Program-made: the position numbers and the translations under genes
Notes under the pieces: model-generated
Databases searched by the model: none
What the model saw: only the letters and a program-made list of their open reading frames with translations
Told to the model about the DNA's origin: nothing
Assembly (NCBI RefSeq): GCF_028583545.1
Contig: NZ_CP087106.1
Coordinates: forward strand, 4,770,501 to 4,834,500
Reading direction: 5' to 3'
DNA: 64,000 nt
Source: Methylobacterium sp. NMS14P
GTDB lineage: Bacteria; Pseudomonadota; Alphaproteobacteria; Rhizobiales; Beijerinckiaceae
Shown here: one piece after another, positions 1 to 64,000 of the stretch
Position numbering within the stretch: the first letter of the stretch is position 1
How the letters are laid out: each line of letters begins with the position of its first letter

Positions 1-542
1 TCGTAGCGGCCGATATCCTTGAGCATCGCCTCGCCGGGCGAGCCGAACGGCACCACCATGTGGTCGAGGGTCTTGAGCCGCGGGTCGGACCAGGACTTCA
101 CGTCGAGATCCTTGTCGGCGCGCGTGATGAAGACGTAACCGCTCCGGTAGTACGGCCGGGTGGTCAGCACCCGCGGGTCGTCGCTGTCGAGGCCGACGAC
201 CACGTCGCAGGTCCGCTTCTCCAGGCCGTCGCGGACGAGGTAGATCGCGGGCTTCTCGAGCCAGACGAAGACGGGCTTCTTCCCCATCGCCTCGGCGACG
301 GCGATTGCGACGCGGTTCTCGAGCCCGGAGCCGTCCCTCATCGAGAGCGGCGGCTGCTTCTCGGAGGCGCAGATCCGCAGGGTCGCGGGGTCGGCCGGCG
401 GGGCGGCCGGGGCCTTGCCGGGCTCCGACTGGATGGCCTGGGCCTCGGATTCCTGGGCCGCCACCGGCCCGGCGGCCAGGGAAGCGAGCGTCAGGACGGC
501 GGCGAAACGGGCCGCCAGGATGCGGGCGCGCGGGCGCGGCAT
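1..542 (-). CDS. mxaJ: MxaJ, periplasmic methanol-oxidation protein (3' end cut by window)
   Basis: About 180 residues are present, running off the left edge. The protein starts with a Sec signal peptide (about residues 1-29, ending PVAAQ). A family-3 solute-binding fold follows, with the MxaJ/XoxJ-type segments CASEKQPPLSMRDGSG and FVWLEKPAIYLVRDGLEK. MxaJ-type proteins are periplasmic partners needed for assembly or function of the methanol dehydrogenase. The gene lies directly downstream of mxaF in the same direction, with no cytochrome gene between them; this is the order known for mxaFJGI and differs from xoxFGJ. The start is the ATG at 542. It is probably cotranscribed from the mxaF promoter. 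Confidence 0.88.
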   Translation of the reverse strand, partial: MPRPRARILAARFAAVLTLASLAAGPVAAQESEAQAIQSEPGKAPAAPPADPATLRICASEKQPPLSMRDGSGLENRVAIAVAEAMGKKPVFVWLEKPAIYLVRDGLEKRTCDVVVGLDSDDPRVLTTRPYYRSGYVFITRADKDLDVKSWSDPRLKTLDHMVVPFGSPGEAMLKDIGRY

Positions 543-688
543 GGACGTTGATCCCTGTTGTCGAAGCGTTTCTTGATGGCGTGTCCGGATGGCGTGTCCG
601 GAGGGACAGGCGGGGCGCCGGAGGGCCCCGCCCGTCGGGATCCGATCCCGGAACCCCGCCGGCCGAGGGGCCGACGGGATGCAGGCGG

Positions 689-758
689 CGGTTACTGGGG
701 GCCGTTACCTGGCGCCCGTTACTTGGCGCCCGTTACTTGGCGACCGTTACTTGGCGGC
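689..758. repeat. 14-bp tandem repeat across the mxaF stop codon
   Basis: Four clear 14-bp units of consensus CGTTACTTGGCGMC lie at 703-716, 717-730, 731-744 and 745-758, with a degenerate fifth at 689-702. The last unit carries the final codons and TAA stop of mxaF (747-749, minus strand). Because 14 is not a multiple of three, the repeated TAA falls in successive reading frames downstream of the gene. The array occupies much of the mxaF-mxaJ spacer. Confidence 0.85.
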
Positions 759-2630
759 GTGCTGCGCGTACTCGCCGACGTTCGGGTCGTCGTACGGGCC
801 CTTGCCGTCCAGCGAGAACACCATCACGCCGCCGCCCATCTGGGTGTAGTTGGCGAGCTTCTTGAAGGCGCCCACCGCGCCGAGACCGGCGGTCGGGTCG
901 GCGAGGTCGAACACCAGGCCCACGCCCGGCCAGCCGCCGACGCCGTAGTAGATGGCGACGTACTGCGTGCCCTTGTGGGTGTAGGTGATCGGGTAGCCGA
1001 TGGCGCCCGACGGCAGCTTGAACTTCCAGAGGAGGTCGCCGTTGTCGGAGTCGCGCGCCTTGATGAAGCCGTCCAGCGTCCCGTAGAGGACGAGGTCGCC
1101 CGCGGTGGCGGTGGTGCCGCCCCAGACCGCGAAGCGCTCCATCTTCTCCCAGTTGAACTTGCCGGTGATGGCGTTGTAGCTCTTGATCTGGCCGAGTCCC
1201 TCGTAGTTCTGCCGGTCACCCTTCGGGCCCGGATACATGTTCAGCGTCGCACCGACGAAGAACTGACCCGCCCGGTAGGGCAGCATGAAGGGCTCCCAAT
1301 CCATGCAGATGTGGTTGATGCCCATGTAGAAGGCTTGCCGCTTCGGATCGTAGGAATCGTGACCCTGGTTGTGGTAGCCCATCGCCGAGGGGCAGATGTC
1401 CTTGGCGAGGTGGTCCATCCGGGTGCCGTATTCCGGATCGCGCACCGGCGTGCCGGTCTTCAGGTCCACCGACTTGAACACGTTGACGGTGTCGTCGATC
1501 TTGTTGGCCGAGACCAGCGTGCCGTCCGTCCGGTCGAGGGTGTAGACGATGCCGTTGCGGTCCGGGTGGGTGAGGAGCTTCCTCATCTTCCCGTCCTTGT
1601 CCTTCTGGTCGGACAGCATCATCACGTTGACGCCGGCATAGTCCCACTCGTCGTGCGGGGTCTTCTGGTAGCCGAACTTCGCCTCGCCGGTGTCGGCGTC
1701 GCGGCCGAAGATCGTCATCGTCCACTTGTTGTCGCCGGGACGCATGGTCTCGTTCCACGGCGCCGGGTTGCCGGTGCCGAAGTAGATCAGGTTGGTGCCC
1801 GGATCGTAGGCGTACCAGCCCCAGTTGGTGCCGCCGCCGATCTTCCAGGCGTCGCCCTCCCAGGTCGAGGTGCCGAGGCCCTTCTGGCCGTAATGGGCGT
1901 TGTGGATGTTGAAGTCCTTGGCGAGCAGCAGGTCCTCGTCCGGGCCGGTGGCGTAGGCGCGCCAGACCTGCGCGCCGGTCTTGACGTCGTAGGCGGTCAG
2001 GTAGCCGCGCACGCCGAGCTCGGCGCCCGAGGAGCCGATGATCACCTTGTCCTTCACCACGTAGGGGGCGATCGTGAGGGTCGAGCCGACCTTGATGTCC
2101 GAATTCTCGACCTTCCACACCGTCTCGCCGGTCTGGGCGTAGAGGGCGGCGACGTTGCCGTCGAGCTGGGTCTTGAGGATCAGCGCCGGGGTCTTGCCGT
2201 CGCCGGGCCAGTAGGCGAGGCCGCGGTTGACGAGATCGCAGCAGGCCACCGAGCGCGCGGCCGGGTTCTGCTTGGGCTTGTCCTGCCAGAGGATCTTGCC
2301 CGGATCGTCGAGGCCGAGGGCGAAGGTGTTGTTGGGGAACGAGGTGTGGATGTACATGACGCCGTCGACGACGAGCGGCGCACCCTCGTGGCCGTTGAGC
2401 AGGCCGGTGGAGAACGTCCAGGCCGGCTTGAGCTGCTTGACGTTGCTCTTGTTGATCTGCGTCAGGTCGCTGTAATTGTTCGAGTCGTAGTTCTTACCGG
2501 GCATCACCCAGTTCTCGTCGCTCTTCGATTTCTCGATGAGCTTGTCGTTGGCCTGCGCCACGCCCGCCATGGCGACCGGCGCGAGCGCCATGATCGCCAA
2601 TGCCGAGACGGAATTCCGGAGCCTGATCAT
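747..2630 (-). CDS. mxaF: Methanol dehydrogenase large subunit MxaF (PQQ, calcium type)
   Basis: This is a periplasmic quinoprotein that oxidises methanol to formaldehyde and passes electrons to cytochrome cL. It has 627 residues, close to the usual length, with a 27-residue signal peptide ending AQA before NDKLIEK. The vicinal disulfide ([10 protein letters not shown]) that sits over PQQ and repeated beta-propeller W motifs are present. The catalytic Asp lies in EWDYAGVN. The residue two after it is Ala, as in calcium MxaF, rather than the Asp of lanthanide XoxF. The frame stays open upstream, but the ATG at 2630 follows AGGAGA and gives the right signal peptide. mxaJ follows. Expression is probably from the promoter at 2802-2831 with a leader of about 165 nt. 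Confidence 0.96.
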
Positions 2631-2801
2631 CCTGCGTCTCCTCGCCGGACTGCCACGCCGTTTGGCCTCGCAGTCATCGTGGTGTTCATTCGGTGGCGAC
2701 ACGACTTTCACCGACAAATCCGCCTCCGGCGTCGCGATATCCCGGTTATTTCCAGTATTCGCTGAGCTTATGAAAGACTTATTATCGTTGTGCGCCACTT
2801 G

Positions 2802-2831
2802 ATTATTCGCACGGCTTGTAATGCGTGTCTT
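2802..2831 (-). promoter_or_regulatory. Probable mxaF methylotrophy promoter
   Basis: On the minus strand, AAGACA (2831-2826) is followed after exactly 18 nt by AATAAT (2807-2802). AAGACA is the -35-like element known for methanol-oxidation promoters in Methylobacterium. The -10 element is less typical. The predicted start site near 2795 leaves a long untranslated leader before the mxaF ATG at 2630, a known feature of mxaF. The promoter assignment is inferred from the motif and its position. Confidence 0.6.
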
Positions 2832-2998
2832 TGCAAAACGAAACATTTCTTTTCGGGATGATCCGGCAACAGAACACCGGAGATCTGGTAAGATCACGCG
2901 GGCCTTGACCGAGAGCCGACCTCCATCCCAGACAGGCGGGAACGATGTGCGGGCGCGCGGGCTCGGAGCCGTCCGCCGACCCGTTCCGGGAGGACGCC

Positions 2999-3853
2999 AT
3001 GGGTCATGTCACGGGCCGCGCGGCCCGCTCTCTGGCGCTGGCTGCCGGCCTGATGTCCTGGCCGGAATCCTGGCCGGAATCCTGGCCGGCGCCTCCAGCC
3101 GCGGCGGCCGGGACCGGCGGGGAACGCCGTCTCGCGGCGCTCTATCAGCAGGACGGGCGGCGCGAACTGACGGGGGCCGACCTGGACCGCTTTCCCGGCG
3201 CGGGCGTGCTGTGGTGCCGGCGCCCGGACGGGATTCCCCAGAAGGCCGCCGCCGCGTGGCTGGTCGGGAGCCGGTCCCTCGTGCTGATGAACGCGCACAA
3301 TTTCCGCAATCGGCAGCTGGAGGTCACCCGAACCGTCGCCGATTGCTACTTCCAGATCGCCGGCCGGAACTACGCCTTCGTGCCCGACATCCTGGAACTC
3401 GGCGTCGAGCCCGAGGCACGGCGCCTGCACATCACCGACGACTGGGCGCTGCTCCGCCTCGCCGAGCCGGCCGAGGCGCGGCCGCAGCCGATCCCGGACC
3501 CGCCCACCCTTCCGACCGGCGACCTGACGCTGCCGGTGACGATGGTCTCGCCGGCCGGGCACGAGAACTACCGGGGGCAGAGCAGCCGGGAATCCTGCGC
3601 CGTCCGGCGGATCGATCCGCCGAGCGAGGGCGCGATCCGCCGCGCCCGCCACGATTGCAACGACGGCTACGGCGGATCGGGCTCGGGCCTGTTCGACGCG
3701 GAGGGCCATCTCATCGCGATGCAGAGCGCGTCGCTCTCGATGAACCAGCGCCACGCCTTCGACATCGAGTTCCACTACGGCTCGGCGCTGCTGATCGAGG
3801 GCCGGCTCCACGAGGCCCTCACGGCGCAGGCCCGCGAGACCCGGGACCGCTAG
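2999..3853 (+). CDS. Secreted trypsin-like serine protease
   Basis: This 284-residue protein has a chymotrypsin-fold triad: His in [10 protein letters not shown], Asp in [10 protein letters not shown] and Ser in [11 protein letters not shown]. An N-terminal hydrophobic stretch (LALAAGL) suggests export to the periplasm or beyond. It is followed by a [11 protein letters not shown] tract encoded by a 12-bp tandem repeat. An in-frame ATG exists at 2945, but the ATG at 2999 follows GGGAGGA and gives a conventional signal region. The gene diverges from mxaF across a 368-bp spacer. The target is unknown, and nothing ties it functionally to methanol oxidation. Confidence 0.75.
3056..3089 (+). repeat. 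12-bp tandem repeat inside the protease signal region
   Basis: The unit TCCTGGCCGGAA occurs 2.8 times (3056-3067, 3068-3079, 3080-3089). It keeps the reading frame and encodes repeated SWPE. Confidence 0.9.
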
Positions 3854-4019
3854 CGCGGGCCGCCGGGCGTCCGCCGCGCCTCGGCGGGGATCCCGGTAAG
3901 CCCCCGGTAAGCAAGGCGGCGATTTCCGGCCGGGCGCCCGGGGAAGTTCTCGACGGCGATGCGGCCGCACGCCAAAACTTAACGTTGAACCTCGAATCTG
4001 GTCCCGCCAGGGAGCCGGT

Positions 4020-5441
4020 ATGCCCGCTGTCGGAACGTTCAGGGTCTGCGCGCCGGGACGGCCGCCGTTCGCGGAGGCCGTGGTGGAGGGCGTGGCCGAG
4101 GCGGTCGCGCTGCCATCCGTGCTCGTCACGATGCTGGGCAGCCTGATCGAGGCCTGGCCCCGGCAGATCTACACACAACCCCTGGTGACCACCCGCTTCC
4201 TCGGGCAGCGGACCACCTACGTCTGCGATCCCGGCCACATCCGCGGCCTGATGGTCGATCAGGCCGAGGCGCTGGAGCGGGAGCCGTTCATGCTGCGGGC
4301 GCTGGCCCCGGCCCTCGGCGCGGGGGTCCTCACCGCGGACGGAGCCCAGTGGCGGCGGCAGCGCAGGACCGCGAGCCCGATGTTCCGCCCGGACCGGGTC
4401 CGGAGCTTCGTGCCGGCCATGGCCCGGGCCGCCGCGGCGACGCGGGCGCGCTGGCGCGACGCCGATCCGGCCGGGACCGAGCGGGACATCCTGCGCGAGA
4501 TGATGCGCACCGCCTTCGACGTCATCGTCGCCACGATGGTGTCGGGCGATCCGCATCTGGAGGTCGAGCCCTTCGGGGCCGCGATGGACGCCTATCTCGG
4601 CCAGACCAGCTGGAAGATCGCCCTGGAGATGCTCCGGGCCCCGGCCTGGGTCCCGCATCCGGGAGCCCGGGCCGGGGCGGAGGCGGTGCGCTACCTGCGC
4701 GGCGAGGTCGCCCGCACCATCGCGCGCCGCCGGGCGCGCGGCGAGCCCGGCTCCGACCTCCTCGGCCTCCTGCTGCAGGCGCGGGATCCGGAGACCGGCG
4801 CGCCGCTCCCCGAGGCGAGCCTCGTCGACAACCTGCTGACCTTCGTGTCCGCCGGCCACGAGACCACGGCCCTCGCGCTGGCCTGGACCTTCCGGGTCCT
4901 GGCCGAGCACCCGGAGGTGGAGCGGCGCGTCGTCGCCGAGATGGCGCGCCTCGGCGCCGATCCGGCCGCCGATCCCGAGGCCGCGGACCGGCTCCCCTAC
5001 ACCCGCCAGGTGCTCCTCGAGGTGATGCGCCTCTATCCGCCGGCACCGCTGATCGTGCGGCGGACGCGGGCCCCGGTCCGGCTCGGGGACACGGTCGTGC
5101 CGGCCGGGCAGTCGGTCCACGTGCCGGTCTACGCCCTGCACCGGCACGCGCTGCTCTGGGACCGGCCGGAGGCGTTCGACCCGGGCCGCTTCGCGCCGGA
5201 GCGGGCCGCCGCGCGCGACCGCTACGCCTACCTGCCGTTCGGCGCCGGCCCCCGGGTCTGCATCGGCATGAGCCTCGCCCTGACCGAGTGCCTCGTCGTC
5301 CTGGCGACGCTGCTGCCCGCCTTCCGCCTGCGGCCGGTGACGGCGGAGATGCCGGCCGCGCAGTTCCGCGTGACGCTGCGGCCCAAGGGGGGCCTGACGA
5401 TGAGGGTCGCGCCCCGCCCCGGGGCCGGCCATGTCGGCTGA
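4020..5441 (+). CDS. Cytochrome P450
   Basis: This 473-residue haem-thiolate monooxygenase has all family signatures: I-helix AGHETTA (oxygen activation), EVMR (ExxR) and the haem loop FGAGPRVCIGMSLA with the cysteine ligand. There is no membrane anchor and no fused reductase, so it should use a separate ferredoxin/reductase; none is nearby. The substrate cannot be told from sequence. The stop overlaps the start of the downstream GGDEF-EAL gene by 11 nt, so the two are probably cotranscribed and translationally coupled. Confidence 0.93.
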   Translation: MPAVGTFRVCAPGRPPFAEAVVEGVAEAVALPSVLVTMLGSLIEAWPRQIYTQPLVTTRFLGQRTTYVCDPGHIRGLMVDQAEALEREPFMLRALAPALGAGVLTADGAQWRRQRRTASPMFRPDRVRSFVPAMARAAAATRARWRDADPAGTERDILREMMRTAFDVIVATMVSGDPHLEVEPFGAAMDAYLGQTSWKIALEMLRAPAWVPHPGARAGAEAVRYLRGEVARTIARRRARGEPGSDLLGLLLQARDPETGAPLPEASLVDNLLTFVSAGHETTALALAWTFRVLAEHPEVERRVVAEMARLGADPAADPEAADRLPYTRQVLLEVMRLYPPAPLIVRRTRAPVRLGDTVVPAGQSVHVPVYALHRHALLWDRPEAFDPGRFAPERAAARDRYAYLPFGAGPRVCIGMSLALTECLVVLATLLPAFRLRPVTAEMPAAQFRVTLRPKGGLTMRVAPRPGAGHVG

Positions 5442-5466
5442 GATGTCGCCTGAGATGTCGCCTGAG
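5431..5466 (+). repeat. 12-bp tandem repeat at the GGDEF-EAL start codon
   Basis: Three units of ATGTCGSCTGAG lie at 5431-5442, 5443-5454 and 5455-5466. Each unit carries an in-frame ATG, so any of the three could in principle serve as start. The first unit also overlaps the 3' end of the P450 gene. Confidence 0.85.
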
Positions 5467-7944
5467 CGATCCGCGGGCGCGTCCGGCCCGCCCGGCGCGA
5501 CCGCGCCGGCCGCGCGGCGGGGGACCTGGCCGGGCCGACGGGTCGGGTCGCTGCTCGGCCGCCTCTTCGGTCCCGACGCCGACGACGCGCTGCCGAACCG
5601 CTACCGCCTGCAGGTGCGCGCGGGGCTCCTCGACGAGACGCTGAAGCTCGCCACCTATTCGGCGGTGACGCACCTGATCATCGCGCTGGCCGTCGCGTAC
5701 TTCTTCTGGAGTTCGGCCTCGCACACCTACCTCCTCGGCCTGCTCGCCGTGGTCGCGGTGCTGATCACGGCGGCGACCTACGCGACCTGGCTCTACTGGC
5801 GCACCCACGGCGACACCGCCTCGGCGCGCACCGTCCGATGGGGCTGCCGGATCGCCGCCGGCCTCGCCTTCGCCCTGGGCCTCACCTGGGCGACCCTGCC
5901 GGTCGTGCTGTTCGCGCCCTCCGGCGGCGACGCGCGCCTGCTCGTCGTCGCCATCGTGGCCGGCCTGATCTCGGACGCCTACGTGGTCGGCCCGCTCCTG
6001 TCGGTCTCGTACCTGTTCGCGGTCCCGGTCATCGTCGGCAGCTTCGCCGGGCTGGCCCGGTCCGGGGAGCCGGTCGCGCTCAGCATCGGCTTCCTGCTCG
6101 CCGTCTACGCGATCTTCGTGGTGACGAGCGTGAGCCGCATGAGCCGCCTGTCGCGCCAGCGCATCCTCGACCGCGTGCGGGTCGAGGACCAGAGCGAGAC
6201 GATCGGGCTGCTGCTCAACGCCTTCGAGGCGAATGCCAGCGACTGGCTCTGGGAGACGGACGAGACCGGGCGGTTCCAGCACGTCTCCACCCGGATGGCG
6301 GACGTGCTGGCCTGCCCGGTGCGGACGCTCCAGCACGCTTCGTTCCCGGCGCTGCTCGCCGGCCGGGCCGAGGCGCCCCCCGAGGCCGATCAGAGCGCCG
6401 ACCTCCTGGACCGTCTCCGGCGGGGCAGTGCCTTCCACCAGCACCTGATCGCCGTCGACACGCCGGCCGGCCGGCGCTGGCTTCGGCTGAGCGGCAAGCC
6501 GTTCCTCGACCAGAAGGGGCGCTTCGCGGGCTTCCGGGGGGTCGGCTCCGACGTGACGGAGGCCCGCCGGGCGGAGGCGCACATCGCCTATCTGGCCACC
6601 CGGGACCCGATGACCGGCCTGTCGAACCGGGTCATGTTCCACGACGTCGCGTCCGAGGCCTGCGCGGCCGCCGCGCAGATTTTGCCCCCGGCCTCTCTGC
6701 GGGACGCGCCCCGGGCCGCGGACGCGACGGTCAGCCTGCTCTACCTCGACCTCGACGGCTTCAAGACCGTCAACGACAGCATCGGCCACGCGGCGGGCGA
6801 CGCCCTGCTGGGGCAGGTCGCCGATCGCCTGCGCGCCCTGCTCCCGGCCGACGCGCAGGCGTTCCGCCTCGGGGGCGACGAGTTCGCGATCCTGCAGCGC
6901 GGCCGGGACGGCGCGGCCGCGCAGGCCCTGGCCGAGGCCGCGATCGGGGCCCTGCGCGAGCCCTACCTCATCGACGGCGTCCGGGCGGAGATCGGCGTCA
7001 GCGTCGGGATCGCCTGCGCCCCCGCGGACGCGACCGAGCCCGAGGACCTGCTCCGGAAGGCGGACCTCGCGCTCTACAGCGCCAAGCAGGGCGGCAAGGG
7101 GCGCTGGCGGGGTTTCGACCGCGACCTGGAGGTGCGCGTCCAGCGCCGCCACGACCTCGACGAGGCGATGCGGCAGGCCCTCGCCGACGGCGAGATGGCG
7201 CTGCACTACCAGCCGCTGGTCAGCCTGCAGGACGGCCAGGTGGTGGGCTGCGAGGCGCTGCTGCGCTGGACCCGGCCGGGCCTCGGGCCGGTCTCGCCCG
7301 CCGAGCTGATCCCGATCGCCGAGGGAACGGGCTTCATCCTCGCGATCGGGCGCTGGGCCCTGCGGCGGGCCTGCGCGGAGGCGCTGACCTGGCCGGCGCG
7401 CCTGCGCGTCGCCGTCAACATCTCGTCGGTCCATTTCCGCAGGCCCGACTTCTTCGCCGACGTCGCGACGGTGCTGACCGAGACCGGCCTCGCGGCGGAC
7501 CGCCTCGAGATCGAGATCACCGAGTCGATCTTCCTGGCCAACACGCCGCACGTGCTGGACAATCTCCGCGCCCTGCGGGCGCTCGGGGTGCGGATCGCCC
7601 TCGACGATTTCGGGACGGGCTACTCCTCGCTGAGCTACCTGACGCAGTTCCCGGTCGACAAGATCAAGATCGACCGCGCCTTCGTGCGCGACCTGAGCGG
7701 CCGCCCCGAGTGCCTGACGGTGATCGAGGCGATCATGGTCATCGCCCGCGACCTGCGCATCGACGTCACGGTGGAGGGTGTCGAGACCGAGCAGCAGGCC
7801 GAACTCCTCCGGCTGCGGCGCTGCAACAGCGCGCAGGGCTTCCTGTACAGCCCCGCCCGCCCGCCCGAGGAGATCCCCGGCCTGATCGAGCGCCTGCCCC
7901 GGACGGCGCTCCCGGCGGAGCGGGCCGTCCGCGCGGTCGCCTGA
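5431..7944 (+). CDS. Membrane PAS-GGDEF-EAL cyclic-di-GMP protein
   Basis: This 837-residue protein has several N-terminal membrane helices (about residues 75-240), then a PAS-like sensor (about 265-375, with WLWETDETGRF). A GGDEF domain with intact RLGGDEFAI follows, then an EAL domain with intact CEALLRW, ESIF and DDFGTGYSSL. Both halves look catalytically competent, so it could make or break c-di-GMP depending on input. The start is the ATG at 5431 inside the P450 gene. The first codons are a 12-bp tandem repeat (MSAEMSPEMSPE). The ligand of the membrane/PAS region is unknown. Confidence 0.92.
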   Translation: MSAEMSPEMSPERSAGASGPPGATAPAARRGTWPGRRVGSLLGRLFGPDADDALPNRYRLQVRAGLLDETLKLATYSAVTHLIIALAVAYFFWSSASHTYLLGLLAVVAVLITAATYATWLYWRTHGDTASARTVRWGCRIAAGLAFALGLTWATLPVVLFAPSGGDARLLVVAIVAGLISDAYVVGPLLSVSYLFAVPVIVGSFAGLARSGEPVALSIGFLLAVYAIFVVTSVSRMSRLSRQRILDRVRVEDQSETIGLLLNAFEANASDWLWETDETGRFQHVSTRMADVLACPVRTLQHASFPALLAGRAEAPPEADQSADLLDRLRRGSAFHQHLIAVDTPAGRRWLRLSGKPFLDQKGRFAGFRGVGSDVTEARRAEAHIAYLATRDPMTGLSNRVMFHDVASEACAAAAQILPPASLRDAPRAADATVSLLYLDLDGFKTVNDSIGHAAGDALLGQVADRLRALLPADAQAFRLGGDEFAILQRGRDGAAAQALAEAAIGALREPYLIDGVRAEIGVSVGIACAPADATEPEDLLRKADLALYSAKQGGKGRWRGFDRDLEVRVQRRHDLDEAMRQALADGEMALHYQPLVSLQDGQVVGCEALLRWTRPGLGPVSPAELIPIAEGTGFILAIGRWALRRACAEALTWPARLRVAVNISSVHFRRPDFFADVATVLTETGLAADRLEIEITESIFLANTPHVLDNLRALRALGVRIALDDFGTGYSSLSYLTQFPVDKIKIDRAFVRDLSGRPECLTVIEAIMVIARDLRIDVTVEGVETEQQAELLRLRRCNSAQGFLYSPARPPEEIPGLIERLPRTALPAERAVRAVA

Positions 7945-7966
7945 GGGCGAACGGCCCCGGATCCGG

Positions 7967-7986
7967 GTTGCCACGCGGGTGGCAAC
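7967..7986. promoter_or_regulatory. 20-bp perfect palindrome upstream of the 2-hydroxyacid dehydrogenase
   Basis: GTTGCCAC and GTGGCAAC flank a GCGG loop. The site lies 23 bp after the GGDEF-EAL stop and 47 bp before the next ATG. There is no T-tract, so it could be an operator or a weak terminator for the upstream operon. The regulator is unknown. Confidence 0.5.
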
Positions 7987-8033
7987 GGCTCTAGCGGGGG
8001 GACGACCACGCGGAACCGGGACACAGGCGCGCC

Positions 8034-8975
8034 ATGCCCAAGGTCGTCATCAGCGAGTTCATGGACGAGGCCGCGATCGCGGGCGAGCTCGCCGGCCTCG
8101 ACGTGCAGTACGATCCGGGCCTCGTGGACCGGCCTGACGCGCTCCTCGCCGCCGTCGCCCGGGCCGACGCCCTGATCGTGCGCAACCGGACGCAGGTCCG
8201 CGGCGCCCTGCTCGATGCCGCCCGCGACCTCAGGGTCGTCGGCCGCCTCGGCGTCGGCCTCGACAACATCGACGTCCCGGCCTGCCGGGCGCGCGGCATC
8301 GCCGTCTGCCCGGCCACGGGCGCCAACGACGGCGCGGTCGCCGAGTACGTCGTGGCCACCGCGCTGCTGCTCCTGCGCGGCGCCTACGCGGCGAGCGCCG
8401 ACGTCGCCGCCGGCACGTGGCCGCGCAACGCGCTGATGGGCCGCGAGATCGCCGGCAAGCGCCTCGGCCTCGTGGGCTTCGGGTCGATCGCCCGGGAGAC
8501 CGCCCGGCGGGCGGCGGCGCTCGGCATGGCGGTCGCCGCCCACGACCCCTTCGTCGCCGCGGACGACCCGGCCTGGAACCCGGCCTCCGGGCCGGTCGAG
8601 CGGACGGCGCTCGACGCGCTGATCGCCGAGAGCGACGTGCTCTCGCTGCACGTGCCGCTCACCGATCAGACCCGCGGCCTGATCGACGCGGCCGCGCTGG
8701 CGCGGATGCCCCGCGGGGCGATCCTGATCAACGCGGCCCGGGGCGGGGTCGTGGACGAGGCGGCGGTGGCCGCGTCGCTGCGGTCCGACCATCTCGGCGG
8801 CGCGGCGCTGGACGTGTTCGACCGCGAGCCCCTCGACGCGGCGGCCGGCGCCGTCTTCGCGGGGGTGCCGAACCTGATCCTGACGCCGCACATCGCCGGC
8901 GTGACGCGGGAATCGAACGCGCGCGTCTCCGCCGTCACCGCGGCGGCCGTGCGCCGGCATCTCACGCAGGGCTGA
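8034..8975 (+). CDS. D-isomer-specific 2-hydroxyacid dehydrogenase
   Basis: This 313-residue NAD(P)-dependent oxidoreductase interconverts a 2-hydroxyacid and a 2-oxoacid. The Rossmann motif is GLVGFGSIARETA. The catalytic Arg is in NAARGGVVDE, the Glu in DVFDREPLD and the His in LTPHIAGVT. The N-terminus MPKVVISEFMDE recalls sulfolactate-dehydrogenase-like members of the family, and a sulfite dehydrogenase lies just downstream. A sulfolactate role is only an inference; phosphoglycerate or glyoxylate-type substrates are equally possible. Confidence 0.85.
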   Translation: MPKVVISEFMDEAAIAGELAGLDVQYDPGLVDRPDALLAAVARADALIVRNRTQVRGALLDAARDLRVVGRLGVGLDNIDVPACRARGIAVCPATGANDGAVAEYVVATALLLLRGAYAASADVAAGTWPRNALMGREIAGKRLGLVGFGSIARETARRAAALGMAVAAHDPFVAADDPAWNPASGPVERTALDALIAESDVLSLHVPLTDQTRGLIDAAALARMPRGAILINAARGGVVDEAAVAASLRSDHLGGAALDVFDREPLDAAAGAVFAGVPNLILTPHIAGVTRESNARVSAVTAAAVRRHLTQG

Positions 8976-9076
8976 ACGCGGGGGCTCTGGGCGTTTCGGC
9001 CGGAGCGGGCTATCCAACGGAGAGCCGGGCCTCGCGGGGACCGGGACGTCCGGTGCGGGCCGGGAGGGAGCAGAGG

Positions 9077-10285
9077 ATGACCGATCCGGCACGGCGGGCC
9101 TTCCTGAAGAGCGCCGCACTCGGTGCCCTGGCGGCGGGAAGCGGCCTGCGGCCCGCCCGCGCCGACGAGACGGCGCACCTGCCCTTCGGCAACGGCGAGC
9201 GGCCGCTCGTCGCCTATCCGGGCAAGCGGCCGCTGCTGCAGACGACCGCCCGGCCGCCCCAGCTGGAGACGCCGTTCGCGGTCTTCGATGAGGGCGCGAT
9301 CACGCCGAACGACGCGTTCTTCGTCCGCTACCACCTCGCCGACATCCCCCTGGAGATCGATCCCGAGGCGTTCCGGCTGAGCGTCGGCGGCCACGTCGAG
9401 CGGCCCGTCGCGCTGTCGCTCGCGGAGCTGAAGGCGCTGCCGGGCCGGACCGAGATCGTCGCGGTCAACCAGTGCTCGGGCAATTCCCGCGGCTTCTTCG
9501 AGCCGCGCATGGCCGGCGGCCAGCTCGCCAACGGCGCCATGGGCTGCGCCCGCTGGACCGGCGTGCCGCTGAAGAGCGTGCTCGACAGGGCCGGCGTGAA
9601 GGCCGGGGCCGTGCAGGTCGCGTTCAACGGCCTCGACCGCCCGGTCCTGCCCGAGACACCGGACTTCGCCAAGGCACTGACCCTCGACCAGGCCGGCGAC
9701 GGGCAGGTGCTGCTCGCCTGGGGCATGAACGGCGCGGATCTGCCCTGGCTCAACGGCTACCCGCTGCGCCTCGTGGTGCCGGGCTATTACGGGACCTACT
9801 GGGTCAAGCACCTCGACACGGTCACGGTGCTGGACAAGCCGTTCGAGGGCTTCTTCATGAAGACCGCCTACCGCATCCCCGACAATCCCTGCGCCTGCAC
9901 CGAGCCCGGTCAGGCGGCCGCCGCCACGGTGCCGATCGGGCGCCTCAACGTCCGGTCGTTCCTGACGAACCTGACCGACGGCGCGCAGGTGAAGGCGGGT
10001 CCGGTCGCCCTGCGCGGCATCGCGTTCGACGGCGGCTCGGGCATCGGAGAGGTCGCGGTCTCGACCGACGACGGCGCCACCTGGACTCAGGCCGCGCTCG
10101 GCCAGGATCTCGGCCCCTACGCGTTCCGGACCTGGTCGCTCGCGACCGCGCTCACGCCCGGCGCCCACGCGATCCGGGTGCGGGCCACCGCCAACGACGG
10201 CAGCACCCAGCCGACGATGTCGCGCTGGAACCCGTCGGGCTACATGCGCAACGGCGTCGAGACCACCCGGGTGCGGGCGGCATGA
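9077..10285 (+). CDS. sorA: Sulfite dehydrogenase molybdenum subunit (SorA type)
   Basis: This 402-residue sulfite oxidase-family protein begins with a twin-arginine signal (RRAFLKSAALGALAAG), so it should be exported folded with its cofactor. The molybdopterin-binding cysteine is in VNQCSGNSRGFF. A C-terminal Mo-co oxidoreductase dimerisation domain follows (about 290-400, ending WNPSGYMRNG). The ATG at 9077 follows GAGCAGAGG. The stop overlaps the next gene as ATGA. With the cytochrome c partner it would oxidise periplasmic sulfite to sulfate, for example sulfite released from sulfonates or methylated sulfur compounds. Confidence 0.9.
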   Translation: MTDPARRAFLKSAALGALAAGSGLRPARADETAHLPFGNGERPLVAYPGKRPLLQTTARPPQLETPFAVFDEGAITPNDAFFVRYHLADIPLEIDPEAFRLSVGGHVERPVALSLAELKALPGRTEIVAVNQCSGNSRGFFEPRMAGGQLANGAMGCARWTGVPLKSVLDRAGVKAGAVQVAFNGLDRPVLPETPDFAKALTLDQAGDGQVLLAWGMNGADLPWLNGYPLRLVVPGYYGTYWVKHLDTVTVLDKPFEGFFMKTAYRIPDNPCACTEPGQAAAATVPIGRLNVRSFLTNLTDGAQVKAGPVALRGIAFDGGSGIGEVAVSTDDGATWTQAALGQDLGPYAFRTWSLATALTPGAHAIRVRATANDGSTQPTMSRWNPSGYMRNGVETTRVRAA

Positions 10286-10626
10286 TGGCGAACCGGAGGA
10301 CAGACGGGATGCGGGCGCTCGCGCTCGGCGCGGTGATCGCGGGCCTGACGGCCGGCGCGGCCTGGGCGGCGCCGCGGACCTACACGCTCCCAGACCCGAC
10401 CGCGCAGCTGCGGCCCCCGGCGGACGCCGGCCTGACCGCGGGCTACGAGGCGGCGCAGGCCAACTGCCAGACCTGCCACTCGGTGGACTACATCGCCACG
10501 CAGCCGCCCGGACGCGGGAAAGCCTTCTGGGACGCCGAGGTGTCCAAGATGATCAAGGCCTACCACGCCCCGATCGAGCAGGCCGATGCCGGCGCGATCG
10601 CCGCCTACTTGGCTGGAACCTACTGA
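10282..10626 (+). CDS. sorB: Monohaem cytochrome c, sulfite dehydrogenase partner (SorB type)
   Basis: This 114-residue exported cytochrome has a signal peptide ending AAWA and a single CQTCH haem-attachment motif. A likely distal Met ligand is in EVSKMIKAY. It starts within the ATGATG overlapping the sorA stop, which indicates tight coupling. Size and order match SorAB-type sulfite:cytochrome c oxidoreductases. It should accept electrons from SorA and pass them to the respiratory chain. Confidence 0.88.
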   Translation: MMANRRTDGMRALALGAVIAGLTAGAAWAAPRTYTLPDPTAQLRPPADAGLTAGYEAAQANCQTCHSVDYIATQPPGRGKAFWDAEVSKMIKAYHAPIEQADAGAIAAYLAGTY

Positions 10627-10655
10627 GGATCGGAGAGACGCCTGATCCCGCCGCG

Positions 10656-10895
10656 TCAGCGCAGCGCGAGCGCCTGGGCCGCGTGCGAGGCGACGGCCTG
10701 CACGGCCGGAAGATCGTAGGCGTAGACGCGTCCGGCCAAAATCGCCAGGGCGAGCGTCCAGAACACCGCACCGCCGACGCGCCGCGCCGTGCGGTCGCCG
10801 ACTGCCGCGGCCGGGCAAGCGCGGGCGACGCCGTCGGCGACGGGCTCGCCGAACGGATCGAAGGCCGGCGACTGGTTCTCGGAGGCGCTGCGCAT
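10656..10895 (-). CDS. Small hypothetical membrane protein
   Basis: If started at the ATG at 10895 this gives 79 residues with one hydrophobic helix (VFWTLALAILAGRVYAYDL) near the C-terminus. The frame continues upstream to a TTG at 10931. No clear ribosome binding site precedes either start. It lies between sorB (convergent) and the adenylate cyclase gene. I do not recognise the family, and a chance ORF is possible. Confidence 0.35.
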   Translation of the reverse strand: MRSASENQSPAFDPFGEPVADGVARACPAAAVGDRTARRVGGAVFWTLALAILAGRVYAYDLPAVQAVASHAAQALALR

Positions 10896-11007
10896 GAAGC
10901 GGAATGTCGCGCTCGGCAGGCCCGTTCGCAATGGACACGTCTTCCGTATTTCGCAACGCGAGGAGATGCTTGTTCTCCTTTCAGTCTCAGCGGCAGACAG
11001 GTTCTTC

Positions 11008-12402
11008 TCAGAGGACCGGTTCGACCGCCGCGAACACGATATCTTCTTCCCGATAGGAGCCGGGTTCGGCGGGTGTGTGGTAGGCCATGCGCTCGCGGCG
11101 CCCCCGCAGGGGCTCGCGGCTGACCTCGCGCCACGCCGCGGCCGGCGCCCCGGCGGCGCGCCGCGCCGCCTCCGAGACCAGGATCGGGACGCCGTGGAGT
11201 TTTGTCGCCTGTTCCAGGCGGGCGGCGACGTTGACGGCGTCGCCCAGCACGGTGAACTCGTAGCGCGCCTCCTCGCCGATGATCCCGCAGAACACCTCGC
11301 CGTAATGGACGCCGACGCCGATGCGCACGGGCCGGGCCGGCCCGGCCCGGTCGGTCCAGCGGGCGATCACCGCGACGAGGTCCTGCGCGAAGGCGAGGGC
11401 GCGGGCGGCGTCGTCGGGCCGGGGCTCGGGCAGGCCGAACACCACCAGGGCGCCGTCGCCGATGAACTTGTCGACCACCCCGCCCCGCAGGCGGGCGAGG
11501 CGCGTCACCCGCCGCCGGAAGGCGGACAGGAACTCGGAGAGCCGGTGCGGATCCAGGCTCTCGGCCAGGGTGGTCGAGCCGCGCATGTCGACGAACACGA
11601 TGGCGGCCTGCTGGCGGCGGCCGGCCTTCAGGCTGCCGTCGTCGTCGGCGAGCCGCAGGACCAGCTCCTGCGGCAGGAACCGCGACAGCCGGTTGCGCCG
11701 GGTCGCCTCCCGCAGGGCCGAGGCGGCGAACAGCACGAACAGGACCGCGAGGGCGCCGACCAGGACCCAGATGGCCAGGGCGATCCGGGACACGATCGCC
11801 TGCCGCCACTCCATCCGGTCGGCCTCGTGCGCCTCCATGCGGCGCACGCGGTCGCGGATCGCGTCCATCATCTGCTTGCCGCGCCCGCCCGCCACGGAGG
11901 CGCGGGCCGCCGCGCCGTCGCCGCCGCGCATGAGGGCGACGCTGGCGCCGAGCTCGTCGAGCTTCTGGCGGATCAGCCCGGCCAGGGCGTCGAGGTCGAC
12001 CTGCTGGTCGGGATCGTCCTGGACGAGGTCGCGCAGCCAGTCGAGCTGGCGGTCGACGTTCAGCCGCCCCTCGGTGAAGGGCAGCAGGAAGGCCTCGTCG
12101 CCGGTGAGCAGGTAGCCGCGCTGCCCCGTCTCGGCGTCCTGCACCGCCGACAGCACCCGGGCGAGGCGCCCGTCCACCGCCACGGTGTGGCGCACGGCGT
12201 CGACGCCGCGCTGCTGGTACGCGAAGGCGCCCAGCGCGATGGCGGTCATCACCAGGATCGTGGCGAACCCCACCGTCATCCACGCCACGGTGCGCGAGCG
12301 CAGGGACCGCTGCACCCGCGCCGCGACGCGGTTCCGGACCGAGGCGACGTCCGCCGCGGCCTCGCTCCGGTCCGATGCGGGCGCGTTGGCTGGAACGGAC
12401 AC
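11008..12402 (-). CDS. CHASE3-domain class III adenylate cyclase
   Basis: This 464-residue membrane protein has TM1 at about 40-62, a periplasmic CHASE3-type helical sensor (about 63-205, with QDAETGQRGYLLTGDE), TM2 at about 210-232 and a cytoplasmic cyclase domain (about 255-430). Metal-binding Asp residues are in VFVDMRGST and FIGDGALVVFG. The Lys of VDKFIGDG and the Asp of VLGDAVNVAARLE fit adenine recognition, and the Asn and Arg of the latter are the transition-state residues. It should therefore make cAMP. The gene begins immediately after the TAXI receptor gene, implying coexpression. Confidence 0.9.
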   Translation of the reverse strand: MSVPANAPASDRSEAAADVASVRNRVAARVQRSLRSRTVAWMTVGFATILVMTAIALGAFAYQQRGVDAVRHTVAVDGRLARVLSAVQDAETGQRGYLLTGDEAFLLPFTEGRLNVDRQLDWLRDLVQDDPDQQVDLDALAGLIRQKLDELGASVALMRGGDGAAARASVAGGRGKQMMDAIRDRVRRMEAHEADRMEWRQAIVSRIALAIWVLVGALAVLFVLFAASALREATRRNRLSRFLPQELVLRLADDDGSLKAGRRQQAAIVFVDMRGSTTLAESLDPHRLSEFLSAFRRRVTRLARLRGGVVDKFIGDGALVVFGLPEPRPDDAARALAFAQDLVAVIARWTDRAGPARPVRIGVGVHYGEVFCGIIGEEARYEFTVLGDAVNVAARLEQATKLHGVPILVSEAARRAAGAPAAAWREVSREPLRGRRERMAYHTPAEPGSYREEDIVFAAVEPVL

Positions 12403-12403
12403 G

Positions 12404-13801
12404 TCAGGCCCCGCCGGCGCCGTGCAGCCGGACGGGCCGCCCGGTCCGCCCGCCGTCCTCGGCCGCCCGCGCCCGGCAATCCGCGATGGTCGCTCGGGCC
12501 GTGTCGATGGCGACGGACGCCGCCGACATGGTGCGGGTGTCCGGCTCCCGCTCCCGGGCGTAGCGGACGACGTCCATGGCCAGCGCGTCGACCTCGGTGT
12601 TGAGCGCCTCGATCGCCGCCGGGTCGCGCAGCGCCCGGGCCTGCCCGGCGATCTCCAGGAGCCGGTCCAGGAGCTCGTCGATGCGCTCGCGGCGCAGGCC
12701 GGCGAGGCGCTGCCGGATCCAGGCCAGCACCGAGACGAGGCCGCCCACCAGCGCGCCGAGCAGGTAGAGCGTGTCGCCGTAGCGCTCGATGAGGCCGTGC
12801 TGGTCGCGCTCGTAATAGTCGATCGCGCCGGGATGGATCGGGATCCGCGCGCTCGTGGCCGCCACGGTCGTGTCGTAGGCCGGGGCCTGGACGTACTCGG
12901 CGGCGTCCGTCGCCTGGGCGGCGGCGGTGCGCTTCTCGAACAGCTGCTGGGTCACGTCGGCCGCCACGACCCGGCTCAGGGAAGCCCGGGCCATCAGCCG
13001 GTACGAGGCGCCCACCGTCTTCACGTCGTCGGCCGGCAGCTTCGGGCGGCCGCCGAACAGGCCGCCCGGGACGGTGACCGCCTGGAGCCGCGGGAAGCGC
13101 TCGATCACGGCGCCGTCATCCTCCACGGCGACGAACGCCACCTTGCCGCCGCGGGCGACGCCCTGCACGGCCGAGACCAGGGCCAGCGCCTTCGGCGCCG
13201 AGGGCGCGATGATGCTGACGAAGGCGTCGATCCGCCTCTCGCGGAAGGCGCCGGCCACCGCCTCCTGGTCGACCGGGACCAGCAGGACCGTCGAGTCCCG
13301 GGCCGGGCCGGCGGCCTCCTCCAGGGTGAGCCCGTAATAGCCCAGGAGATTCCGGAGCAGCCAGAGATCGGCGTCCCGGTGCGCCGCGATGCCGAGCCGC
13401 TTGCCGGCGAGCCTCGGGAAGCTGGTGATCCCGGCCTGCTCCGGCGAGGCGATGATCATCGCCTGGTCGCGCAGGATCGCCAGGGTCAGGCCGTTGGTCG
13501 GCAGCAGCACGTCGGGGCGGACCACCGCGAGGTCGGCGCGCCCGTCCTGCAGGGCGGCGGCGCTCTCGCGCACGTCGTCGAAGGACAGGATCTTCAGCCG
13601 GACATTCTCGTGCGCGGCCTCGAGCGCGTCCGCGTAGGCCTTGATCAGGCCGGGCTCGGTCCCGTCGCGGGGCGCGACCGCGATGGTCAGCACCGTCGCC
13701 TGGAGCAGGACCCAGGCCGCGACCCCGCCCGCGCCCAGGAGGGCGGCCCCGGCCAGGAGCAGGGTCTCCCGGCGCAGGATCCAGGCAGGCAGGGTCGCCA
13801 T
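12404..13801 (-). CDS. Membrane-anchored TAXI-family solute receptor
   Basis: This 465-residue protein has an N-terminal membrane helix (about 14-38) and a TAXI/TRAP-type periplasmic binding domain (about 38-310). A second helix follows (about 312-336, YGDTLYLLGALVGGLVSVLAW), then a charged helical cytoplasmic tail (about 337-465). Classical TAXI proteins are free periplasmic receptors for TRAP permeases, but no TRAP permease gene is near. The stop abuts the start of the CHASE3 adenylate cyclase (1-nt spacer), so a sensory rather than transport role is plausible. The ligand is unknown. Confidence 0.78.
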   Translation of the reverse strand: MATLPAWILRRETLLLAGAALLGAGGVAAWVLLQATVLTIAVAPRDGTEPGLIKAYADALEAAHENVRLKILSFDDVRESAAALQDGRADLAVVRPDVLLPTNGLTLAILRDQAMIIASPEQAGITSFPRLAGKRLGIAAHRDADLWLLRNLLGYYGLTLEEAAGPARDSTVLLVPVDQEAVAGAFRERRIDAFVSIIAPSAPKALALVSAVQGVARGGKVAFVAVEDDGAVIERFPRLQAVTVPGGLFGGRPKLPADDVKTVGASYRLMARASLSRVVAADVTQQLFEKRTAAAQATDAAEYVQAPAYDTTVAATSARIPIHPGAIDYYERDQHGLIERYGDTLYLLGALVGGLVSVLAWIRQRLAGLRRERIDELLDRLLEIAGQARALRDPAAIEALNTEVDALAMDVVRYAREREPDTRTMSAASVAIDTARATIADCRARAAEDGGRTGRPVRLHGAGGA

Positions 13802-13813
13802 CGCCCCGGGTCC

Positions 13814-14749
13814 TCAGAACAGCGAGATCAGCACGATGCCGCCGACCATCAGGGCGGCGCCGATCAGGCGCGGCGGGCCGGCCTTGACCCGCTTCATGCC
13901 GAACCAGCCGAAATGGTCGAGCGCCACCGAGGTCAGCAGGTTGGCGGTGATCAGCAGGCCGTTGAACGCGCCGGCCCCGACCTTGTCGACGAAGAGCAGC
14001 CCGGCGAAGACCGCCACCGCCCCGGTGAGGCCGGCGAGGGGCATCCACCAGCGAACGCCCGCGACGTCGTCGCGGGTCGGCAGCGGCGACGGCCGCAGCA
14101 GGAACATCAGCGCGAACACGAACACGACCGGCACGAACGACACCGTCGCGGCGAGCCAAGGATTCTCCAGGGCCCCGCGGAGCTGCGCGTTCCAGACCAC
14201 GCCGATCGCCATCAGGGCGCCGGCCACGAGGATGAACGGGTAGAGCAGCTTGCCCGACATCCCGTGCCCCTCGCCGTGCCCCTCGCCGCCCTCGCTCTTG
14301 CCCCCTGAGCGCGCGATGAAGGTCACGCCCACCGCCATCAGGAGGCCGCCGAGCCAGGGCATCGGCTTGAAGCCCGCGGCCTGCAGGCCGAACAGGCCGA
14401 GGGCGTCCATCGCCAGGGAGGTGAGGATGTTGGCGGTGAGCGTCAGACCGTTGAACGGCCCGGCGCCGACCTTGTCGATGAAGGCGAGCCCGCCGAACAC
14501 CGCGACCGCGCCGGCCAGGCCCCCCAGCGGCGCGTACCAGGGCATCCTGCTCAAGGAATCGAGGCTCGGCAGCGGCGTCGGCATCGTGAGGAACAGGGTC
14601 GTGAACACGAAGACGATCGGCAGGAACGACACCGTCGCGGCGAGCCACGGATTGACCATGCGGCCGCGCAGCTGCGCGTTCATGGCGTTGCCGAGTGCCT
14701 GCAGCGCGCCCGCCACCAGGATGAAGGGATAGAGGAGGGCAGCCGTCAC
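13814..14749 (-). CDS. DUF606 (YdcZ-like) transporter, internally duplicated
   Basis: This 311-residue protein is two head-to-tail copies of a DUF606 unit. Each begins LLYPFILVAGAL and contains NPWLAATVSF, DKVGAG and FNGL. The units are joined by a Gly/His/Glu-rich linker (about residues 152-163, EGGEGHGEGHG). Single-unit members of the drug/metabolite transporter superfamily usually have about 150 residues and act as dimers, so this looks like a fused dimer. The linker contains a 12-bp tandem repeat. The gene lies 12 bp upstream of the TAXI gene, so it may belong to the same transcript. The substrate is unknown. Confidence 0.82.
   Translation of the reverse strand: MTAALLYPFILVAGALQALGNAMNAQLRGRMVNPWLAATVSFLPIVFVFTTLFLTMPTPLPSLDSLSRMPWYAPLGGLAGAVAVFGGLAFIDKVGAGPFNGLTLTANILTSLAMDALGLFGLQAAGFKPMPWLGGLLMAVGVTFIARSGGKSEGGEGHGEGHGMSGKLLYPFILVAGALMAIGVVWNAQLRGALENPWLAATVSFVPVVFVFALMFLLRPSPLPTRDDVAGVRWWMPLAGLTGAVAVFAGLLFVDKVGAGAFNGLLITANLLTSVALDHFGWFGMKRVKAGPPRLIGAALMVGGIVLISLF
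14263..14286 (-). repeat. 12-bp tandem repeat in the DUF606 linker
   Basis: CGTGCCCCTCGC (plus-strand reading) occurs twice, at 14263-14274 and 14275-14286. It encodes the repeated GEGH of the linker. Confidence 0.85.
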
Positions 14750-14780
14750 GCGCGCGGACCTTCGGGTTTGCGGGGAAGGG

Positions 14781-16049
14781 TCAGACGAGGAGCAGGCCGG
14801 CGAGCGCCAGCGCGAGGGCCGGCGGCATCACCAGCAGGCCGAGCTTGAGGAAGGTCCAGGCGCCGACATCCTGGCCCTCGCGGCGGATGGCGGTGAGCCA
14901 GAGGATCGTCGCGAGCGAGCCCGTCACCGACAGGTTCGGCCCGAGATCGACGCCGATCAGGATCGCGCCCGCCACCTTCTCGGGAACGTGGGCGGTCTGC
15001 ACGGCGGCGCCCGCGATCAGCCCGGCCGGCAGGTTGTTGACGAGGTTGCACAGCACCGCGACCAGGCCGCCCGCCCCCCAGGCGGTGGCCTCCGGGGCGG
15101 CGTGGGCGTAGCCCTTGAGGAGGTCCGCCAGCATGGCGAGCACGCCGGTCTTCTCCAGGGCCTCGACCAGGACGAACAGCCCGGCCACCAGCGGCAGCAC
15201 GCTCCACGACACGTCCTTGGCGACCTCCACGAGGCCGCCGCGCTTGAGCAGCAGCACGACGATCGTGGTGGCGAGGCCCGCCACGAAGGTGGGCAGGCCG
15301 AGGTCGAGGCCGAGCGCCGAGGCGCCGATCAGGACGCCGCCGGTCGCCACGATGCCGATGCCGGCCACGAGGCCGGTGCGGGACAGCGACACGGCCTCGA
15401 CGTCGGTGGCGACCTGCTGCCCGCGCAGGGCCCTGGCCTGGGTCAGCCGCAGCACCGCGTAGGTCGTGGCGATGGCCAGCAGCGAGGGCAGGGCGAACAG
15501 GCCGAGCCAGCGCACCAGCGGCGGCATGTGCTCGGCGAAGACCACGAGGTTGGCCGGGTTCGAGATCGGCAGCACGAAGCTCGCCGCGTTGGCGATGAAG
15601 GCGCAGATGAACAGGTAGGGGAGGGGGTTCTCCACCTTGGCGGCCTTCGTGGCCGCGTAGACGGCGGGCGTCAGCACCACCGCGCAGGCGTCGTTCGACA
15701 GGAACACCGTGACGACGGTGCCGACGAGGTACACGAGGGTGAACAGCCGGGTCGCCGAGCCCCTGGCGGCGCGCACGGCGATCGACGCCAGCCAGTCGAA
15801 CAGGCCCTCCTTCCGGGCCACCTCCGACATCAGCATCATGCCGACGAGGAACAGGTAGACGTCGGTCCCCTTCAGCACGCCGTCCCAGGCGGTGGCGGGG
15901 GCGAGCAGGCCGAGGGCCACCAGGGCGCCGGCGCCGAGCACGGCCCAGATCGCCTCCGGCCACGAGAACGGCCGCAGGATGACGCCGAGGGTCGCGAGGG
16001 CGGCGATCGTCCAGGTCGCGATGTTGGGGGTCAGCGTCAGCGCGCCCAT
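14781..16049 (-). CDS. arsB: ArsB-family ion transporter (arsenite efflux type)
   Basis: This 422-residue integral membrane protein has about 10-12 helices. Features typical of the ArsB/NhaD branch of the ion transporter superfamily are present: FLSNDACAVVLTPAV, PISNPANLVVFAEHMP, LCNLVNNLPAGL and DLGPNLSVTGSLATI. ArsB members export arsenite. No arsR, arsC or arsA is adjacent, so the arsenite assignment is tentative and another anion is possible. It ends 31 bp before the DUF606 gene and may be the head of that transcript. Confidence 0.75.
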   Translation of the reverse strand: MGALTLTPNIATWTIAALATLGVILRPFSWPEAIWAVLGAGALVALGLLAPATAWDGVLKGTDVYLFLVGMMLMSEVARKEGLFDWLASIAVRAARGSATRLFTLVYLVGTVVTVFLSNDACAVVLTPAVYAATKAAKVENPLPYLFICAFIANAASFVLPISNPANLVVFAEHMPPLVRWLGLFALPSLLAIATTYAVLRLTQARALRGQQVATDVEAVSLSRTGLVAGIGIVATGGVLIGASALGLDLGLPTFVAGLATTIVVLLLKRGGLVEVAKDVSWSVLPLVAGLFVLVEALEKTGVLAMLADLLKGYAHAAPEATAWGAGGLVAVLCNLVNNLPAGLIAGAAVQTAHVPEKVAGAILIGVDLGPNLSVTGSLATILWLTAIRREGQDVGAWTFLKLGLLVMPPALALALAGLLLV

Positions 16050-16116
16050 CGGTTGCGGTGGTCCTCTGGTGGGGTGGATCGTGCGGTGCGGTGTGCCGCG
16101 ATTCGGGCGGGACCGG

Positions 16117-17340
16117 CTACCAGTGCCGGCCGTTGCGGTTCGGCCCGAGCTGGTCGCCCCGGAGCCCCTTCTCGGGCCAGGCGGGCAGCCGGCACGCGTC
16201 GCTGCCGGGGCGCTCGTGCGCGGGCGGCGGCACGAAGCTCCGGCCCACGGGCTCGATCACCTCGGTGTCGGTGTGCCCCGTGCCGTCCGTGACCGTGACG
16301 GCGAGCCGGCGCGCGTCCTCTCGCCAGGGGATCCGGGCATGGACGGTGCGGGGGCCGTCCGGCCCCATCGGCTGGGCCGGGCCGCCATCGACGCGCAGGT
16401 GACAGCACCACTCGGCCTGCGGCCGGTCCGAGAGGACCAGGGCGCGCACCGAGACCGTGCCGTCGGCGGCGTCGAGGGGCGCCGTGGCGAGGCGCCGGTC
16501 GGCCGGGCTCGTGATCATCACGAAGGGCAGCGCGCGGTCGAGGGGCTTGAACCGCCAGCTCGTGACCGGACCGTCGATCGCCGCGACCGCGTAGCCGACC
16601 GAGCCGTCCTCGTTCTGGCCGACCGAGCGGGCCGCGGCGTAGAGGGTGCGCCCGTCCGGGGCGAGCTCGTTGTAGTGGGTGTGGCCCATCTCGACGAGGC
16701 GCACGCCGTGATGGCGGATCAGGCCGGCGAGCGCCGCCCGCTCGTCGGGCACGCAGAGGTCGTCCGGGTAGGTGTGGGCGAAGACCGCGCAGGGCAGGCC
16801 CTCCCGTCCGGCCCGGGCCAGCTCCTCGCCGAGCCACGCGAGCTGGCAGGGGCCGAGGCGGAAATCGAGGCCGAAGCCCTTCTGGCCGTAGCCGGGGCTG
16901 ACCATGTCGAGGAACAGGCAGCGCACGCCCGCCCAGGTCTCGGCGAAGTAGTAGTGCGTCACGGAGGCCGGATCGCGCGGGCGCGGCAGGTCGTGGCACC
17001 GCGCCGCGTGGCCGCCGCCGCGCGGGCTGCCCGCCACCGCGGCGAACAGGGCGTCGAAATCCGCCATCGTGCCGTGCTGCCGGTCGTGGTCGCCGGCGAT
17101 CAGGCGCACCGGCAGGTCCGGGTGGCGGTCCAGGGCCTCGCGCAGGACCGCGTACTGCTCCGCCCGCCCGTCCTCGGCGAGGTCGCCGGGGATGTAGACG
17201 AAGTCGACGAGGCCGCGGCCGTGCAGCCCCGCCACCTCGGCGAGCATCGCCCGCAGGTCGGCGGCGTGGGGGTCGGAGGCCCGCTCCAGGTGGAGGTCGC
17301 CGATATGCGCGAAGGCGAACACGCCGTGGCTCGCCGTCAC
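16117..17340 (-). CDS. Calcineurin-like metallophosphoesterase
   Basis: This 407-residue protein carries the dinuclear metal site motifs in order: HIGDLHL (DxH), IPGDLAEDG (GD), AGDHDR (in place of the usual GNHD), AHTYPDD and GHTHYNE. No signal peptide or membrane segment is evident, so it is probably cytoplasmic. A beta-rich C-terminal domain (about 260-400) follows the catalytic part. The Asn-to-Asp change in the GNHD motif is unusual and may alter metal or transition-state chemistry. The substrate is unknown. Confidence 0.82.
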   Translation of the reverse strand: MTASHGVFAFAHIGDLHLERASDPHAADLRAMLAEVAGLHGRGLVDFVYIPGDLAEDGRAEQYAVLREALDRHPDLPVRLIAGDHDRQHGTMADFDALFAAVAGSPRGGGHAARCHDLPRPRDPASVTHYYFAETWAGVRCLFLDMVSPGYGQKGFGLDFRLGPCQLAWLGEELARAGREGLPCAVFAHTYPDDLCVPDERAALAGLIRHHGVRLVEMGHTHYNELAPDGRTLYAAARSVGQNEDGSVGYAVAAIDGPVTSWRFKPLDRALPFVMITSPADRRLATAPLDAADGTVSVRALVLSDRPQAEWCCHLRVDGGPAQPMGPDGPRTVHARIPWREDARRLAVTVTDGTGHTDTEVIEPVGRSFVPPPAHERPGSDACRLPAWPEKGLRGDQLGPNRNGRHW

Positions 17341-17620
17341 GGCGCGCCCGCGCGCGGTCTGTGGTTCCCCTGAGCCATCGTGCCCCCCGGACAGGCCCGT
17401 CCGCCCCGGCCGGGAAATCGGCCGCGGCGGTCGCGACCGGCCCGACGTTTCGGAGACGGCGGGGTTCCGGCCCGGGGGACGGGCGCGCGCCGGCGGGACC
17501 CTACATTTTCGTGAGCGCCGGCCCGATCCGCGGCCGGCCGATTCGAAGTGTCGTGAAAGCAGACACTCGCTGTCGTCTCAGCCGACAGTTTCCGGCGCTG
17601 TCAGCCGGTAAGTCCGCGGC
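17341..17620. other. Intergenic spacer with a small hairpin
   Basis: No gene is supported here. CTGTCG (17570-17575) and CGACAG (17583-17588) form a 6-bp stem, which could end the upstream minus-strand gene, but there is no clear T-tract. The promoter of the phosphoesterase gene should also lie here. Confidence 0.4.
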
Positions 17621-17944
17621 TCAGTGTACGCGCCGGAACAGGTCCGGCAGGTAGCGTTCCAGGGTCTCGTGCCCCTCGAACTTCACGTCCACGGTGGCGG
17701 CGGCGCCCCACGGGCGGTGGAGCCCCACGACCCGGCCGCGGGCATGGCGCCAGATCCCGAGGATCTCGGCGAGGTCGAGCCGGTCGAAGACCACCTCGTC
17801 GCCCGCCGCGATGGCCGGGTCGGCCATGCCGGACCAGGCCTCGGGGACCGGGCGACGGGGCCTTTCCTCGGCCCGGGAAGGCTCATCCCCCGGATCGACG
17901 CCGGCGGAGAAGGTTTCGTTCGCGGAGTGCTCGCGGAAGAGCAT
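17621..17944 (-). CDS. Hypothetical protein, 107 residues
   Basis: The ATG at 17944 gives 107 residues; the frame is open well upstream, but only this ATG begins a typical bacterial protein. The C-terminal two thirds contain an ordered, conserved-looking domain (GDEVVFDRLDLAEILGIWRH and ending YLPDLFRRVH). It has no signal peptide, membrane helix or recognisable motif. It is divergent from the metQ operon across 443 bp. I do not recognise the family. Confidence 0.55.
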   Translation of the reverse strand: MLFREHSANETFSAGVDPGDEPSRAEERPRRPVPEAWSGMADPAIAAGDEVVFDRLDLAEILGIWRHARGRVVGLHRPWGAAATVDVKFEGHETLERYLPDLFRRVH

Positions 17945-18387
17945 GATCTTCACTAAGCCGTTGCGATAACTCGATAATCGCAGGTTCAATCCGATCCGAC
18001 AAGGCTTGTTCCGGCGTCCCGCCCGCCGGACCGACCTGTATTCGGCCGTCCGCCCGGCTGTGCGCTTGGCCGACCGAGACCCGGCCGGGTGCCGCGTCCC
18101 CGCGACCGGACGCCTCGCGGGTCGGGGCCGGACCGGCGCCGCGCGGAGCGCGCAGCATTCGCATCTCCGGTTCGGGGGCATCGGGAGATCGATCGTGTCG
18201 CCGAACGACGATCTTTGGAATTTCGGGGCGGGCCGGGCTGATCTAAATCTGACGCGAGACAATCCTCCGCGTGAGACGGCGCCTCTCGACCTGATGGATA
18301 GTGTCCGCATGCCCTCGGATGCGGAGCGAACCATCGCGGCCAGACCGCCGGACGTGCCCCCGCCCATCCCCGCCAGAGTCCCGCCCG
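17945..18387. other. 443-bp divergent intergenic region upstream of metQ
   Basis: No gene is supported. The region is less GC-rich near 17950-17985 and 18195-18265, as expected for promoters. An imperfect dyad GCGAT..ATCGC lies near 17965-17985. I looked for a SAM-II-type riboswitch core upstream of metQ and did not see one. The control elements of the sulfur operon probably lie here. Confidence 0.4.
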
Positions 18388-19188
18388 ATGAAGTTCCTGC
18401 GTCTCCTCGCCGTCGCGGCGCTCAGCCTCGGCGCCCTGCCGGCCGGGGCGGAGACCCTCCGGGTCGGCGTCGTGCCCGGCGCCTACGGCGATGCCGTCAC
18501 GGTGGCGGCCCGGGAGGCCAAGGCCGAGGGCCTCGACGTGAAGGTCGTCGAGTTCAGCGACTGGACGACGCCCAACGTCGCCCTCGATGCCGGCGACATC
18601 GACCTGAACTTCTTCCAGCACCGCCCCTTCATGGAGAACGCCGCCAAGCAGAAGGGCTACGCGTTCGACATCGTCGGGCTCGGGATCCTGTCCAATATCG
18701 GCCTGTACTCCCTGAAGCATAAGAGCTTCGACCAGATCCCGGCGGGCGGCACGGTGGCGATCGCCAACGACCCGGTGAATCAGGGCCGCGGCCTGCTGCT
18801 CCTCCAGAAGGCCGGGCTGATCAAGCTGAAGGACGGTGTCGGCTTCCTCGGCACCCTCGACGACATCGTCGAGAACCCGAAGAAACTGCGCTTCACCGAG
18901 GTCGAGGGGCCGCAGCTCGCGCGGATCACCGGCGACGTCGACCTCGCCCTGGGCTACCCGCACTTCATCGTGGCGGCCGGCAGTTTCGACCCGACCAGCG
19001 GATTGATCTATTCCGGTATCGAGGACCGGCGCTTCGCCGTGAGCTTCGTCACCAAGGCCGCCCGCAAGGAGGACCCCGTGATCCGGAAATTCGTGACGCT
19101 CTTCCAGAACTCGGAGGCCGTGAAACAGCAGATCCGCAAATCCTTCGCCAACAGCGACAAGCTGTACCTGCTGGCGTGGCAGAACTGA
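18388..19188 (+). CDS. metQ: MetQ-like periplasmic substrate-binding protein
   Basis: This 266-residue NlpA/MetQ-family binding protein has a signal peptide ending PAGA before [10 protein letters not shown]. There is no lipobox cysteine, so it should be soluble in the periplasm, unlike the E. coli lipoprotein. Typical family segments include [13 protein letters not shown] and [15 protein letters not shown]. The stop overlaps the metN start (TGATG). MetQ proteins usually bind methionine, but the downstream flavin enzymes suggest a different organosulfur ligand. Confidence 0.88.
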
Positions 19189-20354
19189 TGGTCGGCCTGA
19201 TCTTCGACAGCCTGCGCGATCCGGGCACGCCGGCCGCGGCCGGGCGAACGAGCCCGGGCGCCGCGACCGCTGCCCGGACCCCGGCCGCCGCGCCCGGCTG
19301 GGAGGCCGGCCGGGAGACCGGAACGGTGCGGTTCGAGTCCGTCTCGAAGACCTACCGCTCGGCCGCCGGGTCGGTGCAGGCGCTCGACCGGGTGGACCTC
19401 GCGATCCCCGCCGGCGCGATCTTCGGCATCATCGGCCGCTCGGGGGCGGGCAAGTCGAGCCTCCTGCGCACGGTCAACCGGCTGGAGGCGCCGAGTTCGG
19501 GCCGGGTCCTGGTCGACGGCGCGCCGATCGACGCCCTCGGCACCGACGGGCTCGTGGCCCTGCGCCGGCGCATCGGCATGATCTTCCAGCACTTCAACCT
19601 GCTGGCGGCCAAGACAGTCCGGCAGAACGTGGCGCTGCCGCTGACGGTCGCGGGGGTCCCCCGGCGCGAGATCGGCCCGCGGGTCGCGGAGGCCCTGCGC
19701 CTCGTCGGCCTGGAGGACAAGGCCGACACCTACCCGTCGCGGCTCTCCGGCGGCCAGAAGCAGCGGGTCGGCATCGCCCGGGCGCTCGTGAGCGATCCGG
19801 AGATCCTGCTCTGCGACGAGGCGACCTCCGCCCTCGACCCGGAGACGACGCTGGCGATCCTCGACCTGCTGCGCGACATCAACCGGCGGCTCGGGATCAC
19901 CATCATCCTGATCACCCACGAGATGAGCGTGATCCGCGAGATCTGCAGCGACGTGGTGGTGCTGGAGGGCGGCCGGGTCGTCGAGACCGGGCCGGTCTGG
20001 CGCGTCTTCGGGGCGCCCGAGCACCCGACCACCCGGGCGCTGCTCGAACCCCTGACCCGCGGCCTGCCGCCGGATCTGGCGGCCCGGCTGCAGCCGCTGC
20101 CCGCGCCGGGCGGCTGGGCGATCCTGCGGATCACCTGCTCGGGCCGGGCCGCGCCCGACCTCTCGGGCCTCGCGGGTGCCGGGGCGCCGGTGCGGCTGCT
20201 CCAGGCGGGCATCGAGCGGATCCAGGGCCACGCGGTCGGCCGGATGCTCGTGGCCGTCCCGGCCGAGGATCCGGGCGCGGAGGCGCGGCTGCGGGCGCTC
20301 GGCGGCGACGTGGAGCGGGTCGGCTACGTCCCCGCCGACGCGGCGGCGGGGTGA
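19188..20354 (+). CDS. metN: MetN-like ABC transporter ATPase
   Basis: This 388-residue ATPase has Walker [10 protein letters not shown]-loop FQHFNLL, signature LSGGQKQR, Walker [13 protein letters not shown] and switch ITHEMS. A C-terminal NIL-type ligand-sensing domain (about 300-385) is characteristic of MetN. I chose the ATG at 19188, which overlaps the metQ stop, over the GTG at 19176. About 40 poorly conserved Ala/Pro-rich residues precede the ATPase core. The NIL domain suggests trans-inhibition by the intracellular substrate. Confidence 0.9.
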
Positions 20355-20358
20355 GGCG

Positions 20359-20472
20359 ATGCGGGACCGCGCTCTGCCCGATACCCCGCCCGATACTCCG
20401 CCCGATACTCCGCCCGACACTCCGACCGCCCGAGCCACCGAACCTGGAGCCCCGCCATGTCACAGCAGATGA
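20359..20472 (+). CDS. Possible 37-residue PDTP-repeat peptide between metN and metI
   Basis: An ATG 4 bp after the metN stop opens a short frame with four PDTP repeats. It ends 16 nt inside metI, so its translation could couple metN to metI. A weak GAGG lies just upstream. The repeats come from the 12-bp tandem array at 20377-20424. I know of no homologue, and it may simply be expanded spacer. Confidence 0.3.
   Translation: MRDRALPDTPPDTPPDTPPDTPTARATEPGAPPCHSR
20377..20424 (+). repeat. 12-bp tandem repeat, four units, between metN and metI
   Basis: Units of CCCGATACTCCG lie at 20377-20388 (one change), 20389-20400, 20401-20412 and 20413-20424 (one change). The array sits in the 102-bp spacer ahead of metI. 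Confidence 0.92.
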
Positions 20473-21110
20473 TCGAACGCCTCTGGCAGGCCCTCCTCGA
20501 CACCGCGCTCATGGTCGGGGTCTCGGCCGGGATCGCCGTGCTCGCCGGCATTCCCCTGGCGCTGTTCCTCGTCACCTCCGGGCCCGGCGGCATCTTCGCG
20601 GCGCCGACGGCCAACCGGGTGGTCGGGACCGTGGTCAACGGCTTCCGGGCCGTGCCCTTCATCGTGCTGCTGGTGGCGCTGATCCCGTTCACCCGGCTGG
20701 TGGCCGGCACCACGATCGGCGTCTGGGCGGCGATCGTGCCGCTCTCGGTGAGCGCGACCCCGTTCTTCGCCCGGATCGCCGAGGTCTCGCTGCGGGAGGT
20801 GGATGCGGGCCTGATCGAGGCCGCCCAGTCCATCGGCTGCCGGCGCCGGCACATCCTCGCCCACGTGCTCCTGCCCGAGGCGCTGCCGGGCATCGTGGCC
20901 GGCTTCACCATCACGGTGGTGGCGATGATCGGCGCCTCCGCGATGGCCGGCGCGGTGGGCGCGGGCGGGCTCGGGGACGTCGCCATCCGGTACGGCTACC
21001 AGCGCTTCGACACCACCGTGATGGTGGTGGTGATCGCGATCCTGATCGCCCTCGTGTGCGCGGTCCAGTTCGCGGGCGACACCGCGGTGCGGCGGCTCCG
21101 GGCCCGCTGA
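20457..21110 (+). CDS. metI: MetI-like ABC transporter permease
   Basis: This 217-residue inner-membrane permease has five or six helices and the coupling (EAA) loop EAAQSIGCRRRHILAHVLLPEALPGI, listed here only by its position at about residues 121-146. Length and sequence fit MetI. A GGAG lies upstream of the ATG. With MetQ and MetN it completes an importer. A 208-bp spacer holding an interspersed palindromic repeat separates it from the next gene. Confidence 0.9.
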   Translation: MSQQMIERLWQALLDTALMVGVSAGIAVLAGIPLALFLVTSGPGGIFAAPTANRVVGTVVNGFRAVPFIVLLVALIPFTRLVAGTTIGVWAAIVPLSVSATPFFARIAEVSLREVDAGLIEAAQSIGCRRRHILAHVLLPEALPGIVAGFTITVVAMIGASAMAGAVGAGGLGDVAIRYGYQRFDTTVMVVVIAILIALVCAVQFAGDTAVRRLRAR

Positions 21111-21194
21111 GCGAAACCGTCCGATCTGGGCGATCCGACCGGGAGCCTGCAGCCATGGATCGTCCCCGGTCGACGACCTCGACAGCGCCGTCCG

Positions 21195-21273
21195 CGCGCG
21201 CGGAGCGAAGCGATCCAGGCAGCGCCGCGTCTTCCAGCCGCGCGTGGGCCCCGGGTCGCTTCGCAGCGCTCGC
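21195..21273 (-). repeat. Interspersed palindromic repeat, copy A
   Basis: On the minus strand this about 79-bp element starts GCGAGCGCTGCGAAGCGACC and ends CTGGATCGCTTCGCTCCGCG, so its ends are inverted repeats. It matches the element at 43571-43645. Both lie in intergenic spacers. It resembles the REP-like repeats I recall being common in Methylobacterium genomes. Confidence 0.6.
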
Positions 21274-21318
21274 GACGACGGTGGGACGTCCCAACCGAAG
21301 CGGTCAACCGGACACCGT

Positions 21319-22563
21319 ATGAGCCTGCACCTGGACGATCCCGTCACCGACCCGGCCGAGGACCGGCTCCCGCCGCCGCCCGCGGCGGCGCACCGGATCC
21401 GCTCGGACGCCGAGGCGATCGCGGCCGCGCGGGCCGTGGCCCGGATCTTCGCGGCGGGCGCGGCCGAGCGCGACCGGGACCGGCGCCTGCCCTGGGCGGA
21501 GATCGCGGCCTTCACGGAGAGCGGGCTCGGCGGCATCACGGTGCCGCGCGCCCACGGCGGCGCCGGGGTCTCGCACGCGACGCTCGCGGAGGTCTTCGCG
21601 ATCCTCGCCGCCGCCGACGGCTCGGCGGCGCAGATCCCCCAGAACCAGTTCGGCGTCCTGGCGCTGGTCGCGGCCGCCGCCAGCCCCGCCCAGCAGGCGC
21701 GGATCTACCGCGACGTGCTCGCCGGCCACCGGATCGGCAATGCCGGCCCCGCCCGCAACGGCAAGGCCATCACCGGCGTGGACACGCGGCTGGCCGTCGG
21801 GCCGGGCGGCCCGCGGCTCAGCGGCACGCGCTTCTACTCCACGGGCGCGCTCTTCGCCCACTGGATCCCGACGCGCGCGGTCGGCCCCGACGGCGGGCCG
21901 CTCCTGGTCTTCGTGCGCCGGGACGCCCCCGGCGTGCGGGTGGTGGACGACTGGCAGGGCTTCGGCCAGCGCACCACGGCGAGCGGCAGCGTGATCTTCG
22001 CGGAGGCCCCGGTCGAGGCGGAGCTGACGATCGACCTCGCGCCCCTGGCCGGGCGCCCGGGCCTGTTCGGACCGGTCTCGCAGCTGATCCACGCGGCGAT
22101 CGACGCGGGGCTCGCCCGGGGCGCGGTCGCCGCCGCCCTCGACTTCCTGCGCACCCGGACCCGGCCCTATCCCTTCACCGCCGAGACCGTCGCGGAGGAT
22201 CCCCACATCCTCGGCGAGGTCGGGCGGCTCACCGTCGACCTGCACGCCGCCGAGGAGGTCCTGGCCCGGGCCGGCCGGGCGCTGGACCGGATCGCCGCGA
22301 CCCCCGTCACCGCCCAGAGCGCGGCCGAGGCCTCGGTGGCGGTGGCGCAGGCCAAGATCCTCACCACCGAGATCGCCCTGGAGGCCTCCGAGCGGCTGCT
22401 CGAGCTCGCCGGCGCCTCGGCGACCCGCGACGGGTACAACCTCGGCCGGTACTGGCGCGACGCCCGGGTCCACACCCTGCACGACCCCGTGCGGTGGAAG
22501 TACCACCTCCTCGGCAACCACGCCCTGAACGGCGTGCTGCCCGCCCGGCACCAGTGGAACTGA
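21319..22563 (+). CDS. SfnB-family sulfur-acquisition flavoenzyme (acyl-CoA dehydrogenase fold)
   Basis: This 414-residue protein has the acyl-CoA dehydrogenase fold and the SfnB-family signature DGSAAQIPQNQF. It also has the C-terminal HTLHDPVRWKYHLLGNHALN segment, which it shares with its downstream paralogue. Family members act in use of dimethyl sulfone and other organosulfur compounds, probably as FMNH2-dependent monooxygenases. It starts at the ATG at 21319; the next gene follows after 10 bp. The ligand signature differs slightly from the paralogue (QNQF against QNHF), so the two may have different substrates. Confidence 0.83.
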   Translation: MSLHLDDPVTDPAEDRLPPPPAAAHRIRSDAEAIAAARAVARIFAAGAAERDRDRRLPWAEIAAFTESGLGGITVPRAHGGAGVSHATLAEVFAILAAADGSAAQIPQNQFGVLALVAAAASPAQQARIYRDVLAGHRIGNAGPARNGKAITGVDTRLAVGPGGPRLSGTRFYSTGALFAHWIPTRAVGPDGGPLLVFVRRDAPGVRVVDDWQGFGQRTTASGSVIFAEAPVEAELTIDLAPLAGRPGLFGPVSQLIHAAIDAGLARGAVAAALDFLRTRTRPYPFTAETVAEDPHILGEVGRLTVDLHAAEEVLARAGRALDRIAATPVTAQSAAEASVAVAQAKILTTEIALEASERLLELAGASATRDGYNLGRYWRDARVHTLHDPVRWKYHLLGNHALNGVLPARHQWN

Positions 22564-22573
22564 GGATCGGGCG

Positions 22574-23812
22574 ATGCCGCTCCAGCCGCACGAGACCGCC
22601 TTCACACAGGCGCCCGCGCCGCCGCGCCCGGTGCCGGTCCTGCCCGACGCCGCCACCGCGCTGGCCGTCGCCGACCGGCTGGCGGACGCCTTCGCCGAGG
22701 CCGCCGTCGAGCGCGACCGCGCGCGGCGCCTGCCGGTCGCCGAGATCGCGCGCTTCACCGAATCCGGCCTCTGGGCGATCACGGTGCCGGAGGAATACGG
22801 CGGCCCCGGCCTCGACAGCGCCACGGTCGCCCAGGTGATCGCCCGGATCTCCGCGGCGGACGGGTCGCTCGGCCAGATCCCGCAGAACCATTTCTACGCC
22901 CTGGAGGTGCTCCGCAACGGCGGCACCGAGGCCCAGAAGCGCGCCCTCTACGGCCGCGTTCTGGCGGGCGAGCGCTTCGGCAACGCGCTCGCCGAGATCG
23001 GCGCGCGGGACCACACCCGCCGCACGCGGCTCGTGCGCGATCCGGCGGGCTGGTATGTCGAGGGCCGCAAATACTACTGCACCGGCTCGCTCTACGCGCA
23101 CCGCATCCCCACCCTGGCCAACGCCGAGGAGGACGGTCGGGAAGTGGCCTACCTCGTCTTCATCCCCCGGGACGCGCCGGGCGTGACCCTGGTCGACGAC
23201 TGGGACGGGTTCGGGCAGCGGGTCACCGGCTCGGGCTCGGTCCTGTTCGAGGGCGTCGCCGTCGAGCCCGACTGGGTGGTGCCGTTCCAGGCCTCGCTGG
23301 AGCGGCCCACCGCGATCGGCCCCTTCGCGCAGATCCTGCACGCCGGGATCGATCTCGGCATCGGCGCGGGCGCCTTCGCGGCGACTTTGCCCTTCGTGCG
23401 GGACCGCGCCCGGCCGTGGATCGATGCCGGGGTCGCACGGGCCAGCGAGGATCCCCTGACCCTCCACGCGCTGGGCGACGTCCAGGTGCGCCTCGCGGCG
23501 GCCGACGCCCTGCTGGCGCGGGCCGGCCGCTTCGTGGACGCCGCGCAGGAAGCCCCCGACGCCGACAGCGTCGCGGCCGCCTCCGTGGCGGTGGCGGAGG
23601 CCCGGGCGGCGAGCCACCGGGCCGGCCTGCTCGCGGCCAACAAGCTCGTCGAGCTCGGCGGCACCTCCGCCACCGACCGGGCCGAGGCGCTGGACCGCTA
23701 CTGGCGCGACGTCCGCACCCACACCCTGCACGATCCGGTGCGCTGGAAGTACCACTGGATCGGCGCCTACCACCTCGACGGCCGGCAGCCGCCCCGGCAC
23801 GGAGCGCTCTGA
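22574..23812 (+). CDS. SfnB-family sulfur-acquisition flavoenzyme, second copy
   Basis: This 412-residue paralogue of the preceding gene shows DGSLGQIPQNHF and the same HTLHDPVRWKYH C-terminus. Both genes keep the flavin-enzyme fold without an obvious acyl-CoA catalytic Glu that I can assign. The stop TGA shares one base with the next ATG, so the gene is translationally coupled to the NtaA/DmoA-family monooxygenase. Together they look like successive oxygenation steps on a methylated sulfur compound. Confidence 0.85.
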   Translation: MPLQPHETAFTQAPAPPRPVPVLPDAATALAVADRLADAFAEAAVERDRARRLPVAEIARFTESGLWAITVPEEYGGPGLDSATVAQVIARISAADGSLGQIPQNHFYALEVLRNGGTEAQKRALYGRVLAGERFGNALAEIGARDHTRRTRLVRDPAGWYVEGRKYYCTGSLYAHRIPTLANAEEDGREVAYLVFIPRDAPGVTLVDDWDGFGQRVTGSGSVLFEGVAVEPDWVVPFQASLERPTAIGPFAQILHAGIDLGIGAGAFAATLPFVRDRARPWIDAGVARASEDPLTLHALGDVQVRLAAADALLARAGRFVDAAQEAPDADSVAAASVAVAEARAASHRAGLLAANKLVELGGTSATDRAEALDRYWRDVRTHTLHDPVRWKYHWIGAYHLDGRQPPRHGAL

Positions 23813-25185
23813 TGGCCCTCGGGAAGAAGCAGATCCTGCTGAACGCCTTCAACATGACCTGCGTGGGCCACATCAACCACGGGCTCTGGACCCACCCGCG
23901 CGACCGCTCGGCCGAGTACAACACGCTGTCCTACTGGACCGAGCAGGCGAAGCTCCTGGAGCGCGGCCTGTTCGACGGCCTGTTCATCGCCGACATCATC
24001 GGCGTCTACGACATCTACGGCGGCGGCATCGACGTCACCGCCCGGGAGGCAGTGCAGCTCCCGGTCAACGACCCGACCGTGATGATCTCCGCCATGGCGG
24101 CGGTGACCGAGCATCTCGGCTTCGGGGTGACGATCAACGTCCACCAGGAGGCGCCCTACACCTTCGCCCGGCGCCTCTCGACCCTCGACCACCTGACGGG
24201 CGGCCGGATCGGCTGGAACATCGTCACCGGCTACCTCGACAGCGCCCACCGCGCCCAGAGCGGCGGCACGTTGCCGGCTCATGACCGGCGCTACGACTAC
24301 GCCGACGAGTACCTGGAGGTGCTCTACCGGCTCTGGGAGGGCAGCTGGGACGACGCGGCCGTGCGCCGCGACCGGGCGGCCCGGGTGTTCAGCGATCCCG
24401 CCCACATCCGCAAGGTCGCCCACCGGGGCGAGTTCTTCTCGGTCGAGGGCTACCACCTGTCGGAGCCGTCGCGCCAGCGCACGCCGGTGCTCTATCAGGC
24501 GGGCGCCTCGGGCCGCGGCCGCGCCTTCGCGGGCCGCCACGCCGAGTGCGTGTTCATCTCCGCCCGCGACCCGGCGACCGCCCGCGAATCCGTCCGCGCC
24601 ATCCGGGCCGAGGCGGTCGCGGCCGGCCGGCATCCCGACGACGTGAAGGTGTTCGTCGGCCTCGCGATCATCCCCGGACGGACCCGGGCGGAGGCCGAGG
24701 CGAAGCGGGACGAGTACCTGTCCTACGCGAGCCCGGAGGCGGGGCTCGCGCATTTCTCCGCCTCCACGGGGATCGACTTCGCCCGCTACGGCCTCGACGA
24801 GCCGATCCCCTACGCGCCGGGCAACGCCATCCAGTCGGCCACCGCGGCGGCGGCCAAGCGCGGCCTGACGAAGCGCGACCTCCTGGCCGAGCTGCAGCTC
24901 GGCAGCCGCTACGCGGTGCTCACCGGCGACGCCGCGACGATCGCCGACGAACTCCAGGCCTGGATCACGGAGGGCGAGGTCGACGGCTTCAATCTCAGCC
25001 GGATCGTCGTGCCGGAGAGCTTCTCGGATTTCATCGACATCGTGATCCCGGAGCTGCAGGACCGCGGCCTCTACAAGACCGCCTACGCCGAGGGCGCGCT
25101 GCGGGCGAAGCTGTTCGGCGCGGGCGACCGGCTGCCCGCCCGCCACCCGGCCGGGGCCTACCGCGGCGCGGCTCAGCGAGCCTGA
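23812..25185 (+). CDS. NtaA/DmoA-family FMN-dependent monooxygenase
   Basis: This 457-residue member of the luciferase-like flavin monooxygenases has the family segments LNAFNMTCVGH, DLTGGRIGWNIVTGYLDSA-like text at about residues 128-145, and VLYQAGASGRGR. The family includes dimethylsulfide, dibenzothiophene-sulfone and nitrilotriacetate monooxygenases. It needs FMNH2 from a separate reductase, which is not in this operon. Its position after two SfnB-family genes and a MetQNI importer points to C-S bond cleavage. The exact substrate is not readable from sequence. It ends convergently with the channel gene, overlapping by 13 bp. Confidence 0.87.
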   Translation: MALGKKQILLNAFNMTCVGHINHGLWTHPRDRSAEYNTLSYWTEQAKLLERGLFDGLFIADIIGVYDIYGGGIDVTAREAVQLPVNDPTVMISAMAAVTEHLGFGVTINVHQEAPYTFARRLSTLDHLTGGRIGWNIVTGYLDSAHRAQSGGTLPAHDRRYDYADEYLEVLYRLWEGSWDDAAVRRDRAARVFSDPAHIRKVAHRGEFFSVEGYHLSEPSRQRTPVLYQAGASGRGRAFAGRHAECVFISARDPATARESVRAIRAEAVAAGRHPDDVKVFVGLAIIPGRTRAEAEAKRDEYLSYASPEAGLAHFSASTGIDFARYGLDEPIPYAPGNAIQSATAAAAKRGLTKRDLLAELQLGSRYAVLTGDAATIADELQAWITEGEVDGFNLSRIVVPESFSDFIDIVIPELQDRGLYKTAYAEGALRAKLFGAGDRLPARHPAGAYRGAAQRA

Positions 25186-26363
25186 GCCTCGCCGCTCTCG
25201 GAGCCGAACCAGCGGCCGTAGATCTCGTCGTAGCGGCCGTCCTCCCGCAGCCCGAGGAGGGCCTGGTTGACGCGCTTGCGCCGGGGATCGTTGGCCGCGA
25301 ACAGGATGCCGTAGGATTGCCGGTTGAAGGCCGTCCCGACCAGCCGCAGGGCCTCGTGGCCCGGCCGGGTCGCGTAGTAGCCCAGCGCGGGGGCATCGTA
25401 GACCACCGCCGCGACCGTGCCGGCCTGGAGCGCCGCGCAGGCCTCCTCCAGGGTCGCGAAACCCACCGGCGTGGCGAAATGGTCCGCCAGGTAGGCGACC
25501 GAGGTGGTGTTGGCGACCGTGCCCACCCGCTTGCCCGGCAGGTCCTGCGGGCCGTTGATCGCGCCGCGCAGGCGCTCCACGGTCGCCGTGCTGGTCAGGC
25601 CCGCGGTGAACCACGCCACCAGGGCGATGCAGGTGAACAGCCAGAGCACCGTGACGGCCCGCGCCAGCGGGCTGCGCGGCATCTCCTCCGCCTGGGCGGC
25701 GAGGCTGCTCAGGGCCCACCAAACGACGTGGGCGAAGCCGCGCGCCGGTCCCGAGCGCGCCGCCATGCCGCCGGGGTGGCGCCGCTCGAGCCACCAGACC
25801 AGGGCCGCCACCGCCAGGATCAGGGCGGCGAGTCCCAGGAGGACCTGCAGGAAGGCGGTGTCGCTCAGGAGCGCCCGGAGGGCCCGCGCGGTGGCGGAGC
25901 CGGTCGCGTCCGGCTCGGCCCGGACGGCGATGCGCAGGCCGGTCTCCAGCATCGTGACGGAGAAGTCGAAACGCCGCTCGCGCTCCGCGGTGATCGACAC
26001 CGCCGCGACGGCGAGGTCCGCGCGCCCGTCCGAGACCGCCGCGAACAGCGCCGGCAGGTCGTCGACGCGCACGTAGGCCGTCCGGACGCCGAGCTCCCGC
26101 GCGACGGCGTTCCAGAGATCGATGCTGAACCCGCGCAGCCGGCCGTCCTCGTCCATGACCAGGGGCGGCACCGGGTGCGTCGCGACCCGCCACGTCTCGG
26201 GCTCGGTCGTGCGGAGCGCGGGCGCCGCCTCCCGGGTCTCGGCCCGGACAGGCTCCGCGGCGAGCGGCGCGGCGGCCGCGAAACACAGGGAGAGGAACAG
26301 GACGAGGGACAGGATCCCCGCGGGCGCGCCGGCACGCCGCCGGCCGGCCGACCGGCGCGGCAC
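25173..26363 (-). CDS. Ionotropic glutamate receptor-like ligand-gated ion channel
   Basis: This 396-residue protein has a signal peptide (about 1-36). A family-3 binding lobe S1 (about 55-150) is followed by M1 (about 171-191), a pore loop (about 211-228), M3 (about 235-257) and lobe S2 (about 265-390). This is the iGluR layout without M4. VSITAERERRFDFS aligns with the agonist-binding region of animal receptors, Arg128 matching the carboxylate-binding Arg. VVYDAPALG places Asp323 at the amino-group ligand. The M3 segment WFTAGLTSTATVERL resembles SYTANLAAFLTVER. The pore lacks TVGYG. I chose the GTG at 26363, 1 nt after the upstream AraC stop. Confidence 0.8.
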   Translation of the reverse strand: MPRRSAGRRRAGAPAGILSLVLFLSLCFAAAAPLAAEPVRAETREAAPALRTTEPETWRVATHPVPPLVMDEDGRLRGFSIDLWNAVARELGVRTAYVRVDDLPALFAAVSDGRADLAVAAVSITAERERRFDFSVTMLETGLRIAVRAEPDATGSATARALRALLSDTAFLQVLLGLAALILAVAALVWWLERRHPGGMAARSGPARGFAHVVWWALSSLAAQAEEMPRSPLARAVTVLWLFTCIALVAWFTAGLTSTATVERLRGAINGPQDLPGKRVGTVANTTSVAYLADHFATPVGFATLEEACAALQAGTVAAVVYDAPALGYYATRPGHEALRLVGTAFNRQSYGILFAANDPRRKRVNQALLGLREDGRYDEIYGRWFGSESGEAQAR

Positions 26364-26364
26364 G

Positions 26365-27420
26365 TCAGAGGCTCTCGATCCAGTTGCGCAGGACGGCGCC
26401 GGGCGCGGGTTCGGGGCCGGTCTCCAGGCGCTGGGACGCGTCGCTCGGGATGAAGCCGAACCGGCGCTTGAACGCCCGCCGGAAGGTCCGCTCGTCCGAG
26501 AAGCCGACCGCGAAGGCGACCTGCGAGATGCGCAGGGGTCTGGGGGCATCGTCGCGCACGAGCATCCGCATCGCCGCCATGAGGCGGCGGTCGCGAATAT
26601 ACGCCACGATGCCGTTGGGGGCGAACAGCCGGTACAGGGTCGAGCGCGACAGGCCGAGCCGCGTCGCGATCAGGGCCGGCGTCAGCTTCGGGTTGCCGAG
26701 CTCCGCCTCGACGAGGCGGCGCACCCGGATCCGGATGTCCTGGTGCTGGGAGGGCCGCCCCTCCTCCTGCCCGCGCAGCCAGCTGGCGCAGAGCTGGGTG
26801 ATCGCCGCCGAGGCCGCCAGGGCCTCGCGGCGGTCGAGGAGGTCGCCGCAGGCGACGACGTTGGCGACGAAATTGTGGACCAGCCGCCCGAACGGGTCGC
26901 CGTCGTGGTCGAGGGGGCGCCCGTGCAGGGCGTCGGGGTGGCAGCCCTGCTTCTCCAGCAGGGCGCGGGGGATCACGACGTTCGTGGCGTCGACGGCAGC
27001 CGCCACGATGCGCACGGGCTGGGCGAGGTCGAAGACGATGCACTGCACCTCGTTCACCGGGCCCGCACCCTGATCGGTCTCCACCAGGCTCTGCCCCCGC
27101 CGGTAGAACTGCAGCAGGATGTGGTCGAGGCCCTGCTGGCCGATCATCTCCCGCGTCCGCACGAGGGTGTGGGCCGGCGCCACCACGTCGCCGACCAGCA
27201 GGTCGCCGAGATGGTAGCTGCGCATCGCGATCGGGACGGTGAGGTCGGTCTCCGGGCGGAAGCTCACGTCGAAGATGGGCGCGAGATGGTCCTGCCACGC
27301 CCGGCCGAGCGCCGCGGGATCGCCGGGCGGCTCGAACCGCAGGCAGGCGACCTCGCCGGCCGGAGCCTCGCCCCCGGCCGGCGCCGCGTCCGGGTCCCGG
27401 TCTCTCTCCTCGGAAGACAT
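26365..27420 (-). CDS. AraC-family transcriptional regulator
   Basis: This 351-residue protein has an N-terminal AraC-binding-like domain (about 20-200) and a C-terminal double helix-turn-helix. The latter includes LIATRLGLSRSTLYRLF and ISQVAFAVGFSDERTFRRAFKRRFG. It is cytoplasmic. The ATG at 27420 is chosen. The stop TGA is followed after one base by the GTG start of the channel gene, so regulator and channel are an operon. The inducer is unknown; a shared ligand with the channel is only a guess. Confidence 0.88.
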   Translation of the reverse strand: MSSEERDRDPDAAPAGGEAPAGEVACLRFEPPGDPAALGRAWQDHLAPIFDVSFRPETDLTVPIAMRSYHLGDLLVGDVVAPAHTLVRTREMIGQQGLDHILLQFYRRGQSLVETDQGAGPVNEVQCIVFDLAQPVRIVAAAVDATNVVIPRALLEKQGCHPDALHGRPLDHDGDPFGRLVHNFVANVVACGDLLDRREALAASAAITQLCASWLRGQEEGRPSQHQDIRIRVRRLVEAELGNPKLTPALIATRLGLSRSTLYRLFAPNGIVAYIRDRRLMAAMRMLVRDDAPRPLRISQVAFAVGFSDERTFRRAFKRRFGFIPSDASQRLETGPEPAPGAVLRNWIESL

Positions 27421-27799
27421 ACGTAGAGCCTGACACCTGCTGTTAGCGCGACCGATGAAGAACGAGGGCCTGCCCCAAGGTGACGCGTGGCAACGCGGTC
27501 CGGTCGTCCCGCACGTTAGCCGCGCCCACCCGGACAGTCTTCCTGTCTCCCGCCGGCCCGGACGGCTGTACACTGTCGTTTGCCGGGGCGACGTGCGATT
27601 CGACGCGGGCGCCGCCGGATCGGGCCGCCACCGGCGCAACGTCCGATCATCGTGACTTACGAGCCGGCGGTGTGGTTCCTTCCGTCCCAGAAAGGGGGAT
27701 CCCCGTTTCAGGACGTCGCGCGCGGCGCCGGGTGTGGCCGCGATGTGATAGTCCGTTAAACCCGCATTTCCTAACCCCCGTGCAAAGCTTGCGGCAGGC
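27421..27799. other. 379-bp divergent intergenic region
   Basis: No gene is supported. It should hold the promoters of the AraC-channel operon (leftward) and the autotransporter (rightward). GC falls just before the autotransporter ATG (about 27745-27790). I could not identify a convincing operator. Confidence 0.4.
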
Positions 27800-30700
27800 A
27801 TGACGGGGGTCAGTCCAGTGGTCCGACAGTATAGCGATGTCGAGCGTGTGACCGGATCCTGTGATCCGAGCCGGGGCGCGCGCGCCGAAACGCGGCGCTG
27901 CGGCGCCGTGCGGCTGGGATTGCTGGTCGGCAGCTCGCTCGCAACCCTCGCGCTGGCCCTGGGACCTGTCGCGGCGCAGACCGTGCCGGCGCGCTCGCCC
28001 TCGACGGTCGATGCCTTCGGGGTACCGTTGACGGCGGCGCAGTTCGACACGCCCGAATACAGGCTCGATTGGGGCTTGGCGGCCATCAACGCCGCAACCG
28101 CCTATGCTCGCGGCTTTACTGGAAACGGCGTGTTGGTGGCCGTTCTTGATAGTGGCGTTGATCCGACACATCCAGAATTCAACGCAAGACGTGGTCAAAT
28201 ATCACCACTTTCCCGCAACTTTGTTTCGTATTTGGATCCGACGATCAATCCGTCCGAGCTTTTTGATATGGACCCCCGCGGGCATGGCACTCATGTTTCT
28301 GGCACAGTCGCAGCTGCTCGCAACAGCGTAGGCATGATGGGAGTAGCGTACGACAGCACTATTCTGTCACTCGTGTCCTCGCTCGGCAGCGCCTACACCT
28401 TCAGGGAAGTGCCCGTCGCCATTGATTATGCGGCAAATAGTGGCGCCCGCGTTATGAATGGAAGTTACGGCGTCAATTTTTGGCAATTTCCTCGAGCACT
28501 CTCTCGTCAAGAATATTGGTATGATGAGGAGCGGGTTCAATACGAGGCAATCAAGAGAGCAATCAGCAGAGATGTTCTTTTCATTTTTGCTGCGGGAAAT
28601 GACCGATCATTACAGCCGGCTACAGCACAAAGTCCAAGCGACTCTGCTCTTTTTCCGTATATAAAACCGAGCAATGCGAACAGCGGAGTATATCAATTTT
28701 ATGATAGAAACCCTAATGATTCGAACAGATCCGTTGCCCAGCAGCAGAATTCTGCGGACTTCTCAGATGTATCAGGATATATTGTCGCAGTAGTTGCTGT
28801 CGATAAAAACCGTTCGATCGCTAGTTTCAGCAATCTGTGCGGCGTTGCGGCGGCTTGGTGTATCGCCGCCCCAGGTGAAGGTATCTATTCGACCAAAGCC
28901 GGTGGCGGTTACCAGAGCCTGAGCGGCACATCGATGGCCTCGCCGCACGTGGCCGGTGCCGCAGCTGTCCTGCGTCAGGCGTTCCCGTTCCTGACGGCGC
29001 CGCAGATCGCCCAGACCATGTTCACCACCGCCACCCATCTCGGTGACGGTCCGGCCAACGCCCCGAACGCCACCTTCGGCTGGGGCCTGCTCAACCTCGG
29101 CAAGGCCATCGACGGCCCGGGCCAGTTCACCTCCACCTGGACGGTCAACACCACCTACAACGACCAGGCCTATTACGGCCGCTTCGCCAACGACATCTCG
29201 GGGCCCGGCGGTCTGATCAAGGTCGGTCTCGGCACCCTCGAACTCGCCGGCTCCAACACCTATGCCGGCGGCACCGCCGTCTACGGCGGCACCCTGGCCG
29301 TCTCCCGCGACGCCAATCTCGGCGCCGCCGGCACCGGCCTGACCCTCGGCGGCGGCACCCTCGAGGTCCTGGCCGACGGCTTCGCCACCGCCCGCCCGAT
29401 CACGCTGGCCGGCCCCGGCACCCTGCAGATCGACCTCGGCACCGCCACCTTCGCGGGGCCGATCGCCGACGGCAGCCAGCCGGGCGTGCTGGTCAAGACC
29501 GGCCCCGGCACCGCCGTGCTCTCGGCCGCCAACACGTTCACAGGCGGCGCCCTGGTCGGCACCGGCACCCTGGCCCTGACCGCCACCGGCAGCCTCACCG
29601 CGCCCGTTCTCGTCGGCTCGGCGGCGAGCTTCCTCAATGCCGGCCTCGTCTCCGGCAACGTCGGCAACTTCGGCGTCCTCGCCAACAGCGGCACCATCAC
29701 GGGCGGCCTCGCCAATGCCGGTCTGGCCCTCAACACCGGCACCGTCGGCGGCGGCGCTGCCAACACCGGCAGCCTGGTCAACGCCGGCACCCTCGCGGGC
29801 GGACTGACCAACGCCGGCACCGCCCTCAACACCGGCACCATCGCCGGCGGCGCGACCAACAGCGGCGTCCTGAGCAACGCCGGCGCCATCGGCGGCGTCG
29901 TCAACACCGGCACGCTTTCCACCAGCGGCACGGTCGGCGGCGGCCTGACCAATGCCGGCACCGTGCTCGCCAGCGGCGGCCGCATCGACGGCGCCATCGC
30001 CAACAATGCCGGCCTGCTCGCCATCGCTGGATCCGTCGCCAGCGCCGGCACCGTCGCCAACGCCGCCGGCGCGACGCTCGCCGTCACGGGCGGCGGCAGC
30101 TACAGCCTCGCCGGCCCCCTGGCCAATGCCGGCCTCGTCGCGGTCGCCCAGAGCGCCAGCCTCACCGCCTCCGGCGGCCTCAGCAATGCCGGCCTCGTCG
30201 TCAGCGACGGCACCCTCACCGCCGACCTGACCAACACTGGCGTCGCCCGCCTGTCCGGTCAGTACAACGGCACGCTGACCAATGCCGGCCTGCTGCAGGT
30301 CACCGGCCCGCTCGCCGGGCTCACCGGCCTGACCAACACCGGCGCCCTCGACCTCGGCGGCACCGCCGTCGCGCTCACCGACCTCGCCGGCTCCGCCTCC
30401 GCCGTCCTGGGCAACGGCGCCCTCACGGTCGCGGGCGCGGCCGCCTCCACCTACGCCGGCGCCATCCTGGAGACCGCGAGCCCGACCAGCCTGACCAAGG
30501 CCGGCCCCGGCACGCTCACGCTCACCGGCCTCGGCCGCTTCTCCGGCCCGACCACCGTCCAGGCCGGCACGCTCTCGCTCAACGGCCTCTGGACCTCGCC
30601 GGTCACCGTCGCGGCCGCCGGCACCCTGCGCGGCATCGGCACCGTCGCGGCCCCGGTCACGGTCGCCGGCGCCCTGCGGCCGGGCAACTCCCCCGGCACG

Positions 30701-32283
30701 CTCACCGTGCTCGGCCCGGTGGTGTTCAACCCCGGCAGCAGCCTCGGCCTCGACATCGACGGACCGGGCACCGGCACCGGCGCGGGCAGCTACGCCCGCC
30801 TCCTGGCGCTCGGCCCGACCGGCACGGTCGCGGCGGGCGGCACCCTGGTGCCGGAGCTGCGCGGCATCACCGGCAACGCGGGCAACGGCTTCACCCCGCG
30901 CTCGGCCAGCGCTTCGGCGTGCTCACCGCGCAGGCCGGGCTGTCGGGCTCGTTCAGCGGGCTCGCCCAGCCGGCGGCGGGCCTGCCGGCCGGCACGCGCC
31001 TCGACGCGCTCTACGCCGCCACCGGCCTCGACCTCGTGGTCACGCCCGCTGCCTACGGCAGCCTCGCCGGGCTCGGCCTCGCCCAGACCGGCAACGGCCG
31101 GGCCGTGGGCGCGGCCCTCGACCTCGCCCGCCCGGATGCCGGCACGCGGCCGGACGCGGCGCGGGCGCGGGTATTCGACCCGCTCTACGCGGCCAACCCG
31201 GCGACCCTGCCGGGCGGCCTGGCGAGCCTGTCGGGCCAGAGCTACGGCGACGCGGTGATGACCGACCTCGCCGCGCGCCGGCTGCTGGCCGACACGATCG
31301 ACCGGCACCAGCGCGGGCTGGGCGGGGGCGCGGGCGCGTTCAGCGCGGGCGATCCGGGCCCGGGCCCGAACCGCACGGCGCTGCAGGTGCGCGGCGGCGC
31401 CGGGACGGCGGAGCCGCCGCTGGCGGTGGGCGAGGGCCGGGTCTGGGCCGACGCGCTGTACGGGTTCGGCGCGCGCGCCGGCGACCGGGCGGCCACGGGG
31501 GCCGGGTTCGACGCGGGCGGGCTGCTGATGGGCGTCGACCGGCAGGTCGGGGCGGACACGCAGGTGGGCGGGGCGTTCAGCTACCTGCGCGCGGGCGGCA
31601 CGTCCCGGGGCGCGGGGCTGGGCCGGTTCACCACCGACAGCTACGGCGGCACGCTGTACGCGAGCGCGCGGCTCGGCGCGGTGGTGCTGCGCGGCACGGC
31701 GGGGGTATCGTACGCCGACGGTCGGGTTGACCGGACGGTGGCGCTGGGCACGGCGGTGTCGCAGGCGAGCGGGCTGTCGTCGGGCTGGAACGGCGGGGCG
31801 TCGGGCTTTGCCGGCTACGCGGTGGCGGTGGGTCTTCCGGCGGGCGTTCCGGTCGAGGTCGTGCCGGAGGTGGGCTTCAGCTACGACCGGCTGACGCGGG
31901 GCCGGGTGTCCGAGCGGGGCGGTCTGGTGGGTCAGGGCTTCGGCGGGCAGGGGTTCGCGGTGGCCGACCTCGACGCGGCGCGCAGCCTGGTCGGCGGGCG
32001 GGTGACGAGCGTGGCGCTGGGGGGCATCCCGGAGCTGCGTCTGGAGGGGCGGGCGTACTGGGCGCACGAGCTGGCCGACACGGCGGCCCTGATCCGGTCC
32101 AACCTGTTCGGGGCTCCGTTCACGACCCGCACGAGCGCGCTGGGCCGGAACGGCGCAGTCCTGGGCGTGAGCCTGACGGGTGCGGTCGCGGAGGGCGTGC
32201 AGCTGTCGGTGGGCTACACGGGCGAGCTGCGCCCGGGCGCCACCGCGCAGGTCGTCACCGCCGGCCTCCGGGCCGCGTGGTGA
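27800..32283 (+). pseudogene. S8-protease autotransporter, frameshifted before the beta-barrel
   Basis: The frame from 27800 encodes an extended signal peptide (to about residue 60) and a subtilisin-type S8 domain: Asp117 in VAVLDSGVD, His162 in GHGTHVSG, Ser378 in SGTSMASPHVAG. A Gly/Ala/Asn-rich beta-helix passenger follows, with GGLIKVGLGTLELAGSNTYAG-type repeats near residues 472-492. Around 30896-30899 one base is missing and the frame moves: the C-terminal part from LGQRFGVLTAQ to the autotransporter barrel ending GLRAAW at 32283 is in another frame. As read, the passenger lacks its translocator. A sequencing error or a -1 slip would restore about 1,490 residues. The catalytic domain DNA (about 28100-28890) is much lower in GC. 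Confidence 0.82.
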
Positions 32284-32286
32284 GGA

Positions 32287-32316
32287 ACGGCGCCGCCCAT
32301 CCCCGGCCGGCGCCGT
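32287..32316. terminator. Hairpin after the autotransporter
   Basis: ACGGCGCC (32287-32294) pairs with GGCGCCGT (32309-32316) across a 14-nt loop, starting 3 bp after the stop. There is no T-tract. Confidence 0.4.
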
Positions 32317-32331
32317 GCTCCGGAGGCGGGC

Positions 32332-32529
32332 ATGAGCAGGAAAGACGGGCGGGATGAGCCACCGATCGACGCCGAGCCGGCGTCCCGCCGGTCCGGCTTC
32401 TTCCGACGGCTGCTCGACGGTCTCGAAGCCGTCGAGCTGCTGGTCCAGGCCGGCCGGCTGCTCTGGTGGCTCCTGAGGGGCCTGTGGCTGGCCGCCGGCG
32501 CGATCGTGCGCCTCTTCGGCGATCGCTGA
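32332..32529 (+). CDS. Small basic, amphipathic membrane-associated protein, 65 residues
   Basis: The protein has a charged N-terminal half (MSRKDGRDEPP) and a Trp/Leu-rich hydrophobic C-terminal half (LLWWLLRGLWLAAGAIVRLF), so one membrane segment is likely. GGAGGCGGG precedes the ATG at good spacing. It lies 48 bp after the autotransporter stop. I do not recognise the family. Confidence 0.55.
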   Translation: MSRKDGRDEPPIDAEPASRRSGFFRRLLDGLEAVELLVQAGRLLWWLLRGLWLAAGAIVRLFGDR

Positions 32530-32629
32530 CGGTCGTCACCCTGCCTGCCACGTCGCCGGCGGGATCCGGATCAGTGTCCCCGCGATCCGCACCGGGCACG
32601 GCGCGAGCGCAGGACGATATGCCTGGGCC

Positions 32630-32649
32630 GATGTTTCACGGGAAACATC
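32630..32649. promoter_or_regulatory. parS-like palindrome
   Basis: GATGTTTC and GAAACATC flank ACGG. The inner 16 bp, TGTTTCACGGGAAACA, differs from the ParB-binding parS consensus TGTTTCACGTGAAACA at one central base. It is intergenic, between a small plus-strand gene and the end of the response-regulator gene. It could be a genuine degenerate parS or merely a terminator stem for the convergent genes. Confidence 0.45.
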
Positions 32650-32692
32650 CGCGTCGCCGCCGGATCTCGCGTCACCGGCAGGGTCGGGCAGC

Positions 32693-33058
32693 TCAGCCGA
32701 ACAGCGCGCGCGCCACGGTCTGCGGGTCGATCGGCTTCTGGCAGAGAGCCACGGCGCCGTGGAGCGACGGCACGGCGACCGGGTCGTAGCCCGTCGCGAA
32801 CAGGAAGGGCACGCCGCGCGCGTGCAGCGCGTCGGCCACGGGGTAGACCAGCTCGTCCTGCAGGTTGATGTCGAGGACCGCGGCGTCGATCTCGGCCGTG
32901 CCGGCGATCAGCGCCAGCGCCTCGCCGACGCTGGCGACCGGACCCAGGACCTGGGCGCCGCCTTCCTCGAAGCCGGATTTGAGATCGACGGCGATGAAGT
33001 AATCGTCCTCGACCAGCAGGACCCGCCTGCCGGCCAGCGCGCGTGGTTTCGAGGTCAT
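32693..33058 (-). CDS. Single-domain response regulator
   Basis: This 121-residue receiver domain has the acidic pair VEDDYF, a phospho-acceptor Asp in AAVLDINLQ, and the conserved Lys in LCQKPID. There is no output domain. The start ATG overlaps the stop of the HWE kinase gene (ATGA), making the kinase its likely phosphodonor. Such stand-alone receivers next to HWE kinases are common in alphaproteobacteria and may act as phosphate sinks or adaptors. Confidence 0.88.
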   Translation of the reverse strand: MTSKPRALAGRRVLLVEDDYFIAVDLKSGFEEGGAQVLGPVASVGEALALIAGTAEIDAAVLDINLQDELVYPVADALHARGVPFLFATGYDPVAVPSLHGAVALCQKPIDPQTVARALFG

Positions 33059-34545
33059 GCGGGGTTGCCTGCGGCTTCTCCCTCGGGGAGCGGGATGTTG
33101 ATCGAGCAATGTAGCGCCGTGGCGCCGAGTTCGTAGCTGGTCGTCGCCTTCAGGGCGTAGGGCAGGGCGTGCTCGATCAGCTCCCGCCCGTAGCCGCCCC
33201 GCGGCGGCGCGTCCGCCAGCTCCGGTCCGCGGACGAGGCCTTCCTCCACCCATTCCACCAGCAGCCGGCCGCCGCCATCGTCCGCCCTGTAGGTCCGCCA
33301 CGTCACGCTCAGGCGTCCGTGCGCCGTGGTGAGCGCGCCGTATTTCAGCGCGTTGGTGGCGAGCTCGTGCAGGGCCAGCGCGAAGGTCTGCACCGTCGCC
33401 TTGCGCAGCCGCACCACGGGCCCGTGGAGCCGGATGCGCGCCGGCATGGCCGGGGCATCGAGGGCGGCGAGTTCCGTCTCGATCAGGGCGCGGAGCGTGA
33501 TCGGTTCCTGGTCGGAGCGCGAGAGGAGGCCCTGAACCCGGGAGAGGGCGGACAGGCGGTCGTTGAACCGCTGCCGGAACGTCTCGCCGGGCCCGGTCTG
33601 GGCCATCGTCTGCTTGGCGATGGAGCGGACGACGCCGAGCAGGTTGCGGGTCCGGTGCTGCAATTCGGCGACCATGACCTGCTGCCGCTCCTGAAGCTGG
33701 CGCAGATCGTCGATGTCGGTCGAGGTGCCGAGCCACTCGACGATTCGACCCCGCGCGTCGCGGACCGGCGCGGCGCGGGTCTGGAACCAGCAGAAGCGGT
33801 CCTCGGCCGCGTTGCGGAGCCTGTGCTCGAAGGAGAGGTGGCCGCTCAGCGGCGCCTCGCGCCACGCGGCCTCGGCGACCGCCTCATCGCCCGGATGGAC
33901 CGCCTCCAGCCAACCCCAGCCGAGGCTCGTCGCGTCGGTCTGCCCGGTATAGGCCTGCCACTGCGGGCTCGACCAGATGCAGGCGCCGTCGATCGCCGCG
34001 CGCCAGACGAGCTGCGGAATGCCCTGGGCGAGGGTGCGGAACAGCTCCTCGCTCGCGCGCAGGCGGCGCTCGGCCAGCACCCGCTCGGTGCTCTCGACCA
34101 CGATGGCGATGACGCCGGCGGGGCGCCCGTCCTCGCCGAAGACCGGCGAATAGTCGAGATTCATCCAGACCCGCTCGGGCCGGCCGTAGCGGTGCAGGGT
34201 GAGTTCCTGATCCCTGTACGACAGCGTCCCACCGGCCAGGCCGACGCGCATGACGTTGTCGTTGAAGTCGGCGACCTCCGGCCAACCTTCGCGCACCTTG
34301 GAGCCGAGGAGTTCGGGATGGCGCCCGCCCGCGAAGCCCGAATAGGCGTCGTTGTAGATCATGATGCCGTCCTCGCCCCAGAGCAGCACGATCGGCACCG
34401 GCGATTGCAGCAGCGTGCTGACCGCGAAGACCAGGCTCTGCGGCCAGTCGGCGATGGGACCGAGGGGCGTGTCCGCCCACCTGTAGGTCCGGACGAGGTC
34501 GGCGAGTTCGCTGCAGCCGGCCGAGAAGATGCAGGCCTCGCTCAT
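33055..34545 (-). CDS. HWE-family PAS histidine kinase
   Basis: This 496-residue soluble kinase has two PAS-like domains (about 15-165 and 165-290, with WRAAIDGACIWSS and a PAC-like WLGTSTDIDDL). The HWE kinase core follows: phospho-acceptor His in VAELQHRTRNLLGVVRS, then HELATNALKYGAL and WVEEG of the ATPase domain. No transmembrane segment is apparent, so it senses a cytoplasmic signal. The start is the ATG at 34545. The stop overlaps the response-regulator start. Confidence 0.9.
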   Translation of the reverse strand: MSEACIFSAGCSELADLVRTYRWADTPLGPIADWPQSLVFAVSTLLQSPVPIVLLWGEDGIMIYNDAYSGFAGGRHPELLGSKVREGWPEVADFNDNVMRVGLAGGTLSYRDQELTLHRYGRPERVWMNLDYSPVFGEDGRPAGVIAIVVESTERVLAERRLRASEELFRTLAQGIPQLVWRAAIDGACIWSSPQWQAYTGQTDATSLGWGWLEAVHPGDEAVAEAAWREAPLSGHLSFEHRLRNAAEDRFCWFQTRAAPVRDARGRIVEWLGTSTDIDDLRQLQERQQVMVAELQHRTRNLLGVVRSIAKQTMAQTGPGETFRQRFNDRLSALSRVQGLLSRSDQEPITLRALIETELAALDAPAMPARIRLHGPVVRLRKATVQTFALALHELATNALKYGALTTAHGRLSVTWRTYRADDGGGRLLVEWVEEGLVRGPELADAPPRGGYGRELIEHALPYALKATTSYELGATALHCSINIPLPEGEAAGNPA

Positions 34546-34680
34546 GCGGTGACCGACTCGTGAGGCTCCAGCTCGGGCGAGCGCAGCGCGGATGGCGGAA
34601 GCCCGTTCCGCGACCGGCCGCGTCGGCCGTCCCGGCGGGCGGGTCACGCCCAGGCTACTACACCGCCTCCGCGCCTCATA

Positions 34681-34723
34681 GGGGACCGGTCGGTGCCGGC
34701 GCGGCCCGCACCGACCGGTCCCC
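34681..34723. terminator. 16-bp perfect inverted repeat
   Basis: GGGGACCGGTCGGTGC (34681-34696) pairs with GCACCGACCGGTCCCC (34708-34723) across an 11-nt loop. It lies downstream of the DUF892 gene on the minus strand. No T-run follows, so termination is inferred from stem strength only. Confidence 0.6.
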
Positions 34724-34732
34724 GTGCGCGCC

Positions 34733-34760
34733 CGCGGGCTTCGGACGACCGAAGCCCGCG
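34733..34760. terminator. 12-bp perfect hairpin, tetraloop
   Basis: CGCGGGCTTCGG (34733-34744) and CCGAAGCCCGCG (34749-34760) enclose ACGA. It is the first hairpin reached after the DUF892 stop and is followed by the larger hairpin at 34681-34723. Confidence 0.65.
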
Positions 34761-34787
34761 CTCCGCGTCGGACCTCAGGTTCTGACC

Positions 34788-35282
34788 TCAGGCCGCGGCG
34801 CGCTCCACCGCCTCAGCGAGCTGGCTCGCGGCCGCGTCGCCCTTGTAGATCTCGTCCACCGCCTGCTTCAGCTTGGACGCGTCCTCGGTGCGGCCGAGGG
34901 CCTTGGCGTAGGCGGCCGCCGAGCCGAATCCGGCGAGGCCGTAATGCGACATGCGCTGATACTGCGCGATGATCGCCACGTCGCGCAGCCGGCCGTCGGG
35001 CGAGGCCTCCTTGATCCCGTGCTTCAGCGCCTCGGCGACGAGGCCCTCCATGCCCTTGCAGTGCTCCGGCCGGGTCTCGCCACCATTGGCCTGGATCAGG
35101 CTCTTCAGGACGTCGGTGTGCTTCCGGATCCCGCCCACGGACTGCTCGAGCATCCGCTTCAGGTTGGCGTCGCTGACCTGCCCGCCGAGCTCCTGCACGG
35201 CCCGGACCATCTGGTCGTTCGCCGACCAGAGATCCTGCATCTCGTCGAGATAGACCTCTTTCAGGCTGTCGGGTGCCGACAT
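34788..35282 (-). CDS. DUF892 (YciE/YciF-like) ferritin-like stress protein
   Basis: This 164-residue all-helical protein matches the DUF892 family: SLKEVYLDEMQDLWSANDQM at the start, then GIRKHTDVLKSL and YQRMSHYGLAGFG. Carboxylate and His residues are spaced as in ferritin-like di-metal folds. Members are induced by general or osmotic stress; their chemistry is unsettled. An EcfG-type promoter lies just upstream, and two strong hairpins lie downstream, so it is probably a single-gene transcript. Confidence 0.88.
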   Translation of the reverse strand: MSAPDSLKEVYLDEMQDLWSANDQMVRAVQELGGQVSDANLKRMLEQSVGGIRKHTDVLKSLIQANGGETRPEHCKGMEGLVAEALKHGIKEASPDGRLRDVAIIAQYQRMSHYGLAGFGSAAAYAKALGRTEDASKLKQAVDEIYKGDAAASQLAEAVERAAA

Positions 35283-35312
35283 CGTCGCCTCCTATGTCTG
35301 TGATGCCCGGTG

Positions 35313-35337
35313 AACCCGGGGGGCGCGGCGCTGTTCC
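35313..35337 (-). promoter_or_regulatory. Likely EcfG (general stress sigma factor) promoter for DUF892 gene
   Basis: On the minus strand GGAAC (35337-35333) is followed after 16 nt by GGTT (35316-35313). The alphaproteobacterial stress consensus is GGAAC-N16/17-cGTT. The start site would lie about 25 nt before the ATG at 35282. A DUF892 gene is a typical member of this regulon. Confidence 0.6.
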
Positions 35338-35718
35338 GGGCCGCCGGACCGATCCGGCCGGCCCCGGGCACCGCCATGAGCGTCCGCGGCCCTGCCGGAC
35401 GTCCCCGGCCGAGGACCAGGGCCGCGGTGGCCCTGCTGGCCGGCCCCGCCACGGCGGCGCCCTCCGGTCCGTGCCCGTGCGTCGTCGCGTCCGGCGCGCT
35501 GCTGATCCAGGTGCGGGCCGAGCGCCGAGGCCCGCGGCGCGGCGCCCGGATACCCGCCGGCAGCCGGTTCAACACCGTCGCACGCGGCGCGATCGGCGGC
35601 GACGGCTGCGGCAACGCCGTCACCGGAAGCGCGGCGGCCCCGAGCGGGCGGCGGGCGTGTGCCGGACCGGTACCGGTCCGGCCCTGACCGATGGTTTCGT
35701 CGGGCCGGCCGAGGGACC
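35338..35718. other. Spacer without a convincing gene
   Basis: Several short open frames exist on both strands, as expected from the very high GC. None has a ribosome site and a recognisable protein. A plus-strand frame from about 35376 with a hydrophobic RAAVALLAGPATAAP stretch could encode a small exported protein, but I do not call it. Confidence 0.35.
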
Positions 35719-36255
35719 CTAGCCGCGGCCCGCGGGCTCCGGGAAGCGCCGGGCGAACCAGTCGCGCAGGATCTGCCGCTCGTAGTAGAGGGCACCGGTG
35801 GAGAAGCGCGGGTTGGACGTCAGCAAGAAGTTGATGTCCGTCACCGTGTCCTCGCCCTGCGCCACGACGCGACCGCCGCGACGCAGGCTGTAGGCGAGGC
35901 GGATCCGCGGCGGCGTGACGTCCGTCACGACCCGCAGGTCGGTCGGGGTCGCGAAGCCGGGCCGGTCGAAGCCGGCGAGGTCGACGTCGAGCACGGTGAT
36001 GTCGAGGCGCTCGTCCGGGCGGAGCCGCGCGGCGCCGAGATCCGTGAAGATCCGGGTCAACTCGGCCAGCGTGACCCGGAGCGGCTGCCCGGAGCCGAAA
36101 CGGTTCTCGGCATCGGTGAACCGGTCCGGCGCGGCGTAGCGCACGTTCACCTGTCCCCGCACCTGCGCCTGAACCGGGGCCGCGAACGGCCCGGTCACCG
36201 ACAGCGCGGCCGCGACCGCGAGCGTGGCCAATCCTCCGGCGAGACGCGTGCGCAT
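35719..36255 (-). CDS. Exported DUF3016-type protein
   Basis: This 178-residue protein has a signal peptide (cleavage near PVQAQ). The body fits DUF3016: VNVRYAAPDRFTDAEN, then LDITVLDVDLAGF and DTVTDINFL, ending YYERQILRDWFARRF. It probably folds as a beta-rich periplasmic domain. The function of the family is unknown. Neighbours give no clue. Confidence 0.75.
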   Translation of the reverse strand: MRTRLAGGLATLAVAAALSVTGPFAAPVQAQVRGQVNVRYAAPDRFTDAENRFGSGQPLRVTLAELTRIFTDLGAARLRPDERLDITVLDVDLAGFDRPGFATPTDLRVVTDVTPPRIRLAYSLRRGGRVVAQGEDTVTDINFLLTSNPRFSTGALYYERQILRDWFARRFPEPAGRG

Positions 36256-36460
36256 ACCGAACTCCTCCCCGCCCGATGCGGGCCAGACCCCGTCAGGCCT
36301 GCCGGATGGAACCGCCCGAACGGAGCCCGGTATCCCGGGCCCCGCGCGAATGGCGGGCTGCGACCGAATGGCTTCCGCCCGTTCATAGTCTCGCCGTGTT
36401 CCGGGCGCCTCGTAGCGCTCCCGGCCCGAGGGGCGAGCCGGTCATGGGAGTCCGACGCGC

Positions 36461-36589
36461 ATGATGAACTCTGTTCTCGCGCTTCTCACCGTCGTGGCGG
36501 TGCTGGTGGTCACGGCGCTGTTCAAGCTGCCGCTCCTGCCGTTCCGCCTGGTCGGCCGCCTTCTGCGCAGCCGCCCGGCCGCGGCCTGA
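36461..36589 (+). CDS. 42-residue single-helix membrane protein
   Basis: The frame begins ATGATG and encodes MMNSVLALLTVVAVLVVTAL, then a short basic tail rich in Arg (FRLVGRLLRSRPAAA). It looks like a small inner-membrane protein with a cytoplasmic C-terminus. No strong ribosome site is visible. I do not recognise it. Confidence 0.45.
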   Translation: MMNSVLALLTVVAVLVVTALFKLPLLPFRLVGRLLRSRPAAA

Positions 36590-36598
36590 CCGCGCCGC

Positions 36599-36877
36599 TC
36601 AGGCCGCCGCGTCGATGACGAATTCCATCCCGCGACCCGGCCCCTGATCGGAATAGTCGACGAGCGCCAAGCCGCGCTCGGCCAGGGTCGCCTCGACGGT
36701 GTCCCGCTCCCGGCGCACCATCTGACCCACCGCCAGCGGGGTCAGTCGGGGGCTCGCGCGCCGCAAGCGGTCGACGCCGATATTGGCCGGCATGCCTGCC
36801 TCCTCGGCGATCCGGGCCAGGGCGAGCCCCAGGTCGCGCGCCTTGGTCTCGGCGGCGGATTTCGGCTTGAACGCCAT
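36599..36877 (-). CDS. Hypothetical protein, 92 residues
   Basis: Starts MAFKPKSAAETKARDLGLAL; an AGAAGGAGA sequence precedes the ATG. It is soluble, mixed alpha/beta, with an RLTPLAVGQMVRRERD segment suggestive of a small nucleic-acid-binding or regulatory fold. That reading is weak. It is 29 bp downstream of the DUF6894 gene and probably cotranscribed. Confidence 0.6.
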   Translation of the reverse strand: MAFKPKSAAETKARDLGLALARIAEEAGMPANIGVDRLRRASPRLTPLAVGQMVRRERDTVEATLAERGLALVDYSDQGPGRGMEFVIDAAA

Positions 36878-36906
36878 CTGCTTCTCCTTCTGCGCGGCCG
36901 CCCGTC

Positions 36907-37155
36907 TCAGGCGGCCTGCCTGTCGACGCTCACGTCCGGGAAGGCCCGGATCCAGACCCGGCGCCCCTTGGCGTCGTAGACCTCGACCTGCCAGCCCGAC
37001 CAGTCGAACCGCTCCACGACCCGCTCCATCAGCGCGAGCGCGACCCGCTCGGCATGGGCCCGCACTTGCGCCGCGTTGGGGAACCGGCTGCCGCGCAGGT
37101 CGGTCACCAACTCGTGGCCGTCCGTGCAGTGGAACCGGTAAAGCCGCGTCGGCAT
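36907..37155 (-). CDS. DUF6894-type small protein
   Basis: This 82-residue protein begins MPTRLYRFHCTDGHELVTD and ends in a WQVEVYDAKGRRVWIRAF strand pair. That is the pattern of DUF6894 proteins, which are abundant in Methylobacterium. A second, more distant member is at 56373-56603. The function is unknown. It starts divergently from the gene at 37278. Confidence 0.7.
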   Translation of the reverse strand: MPTRLYRFHCTDGHELVTDLRGSRFPNAAQVRAHAERVALALMERVVERFDWSGWQVEVYDAKGRRVWIRAFPDVSVDRQAA

Positions 37156-37277
37156 TGAGCTTCCCTCGATCAATCCACAGCACTCCACCGCGATCCGGGA
37201 ACGGGGCGCATCGGCGGTTGAACCCACCGCATCGATGCGCTTTGTTCGCTATATGTTCTATACGGATTCGAGCGGCG

Positions 37278-37535
37278 ATGCACCCAGATCCCGACGCGGC
37301 CCCTGCGGAGATTCGTCTCAGGGAGGCCGAGATGATCGCCGTCGCCTATCACCGGGCGGCGAGGGGCGACGCGTGGGCCGCCCTCGTCGCCGCTGTCGCG
37401 GATGCGTTGGTCGATCTCGAGGCGCTGGAGCGGCGCCTCGCCCGGCAGGGGGGTCTGATATCCCTGGGCTACGCCCGCGGCCGCACCGAGACGGGCGGAG
37501 GCCCGGGCGAGCGCCGCGCCGGCCCGGAGGATTGA
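37278..37535 (+). CDS. Hypothetical protein, 85 residues
   Basis: The middle is an Ala-rich helix (AEMIAVAYHRAARGDAWAALVAAVADALVDLEALERRLA) spanning about residues 18-56, read here by position. There is no signal peptide. The AT-rich box CTTTGTTCGCTATATGTTC upstream resembles one in front of mucR. I do not recognise the family. Confidence 0.5.
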   Translation: MHPDPDAAPAEIRLREAEMIAVAYHRAARGDAWAALVAAVADALVDLEALERRLARQGGLISLGYARGRTETGGGPGERRAGPED

Positions 37536-37610
37536 GCGCTCATCGGCGCCCGCGCGGCGGCCCGGTCGGGCGGCGGTGTCGCCGCCGGGCGGCGACAGGC
37601 CTGTCGGGGA

Positions 37611-38069
37611 TCAGCGGTCCGAGCCGCCGCGCCGCGCCATGGCGCCGGGCTGGCCCAGGCCGATCGCCTTGGCGAGGGCGGAGCGCTGCTCGGCGTAACC
37701 GGGCGCGACCATCGGGTAGTCGGTCGGCAGGCCGTAGCTGTCGCGGTAGCTGCGCGGATCCAGGCCGTGGCTGGCCAAGTGGCGCTTCAGGGTCTTGTAG
37801 AGCTTGCCGTCGATGAAGCTGACGATCCCGTCGTGCCGGACCGACTTGCGGATCTGGGTCGCGCTCGGCTTCTCGACATCGACCTGCGCGGCCGCGCCGG
37901 CCTCCGCCTTCGGCGTCCCGGCGACGAGCCCGCTGATCGCGCCGTGCACCCGCACGATCAGCGCCGGCAGTTCCGCGGCCGGCACCGGATTGTTCGACAC
38001 GTAGGCGGCGACAAGCTCGGCGGTCATAACGGCCAAGGTGTTGGCTGTCTCATCGAAGGTCTCATTCAT
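37611..38069 (-). CDS. MucR/Ros-family regulator lacking zinc-finger cysteines
   Basis: This 152-residue protein keeps the MucR layout. The N-terminal oligomerisation region is at about 8-50 (ELVAAYVSNNPVPAAELPAL) and the DNA-binding part at about 75-125 (KLYKTLKRHLASHGLDPRSYR). The two cysteines that normally bind zinc in CLECGKxLKxLKRHL are absent: the same stretch reads VSFIDGKLYKTLKRHL. Zinc-free Ros/MucR homologues are known, so it may still bind DNA. MucR proteins are global H-NS-like regulators of AT-rich promoters. AT-rich dyads lie upstream of this gene. Confidence 0.82.
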   Translation of the reverse strand: MNETFDETANTLAVMTAELVAAYVSNNPVPAAELPALIVRVHGAISGLVAGTPKAEAGAAAQVDVEKPSATQIRKSVRHDGIVSFIDGKLYKTLKRHLASHGLDPRSYRDSYGLPTDYPMVAPGYAEQRSALAKAIGLGQPGAMARRGGSDR

Positions 38070-38404
38070 GGTCGGACTTTCAGCGAGCGATTTACGTTCC
38101 TACGGTTTGGGCGCGGTAAGGGTTTAAACAGCGTAAATATAGAACAAAGACTCGATGAATATCTCGAGATTTTCCCGCGCCGCGCGGACGCCGCCGGGCG
38201 CGCGATCCGTCGCCCGGCATCCCGGGCCGCCGCGGATCCCGGCGCATCCTGTCGCGGGCGATCCGGCTGCCGGCGCGCAAGCTCAGGACCACGCCCGCGC
38301 GCGTTGTCGGGCGCCCACGGGCGCCCCCGACGAGCGAGCCGCGCGTCCCGGCACGGACGACGCGCCTCGGACGGCGATGTACAGATAGAAGGGGTTCGAG
38401 CGCC
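38070..38404. other. Intergenic region upstream of mucR
   Basis: No gene is supported. ATTTACG (38090-38096) and CGTAAAT (38132-38138) form a separated inverted repeat in a locally AT-rich stretch 20-70 bp before the mucR ATG, a possible autoregulatory site. From 38170 on the DNA is GC-rich and featureless to me. Confidence 0.4.
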
Positions 38405-38629
38405 TCAGCCGGCCCCGTATCCGCCCTTGCGGTTGTCCGGCTGCGGCGCGGGCGGCCGGGTGTCGTAGCCGCCGCTCTCCGGCGCCGTGCCGGATCCGGG
38501 ATCCACGGGGCCCGGAGCGTGCGGACCGCTGCCGCCGGCCGCCGGATCGGGCCGCTTCTCCGGGGCTACCGGCCGGCCCGGCGGGACCGTTCCCAGGGCT
38601 TCGCGTGCGGCGTCGACATCCTGTCCCAT
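38405..38629 (-). CDS. Hypothetical Pro/Gly-rich protein, 74 residues
   Basis: Starts MGQDVDAAREALGTVPPG and continues as a low-complexity, hydrophilic, Pro/Gly-rich chain ending RKGGYGAG. A GGAGGGACGG precedes the ATG, which supports translation. It is probably disordered. No family is recognised. Confidence 0.5.
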   Translation of the reverse strand: MGQDVDAAREALGTVPPGRPVAPEKRPDPAAGGSGPHAPGPVDPGSGTAPESGGYDTRPPAPQPDNRKGGYGAG

Positions 38630-38930
38630 CCGTCCCTCCCGACCGGCCTTGCGGCCCCTCGTCTAGGGAAGGCGGGAGGCCACCGCATGTTCCCCGGACG
38701 GCCGTGCCGCCGCCGGTCGCAGGGACCGGTGCCGGCGGGCCGTGCGTGCGCGGAACTCGGCGCGGTCGATCGCTGCGCCCGGTCACGACGGCCTGTCCGG
38801 GCGCGACCGCCGCCTCGTCCGGCCGCTCCGGCCTGTCGCGGAGGATTCGGGCGTATCCGGACCGACGGGATGGAGCCGCCGGCGAGGCCCCGGTCAGGCG
38901 CGGCGTGCCGGGCGCTGCGTCACCGCGGCC
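38630..38930. other. 301-bp GC-rich spacer
   Basis: I see no gene, repeat or regulatory site here that I can support beyond the promoter region of the gene at 38405-38629. Confidence 0.35.
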
Positions 38931-39080
38931 TCATTTCCGCTCGCCGGTGGGATTGGGCGTCGCCGACGTGTCCGGCGCGACAGCCGGATTGACGGGCGTG
39001 ACCTTCGACCACGTGGCCGCGATCGCCACGATGGCGAGCAGCAGGACGATGAAGATGCCGATGAGGGTGAGGCGCTTCAT
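38931..39080 (-). CDS. 49-residue single-helix membrane protein
   Basis: MKRLTLIGIFIVLLLAIVAI is an N-terminal membrane anchor, followed by a short hydrophilic Pro/Thr-rich tail (TPVNPAVAPDTSATPN) that would face the periplasm. Such small anchored peptides are common and mostly unstudied. There is no clear ribosome site. Confidence 0.5.
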   Translation of the reverse strand: MKRLTLIGIFIVLLLAIVAIAATWSKVTPVNPAVAPDTSATPNPTGERK

Positions 39081-39196
39081 GTGGCGGGTCTGGGTCTTCC
39101 GTGCGGGGCCTGCGGGCGGGGAACGGCCGGGACGGCCGATCGATCCCGCCCCGGACGGGATCCCGGCGCCGTCACCGATCCGCGCGGCCTCGACGG

Positions 39197-39691
39197 CTAC
39201 GACTTCACCGGACGCGTCCGCGCCACGGCGGCCGCCGCTTGCCGGGCCAGCTCCTCGAGCCGGTGGACCGTCGCGTCGTCCGGGATGACCGAGGCGCACC
39301 AGTAGGCGCCGAGCGCGGCGACGGGCTCGGGCGAGCCGATCGGCACCATCACGAGGCTGCGCATCGAGGTCAGGCGGTAGAGGGCGAGCGGCACCCGGGG
39401 ATCGGACTCGATGTCCGGCACCACGATGGTCGCGTCGTCGAGCATCGCGTGCCCCGAGATGCACGACGTCAGCGGAAACCTGCGGCCGCGCCACAGCGGC
39501 TCGATGGCATCCTCGGCGGCGTAGAAGGAGGCGTCGCCCTCGCGCAGCACCACGGCGATGCCGTCGGAGCCGGCAATCTCCCGCGCGGTCTCGCGAAGGA
39601 TCGCGACGATGTCCTCCAGGGCACGGGCGGACGCCAGACGGCGACAGGCCCGAGCCAGACCCGAGGCGGGATCCAGGGAGCGTTCATCCAT
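39197..39691 (-). CDS. GAF-domain protein
   Basis: About 164 residues from the ATG at 39691 form one GAF sensor domain: LEDIVAILRETAREIAGSDG, then LTSCISGHAMLDDATIVVPD and SLVMVPIGSPEPVAALGAYW. There is no output domain. An alternative ATG at 39733 adds 14 residues. It may be a partner for a separate kinase or cyclase, or a free-standing redox or small-molecule sensor; the Cys in the LTSCISG loop is notable. Confidence 0.75.
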   Translation of the reverse strand: MDERSLDPASGLARACRRLASARALEDIVAILRETAREIAGSDGIAVVLREGDASFYAAEDAIEPLWRGRRFPLTSCISGHAMLDDATIVVPDIESDPRVPLALYRLTSMRSLVMVPIGSPEPVAALGAYWCASVIPDDATVHRLEELARQAAAAVARTRPVKS

Positions 39692-40117
39692 GTGGGACGC
39701 GGCGCGCGAGCACTCCGATCGATCGTGCAACATTGCGTGCGGTGTCGCCGCGCGACGTCGCCGTCACGCGTGTGCGACTGCGGCGAAGCCTGACCACAGC
39801 CGACCCGGCGGACAACAACTTGGATCAAGCGTTTCGCCGAAGGGGAACGGGCACGGGGAGATCGCGCGTGGCGGCGTCGAGATGAGCCGACACCGCGTCC
39901 CCATATTGGTCGTCGCGGCGAAACCTCGTGACAGAAGTCTCGAAATAGTTCCGGCCCACTGGATCACGAGGCCGCGATGATGTGCTCCAGCGCACCTTCC
40001 GGTCCACCGGCTCGGGACCCCCGCGGGCGCTGTTGCAACGATGCACTATCGCGGTCGCACATCCTGACGTCCTGTCCGCCCCGCACACATCCCGTCCAAC
40101 GGGAGACAGAGGACCAG
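39692..40117. other. Intergenic region upstream of the outer-membrane protein
   Basis: Short open frames occur on both strands but none is convincing. The AT-richer stretch at 39800-39960 probably holds the promoters of the divergent GAF and outer-membrane genes. GGGAGACAGAGG just before 40118 is the ribosome site of the latter. Confidence 0.4.
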
Positions 40118-40954
40118 ATGATCAAGAAGCTTCTTCTCGCGAGCGCCGCCACGGCCCTCCTGACCGGCGCCGCCTCGGCCGCCGACCTGCCGCGCCGCGC
40201 CGCCCCGCCGCCGGTGTTCACCCCCGTCCCGGTGTTCACCTGGACCGGCGCCTACTTCGGTATCAACGCCGGCTACGCCTTCGACGCCAGCGACCGCAAC
40301 ACCGGCAACACCTTCGCCGTCCCCTTCCCGTACGCCGCCCCCGGCACCGTCGCCTCCTTCCGCAACCGCAGCCAGGACGGCTTCTCCGGCGGTGGCCAGA
40401 TCGGCTACAACTGGCAGATCACCCCCGGCTCCGGCCTCGTGATCGGTGTCGAGGCCGACGCCCAGTACCTCGACTTCGGCCGTAACCGGAACAACGCCTT
40501 CGTCTCCGGCGCCGTCGCCCCCGGCTACTACCTCACCGACCCGCGCGGCCTCTCCAGCCTCGACTTCTTCGGCACCGTCCGCGGCCGCCTCGGCTACGCC
40601 TTCGACCGCACCCTCGTGTACGGCACCGGCGGCTTCGCCTACGGCTCGGGCAGCGCCGACCGCTCCTTCGGCGGCTTCGCCGGCAACGACAGCTTCCGCA
40701 CCGGCTGGGCCGCCGGCGGCGGCATCGAGTACGCCCTGCCGACCGACTCGTTCCTGAACTTCTTCCGCTCCTCGGCGGTGACGCTCAAGGTCGAAGGTCT
40801 GTACGTCAACCTCGACCGCGGCACCCGCAACCAGGGCGCGTTCGTCATCAACGCCGCCAACAACTTCCCGGTCGTCTACAGCGGCGTCGGTCGCCGCTCC
40901 GACGAGTTCGCCGTCGTCCGCGCCGGCCTGAACTACAAGTTCGGCTCCTACTGA
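40118..40954 (+). CDS. Outer-membrane beta-barrel protein (Omp25/RopB-like)
   Basis: This 278-residue protein has a signal peptide ending ASAADLP. After a Pro-rich linker comes WTGAYFGINAGYAFD, the typical first strand of the family, then alternating beta-strand text and a terminal YKFGSY with the C-terminal aromatic required for barrel insertion. Codon use is strongly biased to C-ending codons, suggesting high expression. A strong terminator follows. Family members stabilise the alphaproteobacterial envelope. Confidence 0.87.
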   Translation: MIKKLLLASAATALLTGAASAADLPRRAAPPPVFTPVPVFTWTGAYFGINAGYAFDASDRNTGNTFAVPFPYAAPGTVASFRNRSQDGFSGGGQIGYNWQITPGSGLVIGVEADAQYLDFGRNRNNAFVSGAVAPGYYLTDPRGLSSLDFFGTVRGRLGYAFDRTLVYGTGGFAYGSGSADRSFGGFAGNDSFRTGWAAGGGIEYALPTDSFLNFFRSSAVTLKVEGLYVNLDRGTRNQGAFVINAANNFPVVYSGVGRRSDEFAVVRAGLNYKFGSY

Positions 40955-40988
40955 GACCGCATCGCGACCGTCGCACCTGACCGAACAC

Positions 40989-41024
40989 GCGCGGGGCCGC
41001 TTCCGAGAGGAGGCGGCCCCGCGC
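40989..41024. terminator. 12-bp terminator hairpin after the outer-membrane gene
   Basis: GCGCGGGGCCGC (40989-41000) pairs with GCGGCCCCGCGC (41013-41024) across a 12-nt loop. It lies between two convergent genes and can serve both. Confidence 0.7.
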
Positions 41025-41058
41025 CGTTCAGGCTGCCGGAATCCGGCCCTACGCCGCC

Positions 41059-41472
41059 TCAGTAGCCCTTCCAGAGGCCGGGTGTGGCCAGCTCGAGCAG
41101 GTGCCCGTCCGGGTCGCGGAAGTAGACGCTGACGCCGCCCCGCGGCCAGCGGGTGCGGCCCTCGACGGCCACGCCGGCGGCCGCGAGATGATCCTCCCAG
41201 GGCGCGAGGGCGCCGGCGTCGATCGAGAACGCGATATGGGCCGGGCCGCGGCCGTCATGGGGCGGGATGAGACCGCCCGGCGTCTCGATCGGCTGCAGGG
41301 ACCCACCCTCCGGGAAGAGCAGGAGGACGCCGCGGCCGCCGACGTCGAAGGCGCGCATGCGGAAGTCGCTGAAGAGGCAGCGCAATCCCATCGTGTCGCG
41401 GTAGAAGGCCTCGGCGCGGTCGAGGTCGGCGACGTACAGCGCCGTCTCCAGGATGGCGTTGAGCGGGGGCAC
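41059..41472 (-). CDS. VOC-family (glyoxalase/dioxygenase fold) protein
   Basis: This 137-residue protein has the paired beta-alpha-beta-beta-beta modules of the vicinal oxygen chelate fold. The first begins ETALYVADLDRAEAFYRDTMG; the second ends VYFRDPDGHLLELATPG with a conserved metal-binding Glu. A His in GPAHIAFS is a further likely ligand. The reaction is unknown; ring-cleaving, glyoxalase and resistance members share these features. Confidence 0.85.
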   Translation of the reverse strand: MPPLNAILETALYVADLDRAEAFYRDTMGLRCLFSDFRMRAFDVGGRGVLLLFPEGGSLQPIETPGGLIPPHDGRGPAHIAFSIDAGALAPWEDHLAAAGVAVEGRTRWPRGGVSVYFRDPDGHLLELATPGLWKGY

Positions 41473-41561
41473 GGCGATCTCCTGGCGGCGGCTCGGTCAC
41501 GGGCGGCCCGGCCCGCGGGGCCCGGACGTCCGGCGGGGATGTCCGCGACCCGGCGCGGGCC

Positions 41562-41741
41562 TCACGGTCCGCCGGCGACCGCGCCGGCAATCACCATCAG
41601 CAGGGCCTCGAGGTCGATCCGCCCCGAGATCCGCGCGTAGCCCGGCTCCGACAGGTCGACCTGCGGCGCGGGATCCTCCGCCTCGGCCTGGCGCGTCAGC
41701 TCCGCCAGGATGGCGTCCCGCAGGGCGTCGTCGAGCTTCAT
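41562..41741 (-). CDS. Hypothetical small acidic protein, 59 residues
   Basis: Starts MKLDDALRDAILAELTRQ; an in-frame ATG 18 bp upstream (41759) is possible. It is helical and acidic, with a C-terminal hydrophobic patch (LEALLMVIAGAVAGGP). It has no recognised family. It lies between the MFS gene and the VOC gene on the same strand. Confidence 0.45.
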   Translation of the reverse strand: MKLDDALRDAILAELTRQAEAEDPAPQVDLSEPGYARISGRIDLEALLMVIAGAVAGGP

Positions 41742-41871
41742 GGGTTGGCTCCCGGTCATCGGCGCGCCCGGCCCGCGGGCCCCAATCCGGTCCGGATCGG
41801 CCCCGCGTCGGGCGACGGCTGTACCGGGGCCAACCGGCCGGTCCCGGGCTCGGTTCGCCGCCGAACCGGGC

Positions 41872-43194
41872 TCAGACGGTCGACGGCCGCGGCGCGCCCT
41901 GGTCCGGGTGCGGGGCACGGCCCGGCACCAGCGACAGGGCGGCCGAGAGCAGGGCGAAGACCACCAGCGGCAGAAGGCTCAGGGTGAAGCTGCCGATCCC
42001 GTCCTTGATCGCGCCGATCAGGTAGGGGCCGAGGAAGCCGCCGAGATTGCCGACCGCGTTGATGGCCGCGATGCTCGCCGCCGCCGTGGCGGGCGGCATC
42101 TGCTCGGTCGCGAGCGCCCAGAACGGGCCCTTGAGCATGTAGACGCCCATCGCGGCGATCGTCAGCGCCGCCACGACCGGGCCGAGCCCCGAGAGGACCG
42201 TGCCGCCCGCGAGACCCAGCGCCAGGATCAGGAACGAGAGCGCGAGGTGCCAGCGCCGCTCGGCGGTCCGGTCGCTGTGCCGGCCCCAGAGGACCATCGC
42301 CAGGGACGCGAACCCGTACGGGATGCTGTTCAGAAGCCCGGTCTCGACGTTGCCGAGGCCGAAGCTCTTGACGATCTGCGGCGTCCAGAACGAAAGCCCG
42401 TAGCTGCTCGCCGTCGAGCCGAAATAGATCGCCGCGAAGAGGGCGAGCCGCCGGTCGCGCAGGATGTCCCAGAGCGGCGGCTTCGCGGGCTGGCCGCTGC
42501 GGGTGTTGCGCGCCGCCTCGGCGCGGAGCTGCCGCTCCAGCCAGTCCCGCTCGGCCGCCGGCAGCCACTCGGCGTCCCGCGGCCCGTCCGGCAGGAACCA
42601 CAGGACCGCGACGGCCAGGAACACCGCCGGCAGGCCCTCGAGGATGAACAGCCACTGCCAGCCGGCGAGGCCGAACCCCGTCACGTTGAGCAGCGCGCCG
42701 GAGATCGGCGAGCCGAGGAACGACGAGATCGGGATCGAGATCATGAAGATCCCGATGATCCGCGCCCGGTAGGCGGAGGGGAACCAGTAGGTGAGGTAGA
42801 GGATCACGCCGGGGAAGAAGCCGGCCTCGGCGAGCCCCAGCAGGAAGCGCAGGCCGATGAACGACCACGGCCCCTGCACCAGCGCCATGGCGGCGGAGAT
42901 CAGCCCCCAGGTCGCCATGATCCGGGCGATCCACAGCCGCGCCCCGAAGCGCTCCAGCATCAGGTTGCTGGGGATCTCCATCAGGAAGTAGCCGAGGAAG
43001 AAGATGCCGGCGCCCCAGCCGAACACGGTCGCCGACAGGCCGACATCGTGGTTCATCTGGATCGCCGCGAAGCCGACATTCACGCGGTCCAGGAACGAGA
43101 CGAAGTAGGCGAGGATCAGGAACGGCACGAGCCGCCAGCCGATCCTGCGCATCGCCGAGCGTTCCAGGGCGGCCTCGTCCAAGGAGCCTGTCAT
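41872..43194 (-). CDS. MFS permease, anion:cation symporter family
   Basis: This 440-residue protein has 12 predicted helices and the ACS-family start LVPFLILAYFVSFLDRVNVGFA, described by its position at about residues 22-43. FLMEIPSNLMLERFG and GLAEAGFFPGVILYLTYWFP are also typical. Relatives import phthalate, 4-hydroxyphenylacetate, tartrate or glucarate-type organic acids. There is no catabolic gene next to it, so the substrate is unknown. Confidence 0.88.
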   Translation of the reverse strand: MTGSLDEAALERSAMRRIGWRLVPFLILAYFVSFLDRVNVGFAAIQMNHDVGLSATVFGWGAGIFFLGYFLMEIPSNLMLERFGARLWIARIMATWGLISAAMALVQGPWSFIGLRFLLGLAEAGFFPGVILYLTYWFPSAYRARIIGIFMISIPISSFLGSPISGALLNVTGFGLAGWQWLFILEGLPAVFLAVAVLWFLPDGPRDAEWLPAAERDWLERQLRAEAARNTRSGQPAKPPLWDILRDRRLALFAAIYFGSTASSYGLSFWTPQIVKSFGLGNVETGLLNSIPYGFASLAMVLWGRHSDRTAERRWHLALSFLILALGLAGGTVLSGLGPVVAALTIAAMGVYMLKGPFWALATEQMPPATAAASIAAINAVGNLGGFLGPYLIGAIKDGIGSFTLSLLPLVVFALLSAALSLVPGRAPHPDQGAPRPSTV

Positions 43195-43570
43195 CGGGCC
43201 TATCCTCGCGGCGTGTCGTGGGGTCAGGCCGGCCCCCGCGGGGGTCCGGGTCGATCCAGGTCACGTCTCCGGGTCAGGGCCGGGCCCGCGCGGGGCGGGA
43301 CGGCGCCGGGCGCCGCCGCGCGGGCGGGCGGCGGGCAGGCGCGTCGTCTCGGGCTTCCTCGCGGGCCGGTCATCTCTGGTTGTGACCTGTGCCGACCCTG
43401 CTTAACCCGCGGCCGCCGCGGCTGGGAAGCGCCGCCGGGCTTCAATGGCGCCGATCTGTCGAAGGGGACGGCGTGTTCGTACGTCGGGACACCGCTGAAG
43501 AGGCCGCTGACGATCGCCGGGCCGGTATCGGGCAGGCTCCCGCGACGCTCCCGGCGGCCCCTCATGTTCG
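43195..43570. other. Intergenic region between the MFS and binding-protein genes
   Basis: With the repeat at 43571-43645 this is a 501-bp gene-free stretch. No gene is supported. Promoter elements for the MFS gene should lie near 43200-43420 on the minus strand; I cannot point to one with confidence. Confidence 0.35.
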
Positions 43571-43645
43571 CGAGCGCGGCGAAGCGACCCGGGGCAGCCC
43601 GGCATCTAGGGCGCGGCGCCGCTGGACTGCTTCGCCGCGCTCGGA
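43571..43645 (+). repeat. Interspersed palindromic repeat, copy B
   Basis: Starts GCGAGCGCGGCGAAGCGACC and ends near CTGGACTGCTTCGCCGCGCT, matching the minus-strand element at 21195-21273 at both ends and in part of the middle. The arms GCGAAGCG.. and ..GCTTCGC can pair. Confidence 0.6.
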
Positions 43646-43695
43646 GGGACGGGCGGGGCGGGCGCTTCGACCGCCCCGCCGTTAGCCCGCCGCCC

Positions 43696-45267
43696 TCAAC
43701 CCTTCTTGACGTTCCAGAACACCGGCACGCCGTCGAGGACACCGGTCAGGGACGGCTTGTACGAGGTCTGGTTGAAGTACTGCCCGAGGGGCAGGTAGGG
43801 CAGATCGACGAAGGCCTGCTCCTGAAGGGCGCCGGCGAGTCGCTTGCGCGCGGCGGTGTCCGGGGCGTCCAGCCACTGGTCCCGCAGCGCCTCGATCTTC
43901 TCGCTGGTGGGCCAGCCGATCGCGGCGCTCTGGCCCGTGCCGCGCAGGAAGGCGCTGACCGCGGGATTCGCCTGGTCGAGCCCCGCCCAGAAGGTGCAGA
44001 AGGCGCTCCAGCCGCCCTGGGCGACCGGCTCCTTCTTGGCGCGCCGCTGCACCACCGAGCCCCAGTCCATGACCTGATAGTCGACGTTGAAGCCGGCGCG
44101 GGTGAGCATGTCGGCCGCCACGTCGGCGAGCGCCTTCAGGCTCGGGAAGTCCGAGGCGCCCATCAGCACCACCTTCTCGCCCTTGTAGCCGGCCGCCGCC
44201 AGCGCCGCCTTGGCGCCCGCGTAGTCGCGCTTGCGCGTCAGGACGTCGAGGCCGACATCGCTCGCCATGGGCAGGCCCGGGCAGAAGAAGCCGGTCGGCA
44301 CGTGGATCAGCTTGGGATCGGTGCCGGTCACCGCCTGCATGAAGTCGGTCTGCTCGACGACCTTCAGCAGCACCTGCCGGATCGCCGGATTGTCGAAGGG
44401 CGGCTGGAGCTGGTTCATCCGCAGGCAGCCGATCAGGCCGGTCGGATCGGTGATCCGCGTCGTGAGGCCGCCGAGGGTCGGGACGAGATCGGCCGGCGGC
44501 TGCTCCCACCAGTCCAACTCGCCCGTCTGCATGGCCGAGGCGGCGGTGGCCTGATCGGGGATGACGTGCCACTCGACCCGGTCGACGAAGACGCGCTTCG
44601 GGCCCGAGGTCCATTGCGGCTCGCCGCCCTCGCGGGGGACGTAGCCGGCGAAGCGCTCGTAGACCACCCGGGCGCCGACCACGCGCTCGTCCGCCTTGAA
44701 GCGGAACGGGCCGCTGCCGACCATCTCGGTCACCTGCGTGAACGGGTCGGTCCTGGCGAGGCGCTCCGGCATGATGGCGCAGATCGAGGAGCCGACCTTG
44801 CCCAGCGCGTCCGGCAGGAGCGCGAAGGGCTTCTTCAGGCGGAACTGGATCGTCCGGTCGTCCGGGGCCGAGAGCTCGTCCGTGTAGGCCATGAGTGTCT
44901 GGCCCATCGCGTCGCGCTTGCCCCAGCGCGCGACGCTCGCCACGCAGTCGCGGGCCAGCACCGGGCTGCCGTCGTGGAAGGTCAGTCCGGGCCGCAGGGT
45001 GAGGCGCCACAGCTTGCCGTCGTTCTCCACCGTGTGGCCCGCCACCATCTGCGGCTGGGCGGCGTAGCCGGCGTCGGTGCCGTAGAGCGTGTCGAAGACG
45101 GCGAGCCCGTGGTTCCGGGTGACGTAGGCGGTCGTCCAGATCGGATCGAGCACCGTCAGGTCGGCCTGCGGGATGAACTTGAGCGTCCGGGCGGCGCTGC
45201 CCTGCGCCAGGGCCGGCGCCGCGAGGGCGGCGCCCGACAGGGCCATGAAGGATCGTCTGTTCAGCAT
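43696..45267 (-). CDS. Peptide/nickel-type ABC transporter substrate-binding protein
   Basis: This 523-residue family-5 solute-binding protein has an RR-containing signal peptide (NRRSFMALSGAALAAPALA). The body shows the typical start LKFIPQADLTVLDPIWTTAY, the LTFHDGSPVLARD motif and a C-terminal closing lobe. Such proteins bind peptides, nickel, glutathione or other solutes in the periplasm. No permease or ATPase gene is adjacent, so it is an orphan binding protein here. Confidence 0.88.
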   Translation of the reverse strand: MLNRRSFMALSGAALAAPALAQGSAARTLKFIPQADLTVLDPIWTTAYVTRNHGLAVFDTLYGTDAGYAAQPQMVAGHTVENDGKLWRLTLRPGLTFHDGSPVLARDCVASVARWGKRDAMGQTLMAYTDELSAPDDRTIQFRLKKPFALLPDALGKVGSSICAIMPERLARTDPFTQVTEMVGSGPFRFKADERVVGARVVYERFAGYVPREGGEPQWTSGPKRVFVDRVEWHVIPDQATAASAMQTGELDWWEQPPADLVPTLGGLTTRITDPTGLIGCLRMNQLQPPFDNPAIRQVLLKVVEQTDFMQAVTGTDPKLIHVPTGFFCPGLPMASDVGLDVLTRKRDYAGAKAALAAAGYKGEKVVLMGASDFPSLKALADVAADMLTRAGFNVDYQVMDWGSVVQRRAKKEPVAQGGWSAFCTFWAGLDQANPAVSAFLRGTGQSAAIGWPTSEKIEALRDQWLDAPDTAARKRLAGALQEQAFVDLPYLPLGQYFNQTSYKPSLTGVLDGVPVFWNVKKG

Positions 45268-45351
45268 GCCGACTCGCCCAAGCGTTGCAGTCCCGCGGAG
45301 GTTAGCACGTGGCGGGCCAAGCGCATCACGGGCGCAGCGCGGGCGCGCCGG

Positions 45352-45657
45352 TCAGCGTGCCGCCGCTAGATCCTGCACGAGGGTCAGGACGCGGCGGCGA
45401 GTCTCGGGATCGTCGATGCGCCTGTAGGCGTGCAGCAGGGCGTCCGCCTCGTCGCCGCGGCCGCCGGCGATGCCGGCGCCGCGCTCCGCACCCTGCGGCC
45501 CGTACAGGGAGGCGGCCGGAACCTGCAGCGCGTCGGCGATCCGCTGCAGCAGCCGCCCGGCACCGGGCGCGTGCGGCAGGGCGGAGCGCTCGAACAGGTC
45601 TTCCTCGGGCGCCGCAGCCCCGGAGGATATGCCCCGGACAGGTGATTTCGATCCCAT
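45352..45657 (-). CDS. Hypothetical protein resembling the tail of an XRE-type regulator
   Basis: The 101 residues include RLLQRIADALQVPAASLYGP and a C-terminal helix pair (ADALLHAYRRIDDPETRRRVLTLVQDLA, about residues 72-99). These look like the linker and C-terminus of XRE-family regulators, but the helix-turn-helix core is not complete. It may be a remnant or a short variant. The assignment is weak. Confidence 0.5.
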   Translation of the reverse strand: MGSKSPVRGISSGAAAPEEDLFERSALPHAPGAGRLLQRIADALQVPAASLYGPQGAERGAGIAGGRGDEADALLHAYRRIDDPETRRRVLTLVQDLAAAR

Positions 45658-45827
45658 CGGCGGTCAGGCTCTGGCGCGCGGGCTGGCTTGAGCATTCATA
45701 ATACAGAAGAACGTTCGGACGCGAGTGGCCAGCACGCAACAGTTGCATAAATGCGCCGAAAATCTCTTGAGGTTGCAGTCACCGTCCCCGTAGACCGAGC
45801 GGCCCGGAACCGCACACGCACACCGCC

Positions 45828-46436
45828 ATGCCCAAGACCAGCGCGCCCGTCGGTCAGACCTGCTTCGAAGCCTTCCAGAGCGCGCTCGATTCCGCCGACA
45901 TGATCGGACACTGGGCGTGGGATCCCGCGACGGACCGCGTGCGGGTCGATGCCCTGGTGGCCCTCCTGTTCAAGGTCGATCCGACCGCGGCGGAAGCCGG
46001 CATCCCGCTGGCGATCTACGAGGGGGCCATCCACGCCGACGACCGCGACCGGGTCGACGGCCTGATCCGCCGCAGCGTCGCGGCGGGGAGCTCCTACGTC
46101 GCCGAGTACCGGGTGATCGCCGTCGACGGCCGGACGCGCTGGGTCCTGGCGCGCGGCCGCTTCACCAGCGACCATGCCGGCCGGCCGACGGGCGGGCGCG
46201 GGATCCTCGTGGACATCACGGGGCTGCGCGCGCGCGAGGAGACCGGCGGCGCGGTCGCGCCCGGCACCGGCGAGACGCCCCTGGACCGGGCGGTCGAGCA
46301 CGCCCTCGCGGCGCAGGAGGCCGTCGCGGCGCTGGGCGATCCGGCCCTGAAGGCCGAGGCGGACGCGCTGCTGATGGCGCTGGGGCGGCGGCTGGCCCGG
46401 CGGCAAATCGCCGAGCGACGCCGTCTCCTGAACTGA
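45828..46436 (+). CDS. PAS-domain sensor protein without output domain
   Basis: This 202-residue protein has a PAS fold with C-terminal PAC motif (about 20-140). IGHWAWDPATDRVRVD, then IHADDRDRVDGLI, AEYRVIAVDGRTRWV and GILVDITGLRARE are typical. The remaining 60 residues are helical. No kinase, GGDEF or HTH domain follows. It could lend its sensor to a separate partner. It diverges from the preceding small gene. Confidence 0.78.
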   Translation: MPKTSAPVGQTCFEAFQSALDSADMIGHWAWDPATDRVRVDALVALLFKVDPTAAEAGIPLAIYEGAIHADDRDRVDGLIRRSVAAGSSYVAEYRVIAVDGRTRWVLARGRFTSDHAGRPTGGRGILVDITGLRAREETGGAVAPGTGETPLDRAVEHALAAQEAVAALGDPALKAEADALLMALGRRLARRQIAERRRLLN

Positions 46437-46637
46437 AGCTTGACCGCGGCGGAGCGGCGGCGAACACTGAAGCCGTACCGTCAGTGATCGGCCTTGTTCC
46501 GTGCAAAGCGGGGATGAACAAGCTTTCGTCAAGATAACGACTTTATTGCCGGCGAGCAGGTGCGGGACCGGATGCCGACAGCGGCGTTGCCGGCGCTCCG
46601 TCCTCACCCGAGCGCGCCTCGCGCGCGCCGTTGCCGT

Positions 46638-46658
46638 CCGAACCCCGGCGGGGTTCGG
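46638..46658. promoter_or_regulatory. Perfect 9-bp hairpin in the leader of the 46677 gene
   Basis: CCGAACCCC (46638-46646) and GGGGTTCGG (46650-46658) enclose GGC, ending 18 bp before the ATG at 46677. It could block or tune translation, or be a terminator of the upstream PAS gene. Confidence 0.4.
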
Positions 46659-46676
46659 ATTTCCGGGATTATCGTC

Positions 46677-46928
46677 ATGCACTTCACCGTCACCGCACGC
46701 CTGTCCGCGCGCCGGTTCGCCTACCAGCACGCCTCGGTCCTGACCGCCCTGGACCAGGGCATGAGCCTGATCGCGGCCGGCATGGCCGAGGTGACGATCA
46801 CGGACGGCAGCGGCGAGGCCCGGACGCCGGCCGCGCTGTACCAGTCCCTGTTCGGGGCGCCCGGTCCCCTGCGGCGCCGCCCGGCGTCCGCCCAGGTGCA
46901 AGGGCAGGGGCAGGCGCGGGCCGCCTGA
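46677..46928 (+). CDS. Hypothetical protein, 83 residues
   Basis: The N-terminal 60 residues (MHFTVTARLSARRFAYQH, then ALDQGMSLIAAGMAEVTITD) form a plausible small alpha/beta fold. The C-terminus is Arg/Gln-rich. The beginning and the helix-then-strand pattern distantly recall DUF6894-like proteins. No function can be given. Confidence 0.5.
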   Translation: MHFTVTARLSARRFAYQHASVLTALDQGMSLIAAGMAEVTITDGSGEARTPAALYQSLFGAPGPLRRRPASAQVQGQGQARAA

Positions 46929-47175
46929 TCCCGAGAGACCTGATCGCGCGCGGCACGGATCCCGCAGCAGATCACCCCGTGCCCGGGCGGTTCTCGGGCG
47001 TGCACGATTTCCGTTTCACGACCCGAGGCCTGGAAAGGACCGCGGCCGACCTCGACTAAAGAGAAATTTGACCAGTACGACATCGTCTTTCTGGACAACG
47101 GCCGAGATCAGGCTTAACCTCGGTATGTTCGTGCCGCCGAAGTGCGGGCTCGAATGCTTCCAAGGATCATTTTAC

Positions 47176-47760
47176 ATGAAGCGCCGCAGCGCGCGACCGT
47201 TCATGGTCGAAGTCAAGCAGACTCGTTCGGCCCGCACATCGTTGACTGCCACCGAGGCGCGACCGCGCCCGGACAAGATCCTGTGGCCGGAACTGGCGCA
47301 GGCTGCCCTCGAGCCGCCCGCGCCCGCGCCCGCTCCTCAGGCGGCGCCGGCGCCGCGCCCGGAGCGGAAGGTGCCGGACGCACCGGCGCGCCGCGTCCTG
47401 CCGAGCCTCATGCCGATGTTCGAGGTTCCGGCCGATCCGGTCCTCGAAGCTGCCGGCGATGTCGTGACGGGATCCGCCGCCGAGACCGTCCCGGCGCCGC
47501 GGGTGCGGCGCGGACGGCCGCGCGCGGCCGCGCGGGACGTGCTTCCCCAGGAGCCGACAGCACCGCCGCCGCGCACGGTCGCGCCGCCCGCCCCATCGCC
47601 AGCCCCGCCCGTCGACGCGGTGCCCGCCCACGTCCCGCCGGCCACCTCCGGTCCCATGTCCGGTCAGGGCCCGTCGCCGCGGTCGACGGCCGGGCGGCGG
47701 ACGAACGAGCTGCGGCTCGGCGAGCGCTGGAAGCGGCGCCTTCCGCAGTTCATGCGCTGA
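47176..47760 (+). CDS. Proline-rich basic protein with AT-hook-like motif
   Basis: The 194 residues consist of a basic N-terminus (MKRRSARPFMVEVKQTRSAR), a long Pro/Ala-rich disordered linker, and a central VRRGRPRAAAR that resembles an AT-hook. A basic C-terminal block ends TNELRLGERWKRRLPQFMR. The two ends look conserved while the middle looks free to vary. DNA binding is a reasonable guess. The frame is open upstream to 47068, but the ATG at 47176 begins the conserved-looking part. Confidence 0.55.
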   Translation: MKRRSARPFMVEVKQTRSARTSLTATEARPRPDKILWPELAQAALEPPAPAPAPQAAPAPRPERKVPDAPARRVLPSLMPMFEVPADPVLEAAGDVVTGSAAETVPAPRVRRGRPRAAARDVLPQEPTAPPPRTVAPPAPSPAPPVDAVPAHVPPATSGPMSGQGPSPRSTAGRRTNELRLGERWKRRLPQFMR

Positions 47761-47802
47761 CGGTCCGGCCGGGCCCGCCACGGCGCGCCACGGCCCGCAT
47801 CG

Positions 47803-48051
47803 TCAGGTGAAGAACGGCCTGAAGTTCTCGAGCCATCCGCGCAGCCAGGCCTCGCAGCCCTGCCGGGCGCCCTCGGCGTCCTGGCCGTGGCCCCAGATGT
47901 CCTCGGCCAGCGGGCTCCACCAGGTCCAGAACCGGCTCGCGCCGTCGTAGGCGCAGATCCCCACGACGACCGCCCCGACCCGGCCGACGAAGCGCGGGAG
48001 CGGCACGCCGGCGGTCTCGTCCTGCGTCCAGGTGATCAAGGTCCGGGGCAT
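47803..48051 (-). CDS. Hypothetical Trp-rich protein, 82 residues
   Basis: MPRTLITWTQDETAGVPLPR begins a small protein with many tryptophans (FWTWWSPLAEDIW and WLRGWLENF). No signal peptide is seen. No family is recognised. It lies 80 bp downstream of the CYTH gene on the same strand. Confidence 0.5.
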   Translation of the reverse strand: MPRTLITWTQDETAGVPLPRFVGRVGAVVVGICAYDGASRFWTWWSPLAEDIWGHGQDAEGARQGCEAWLRGWLENFRPFFT

Positions 48052-48131
48052 GCCGTGAGAACGGCCGCCGTCCCCGGATGTTCACGGGCCCGGATGATCG
48101 ACCGGACGGACCCGCCGGGCGCGGCGGGGAT

Positions 48132-48605
48132 CTAGGCTGCCCGCCGCTCCGGCACCGGTCCCGCGGCCAGCCGCGAGTTGCGGTAGCGCGCGTCGTCGGT
48201 GACCTCGCGCTCCACCCAAGGGGGGAGCACCACGGGCTGGTCCTCGCGCTCCAGTTCGATCTCGGCCAGGATCAGGCCCGCGAGGTCCCCGCCGAACACG
48301 TCGACGTCCCACACCGCCCCGGCATGCGCGACCCGGTAGCGGGTCTTCTCGAGCCGCCGGTCGGGCGGCACGGTGGCGAGGAGCGCCGCGCCGTCCTCCG
48401 ACGGGATGGCGAACTCGATCTCGTCCCGGCTGGCGCCGCGGCGCTGGCTCTTCCACGTGATGAGCGCGCGCTCACCGGCCCGGCGGATCCGGATCGTGTT
48501 GGCCGCGTCGGTGAAGAGATAGCCCTGGACCAGGGGCGTCCCCGCCCGGCACAGCGCCAGAACCGACGGGTTCGCGATGAACTTGCGCTCGATCTCGACA
48601 GCCAT
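48132..48605 (-). CDS. CYTH-domain protein (inorganic triphosphatase-like)
   Basis: This 157-residue protein opens with the CYTH signature VEIERKF. The tunnel-fold strands follow with paired charged residues (IRIRRAGERALITWKS, then DEIEFAIP and LEKTRYRV) and acidic metal ligands (AEIELERED). Single-domain CYTH proteins hydrolyse inorganic triphosphate or related substrates with a divalent metal. It diverges from a Nudix hydrolase gene across 167 bp, hinting at a shared role in (poly)phosphate or diphosphate metabolism. Confidence 0.87.
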   Translation of the reverse strand: MAVEIERKFIANPSVLALCRAGTPLVQGYLFTDAANTIRIRRAGERALITWKSQRRGASRDEIEFAIPSEDGAALLATVPPDRRLEKTRYRVAHAGAVWDVDVFGGDLAGLILAEIELEREDQPVVLPPWVEREVTDDARYRNSRLAAGPVPERRAA

Positions 48606-48772
48606 GCCGCGCCTCGTGGACGTTTGCCGCGCCAGCCTTCGCCGACAAGCCGGCCCGCGACAAGCCGCCTGGCGGGGATGAGCACAGCGTTACAGGCATG
48701 GCTCGGTGCCAATGCGCGCGGGCTGCAATGCGATCCTGTTAAACTTATGTAAAAGCGTGAGGAGGCCCGCGC

Positions 48773-49321
48773 TTGCAGAAGCATCATCAGAAATCCCGCC
48801 CCCCTCCGTCCCCGAGGTCAGCGCTGAAGACGGCATCCAAGCGGCCGAACTTGAAGAAGCTGCTCCGGAAGGCGCATGTCAAACCGCTCAAGCAGGTGGC
48901 GGCCCTGCCGTTTCGCGTCGGCGCGGACGGCCGGATCGAGGTTCTGCTGATCACCTCGCGCGATACGGGTCGCTGGATCATCCCGAAGGGCTGGCCGATG
49001 GCCGGCCGCAAGGCCCATCAGGCCGCCGAGCGGGAAGCCTACGAGGAGGCGGGGCTCGAGGGGCAGATCGCCGCGAACCCGATCGGCCGGTACCACTACC
49101 AGAAGCGCTTCGACCACGGCCGCGCCTTCCCCTGCATGGTGCGCGTCTACCCGCTGCGGGTCGAGGCCCAGCACGAGCGCTGGCCGGAACAGGCGCAGCG
49201 CACGCTGCAGTGGTTCCCGCCCGAGGAGGCGGCGCGCCTCGTCCACGAGGACGAGCTCCAGGAACTCCTGACGGATTTCGCGGCGCGGCCGGTCGAGATC
49301 CGCGGCGACGGGCGCGGCTGA
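48773..49321 (+). CDS. Nudix hydrolase, DIPP-like
   Basis: The Nudix box reads GWPMAGRKAHQAAEREAYEEAGLEG, at about residues 73-97, with the REAYEEAG metal-binding core intact. The flanking LLITSRDTGRWIIPKGWP is typical of diphosphoinositol-polyphosphate-type Nudix enzymes. The 182-residue protein has a basic N-terminal extension (KTASKRPNLKKLLRKAH). The start is a TTG at 48773; TGAGGAGG lies 7 nt upstream and no in-frame ATG is available. Likely substrates are diphosphates such as polyphosphates or nucleoside polyphosphates. Confidence 0.85.
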   Translation: MQKHHQKSRPPPSPRSALKTASKRPNLKKLLRKAHVKPLKQVAALPFRVGADGRIEVLLITSRDTGRWIIPKGWPMAGRKAHQAAEREAYEEAGLEGQIAANPIGRYHYQKRFDHGRAFPCMVRVYPLRVEAQHERWPEQAQRTLQWFPPEEAARLVHEDELQELLTDFAARPVEIRGDGRG

Positions 49322-49510
49322 CGGGCGCGGCGGGCGGCCCGTCGCGGCGCCCGACGATACAACTCCTGATCTGCGGCCGGGCCGGCGCGCGGCGGCGTCC
49401 GGAAGGTCGGGCCGGCATCGCGGATCCGATCCGCACCCGGGCGTTATGCAACTTCTGATTAGTATCCGCGGGTTAAGGTTCTCGCCGTCACAGATCGGCG
49501 GGGCACCTCG
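49322..49510. other. Spacer between the Nudix and MHYT genes
   Basis: GACGGGC (49320-49326) and GCCCGTC (49337-49343) form a hairpin that starts in the Nudix stop codon and may act as a terminator. The AT-richer stretch at 49440-49485 probably holds the promoter of the MHYT gene. Confidence 0.4.
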
Positions 49511-51970
49511 ATGTATCGCGCGTTCGCTTGCCTGACCGAGGAACATACCGGCTGGGTGGTCGCCCTGGCCGCCTGCGTGTGCTGGATCTCCTGCACGGTC
49601 GCCCTCAAGCTGGAGCAGCGCGTCCAGGTCCGCGCCGACGGGCACGGGCCGGTCTGGCTCCTGGCGTCGGGCTTCTCGATCGGGGCCGGAATCTGGAGCA
49701 CGCACTTCATCGGCATGCTGGGCTACGATCCCGGCGTGGTGCTGGGCTACGAGCCGCGCACGACCCTGCTGTCGCTGATCGTCGCGATCGCGGCCGCCAC
49801 CGTGGCGTTCCTGTTCGCCCGGGCCATGCCGTCGCGCTGGGCCGGGGCGGGGGCCGGCCTCGTGCTCGGGATCGGCATCGCCTGCATGCATTTCCTCGGC
49901 ATCGCCGGCGTGCGACTGCCGGGGCACTTCACCTGGGACCCGGTCCTGGCCGCCGCGGCGATCGCGGCGGGCTGCGGGCTCGCGGCCGCCGGCATGGCCA
50001 TCCATGTCGGGAGCACGGGCGCGCGGGCCCGGCTCGCGGCCGCGACCGTCCTGACCCTCGCCATCGCGGTCCTGCACTTCCTGGCCATGGCGGCCGCCCG
50101 CGTGGTGCCGGACCCGGCCCTGGCGGTCCCGCAGCTCGGCCTCGCCCGCGGCGTCCTGGCCGCCGGCATCGCCGGCATGATGGCGGTGATCCTGGCCTTC
50201 GCGGCGCTGACGCTGATGCTGGACCACCTGCGCCGGATCAACGTCGCCCTGGCCCGGCAGGGCCGCATGCTGCGCGAGAAGACCCTGCTGCTGGACGCCA
50301 CCCTCGACAGCATGGACCAGGGCCTCATCATGGTCGACGCGGGCGGCGTGGTCCGGGTCTGCAACGAGCGGGCGCTGACGCTCCTCGACCTGCCCCGGGC
50401 GATGATGCAGGCGCGGCCGAGCTACCGGGCGGTGCTGCGCCACGAGGCCCGCCGCCGCGAGCGCCGGCGCCCGGACCGCTCGATCCGGACCTGGATCGAG
50501 CGCGGCGAGGCCGGACAGACGCAGGTTCACGAGCGGGCGCGGCCGAACGGCCTCGTGCTGGAGGTGCGCACCGTGCCCCTGGCGGATGGCGGCTTCGTGC
50601 GGACCTTCACCGACATCACCAAGCGGAAAGCCGCGGAGGCCGAGGTGGCGCGCCTCGCCCGCCACGACGTGCTCACCGGCCTGCCGAACCGGGCGCTGTT
50701 CCACGAGACCCTCGCGCGCAGCCTCGCCGACATCGTCCAGCGCGGCGGCGCCTGCGCGGTCCTGTACCTCGACCTCGACGGCTTCAAGAGCGTGAACGAC
50801 AGCCTCGGCCACCAGGCCGGGGACGAGCTCCTCCGGCGCGTGGCGGCCGGCCTGCGCGGCATCGCGGGGGACGGGGCCGTGGCCCGGCTCGGGGGCGACG
50901 AGTTCGCCGTGCTCTCCGCCGGCGGCGCGGCCGAGGCCGGTGCCCTGGCCGAGCGCCTCATCGCGCTGTTCGACAGCCCATTCAGCGTGGGCGGGCACCG
51001 CGTCGGCGTCGGGCTGAGCGTCGGCATCGCGCTGGCGCCCGATCACGGGATCGATGCCGAGCCCCTGTACCGCCGCGCCGACCTCGCCCTCTACCGGGCC
51101 AAGGCCGAGGGCCGCGGCACCTACCGGATCTTCACCCCCGCCATGGACGAGGAGGCCGAGGAGCGGCGGGTGCTCGAGCGCGACCTGCGCCAAGCCCTCG
51201 ACGACAACACCCTGAGCCTGCACTACCAGCCGCAGGTCGACGGCCACACGGGGGCGCTCGTGGGGTTCGAGGCGCTGCTGCGCTGGACCCACCCGGTCCG
51301 CGGCAGCGTCTCGCCGAACGTGTTCGTGCCCGTCGCCGAGGAGACCGGCCTGATCGTGGCGCTCGGCGACTGGGTGCTGCGCGAGGCCTGCCGCGAGGCC
51401 GCCCAGTGGGCGCAGCCCCTGAAGGTCGCCGTCAACCTCTCGCCGCGCCAGTTCCAGAAGCCCGACCTGCCCGAGACCGTGCTGGCGATCCTGGCGGAGA
51501 CCGGCCTGTCGCCGGACCGCCTCGAGCTGGAGGTCACCGAGAGCATCATCATCAACGACATGGCGCGGGCCGTGGGCATCCTCCGCCGCCTGAAGAGCTA
51601 CGGCATCCGGATCAGCATGGACGATTTCGGGACCGGCTACGCGTCGCTCGCGACCCTCCAGGCCTTCCCGTTCGACAAGCTGAAGATCGACCGCTCCTTC
51701 GTGGCGCAGCTCGGGACCGGGCCGCAGGCCGCCGTGATCGTGCGGGCCGTGCTCAGCCTCGGCCGCAGCCTCGGCATGGGCGTCGTCGCGGAGGGCGTCG
51801 AGACCCACGCGCAGATGAAGTTCCTGACCGAGGAGGCCTGCGGCGAGATGCAGGGCTACCTGTTCGGCAGGCCGCGCCCGATCACCGACTATGCCGACGC
51901 GGTCGGCGGTCCCGCCGAGGCCTCCGAGGCCGCCGCCCCGGCCGCGCCGGCCTTCGCCGCCGCCGGCTGA
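49511..51970 (+). CDS. MHYT-PAS-GGDEF-EAL cyclic-di-GMP protein
   Basis: This 819-residue membrane protein has an N-terminal MHYT sensor (about 10-245) with three motif-like repeats: STHFIGML, CMHFLGIAG and VLHFLAMAA. These are proposed to bind a metal that senses O2, CO or NO. A PAS domain follows (about 265-385), then GGDEF with intact RLGGDEFAV, and EAL with intact FEALLRW and DDFGTGYASL. Both catalytic halves seem active. The C-terminus is an Ala/Pro-rich tail. The gene is separated by 140 bp from the small Cys-rich gene. Confidence 0.92.
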   Translation: MYRAFACLTEEHTGWVVALAACVCWISCTVALKLEQRVQVRADGHGPVWLLASGFSIGAGIWSTHFIGMLGYDPGVVLGYEPRTTLLSLIVAIAAATVAFLFARAMPSRWAGAGAGLVLGIGIACMHFLGIAGVRLPGHFTWDPVLAAAAIAAGCGLAAAGMAIHVGSTGARARLAAATVLTLAIAVLHFLAMAAARVVPDPALAVPQLGLARGVLAAGIAGMMAVILAFAALTLMLDHLRRINVALARQGRMLREKTLLLDATLDSMDQGLIMVDAGGVVRVCNERALTLLDLPRAMMQARPSYRAVLRHEARRRERRRPDRSIRTWIERGEAGQTQVHERARPNGLVLEVRTVPLADGGFVRTFTDITKRKAAEAEVARLARHDVLTGLPNRALFHETLARSLADIVQRGGACAVLYLDLDGFKSVNDSLGHQAGDELLRRVAAGLRGIAGDGAVARLGGDEFAVLSAGGAAEAGALAERLIALFDSPFSVGGHRVGVGLSVGIALAPDHGIDAEPLYRRADLALYRAKAEGRGTYRIFTPAMDEEAEERRVLERDLRQALDDNTLSLHYQPQVDGHTGALVGFEALLRWTHPVRGSVSPNVFVPVAEETGLIVALGDWVLREACREAAQWAQPLKVAVNLSPRQFQKPDLPETVLAILAETGLSPDRLELEVTESIIINDMARAVGILRRLKSYGIRISMDDFGTGYASLATLQAFPFDKLKIDRSFVAQLGTGPQAAVIVRAVLSLGRSLGMGVVAEGVETHAQMKFLTEEACGEMQGYLFGRPRPITDYADAVGGPAEASEAAAPAAPAFAAAG

Positions 51971-52110
51971 GCGGGATCGCCCCTCCGCCGCGGCCGGGAA
52001 CCCGCCGGATCCCTCCGACGTTGGCCCCGCAGATTGGATCACTTCTAAGGTCCAAGCTCTCGTCCCTCGCCGGGACGGCCCCCGGCCGCCGGCCTCACAG
52101 GAGCCTGACC

Positions 52111-52308
52111 ATGAACGCCAAGTGCGAGACCTGCCGGTTCTTCGACGAGCACAAGGGCAACGGCGCCGTCGCGCAGCACGATGCCGGCCTGTGCCGCTTC
52201 AACCCGCCGGTCAGCCAGCCCGCGCCCGAGTCCAAGGGCCTCTGGCCGGTGGTCGCCGCCCAGGACTGGTGCGGCCACTACACCGCCGAGATGACCGCGG
52301 CCGAGTAG
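52111..52308 (+). CDS. Small four-cysteine protein, 65 residues
   Basis: Four cysteines are spaced CETC..LCRF..WCGHY, with a His before (QHDAGLC) and after (GHYTAE) some of them. The pattern suggests a zinc or iron-sulfur site. GGAGCC precedes the ATG and a strong U-rich terminator follows, so it is a real small gene. It has no signal peptide. I do not know the family. Confidence 0.7.
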   Translation: MNAKCETCRFFDEHKGNGAVAQHDAGLCRFNPPVSQPAPESKGLWPVVAAQDWCGHYTAEMTAAE

Positions 52309-52331
52309 AACCGCCCGCGGCGCGACGATCG

Positions 52332-52361
52332 GGGCCGGCCTTCGGGTCGGCCCTTTCGTTT
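52332..52361 (+). terminator. Intrinsic terminator with TTCG tetraloop
   Basis: GGGCCGGCC (52332-52340) pairs with GGTCGGCCC (52345-52353; one G-T wobble) around TTCG. TTTCGTTT follows. It is the best rho-independent terminator in the window. Confidence 0.85.
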
Positions 52362-52577
52362 GGGCGCGCCCCGGCGCGCCCCATCTTTCGCGCGCCCGGC
52401 CGCACGGCCCCCCTGACGATCGCCGGGGCGGGCTCTACCTTGGAGCCAATCCAGGGAGTCGGTGTTTCCCGAGGTATCCTGCCGGGTCTCCCGCCCGCGA
52501 CGGGGCGCCCGTCGGCACCGGGCCCGGAGACCGGGATCCCGTCCCCGCCTTTGTGATCTGAACCGGAGAGAGACTTG

Positions 52578-53153
52578 ATGGTGGGAGTTGAAGCCGCGTC
52601 CCGGGACCCGGGCGCCAGAGCGGCGCGGACCGACGCACCGGTCCTCGCCACCGTCACGTTCACGGTGAACGGCGAGCGGCGCACGCTCGAACTCGACACC
52701 CGCACCAGCCTGCTCGACGCCGCGCGCGAGCACCTGCACCTCACCGGGTCCAAGAAGGGCTGCGACCACGGCCAGTGCGGCGCCTGCACGATGATCGTGG
52801 ACGGCCGGCGCATCAACGCCTGCCTGACGCTGGCGATCATGCACCAGGGCGCCGAGATCGTGACCGTCGAGGGCCTCGGGCAGCCGGACCACCTGCACCC
52901 GATGCAGGCCGCCTTCGTCAAGCACGACGGCTACCAGTGCGGCTACTGCACGCCGGGCCAGATCTGCTCGGGCGTCGCGGTGCTCGAGGAGATCAGGGCC
53001 GGCATCCCGAGCCACGTCACGGCCGATCTCGGCGCCCCGCCGCAGGTGACCGAGACGGAGATCCGCGAGCGGATGAGCGGCAACCTCTGCCGCTGCGGCG
53101 CCTATTCCAACATCGTCGAGGCGATCACCGAAGTCGCCGGGAGCCGCGCATGA
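52578..53153 (+). CDS. paoA: Aldehyde oxidoreductase [2Fe-2S] subunit (PaoA type)
   Basis: This 191-residue subunit has Cys62/67/70/82 ([15 protein letters not shown]) for the plant-type [2Fe-2S] cluster. Cys121/124/171/173 ([15 protein letters not shown]) serve the second cluster. It resembles E. coli PaoA closely after residue 22 but lacks the twin-arginine signal, and an in-frame TGA upstream rules out an extension. The complex should therefore be cytoplasmic. The start is the ATG at 52578 after GGAGAGAG. It overlaps the next gene (ATGA). Confidence 0.9.
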
Positions 53154-54100
53154 AGTCCTTCACGTACGAGCGCCCGGGCACGCCCGCCGAGGCGGCCGCC
53201 GCCGTCGCCGCCACGCCCGACGCCAAGTTCATCGCCGGCGGCACCAACCTGCTCGACCTGATGAAGCTGCAGATCGAGACCCCGCGCCACCTCGTGGACG
53301 TGAACGGGCTCGGCCTCGACGCGGTCGAGCCGACCGAGGAGGGCGGCCTGCGCGTCGGCGCGCTGGTGCGCAACACCGACCTCGCGGCCCATCCGCGGGT
53401 GCGCAAGGATTACGGTGTCCTCGCCCGCGCGCTCCTCGCGGGCGCCTCCGGCCAGCTGCGCAACAAGGCGACCACCGCCGGCAACCTGCTGCAGCGGACC
53501 CGCTGCCCGTACTTCTACGACACCGCACAGCCCTGCAATAAGCGCCGGCCGGGCTCCGGCTGTTCGGCGCTCGACGGCGTGAGCCGCCAGCTGGCGGTGA
53601 TCGGCGCCAGCGAGGCCTGCATCGCCACGCATCCGGGCGACATGGCGGTGGCCATGCGCGTCCTCGACGCCACCGTGGAGACGATCGACGCTCAGGGCGC
53701 CGCGCGGAAGATCCCGATCGCCGAGTTCCACCGCCTCCCGGGCGACGACCCCGCCCGCGACACCAATCTCGAGCCCGGCGAGCTCATCACCGCGGTGACG
53801 CTGCCGAAGCCCGTTCCCGGCACGCACATCTACCGGAAGGTCCGCGACCGCGCCTCCTACGCCTACGCGCTGGTCTCGGTGGCGGCGATCCTGGGCAAGG
53901 ACGGCACGGGCCACGTCGCCTTCGGGGGCGTCGCCCACAAGCCCTGGCGGGTCGAGGCGGCCGAGGCCGATCTCCCGAAGGGCGCCAGGGCCGTGACGGC
54001 CCGGGTCTTCGCCGACGCCAAGCCCACCCACGAGAACGCCTACAAGCTGAAGCTCGCCGAGCGGACCCTCGGCGCCGCGCTCAACCAAGCGAGGGCCTGA
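53150..54100 (+). CDS. paoB: Aldehyde oxidoreductase FAD subunit (PaoB type)
   Basis: This 316-residue subunit has the FAD-binding [11 protein letters not shown] (about 29-39) and [14 protein letters not shown]. Cys119, Cys129, Cys138 and probably Cys157 match the extra [4Fe-4S] site of PaoB, a feature absent from ordinary xanthine dehydrogenases. It passes electrons from the Fe-S clusters and FAD to an acceptor. The ATG overlaps the paoA stop, and paoC follows after 3 bp. Confidence 0.9.
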
Positions 54101-54103
54101 GCC

Positions 54104-56323
54104 ATGAAGTTCGACACCGCCGCGGGCCCGAACCCGATCGACCGCCTCAAGGTCGTGGGCCTGCCCACCGACCGCATCGACGGCAAGTACAAGACCACCG
54201 GCACCGCGCCCTACGCGTACGAGCGTCACGACGCGGCCCCCGACGCCGCCTACGGCTACGTGCTGGGCTCCGCCATCGCCAAGGGCCGGGTGCGCAGCAT
54301 CGACACGGCCTCGGCCCGGCAGGCGCCCGGCGTCATCGGGGTCGTCACCACCCTCGACACGCCGCGGATCGAGCGCGGCGTGATGAACGTCGCCTACCTG
54401 TTCGGCGGCGACCTGATCCAGCACTACCACCAGGCGATCGCCGTGGTGGTGGCCGAGACCTTCGAGCAGGCCCGGGCGGCCGCCTTCCTGGTGACGGTCG
54501 AGTACGCCCCCGAGGCCGGCGCGTTCGACCTCGCCGCCGCGGCGAAGACCGCCGAGCCGGTCCCGGCGGACAGCGGCGAGGGCAGCGGCGGCGACGGCGA
54601 GGAGCGGACCGGCGACTTCGAGGGCGCCTTCGCGCAGGCCCCCGTGACGCTCGACGCGACCTACACGACGTCCGACGAGAGCCACGCCATGATGGAGCCG
54701 CACGCCACGACGGCGGCCTGGGACGGCGACCGGGTCACGCTCTGGACCGCCAACCAGATGATCGGCTGGGGGCACGGCAGCCTCGCCAAGATGCTCGGCC
54801 TGCCGAAGGACAAGGTCCGGCTCGACGCGCCCTACGTCGGCGGCGGCTTCGGCGGCAAGCTGTTCGTGCGCGCCGACGCGGTGCTGGCGGCGCTCGCCGC
54901 GAAGGCCACCGGGCGGCCGGTCAAGGTGGCGCTGACGCGCCCGCTGATCGCCAACAACACCACGCACCGCCCGGCCACGATCCAGCGGGTCCGGATCGGC
55001 GCCCAGCAGGACGGCACCATCACGGCGATCGCGCACGAGAGCGTCTCGGGCAACCTGCCGGAGGGCGATCCCGAGACGGCCGTGAACCAGACCAAGTACC
55101 TCTACGCGGGGGCGAACCGCCTGACCGCCATGAAGCTCGCCCGGCTCGACCTGCCCGAGGGCAACGCCATGCGCGCCCCCGGCGAGGCCCCGGGCCTCGC
55201 GGTGCTGGAGGTCGCCATGGACGAGATGGCCGAGAAGCTCGGCCTCGACCCGGTGGAGTTCCGCATCCGCAACGACACGCAGGTCGTCCCGACCCAGCCG
55301 GACCTGCGCTTCTCCCACCGCGACCTCGTCGGCTGCCTCAAGCTCGGCGCCGAGCGGTTCGGATGGGCTAAGCGCAACCCGAGGCCCGGACAGGTCCGGG
55401 AGGGGCAGTGGCTCGTCGGGCACGGCATGGCGGCGGCCTTCCGCGACAACATGGTGCTGAAGTCGGGCGCCCGGGTGCGGCTCGCCGCCGACGGCACGGT
55501 CACGGTCGAGACCGACATGACCGATATCGGCACCGGCAGCTACACGATCATCGCGCAGACCGCCGCCGAGATGATGGGCGTGCCCCTCGACCGGGTCGTG
55601 GCGCGGCTCGGCGACTCGGACTTCCCGGTCTCGTCGGGCTCGGGCGGCCAGTTCGGCGCCAACTCGTCGACCGCGGGCGTCTACGCGGCCTGCGTGAAGC
55701 TGCGGGAGGCGGTCGCGCAGAAGCTCGGCTTCAACGCCACCGACGCGGTGTTCGAGGACGGCGAGGTCCGCGCCGGCAACCGCGCCATCCCGCTTGCGCG
55801 GGCCGCCGCCGACGGCGAGCTCGTGGCCGAGGACGCGATCGAGTTCGGCAAGTTCTCGAAGACCCAGCAGGTCTCGACCTTCGGGGCCCACTTCGTCGAG
55901 GTCGCGGTGGATGCCTATACCGCGGAGGTGCGGGTCCGGCGGATGCTGGCGGTCTGCGCGGCCGGGCGCATCCTCAACCCGAAATCCGCCCGCAGCCAGG
56001 TGATCGGCGGGATGGTCATGGGCACCGGCGCGGCCCTGATGGAGGAGCTGGCCGTCGACACCAAGCGCGGCTTCTTCGCCAACCACGACCTGGCCGGCTA
56101 CGAGGTGCCGGTCCACGCCGACATCCCGCACCAGGAGGTGATCTTCCTCGACGAGGTCGACCCGATGTCCTCGCCCATGAAGGCCAAGGGCGTGGGCGAG
56201 CTCGGCATCTCGGGGGTCGGCGCCGCGGTGGCGAACGCGATCTACAACGCCACCGGCATCCGCGTGCGCGACTACCCGATCACCCTCGACAAGCTCCTCG
56301 ACCGCATGCCGGACGCGGCCTGA
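54104..56323 (+). CDS. paoC: Aldehyde oxidoreductase molybdenum subunit (PaoC type)
   Basis: This 739-residue subunit is close to the E. coli PaoC length. It has the Mo-cofactor segments GGGFGGKL, RAPGEAPG and GSGGQFGANS. The catalytic Glu699 lies in GVGELGISG. It oxidises aldehydes, often aromatic ones, to acids. No paoD/XdhC-type maturation gene follows in the window; cofactor insertion would have to use a gene elsewhere. The operon ends at a strong hairpin. Confidence 0.92.
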   Translation: MKFDTAAGPNPIDRLKVVGLPTDRIDGKYKTTGTAPYAYERHDAAPDAAYGYVLGSAIAKGRVRSIDTASARQAPGVIGVVTTLDTPRIERGVMNVAYLFGGDLIQHYHQAIAVVVAETFEQARAAAFLVTVEYAPEAGAFDLAAAAKTAEPVPADSGEGSGGDGEERTGDFEGAFAQAPVTLDATYTTSDESHAMMEPHATTAAWDGDRVTLWTANQMIGWGHGSLAKMLGLPKDKVRLDAPYVGGGFGGKLFVRADAVLAALAAKATGRPVKVALTRPLIANNTTHRPATIQRVRIGAQQDGTITAIAHESVSGNLPEGDPETAVNQTKYLYAGANRLTAMKLARLDLPEGNAMRAPGEAPGLAVLEVAMDEMAEKLGLDPVEFRIRNDTQVVPTQPDLRFSHRDLVGCLKLGAERFGWAKRNPRPGQVREGQWLVGHGMAAAFRDNMVLKSGARVRLAADGTVTVETDMTDIGTGSYTIIAQTAAEMMGVPLDRVVARLGDSDFPVSSGSGGQFGANSSTAGVYAACVKLREAVAQKLGFNATDAVFEDGEVRAGNRAIPLARAAADGELVAEDAIEFGKFSKTQQVSTFGAHFVEVAVDAYTAEVRVRRMLAVCAAGRILNPKSARSQVIGGMVMGTGAALMEELAVDTKRGFFANHDLAGYEVPVHADIPHQEVIFLDEVDPMSSPMKAKGVGELGISGVGAAVANAIYNATGIRVRDYPITLDKLLDRMPDAA

Positions 56324-56330
56324 GCCGGTC

Positions 56331-56362
56331 CGCGGGGACGCCCGGCACCGGGCGTCCCCGCG
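56331..56362. terminator. 14-bp perfect hairpin between convergent genes
   Basis: CGCGGGGACGCCCG (56331-56344) pairs with CGGGCGTCCCCGCG (56349-56362) around GCAC. It lies just after paoC and just after the DUF6894 gene on the other strand, so it can terminate both. Confidence 0.75.
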
Positions 56363-56372
56363 AAGGCCCGCC

Positions 56373-56603
56373 CTACGGGTCCACGATGTGGAAGCTGGCC
56401 CGGGCCCGCATCACGAGGCGACCGTCCTCGTCGTAGGCCCGGGCGGTGAAGTCGTTCACCCCGGTCGCCTCGCCCTCGTCGTGCAGGAGCGCCGTCAGGG
56501 TCCGGCGCAGCAGGTCGCGCAGGGCCGCCCGGTCCGCCAGCACGGTGCCCTCGTCGTCGCGGACGTCGACGTGGTCGGCGGTGTCGATGAAGTAGCGCGG
56601 CAT
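56373..56603 (-). CDS. DUF6894-type small protein
   Basis: This 76-residue protein begins MPRYFIDTADHVDVRDDEGT and ends RLVMRARASFHIVDP, a clear DUF6894 pattern. It is a distant paralogue of the protein at 36907-37155. The function is unknown. It is preceded by GGAGATC-like sequence and probably forms its own transcript. Confidence 0.75.
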   Translation of the reverse strand: MPRYFIDTADHVDVRDDEGTVLADRAALRDLLRRTLTALLHDEGEATGVNDFTARAYDEDGRLVMRARASFHIVDP

Positions 56604-56809
56604 GGAGATCTCCGGGATCGGGATGATCGGGGCGGGAGCGCCCGCAAGCCTCGCCGGCGGCCGATCATGGATACAGATCGGATCGGCGGCCGCACTCATC
56701 TGAGTTTGAAATACCGCGCCCATCTTTCGGCCGCGAGGGACCGGTGACGCGGAACAGAAGAGGGGCCGCGGATCCCCCGGCCCCTCGCATCATCGTTCCG
56801 TGGACGGGA

Positions 56810-59416
56810 TCAATACTTCCGGATGATCGGCTCCGGCGCCATCGGGACCGGATCCGCCCCGAACCGGTAGGTCAGGCCGGCGTAGATCGAGAGCGGCTGC
56901 GCCAGGGTCGTGGTCCGCGGGTCGTTGATCGACAGGTTGCCGGCGACCGCTCCCGTCTCCGCGAAGGTGCCGAACGTGGCGTAGCGGTTGTTGGTCAGGT
57001 TGGTGATCAGCCCGAAGATCTCCAGGTTCTTGCTGACCTGATACTTCGTTGTCAGGTTCATCACGTAGTAGGCCGGCAGCTTGCGGTTGAGGTTCGACTC
57101 GTCGCCCCGGTAGTAGGACGACGAGAAGGCCGAGACGTTGAGGCCGAAGCGCCAGTTCGGGGTGATGCTGTACTCGAAGCCCGCCTTGATCTGGTGATCG
57201 GGGATCAGCGGGATCTTGTCGCCCGGCCGGACGCGGATGCCGCCGTTCGGGATCACGTCGCCGCCCGCGGCGCCGCCGGCCGCGCCGGTGCTCGCCAGCG
57301 GGTTGTTGGGCGACGAGAGGGTCGCGTTGAACTGGAAGGTCGCGTCGACCAGGGCGTAGTTGGCGTAGACCATCAGGTCGGGCGTGACCGCGTACTCGGC
57401 GCCGACCTCGATGCCCTGGCGCCGGGTCGCCGGGACGTTGATGTAGTAGGCGCGGGCGGCGTTGCCCGCGACGGCGACCTGGTAGAGGTCGTTGCTCAGG
57501 TCGGTGCGGTAGACGCCGGCCTTGTAGGTGAGGGCGCCGCCCGACAGGAAGGCCGGGATCACGCCGCGGAAGCCGGCCTCGTAGGTCCGGCCGGTGACCT
57601 GCTTGAGCGGCGGGTCCGCCACCAGCGAGTTCGGCAGCAGGCACGGCTGGGTCGGGCTGGAGCAGGACAGCTCCAGCGGGGTCGGGGCGCGGTTCGATTC
57701 CGAGTAGCCGCCGTAGAGGTTGAGCGCCGGGTCGAACTGGTAGGTCAGGCCCGCGAGCGGGTTGACCTTAGTGTACTCGTGCACGCCGGTCACGTCCGGC
57801 GAGAACCCGGTCTGGTCCCGGGTCTGGATGCGGGCGTAGTTGAGCCGGAAGCCGCCGGTCAGCGACAGCCGGTCGGTGACGTCCAGCGTGTCGGTGGCGT
57901 AGAGGCCGAGATACAGGGTCGAGCCGCTGACATTGCTCGGCGCGAGGCCGATCGCCCCAAGGGTGCGGATGTCCGGCGTGCCGAGGCCCGGGACCGTGCC
58001 GTAGTACGGGTTGTTCGGGTCGACGGTGATCGACAGGTTCGGGTTGATGACGCCCAGCTGGCTGGACGACTTGAACGAGAAGTTCGAGGCGTCGACGCTG
58101 CCGCCGACCACGAAGGCGTTGTTCAGGCCGAAGATCCGGTCGCGGTTGGCCGCCTGGAGCGAGCCGCCGTAGGATTCGGCCTGAGTCAGGGTCGTGTCGA
58201 TCGTGCCGTACGGGATGTTCCGCAGGAACGGGATCGTCCGGTTGTCCAGGCCGAGGATCGCGAACTGGTTGGCGTAGGCCCGGCGGGCCGCCACCTGGCT
58301 GGTGGGCGGCGCGTTCACGTTGAACGCGTCGTCCTGGTAGCAGAGCGAGCCTCGGAAGCTGCTGCGGCTGCTGCAGTTCTCGAAGTTGCCCTGGTTGCCG
58401 TCGACGTAGAACTCGCTGAAGCGCCGGTAATAGGCGTTGCCGGCGAGATCCCAGGTCGGCGAGAGGTCGACCCGGCCCGTCAGCTGGAGCGTGCCGACCT
58501 GCGTCGTCTGGGTCTGCGGGTAGGTGAAGATCGCCCGCGGGTCGAGATGCGTGAAGTCCACCGGCGTGGCCGCGGCCGCGCCGTAGAAGCTGCGGGCGGC
58601 GAGCCCGATCAGGTGGAATTCCGAATCCTGCGAGCGGTAGCCGAGATCCGCGTAGAGGCGGCCGATCGTGCTCGGGTTCTGGTAGCGCCAGCCGCGGTCG
58701 TTCAGGCCGTCGCCGGTGAAGTAGAAGCTCCAGGGACCGGAGATCTTGCCGTACTCGAGGTAGCCGGCGGTGCGCGCGTCCGAGCCGCCCCAGGCCGAGA
58801 TCTCGGTGCCCTGCCAGGTGAAGCCGTTCTTCATCTGGATGTTGACCGCGCCGCCGATGGCGTTGAGGCCGAAGACCGGGTTGCCGGTGACGACGTCGAT
58901 GCGCTGAATCGCCTGCGGCGGGATCAGGTCGAAATTGACGACGTCGCCGAAGGCCTCGTTGATGCGCACGCCGTTCTGGTAGACGGCCAGCCCCTGCGGC
59001 ACGCCCTGCACCGACGAGGCCGTGAAGCCGCGGTAGCTGAGGTCGACCCGGTTCGCGTTGCCCTGCGAGTCGTTGAGGTTCACCCCGGGCGTCCGCCGCG
59101 CCAGCGTGGCGATCACGTTGTCGGAGCCCTGATCGACCTCGATCTGCCGCGCCGTGACGGTCTCGACGGTGCTGGGGATCTTGTTGAGCGGCTGCTCGGA
59201 GCCGCGCAGCCGCACCCCGCCGGCCGGGGCCGGCAAGGTCGGTGCGGCCTGGGCGAGCGTATCGAGGTTCTGGGCGCCGCTGGAATTGCCGCCGCCCGCA
59301 CCCACCGGCGACGTCGAGACGACGCTGATCTCGCCGAGGGTGACGGCTTGTTGAGCCTGCGCGACGCCCGGCAACAGAGCCACGGACGCGATCAAGCTGC
59401 CTCGCAGGGCCCGCAT
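56810..59416 (-). CDS. TonB-dependent outer-membrane receptor
   Basis: This 868-residue protein has a signal peptide ending GVAQAQ, a TonB-box-like AVTLGEISVV and a plug domain (about 75-210; GVRLRGSEQPLNKIP, YRGFTASSVQGVPQGLAVYQ). The barrel ends in a C-terminal strand after LSIYAGLTYRFG, with IIRKY at the end. It imports a scarce ligand such as a siderophore or other metal chelate. No exbB, tonB or ABC genes are near. The ATG at 59416 is chosen over an upstream alternative start at 59428. Confidence 0.88.
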   Translation of the reverse strand: MRALRGSLIASVALLPGVAQAQQAVTLGEISVVSTSPVGAGGGNSSGAQNLDTLAQAAPTLPAPAGGVRLRGSEQPLNKIPSTVETVTARQIEVDQGSDNVIATLARRTPGVNLNDSQGNANRVDLSYRGFTASSVQGVPQGLAVYQNGVRINEAFGDVVNFDLIPPQAIQRIDVVTGNPVFGLNAIGGAVNIQMKNGFTWQGTEISAWGGSDARTAGYLEYGKISGPWSFYFTGDGLNDRGWRYQNPSTIGRLYADLGYRSQDSEFHLIGLAARSFYGAAAATPVDFTHLDPRAIFTYPQTQTTQVGTLQLTGRVDLSPTWDLAGNAYYRRFSEFYVDGNQGNFENCSSRSSFRGSLCYQDDAFNVNAPPTSQVAARRAYANQFAILGLDNRTIPFLRNIPYGTIDTTLTQAESYGGSLQAANRDRIFGLNNAFVVGGSVDASNFSFKSSSQLGVINPNLSITVDPNNPYYGTVPGLGTPDIRTLGAIGLAPSNVSGSTLYLGLYATDTLDVTDRLSLTGGFRLNYARIQTRDQTGFSPDVTGVHEYTKVNPLAGLTYQFDPALNLYGGYSESNRAPTPLELSCSSPTQPCLLPNSLVADPPLKQVTGRTYEAGFRGVIPAFLSGGALTYKAGVYRTDLSNDLYQVAVAGNAARAYYINVPATRRQGIEVGAEYAVTPDLMVYANYALVDATFQFNATLSSPNNPLASTGAAGGAAGGDVIPNGGIRVRPGDKIPLIPDHQIKAGFEYSITPNWRFGLNVSAFSSSYYRGDESNLNRKLPAYYVMNLTTKYQVSKNLEIFGLITNLTNNRYATFGTFAETGAVAGNLSINDPRTTTLAQPLSIYAGLTYRFGADPVPMAPEPIIRKY

Positions 59417-59644
59417 ATCTTCCCCCAACCTGGATTCGAAGGCACGCGCCGCTTCGCGTCGGCTGCGTGCGCCTCACTGATCTCGGGTCGGGACGCGATC
59501 TCAATTCACATTCTGTTTAATCCCTTCCGGGGACGACTTGCGGGCTCGAATGATCGGGCCTGTGGCGCAAAGACAACAAGAGCGGAAGATCGCGGCAAGT
59601 CTTCGGGATTATTATGAAGGACATCGCGGGATAATTGCGCAATC
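59417..59644. other. Promoter region of the TonB receptor gene
   Basis: No gene is supported. AT-rich patches at 59500-59520 and 59600-59640 are likely promoter or operator DNA. I looked for a Fur- or Irr-type box and did not find one I would defend. Confidence 0.4.
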
Positions 59645-59701
59645 GGGCCGGTCCTCAGGGGCGGCGTCCGACGCCGCGCGCCCGGCCGTCAGGACCGGCC
59701 C
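59645..59701. terminator. Nested hairpin after the SOUL gene
   Basis: GGGCCGGTCCT (59645-59655) pairs with AGGACCGGCCC (59691-59701). Inside it, GGCGTC and GACGCC form a small inner hairpin. It lies 5 bp beyond the SOUL gene stop. Confidence 0.65.
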
Positions 59702-59706
59702 GGCTC

Positions 59707-60300
59707 TCACGGCGGCGGCAGGCGGACGGCGACCTCGTTCCGGCGCAGGAACGGGATCGCGAAGGGCGGGTCGTACCCCATGACGAAGGGCGCGCCCGCC
59801 GGTGCGCGGCCGGCCGCCGCCAGGACGGCGGCGAGGATGCCCGCCTGCGCGGCCCGCGCCTCCGGGGTCAGGCGACCGGAGAAGCGCAGGGCGGCGATCC
59901 GCTCGGCCGGGACCTCGACCAGCCGGACCCCCGGCTCGTTCGGCGCCGGCGCCCCGGCCGCCGCCACCGCGCGCGGCAGGAAGAATCGCATCGTGCCGGT
60001 CCCGGCCTGCTCCACCGGGGCCGGCACGGCGATGCGCTGGCCGCCGCTCTCCACCGGCGCGGTCATGGCGATGCGGTCGCCCGCCCGGTTCGCGCCGGTG
60101 ATGTAGCGGAACAGCCGCCCGAAGGCGGCGCCGTCGCCCTGGCCGCGCGCGTCGGTCTCGACCGCGCGGCGCGGCGCGTAGGCCCGGATCTCGACCCCGC
60201 GGTCGAGGCGCTCGACGACCGTGTAGGCGGGCTGCTCGTAGAGCGCCCGCACGCCGAAGATCCCGAGCACGGCCTCCACCAGGGTGACGAGCGCGTACAT
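59707..60300 (-). CDS. SOUL-family haem-binding protein
   Basis: This protein has 197 residues from the ATG at 60300 (an upstream ATG at 60366 adds 22). An N-terminal hydrophobic segment (MYALVTLVEAVLGIFGV) anchors or exports it. The SOUL/HBP fold follows: YTVVERLDRGVEIRAY, then RLFRYITGANRAGDRIAMTAPV and FVMGYDPPFAIPFLRRNEV. Such proteins bind haem or tetrapyrroles with low specificity; the role in bacteria is unclear. It is next to a TonB-dependent receptor, so a part in haem uptake or buffering is possible. Confidence 0.85.
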   Translation of the reverse strand: MYALVTLVEAVLGIFGVRALYEQPAYTVVERLDRGVEIRAYAPRRAVETDARGQGDGAAFGRLFRYITGANRAGDRIAMTAPVESGGQRIAVPAPVEQAGTGTMRFFLPRAVAAAGAPAPNEPGVRLVEVPAERIAALRFSGRLTPEARAAQAGILAAVLAAAGRAPAGAPFVMGYDPPFAIPFLRRNEVAVRLPPP

Positions 60301-60443
60301 GACCCTGTCCACGGCGACCTCCCGAGGCGGCGGCGCGTCGCCCGCGCGAACCCCCTGAGGGAACATGGCGCCGGGACGGCCCGGCGCCGCCCGGCTGCGG
60401 CGTCAGGCCTCCCTCGGGCCCGGGGCCCCGGCCGCGCCCCGCC

Positions 60444-63400
60444 TCAGGGCTGGCCACCCTTGGGCCGCGCCCGCCGCGCGCCGAGGACCTTGCGCAGCGC
60501 GCGCGAGACCTGATCGGCGGAGTAGGGCTTGTGCAGCAGCTCGAAGTCGCGGATCCCCTCCTGGGCGAGAACGTGGCTGTAGCCGGAGGCCAGCACCACC
60601 GGCAGGTGCGGCATCCGCCGCCGGAGGAGGCGGGCCAGCGCGATCCCGCCCATGCCGGGCATGACCACGTCGGAGAACACGACGTCGAAGGCCGCGCCGG
60701 CGGCCCCGAGCTGATCCAGCGCCTCCTCGGCGTTGGCCGCCCAGGTCGTCGCGTAGCCGAGATCCTCGAGGATCTGCGTGGCGAAGCGGCCGACCTCGAT
60801 GTTGTCCTCCACCACCAGCACGCGCTGCCCCGCGCCGCCGGGATCGAGCGCGGCCGCCTCCGCGGCGGCGGCCGCGCAGGACGCCTCCGGCTCGACCTGC
60901 GGCAGGTAGAGCGTGAAGGTGGCGCCGCGGCCGGCCGCGCTCTCGACCGCGACGTCGCCGCCGGACTGCTTGGCGAATCCGAAGACCTGGCTGAGGCCGA
61001 GGCCCGTGCCCTTCCCGACCTCCTTGGTGGTGAAGAACGGCTCGAACACCCGCGCCAGGACGTCGGGCGCGATGCCGGTGCCGGTGTCCGCGAGGGCGAT
61101 CGCCGCGAACGGGCCGGGGGCGCCGGCATGGCCGCGGATCGGCGGCAGCGCCGCGCCGCAGTGCAGGCGCAGGGTCAGCGTGCCGGCGCCGTCCATGGCG
61201 TCCCGGGCGTTCACCGCCATGTTGACCAGCGCGGTCTCGAACTGGCTGAGGTCGACCCGGATGAAGCAGGGCCGGTCCGGCAGCTCGGTCACGACCGCGA
61301 TGCGGGCGCCCGTGACCGTGTCGAGCAGGTCGGCCACGCCGCGCAGCCGCGCGCCGACGTCGAGGATCTCGGGCTTCAGCGCCTGCCGCCGCGCGAAGGC
61401 GAGGAGCTGGCCGGTGAGCTTGGCCGCGCGGTCCACCGTCTCCGAGACGGCGTTGAGGTAGCGGGACCGGCGCTCCTCCGCCAGATCCGGCCGGCGGAGG
61501 AAGTCCACCGACGAGCGGATGATCGTCAGGAGGTTGTTGAAGTCGTGGGCGACGCCGCCGGTGAGCTGGCCCACCGCCTCCAGCTTCTGCGACTGCCGCA
61601 GGGCCTCCTCGGCGTGCCGGAGCGCCTCGGCCTGGGCCTTCTCGGCGGTGACGTCGCGGCCGTAGGCGTAGACGTGCGCGCCCTCGACGGAGGTGCGCCA
61701 CGAGATCAGCCGCGGGGTGCCGTCCCTGTGCCGGTAGCGGTTCTCGAAATCGGTCAGGTCGCGCGCGGCCGCGGCGGCGTCGAGCGCCTCCTGGGTCGGG
61801 CCCGCATCCTCGGGCCAGATGAAGTCCAGGAAGCTGCGGCCGACCACCTCGGCCGGCTCGTGCCCCAGGATCGTCTGCCAGGCCGGGTTGACCGCGCGGA
61901 AGATGCCGTCGGCCCCGACCACGGCCAGCAGGTCGCGCGAGTTGCGCCAGACCCGGTCGTGCTCGGCCGTGCGCTCGGCCACGCGCTGCTCCAGGGTCTC
62001 GTTGAAGCGCACGAGCTCGGCCATGAGCCGCTTCTGGTCGTCGATGTCGGTGCTGGTGCCGACCCAGCGGGTGATCGTGCCGTCGGCCGCTAGGACCGGC
62101 TGCGCCCGGGCCAGGAACCAGCGATAGGCGCCGTCGGCGCGGCGCAGGCGGTACTCGGACTGGTAGTCGGCCCGCGACCGGACGGCCTCCCGCCATTCCG
62201 CGGCGACCCGGTCCCGGTCGTCGGGGTGGATGATCCCCCGCCAGCCCGCCCCGTCGAGGGTGCCGGGCTCCCAGCCCGCGTAGGCGTAGACGCGCTCGTT
62301 GAACCAGTTCGCAGCCCCGGCCGCGTCGGTCGCCCAGACGAAGTTCGGCAGCACCTGCGACAGGACCCGGAACTGCGCCTCGCTGGCGCGCAGGGCCTCC
62401 TCGGCCTGCTTGCGGGCGGTGATGTCGATCGCCGTGCCGATCACCCGCACGCAGCGCCCGCCCTCGAAGATCCCGCGCCCCTTGGCGGCGACCCAGCGCA
62501 CGACCCCGTCCTCCTGGCCGACGGTGCGGTACTCCACGTCGTAGACGGCGCGCCGCGCGGGATCGAGGGCGGAGGCGTAGGCGGCGCTCGTGGCCTCCCG
62601 GTCCTCGGGATGCAGGCCGGCGTAGTAATCGGCCATCGTGACCGGCACGTCGGCCGAGATCCCGAACATCGCCTTGACCCGCGCCGGCCAGAACAGGGTG
62701 TCGGCGACGACGTCGACGTCCCAGAGACCGATCTCGGCCGCCTCGGTCGCGAGCCGCAGGCGCCGCTCGCTCTCCCGGAGCTGCTCCTCGGTCCGGCGGC
62801 GCACCGTGTCGTCGAGATGCAGCCCGTCCCAGACCAGCGTGTCGCCGACGCGGCGGGGGGCCGAGATGATGCGCGTCCAGACGCGGGTGCCGTCCGGCCG
62901 GCGCATGGGCGCCTCGACGTCGAAATGCGCGACGTCGCGGACCGCGGCGGCCTCGGCCTCGGCGATGCCGGCGCGGTATTCAGGCAGGATGAGGTCGTAG
63001 GCGACGGTCGGGTCGGCGAGCACCGCCTCGGCCGGCACGCCGGTCATGCGCTCGAAGCCCTGCGAGACGTAGAGGAAGCGCCGGTCCGCGCCGTCCGGGC
63101 CCGTGGCGAGCTGGTAGACGTAGCCACCCGGGAGGTGGTCGGTGAGCGCCCGGATCCGGGCCTCGGCCTCGCGCAGGCGCGCCTCGGCCTGGACGCGGCC
63201 GGTCGTCTCCGTGCAGGCGCAGTGCAGGCCGACGACCCGGCCGGCCCCGTCGCGCACCGGCGCGTACGAGAAGGTGAACCAAGTCGGCTCGTCGTAGCCG
63301 TGCCGGTTCATGGTCAGCGGCATGTTCTCGGACCACGTCGCCGCGCCGGCGAGCGCCCGGTCGATCAGGGGGCCGATCTCGGGCCAGATCTCCGGCCAGA

Positions 63401-63674
63401 CGTCGCGGAAGCGCGCGCCGAGCGCCGCGGGATGCTTGTCGCCCAGGATCTCCGCGTAGGCGTCGTTGTACAGGAAGACCAGGTCGGGCCCGAACGCCAC
63501 GAACATCGGGAACCGCGATCCCAGGATCAGGCTCAGGGTCGCCCGCAGGCAGGAGGCCCAGCGCTCCGGCGGCCCGAGCGGCGAGCCGGACCAGTCGTGG
63601 GCGCGCATCCGGGCGCCCATCGCGCCGCCCTCCGCGAGGAAGGGCGGGTGCGCGGTCCCGGCGATCTCAGACAT
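60444..63674 (-). CDS. Multi-PAS hybrid sensor histidine kinase
   Basis: This 1,076-residue soluble protein has about five PAS domains with PAC motifs (about 15-165, 165-300, 300-425, 425-545, 570-700). The histidine kinase core has His in GGVAHDFNNLL, N-box VNMAVNARDAM, G boxes DTGTGIAP and KGTGLGLSQVFG. A C-terminal receiver domain has phospho-acceptor Asp in VVFSDVVMPG and Lys in HKPYS. The start is the ATG at 63674. There is no membrane helix, so signals are cytoplasmic. A WPEIWPEI repeat in the first PAS comes from a 12-bp duplication. The response-regulator gene upstream on the same strand may be its partner. Confidence 0.92.
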   Translation of the reverse strand: MSEIAGTAHPPFLAEGGAMGARMRAHDWSGSPLGPPERWASCLRATLSLILGSRFPMFVAFGPDLVFLYNDAYAEILGDKHPAALGARFRDVWPEIWPEIGPLIDRALAGAATWSENMPLTMNRHGYDEPTWFTFSYAPVRDGAGRVVGLHCACTETTGRVQAEARLREAEARIRALTDHLPGGYVYQLATGPDGADRRFLYVSQGFERMTGVPAEAVLADPTVAYDLILPEYRAGIAEAEAAAVRDVAHFDVEAPMRRPDGTRVWTRIISAPRRVGDTLVWDGLHLDDTVRRRTEEQLRESERRLRLATEAAEIGLWDVDVVADTLFWPARVKAMFGISADVPVTMADYYAGLHPEDREATSAAYASALDPARRAVYDVEYRTVGQEDGVVRWVAAKGRGIFEGGRCVRVIGTAIDITARKQAEEALRASEAQFRVLSQVLPNFVWATDAAGAANWFNERVYAYAGWEPGTLDGAGWRGIIHPDDRDRVAAEWREAVRSRADYQSEYRLRRADGAYRWFLARAQPVLAADGTITRWVGTSTDIDDQKRLMAELVRFNETLEQRVAERTAEHDRVWRNSRDLLAVVGADGIFRAVNPAWQTILGHEPAEVVGRSFLDFIWPEDAGPTQEALDAAAAARDLTDFENRYRHRDGTPRLISWRTSVEGAHVYAYGRDVTAEKAQAEALRHAEEALRQSQKLEAVGQLTGGVAHDFNNLLTIIRSSVDFLRRPDLAEERRSRYLNAVSETVDRAAKLTGQLLAFARRQALKPEILDVGARLRGVADLLDTVTGARIAVVTELPDRPCFIRVDLSQFETALVNMAVNARDAMDGAGTLTLRLHCGAALPPIRGHAGAPGPFAAIALADTGTGIAPDVLARVFEPFFTTKEVGKGTGLGLSQVFGFAKQSGGDVAVESAAGRGATFTLYLPQVEPEASCAAAAAEAAALDPGGAGQRVLVVEDNIEVGRFATQILEDLGYATTWAANAEEALDQLGAAGAAFDVVFSDVVMPGMGGIALARLLRRRMPHLPVVLASGYSHVLAQEGIRDFELLHKPYSADQVSRALRKVLGARRARPKGGQP

Positions 63675-63839
63675 CGGACCAGGCGCGTGACTCGGACATG
63701 GGGCGAGGGACCGGCGGGACAGGACAGTCCCATCGGTGCCCCAGCGGGCGGGTCCGCGCAACCGCGGCGGCGCGCTCGCGCCGTCCGGGACGCCGTGCGG
63801 TGGCCGCACTCCGTGTGGAGAACGCCCGCGAGACGCGCC

Positions 63840-64000
63840 TCAGGCGCTCCTGTCGCGGCCCGAGATCAGCCGGAGCTGCGCCGGCGGGCGGGCCGCCAGG
63901 GCGGCGGCGACCTTGCCCTCGAGCTCCCCGACGCGGAACGGCTTCAGCACGATCGCGTCGGTGCCGACCGCGCCGGCCTGGGTCAGGGCGGTGGTGTCGG
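63840..64000 (-). CDS. Response regulator receiver, C-terminal end (cut by window)
   Basis: The last 52 residues are present, reading DTTALTQAGAVGTDAIVLKP and FRVGELEGKVAAALAA to the stop. The conserved Lys-Pro of receiver domains is visible. The rest of the gene lies beyond the right edge. There is no output domain after the receiver, so it ends as a single-domain or C-terminal receiver. It is upstream of the hybrid kinase on the same strand. Confidence 0.75.
   Translation of the reverse strand, partial: DTTALTQAGAVGTDAIVLKPFRVGELEGKVAAALAARPPAQLRLISGRDRSA

Follow-up and report, generated by a model that had tools for sequence, protein, structure and literature searches.

The window analysed here, a 64,000-nucleotide stretch from a Methylobacterium genome of 6.88 Mb in three contigs, contains a gene for a 396-residue protein of the ionotropic glutamate receptor (iGluR) family, read on the minus strand from a GTG codon (26363-26361) to a TGA that closes at position 25173. 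The encoded parts follow one another as signal peptide, S1, M1, pore loop, M3 and S2, with two membrane helices past the signal helix (Table 1). The first-pass annotation had the open reading frame, its strand and its coordinates right, and the pieces that it quoted are all in the protein: WWALSSLAAQAEEMPRS at residues 215-231, WFTAGLTSTATVERL at residues 251-265, R128 and D323.

Table 1. Features of the channel gene and of the adjoining regulator gene, in window positions.
Feature	Position	Strand	Basis
AraC-type regulator (AraC_binding_2 + HTH_18)	26365..27420	-	Pfam domains; stop lies 1 nt before the channel GTG
iGluR-family channel gene, 396 aa, GTG start	25173..26363	-	ORF list, Pfam, dN/dS
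Signal peptide region, residues 1-38, hydrophobic helix 16-30	26250..26363	-	Hydropathy and AlphaFold2 helix (low pLDDT there)
S1 half of ligand-binding domain, residues 57-152	25908..26195	-	SBP_bac_3, Lig_chan-Glu_bd, alignment with 2PYY
Arg128, expected contact for ligand alpha-carboxylate	25980..25982	-	Conservation; role from Ger et al. 2010 (PMC2950845)
M1 helix, residues 169-193	25785..25859	-	AlphaFold2 and hydropathy
Pore helix, residues 206-221	25701..25748	-	AlphaFold2 models
Short selectivity-filter loop AAQAEEMPRS, residues 222-231, two residues shorter than TVGYGD	25671..25700	-	Alignments
M3 helix with FTAGLTSTATVERL gate motif, residues 232-267	25563..25670	-	AlphaFold2; motif common to TVGYG-type relatives
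S2 half of ligand-binding domain, residues 268-389	25197..25562	-	Pfam, 2PYY alignment
Asp323, expected contact for ligand alpha-amino group	25395..25397	-	Conservation; role from Ger et al. 2010 (PMC2950845)

At a threshold of E 1e-30 the channel was found in 7 of 111 Methylobacterium genomes, and in all seven an AraC gene adjoins it; of the five copies examined, the four whose junction sequence was read (all but that of genome G010) have the one-nucleotide gap between the two. The channel and regulator genes probably share a transcript. Two Bradyrhizobium loci likewise have an AraC_binding_2 regulator immediately before the channel gene (L043, regulator at 4816-5784; L047, regulator at 4621-5769); since AraC genes are common, we regard these neighbours as suggestive at most. 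The closest named homologues come from Methylobacterium sp. P5_C11 (86%), Methylobacterium sp. XJLW (84%) and M. fujisawaense (84%), and among 289 alphaproteobacterial genomes PF00060 was matched in eight, six of them above the cut-off.

Genes for a luciferase-like monooxygenase and an acyl-CoA dehydrogenase converge on the channel gene from the plus strand, and beyond this pair, before an ABC importer, lies another acyl-CoA-dehydrogenase-like open reading frame. The importer occupies 18301-21110, also on the plus strand and about 4 kb from the channel gene, with open reading frames at 18301-19188, 19176-20354 and 20457-21110; the first of these probably encodes the importer's own binding protein, and the M. 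fujisawaense counterparts of the other two carry ABC_tran and NIL, and BPD_transp_1, respectively. The plus-strand cluster of importer, two acyl-CoA-dehydrogenase-like frames and luciferase-like monooxygenase extends over 18301-25185 and presumably resembles a cluster for the uptake and breakdown of sulfur compounds. A subtilase autotransporter gene lies at 27797-32280; its M. fujisawaense protein match falls in two frames that break near 30889-30898, either through a natural frameshift or through a sequence error.

A profile search against iGluR and solute-binding protein (SBP) families, which the first-pass annotation had proposed as a check, placed three Pfam families above their cut-offs on the channel protein: SBP_bac_3, the top match (94.1 bits, cut-off 26.4), Lig_chan (PF00060; 59.3 bits, cut-off 30.8) and Lig_chan-Glu_bd (31.6 bits, cut-off 30). 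None of the 15 NCBIfam matches, mostly amino-acid binding proteins, reaches its cut-off. The best PDB match is 2PYY ('ionotropic glutamate receptor bacterial homologue', 179.8 bits), and full-length plant GLR3.4 (78.6 bits) and GluN2B (64.2 bits) each align in one stretch that spans the membrane part. When the 135-residue membrane piece was searched alone, 178 PDB sequences matched at E <= 10, the best 60 of which are without exception chains or chimeras of iGluRs, with E-values of 9.5e-9 for plant GLR3.4 and 1.5e-5 for GluA2. The window protein is a member of the iGluR family and does not resemble it by chance; both the family and the proposed S1-M1-P-M3-S2 layout stand, with Lig_chan above its cut-off and a membrane piece that matches iGluRs. 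An ordinary ABC binding protein fused to unrelated helices is ruled out, because the membrane part by itself matches and aligns with iGluR pores. The uninterrupted, poreless binding domain of an ordinary ABC solute-binding protein is likewise absent; as in prokaryotic iGluRs, family-3 S1 and S2 halves flank M1, pore loop and M3, and the S1 arginine and S2 aspartate are present.

The AlphaFold2 model of the monomer (pLDDT 88) contains, besides the signal, M1, P and M3 helices of Table 1, a pre-M1 helix at residues 156-167. By blocks of ten residues, pLDDT is 91-97 over 171-250 and falls to 87 and 76 at the end of M3 (251-270). The predicted membrane part alone superposes on AMPA-receptor and NaK pores (VIA-align).

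As had been noted from the sequence, the window protein lacks TVGYG: its loop falls two residues short of TVGYGD and contains neither GYG nor GFG. From 8000 scored candidates we obtained 116 homologues, of which 109 were aligned, the others (P0100, P0112-P0117) being fragments, fusions or proteins without Lig_chan. TVGYG is missing in 99 of the 109, with 90 short filters lacking it, 9 full-length filters lacking it and 10 that read TVGYG or TVGFG; among the 80 loci kept from 129 confirmed in the genome collection, 73 filters are short, 5 long and non-K, and 2 K, and in both sets the proportions favour the short type because the query was built from the window protein and its near relatives. 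By their labels, short-filter loci come from many phyla; the labels include Methylobacterium, Bradyrhizobium, Hyphomicrobiales, Asticcacaulis, Paraburkholderia, Nostoc and other cyanobacteria, Armatimonadetes, Chloroflexi, Deltaproteobacteria and Chlamydiae, and many of the genomes are metagenome-assembled. One short-filter protein, from Nostoc sp. UCD121 (L036), is 100% identical to 2PYY over the 122 residues of S2 that were compared, and it carries WWAAATLATQADEMPKG and the short filter LATQADEMPKG, so that the crystallised Nostoc receptor type is short as judged through its nearest full-length relative. The statement that known prokaryotic channels carry TVGYG is contradicted both by this protein and by Ger et al. 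2010 (PMC2950845), where 10 of 22 lack the motif. For the same reasons, Group 2 having been published in 2010 and Nostoc having a short filter, we rejected the idea of a pore unprecedented in bacteria.

Further filter types occur in the same family. Full-length loops read GGCEN or GGCDN where VGYGD stands in others (L072, L076, L079, P0095), and filter loops of the GEYGD or GEHGD kind are found in L088, P0086, P0093 and P0108. P0121 is a 720-residue TVGYG receptor relative with a second binding domain, PF04069, according to precomputed domains. At locus L103 (3942-9931 on contig C64 of alphaproteobacterium G268) four iGluR-like open reading frames are clustered with one other frame, presumably ThyX-like, interposed; their pore loops are unusual (e.g., WWSAGIAALNEAGDVSTKS) and their S1 arginine region is divergent.

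Residues were counted over 99 short-filter rows, the window protein among them, and 17 K (TVGYG-type) rows. The agonist-site residues, said at the outset to be kept, are indeed retained, with R128 in 98 and D323 in 91 of the 99 short-filter rows; at the filter, 95 of these rows have Q224 and 74 have an aspartate or glutamate at 226. In M3 all 99 short-filter rows have A254 and 98 have T261; the K rows have T253 in 15, A254 in 14, T257 in 11 and T261 in all 17. Since the M3 motif is thus shared with the K rows, the resemblance of M3 to SYTANLAAF is family-wide; the M3 sequence that the first-pass annotation quoted is there, but its reading as an animal trait is rejected. The loop acid of the window protein sits near the '+4' acid, in an alignment uncertain by one residue; passages of PMC12226733 describe that acid as present in plant GLRs and as an aspartate in GluR0. 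In S2 the window protein has NTT in place of the GST of most relatives, and the ligand may therefore differ from glutamate. Five Methylobacterium copies, compared from GFSIDLW to the stop, have dN/dS of 0.15-0.29 in all ten pairs, and the channel gene is under purifying selection.

For the trees, 321 rows were thinned at 68% identity to 133; the rows omit eleven proteins that are short, fused or partial (P0100, P0105, P0112-P0117, P0135, P0136, P0225) and seven loci whose matched stretch contains a stop (L022, L031, L039, L054, L066, L070, L087). A quick tree of 131 rows (the 133 minus two eukaryote fragments), made with the filter columns removed, brings 98 of the 99 bacterial short rows and the long non-K L077 together in one set with SH-aLRT 100, P0134 being the sole bacterial short row outside it. 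The window protein pairs with P0012 (support 98) and groups with the Nostoc 2PYY-type rows both here (SH-aLRT 100) and in a binding-domain tree (96/94). Eukaryotes aside, the 131-row tree has five changes between K and non-K, and seven among three states. GLR3.4 and GluN2B fall outside the short-filter set in free trees, on very long branches; when the eukaryotes were constrained to join the short rows, in a set of 30 of the 99 short rows (hand-picked), the 17 K rows, 11 of the 13 long rows and these two receptors, lnL was 27 higher than in the free quick search and p-AU was 0.838. The description of the protein as close to the eukaryotic state lacks support: an amino-terminal domain and M4 are both missing, and the trees do not fix the position of the eukaryote branch, speaking neither for nor against its kinship with the short-filter clade. 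A 2012 review that has a tree of its own (PMC3483616) states that plant receptors are no nearer to animal than to bacterial receptors.

The direction of change was examined in the binding-domain tree, which excluded the pore and comprised the 17 K rows, 12 of the 13 long rows, 26 hand-picked short rows and two SBP outgroup rows. Ten K rows are sister to the rest, and the short rows plus L077 are nested in one set (96/94). Under three-state parsimony with the SBP outgroup, the ingroup root is K in 831 of 1000 bootstrap trees; under two-state parsimony 523 of these trees give K alone, 31 give non-K and 446 leave the root ambiguous, as does the best tree. With irreversible change a K root entails six losses and a non-K root six gains, so that the polarity leans partly on the repeated gain of an exact TVGYG being unlikely. 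Rooting with SBPs thus favours an origin of the short-filter receptors from a TVGYG ancestor, and with it the first of two options that Ger et al. 2010 (PMC2950845) kept open, that of Group 2 from Group 1.

Judged by sequence and predicted structure, the window protein is most likely a ligand-gated cation channel, and we consider it probable that it is, more specifically, a Group-2-type prokaryotic iGluR that is gated by an amino acid and conducts cations without K+ selectivity. Four subunits would assemble in the inner membrane with S1S2 on the periplasmic side, and an amino acid would shut the clamshell over Arg128 and Asp323, pull on M3 and open the channel at the pore loop. With a ring of glutamine and acid (Q224, E226/E227) in place of the TVGYG carbonyl ladder, cations would pass without strong K+ selectivity, and the role of the channel would probably lie in sensing or in an ionic or osmotic response.

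An alternative is that the short loop is not a conducting filter at all, and that the protein is a ligand sensor whose role is confined to binding or to ligand-driven movement. Loops in the short clade do vary (TQAD, AQAE, GQQP, GSAD, NQVM), more than a fixed selectivity predicts, and our literature search, in which subscription journals were thinly covered, found no recording from a Group 2 or short-filter receptor. We nevertheless think such a sensor unlikely, given the conservation of Q224, of the acid at 226, and of A254 and T261 across the short-filter rows, the confidently predicted pore helix, and the purifying selection on the membrane part, where the same five Methylobacterium copies have dN of 0.005-0.112 and dS of 0.097-0.488. 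Kinship with the TVGYG receptors, and possible descent from them, would also suit a K+-preferring channel in which selectivity is wholly or partly retained through an unusual filter, and the acid after the filter is common to TVGYG receptors as well; but in a loop without GYG or GFG and two residues shorter than TVGYGD the usual carbonyl ladder of K+ channels cannot form, which makes this reading improbable. Database names point elsewhere, to a membrane-anchored amino-acid-binding protein that serves an ABC permease: homologues are named 'transporter substrate-binding domain-containing protein', SBP family 3 is the top Pfam match, the sub-threshold NCBIfam matches are GlnH-like, and there is an importer on the opposite strand at a distance of about 4 kb. 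That importer, however, seems to own a binding protein, faces the opposite direction and is separated from the channel gene by the acyl-CoA dehydrogenase and luciferase-like monooxygenase genes, and the binding domain of the window protein is split by an M1-P-M3 segment that resembles iGluR membrane parts, so we hold a permease-serving protein to be very improbable.

The amino-acid-gated channel that we prefer is of a kind in print since 2010 (Ger et al., PMC2950845) and hardly studied since; the window protein is a real and good channel candidate, and not a new kind of protein. What our analysis adds is that nearly all short-filter receptors in the sample fall into a single widespread clade, which includes the crystallised Nostoc type, that this clade possibly derives from a TVGYG ancestor, and that the Methylobacterium channel gene stands directly after an AraC gene. 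A broader proposal, which we offer tentatively and with more doubt than confidence, is that short-filter receptors might be ligand-gated non-selective (perhaps Na+/Ca2+) channels that arose a single time, when a TVGYG-bearing K+ receptor lost roughly two residues of its filter. If so, the eukaryotic pore would stem from them, or else they would have undergone the same change independently within bacteria, and bacteria would have depolarising amino-acid responses. With a small two-helix receptor that lacks TVGYG, the way in which iGluRs lost K+ selectivity would become directly testable.

Ger et al. 2010 (PMC2950845) listed 22 prokaryotic sequences with iGluR topology, 12 of them K-type (Group 1) and 10 other (Group 2), and named cyanobacteria and proteobacteria for the two groups jointly. 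The S1-M1-P-M3-S2 layout, the agonist arginine and aspartate and the lack of a K+ selectivity filter of the TVGYG type, which characterise Group 2, are all found in the window protein, which differs in having an AraC gene directly upstream. We take the Group 2 accessions to include Nostoc/Anabaena and alphaproteobacteria; they lie outside the trees in which the window protein joins the short-filter clade with the Nostoc protein of 2PYY-identical S2. Compared with that Nostoc type, the window protein forms a separate branch, with P0012, and has AAQAEEMPRS where Nostoc has ATQADEMPKG. Synechocystis GluR0, a K+-selective member of Group 1, has the K+-type filter (described in parts of PMC12226733 and PMC11479355) that the window protein lacks; sections of two reviews (PMC11479355, PMC12551409) present it as the K+-selective prokaryotic receptor, and a 2026 JBC paper (PMC13099474), which included a growth test of GluR0 in an E. 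coli strain deficient in K+ uptake, attributes to it K+ channel activity, an inverted topology and volume regulation. The animal AMPA, kainate and NMDA receptors and the plant GLRs have the membrane fold and a TA..T..TV-like M3 in common with the window protein, and the AMPA-receptor loop likewise has a glutamine and an acid, but identity is about 20% and the amino-terminal domain and M4 of eukaryotic iGluRs are missing from its 396 residues. Finally, family 3 solute-binding proteins such as GlnH and ArgT have the same ligand-binding fold, which is unsplit in them, whereas in the window protein it is split by M1-P-M3.
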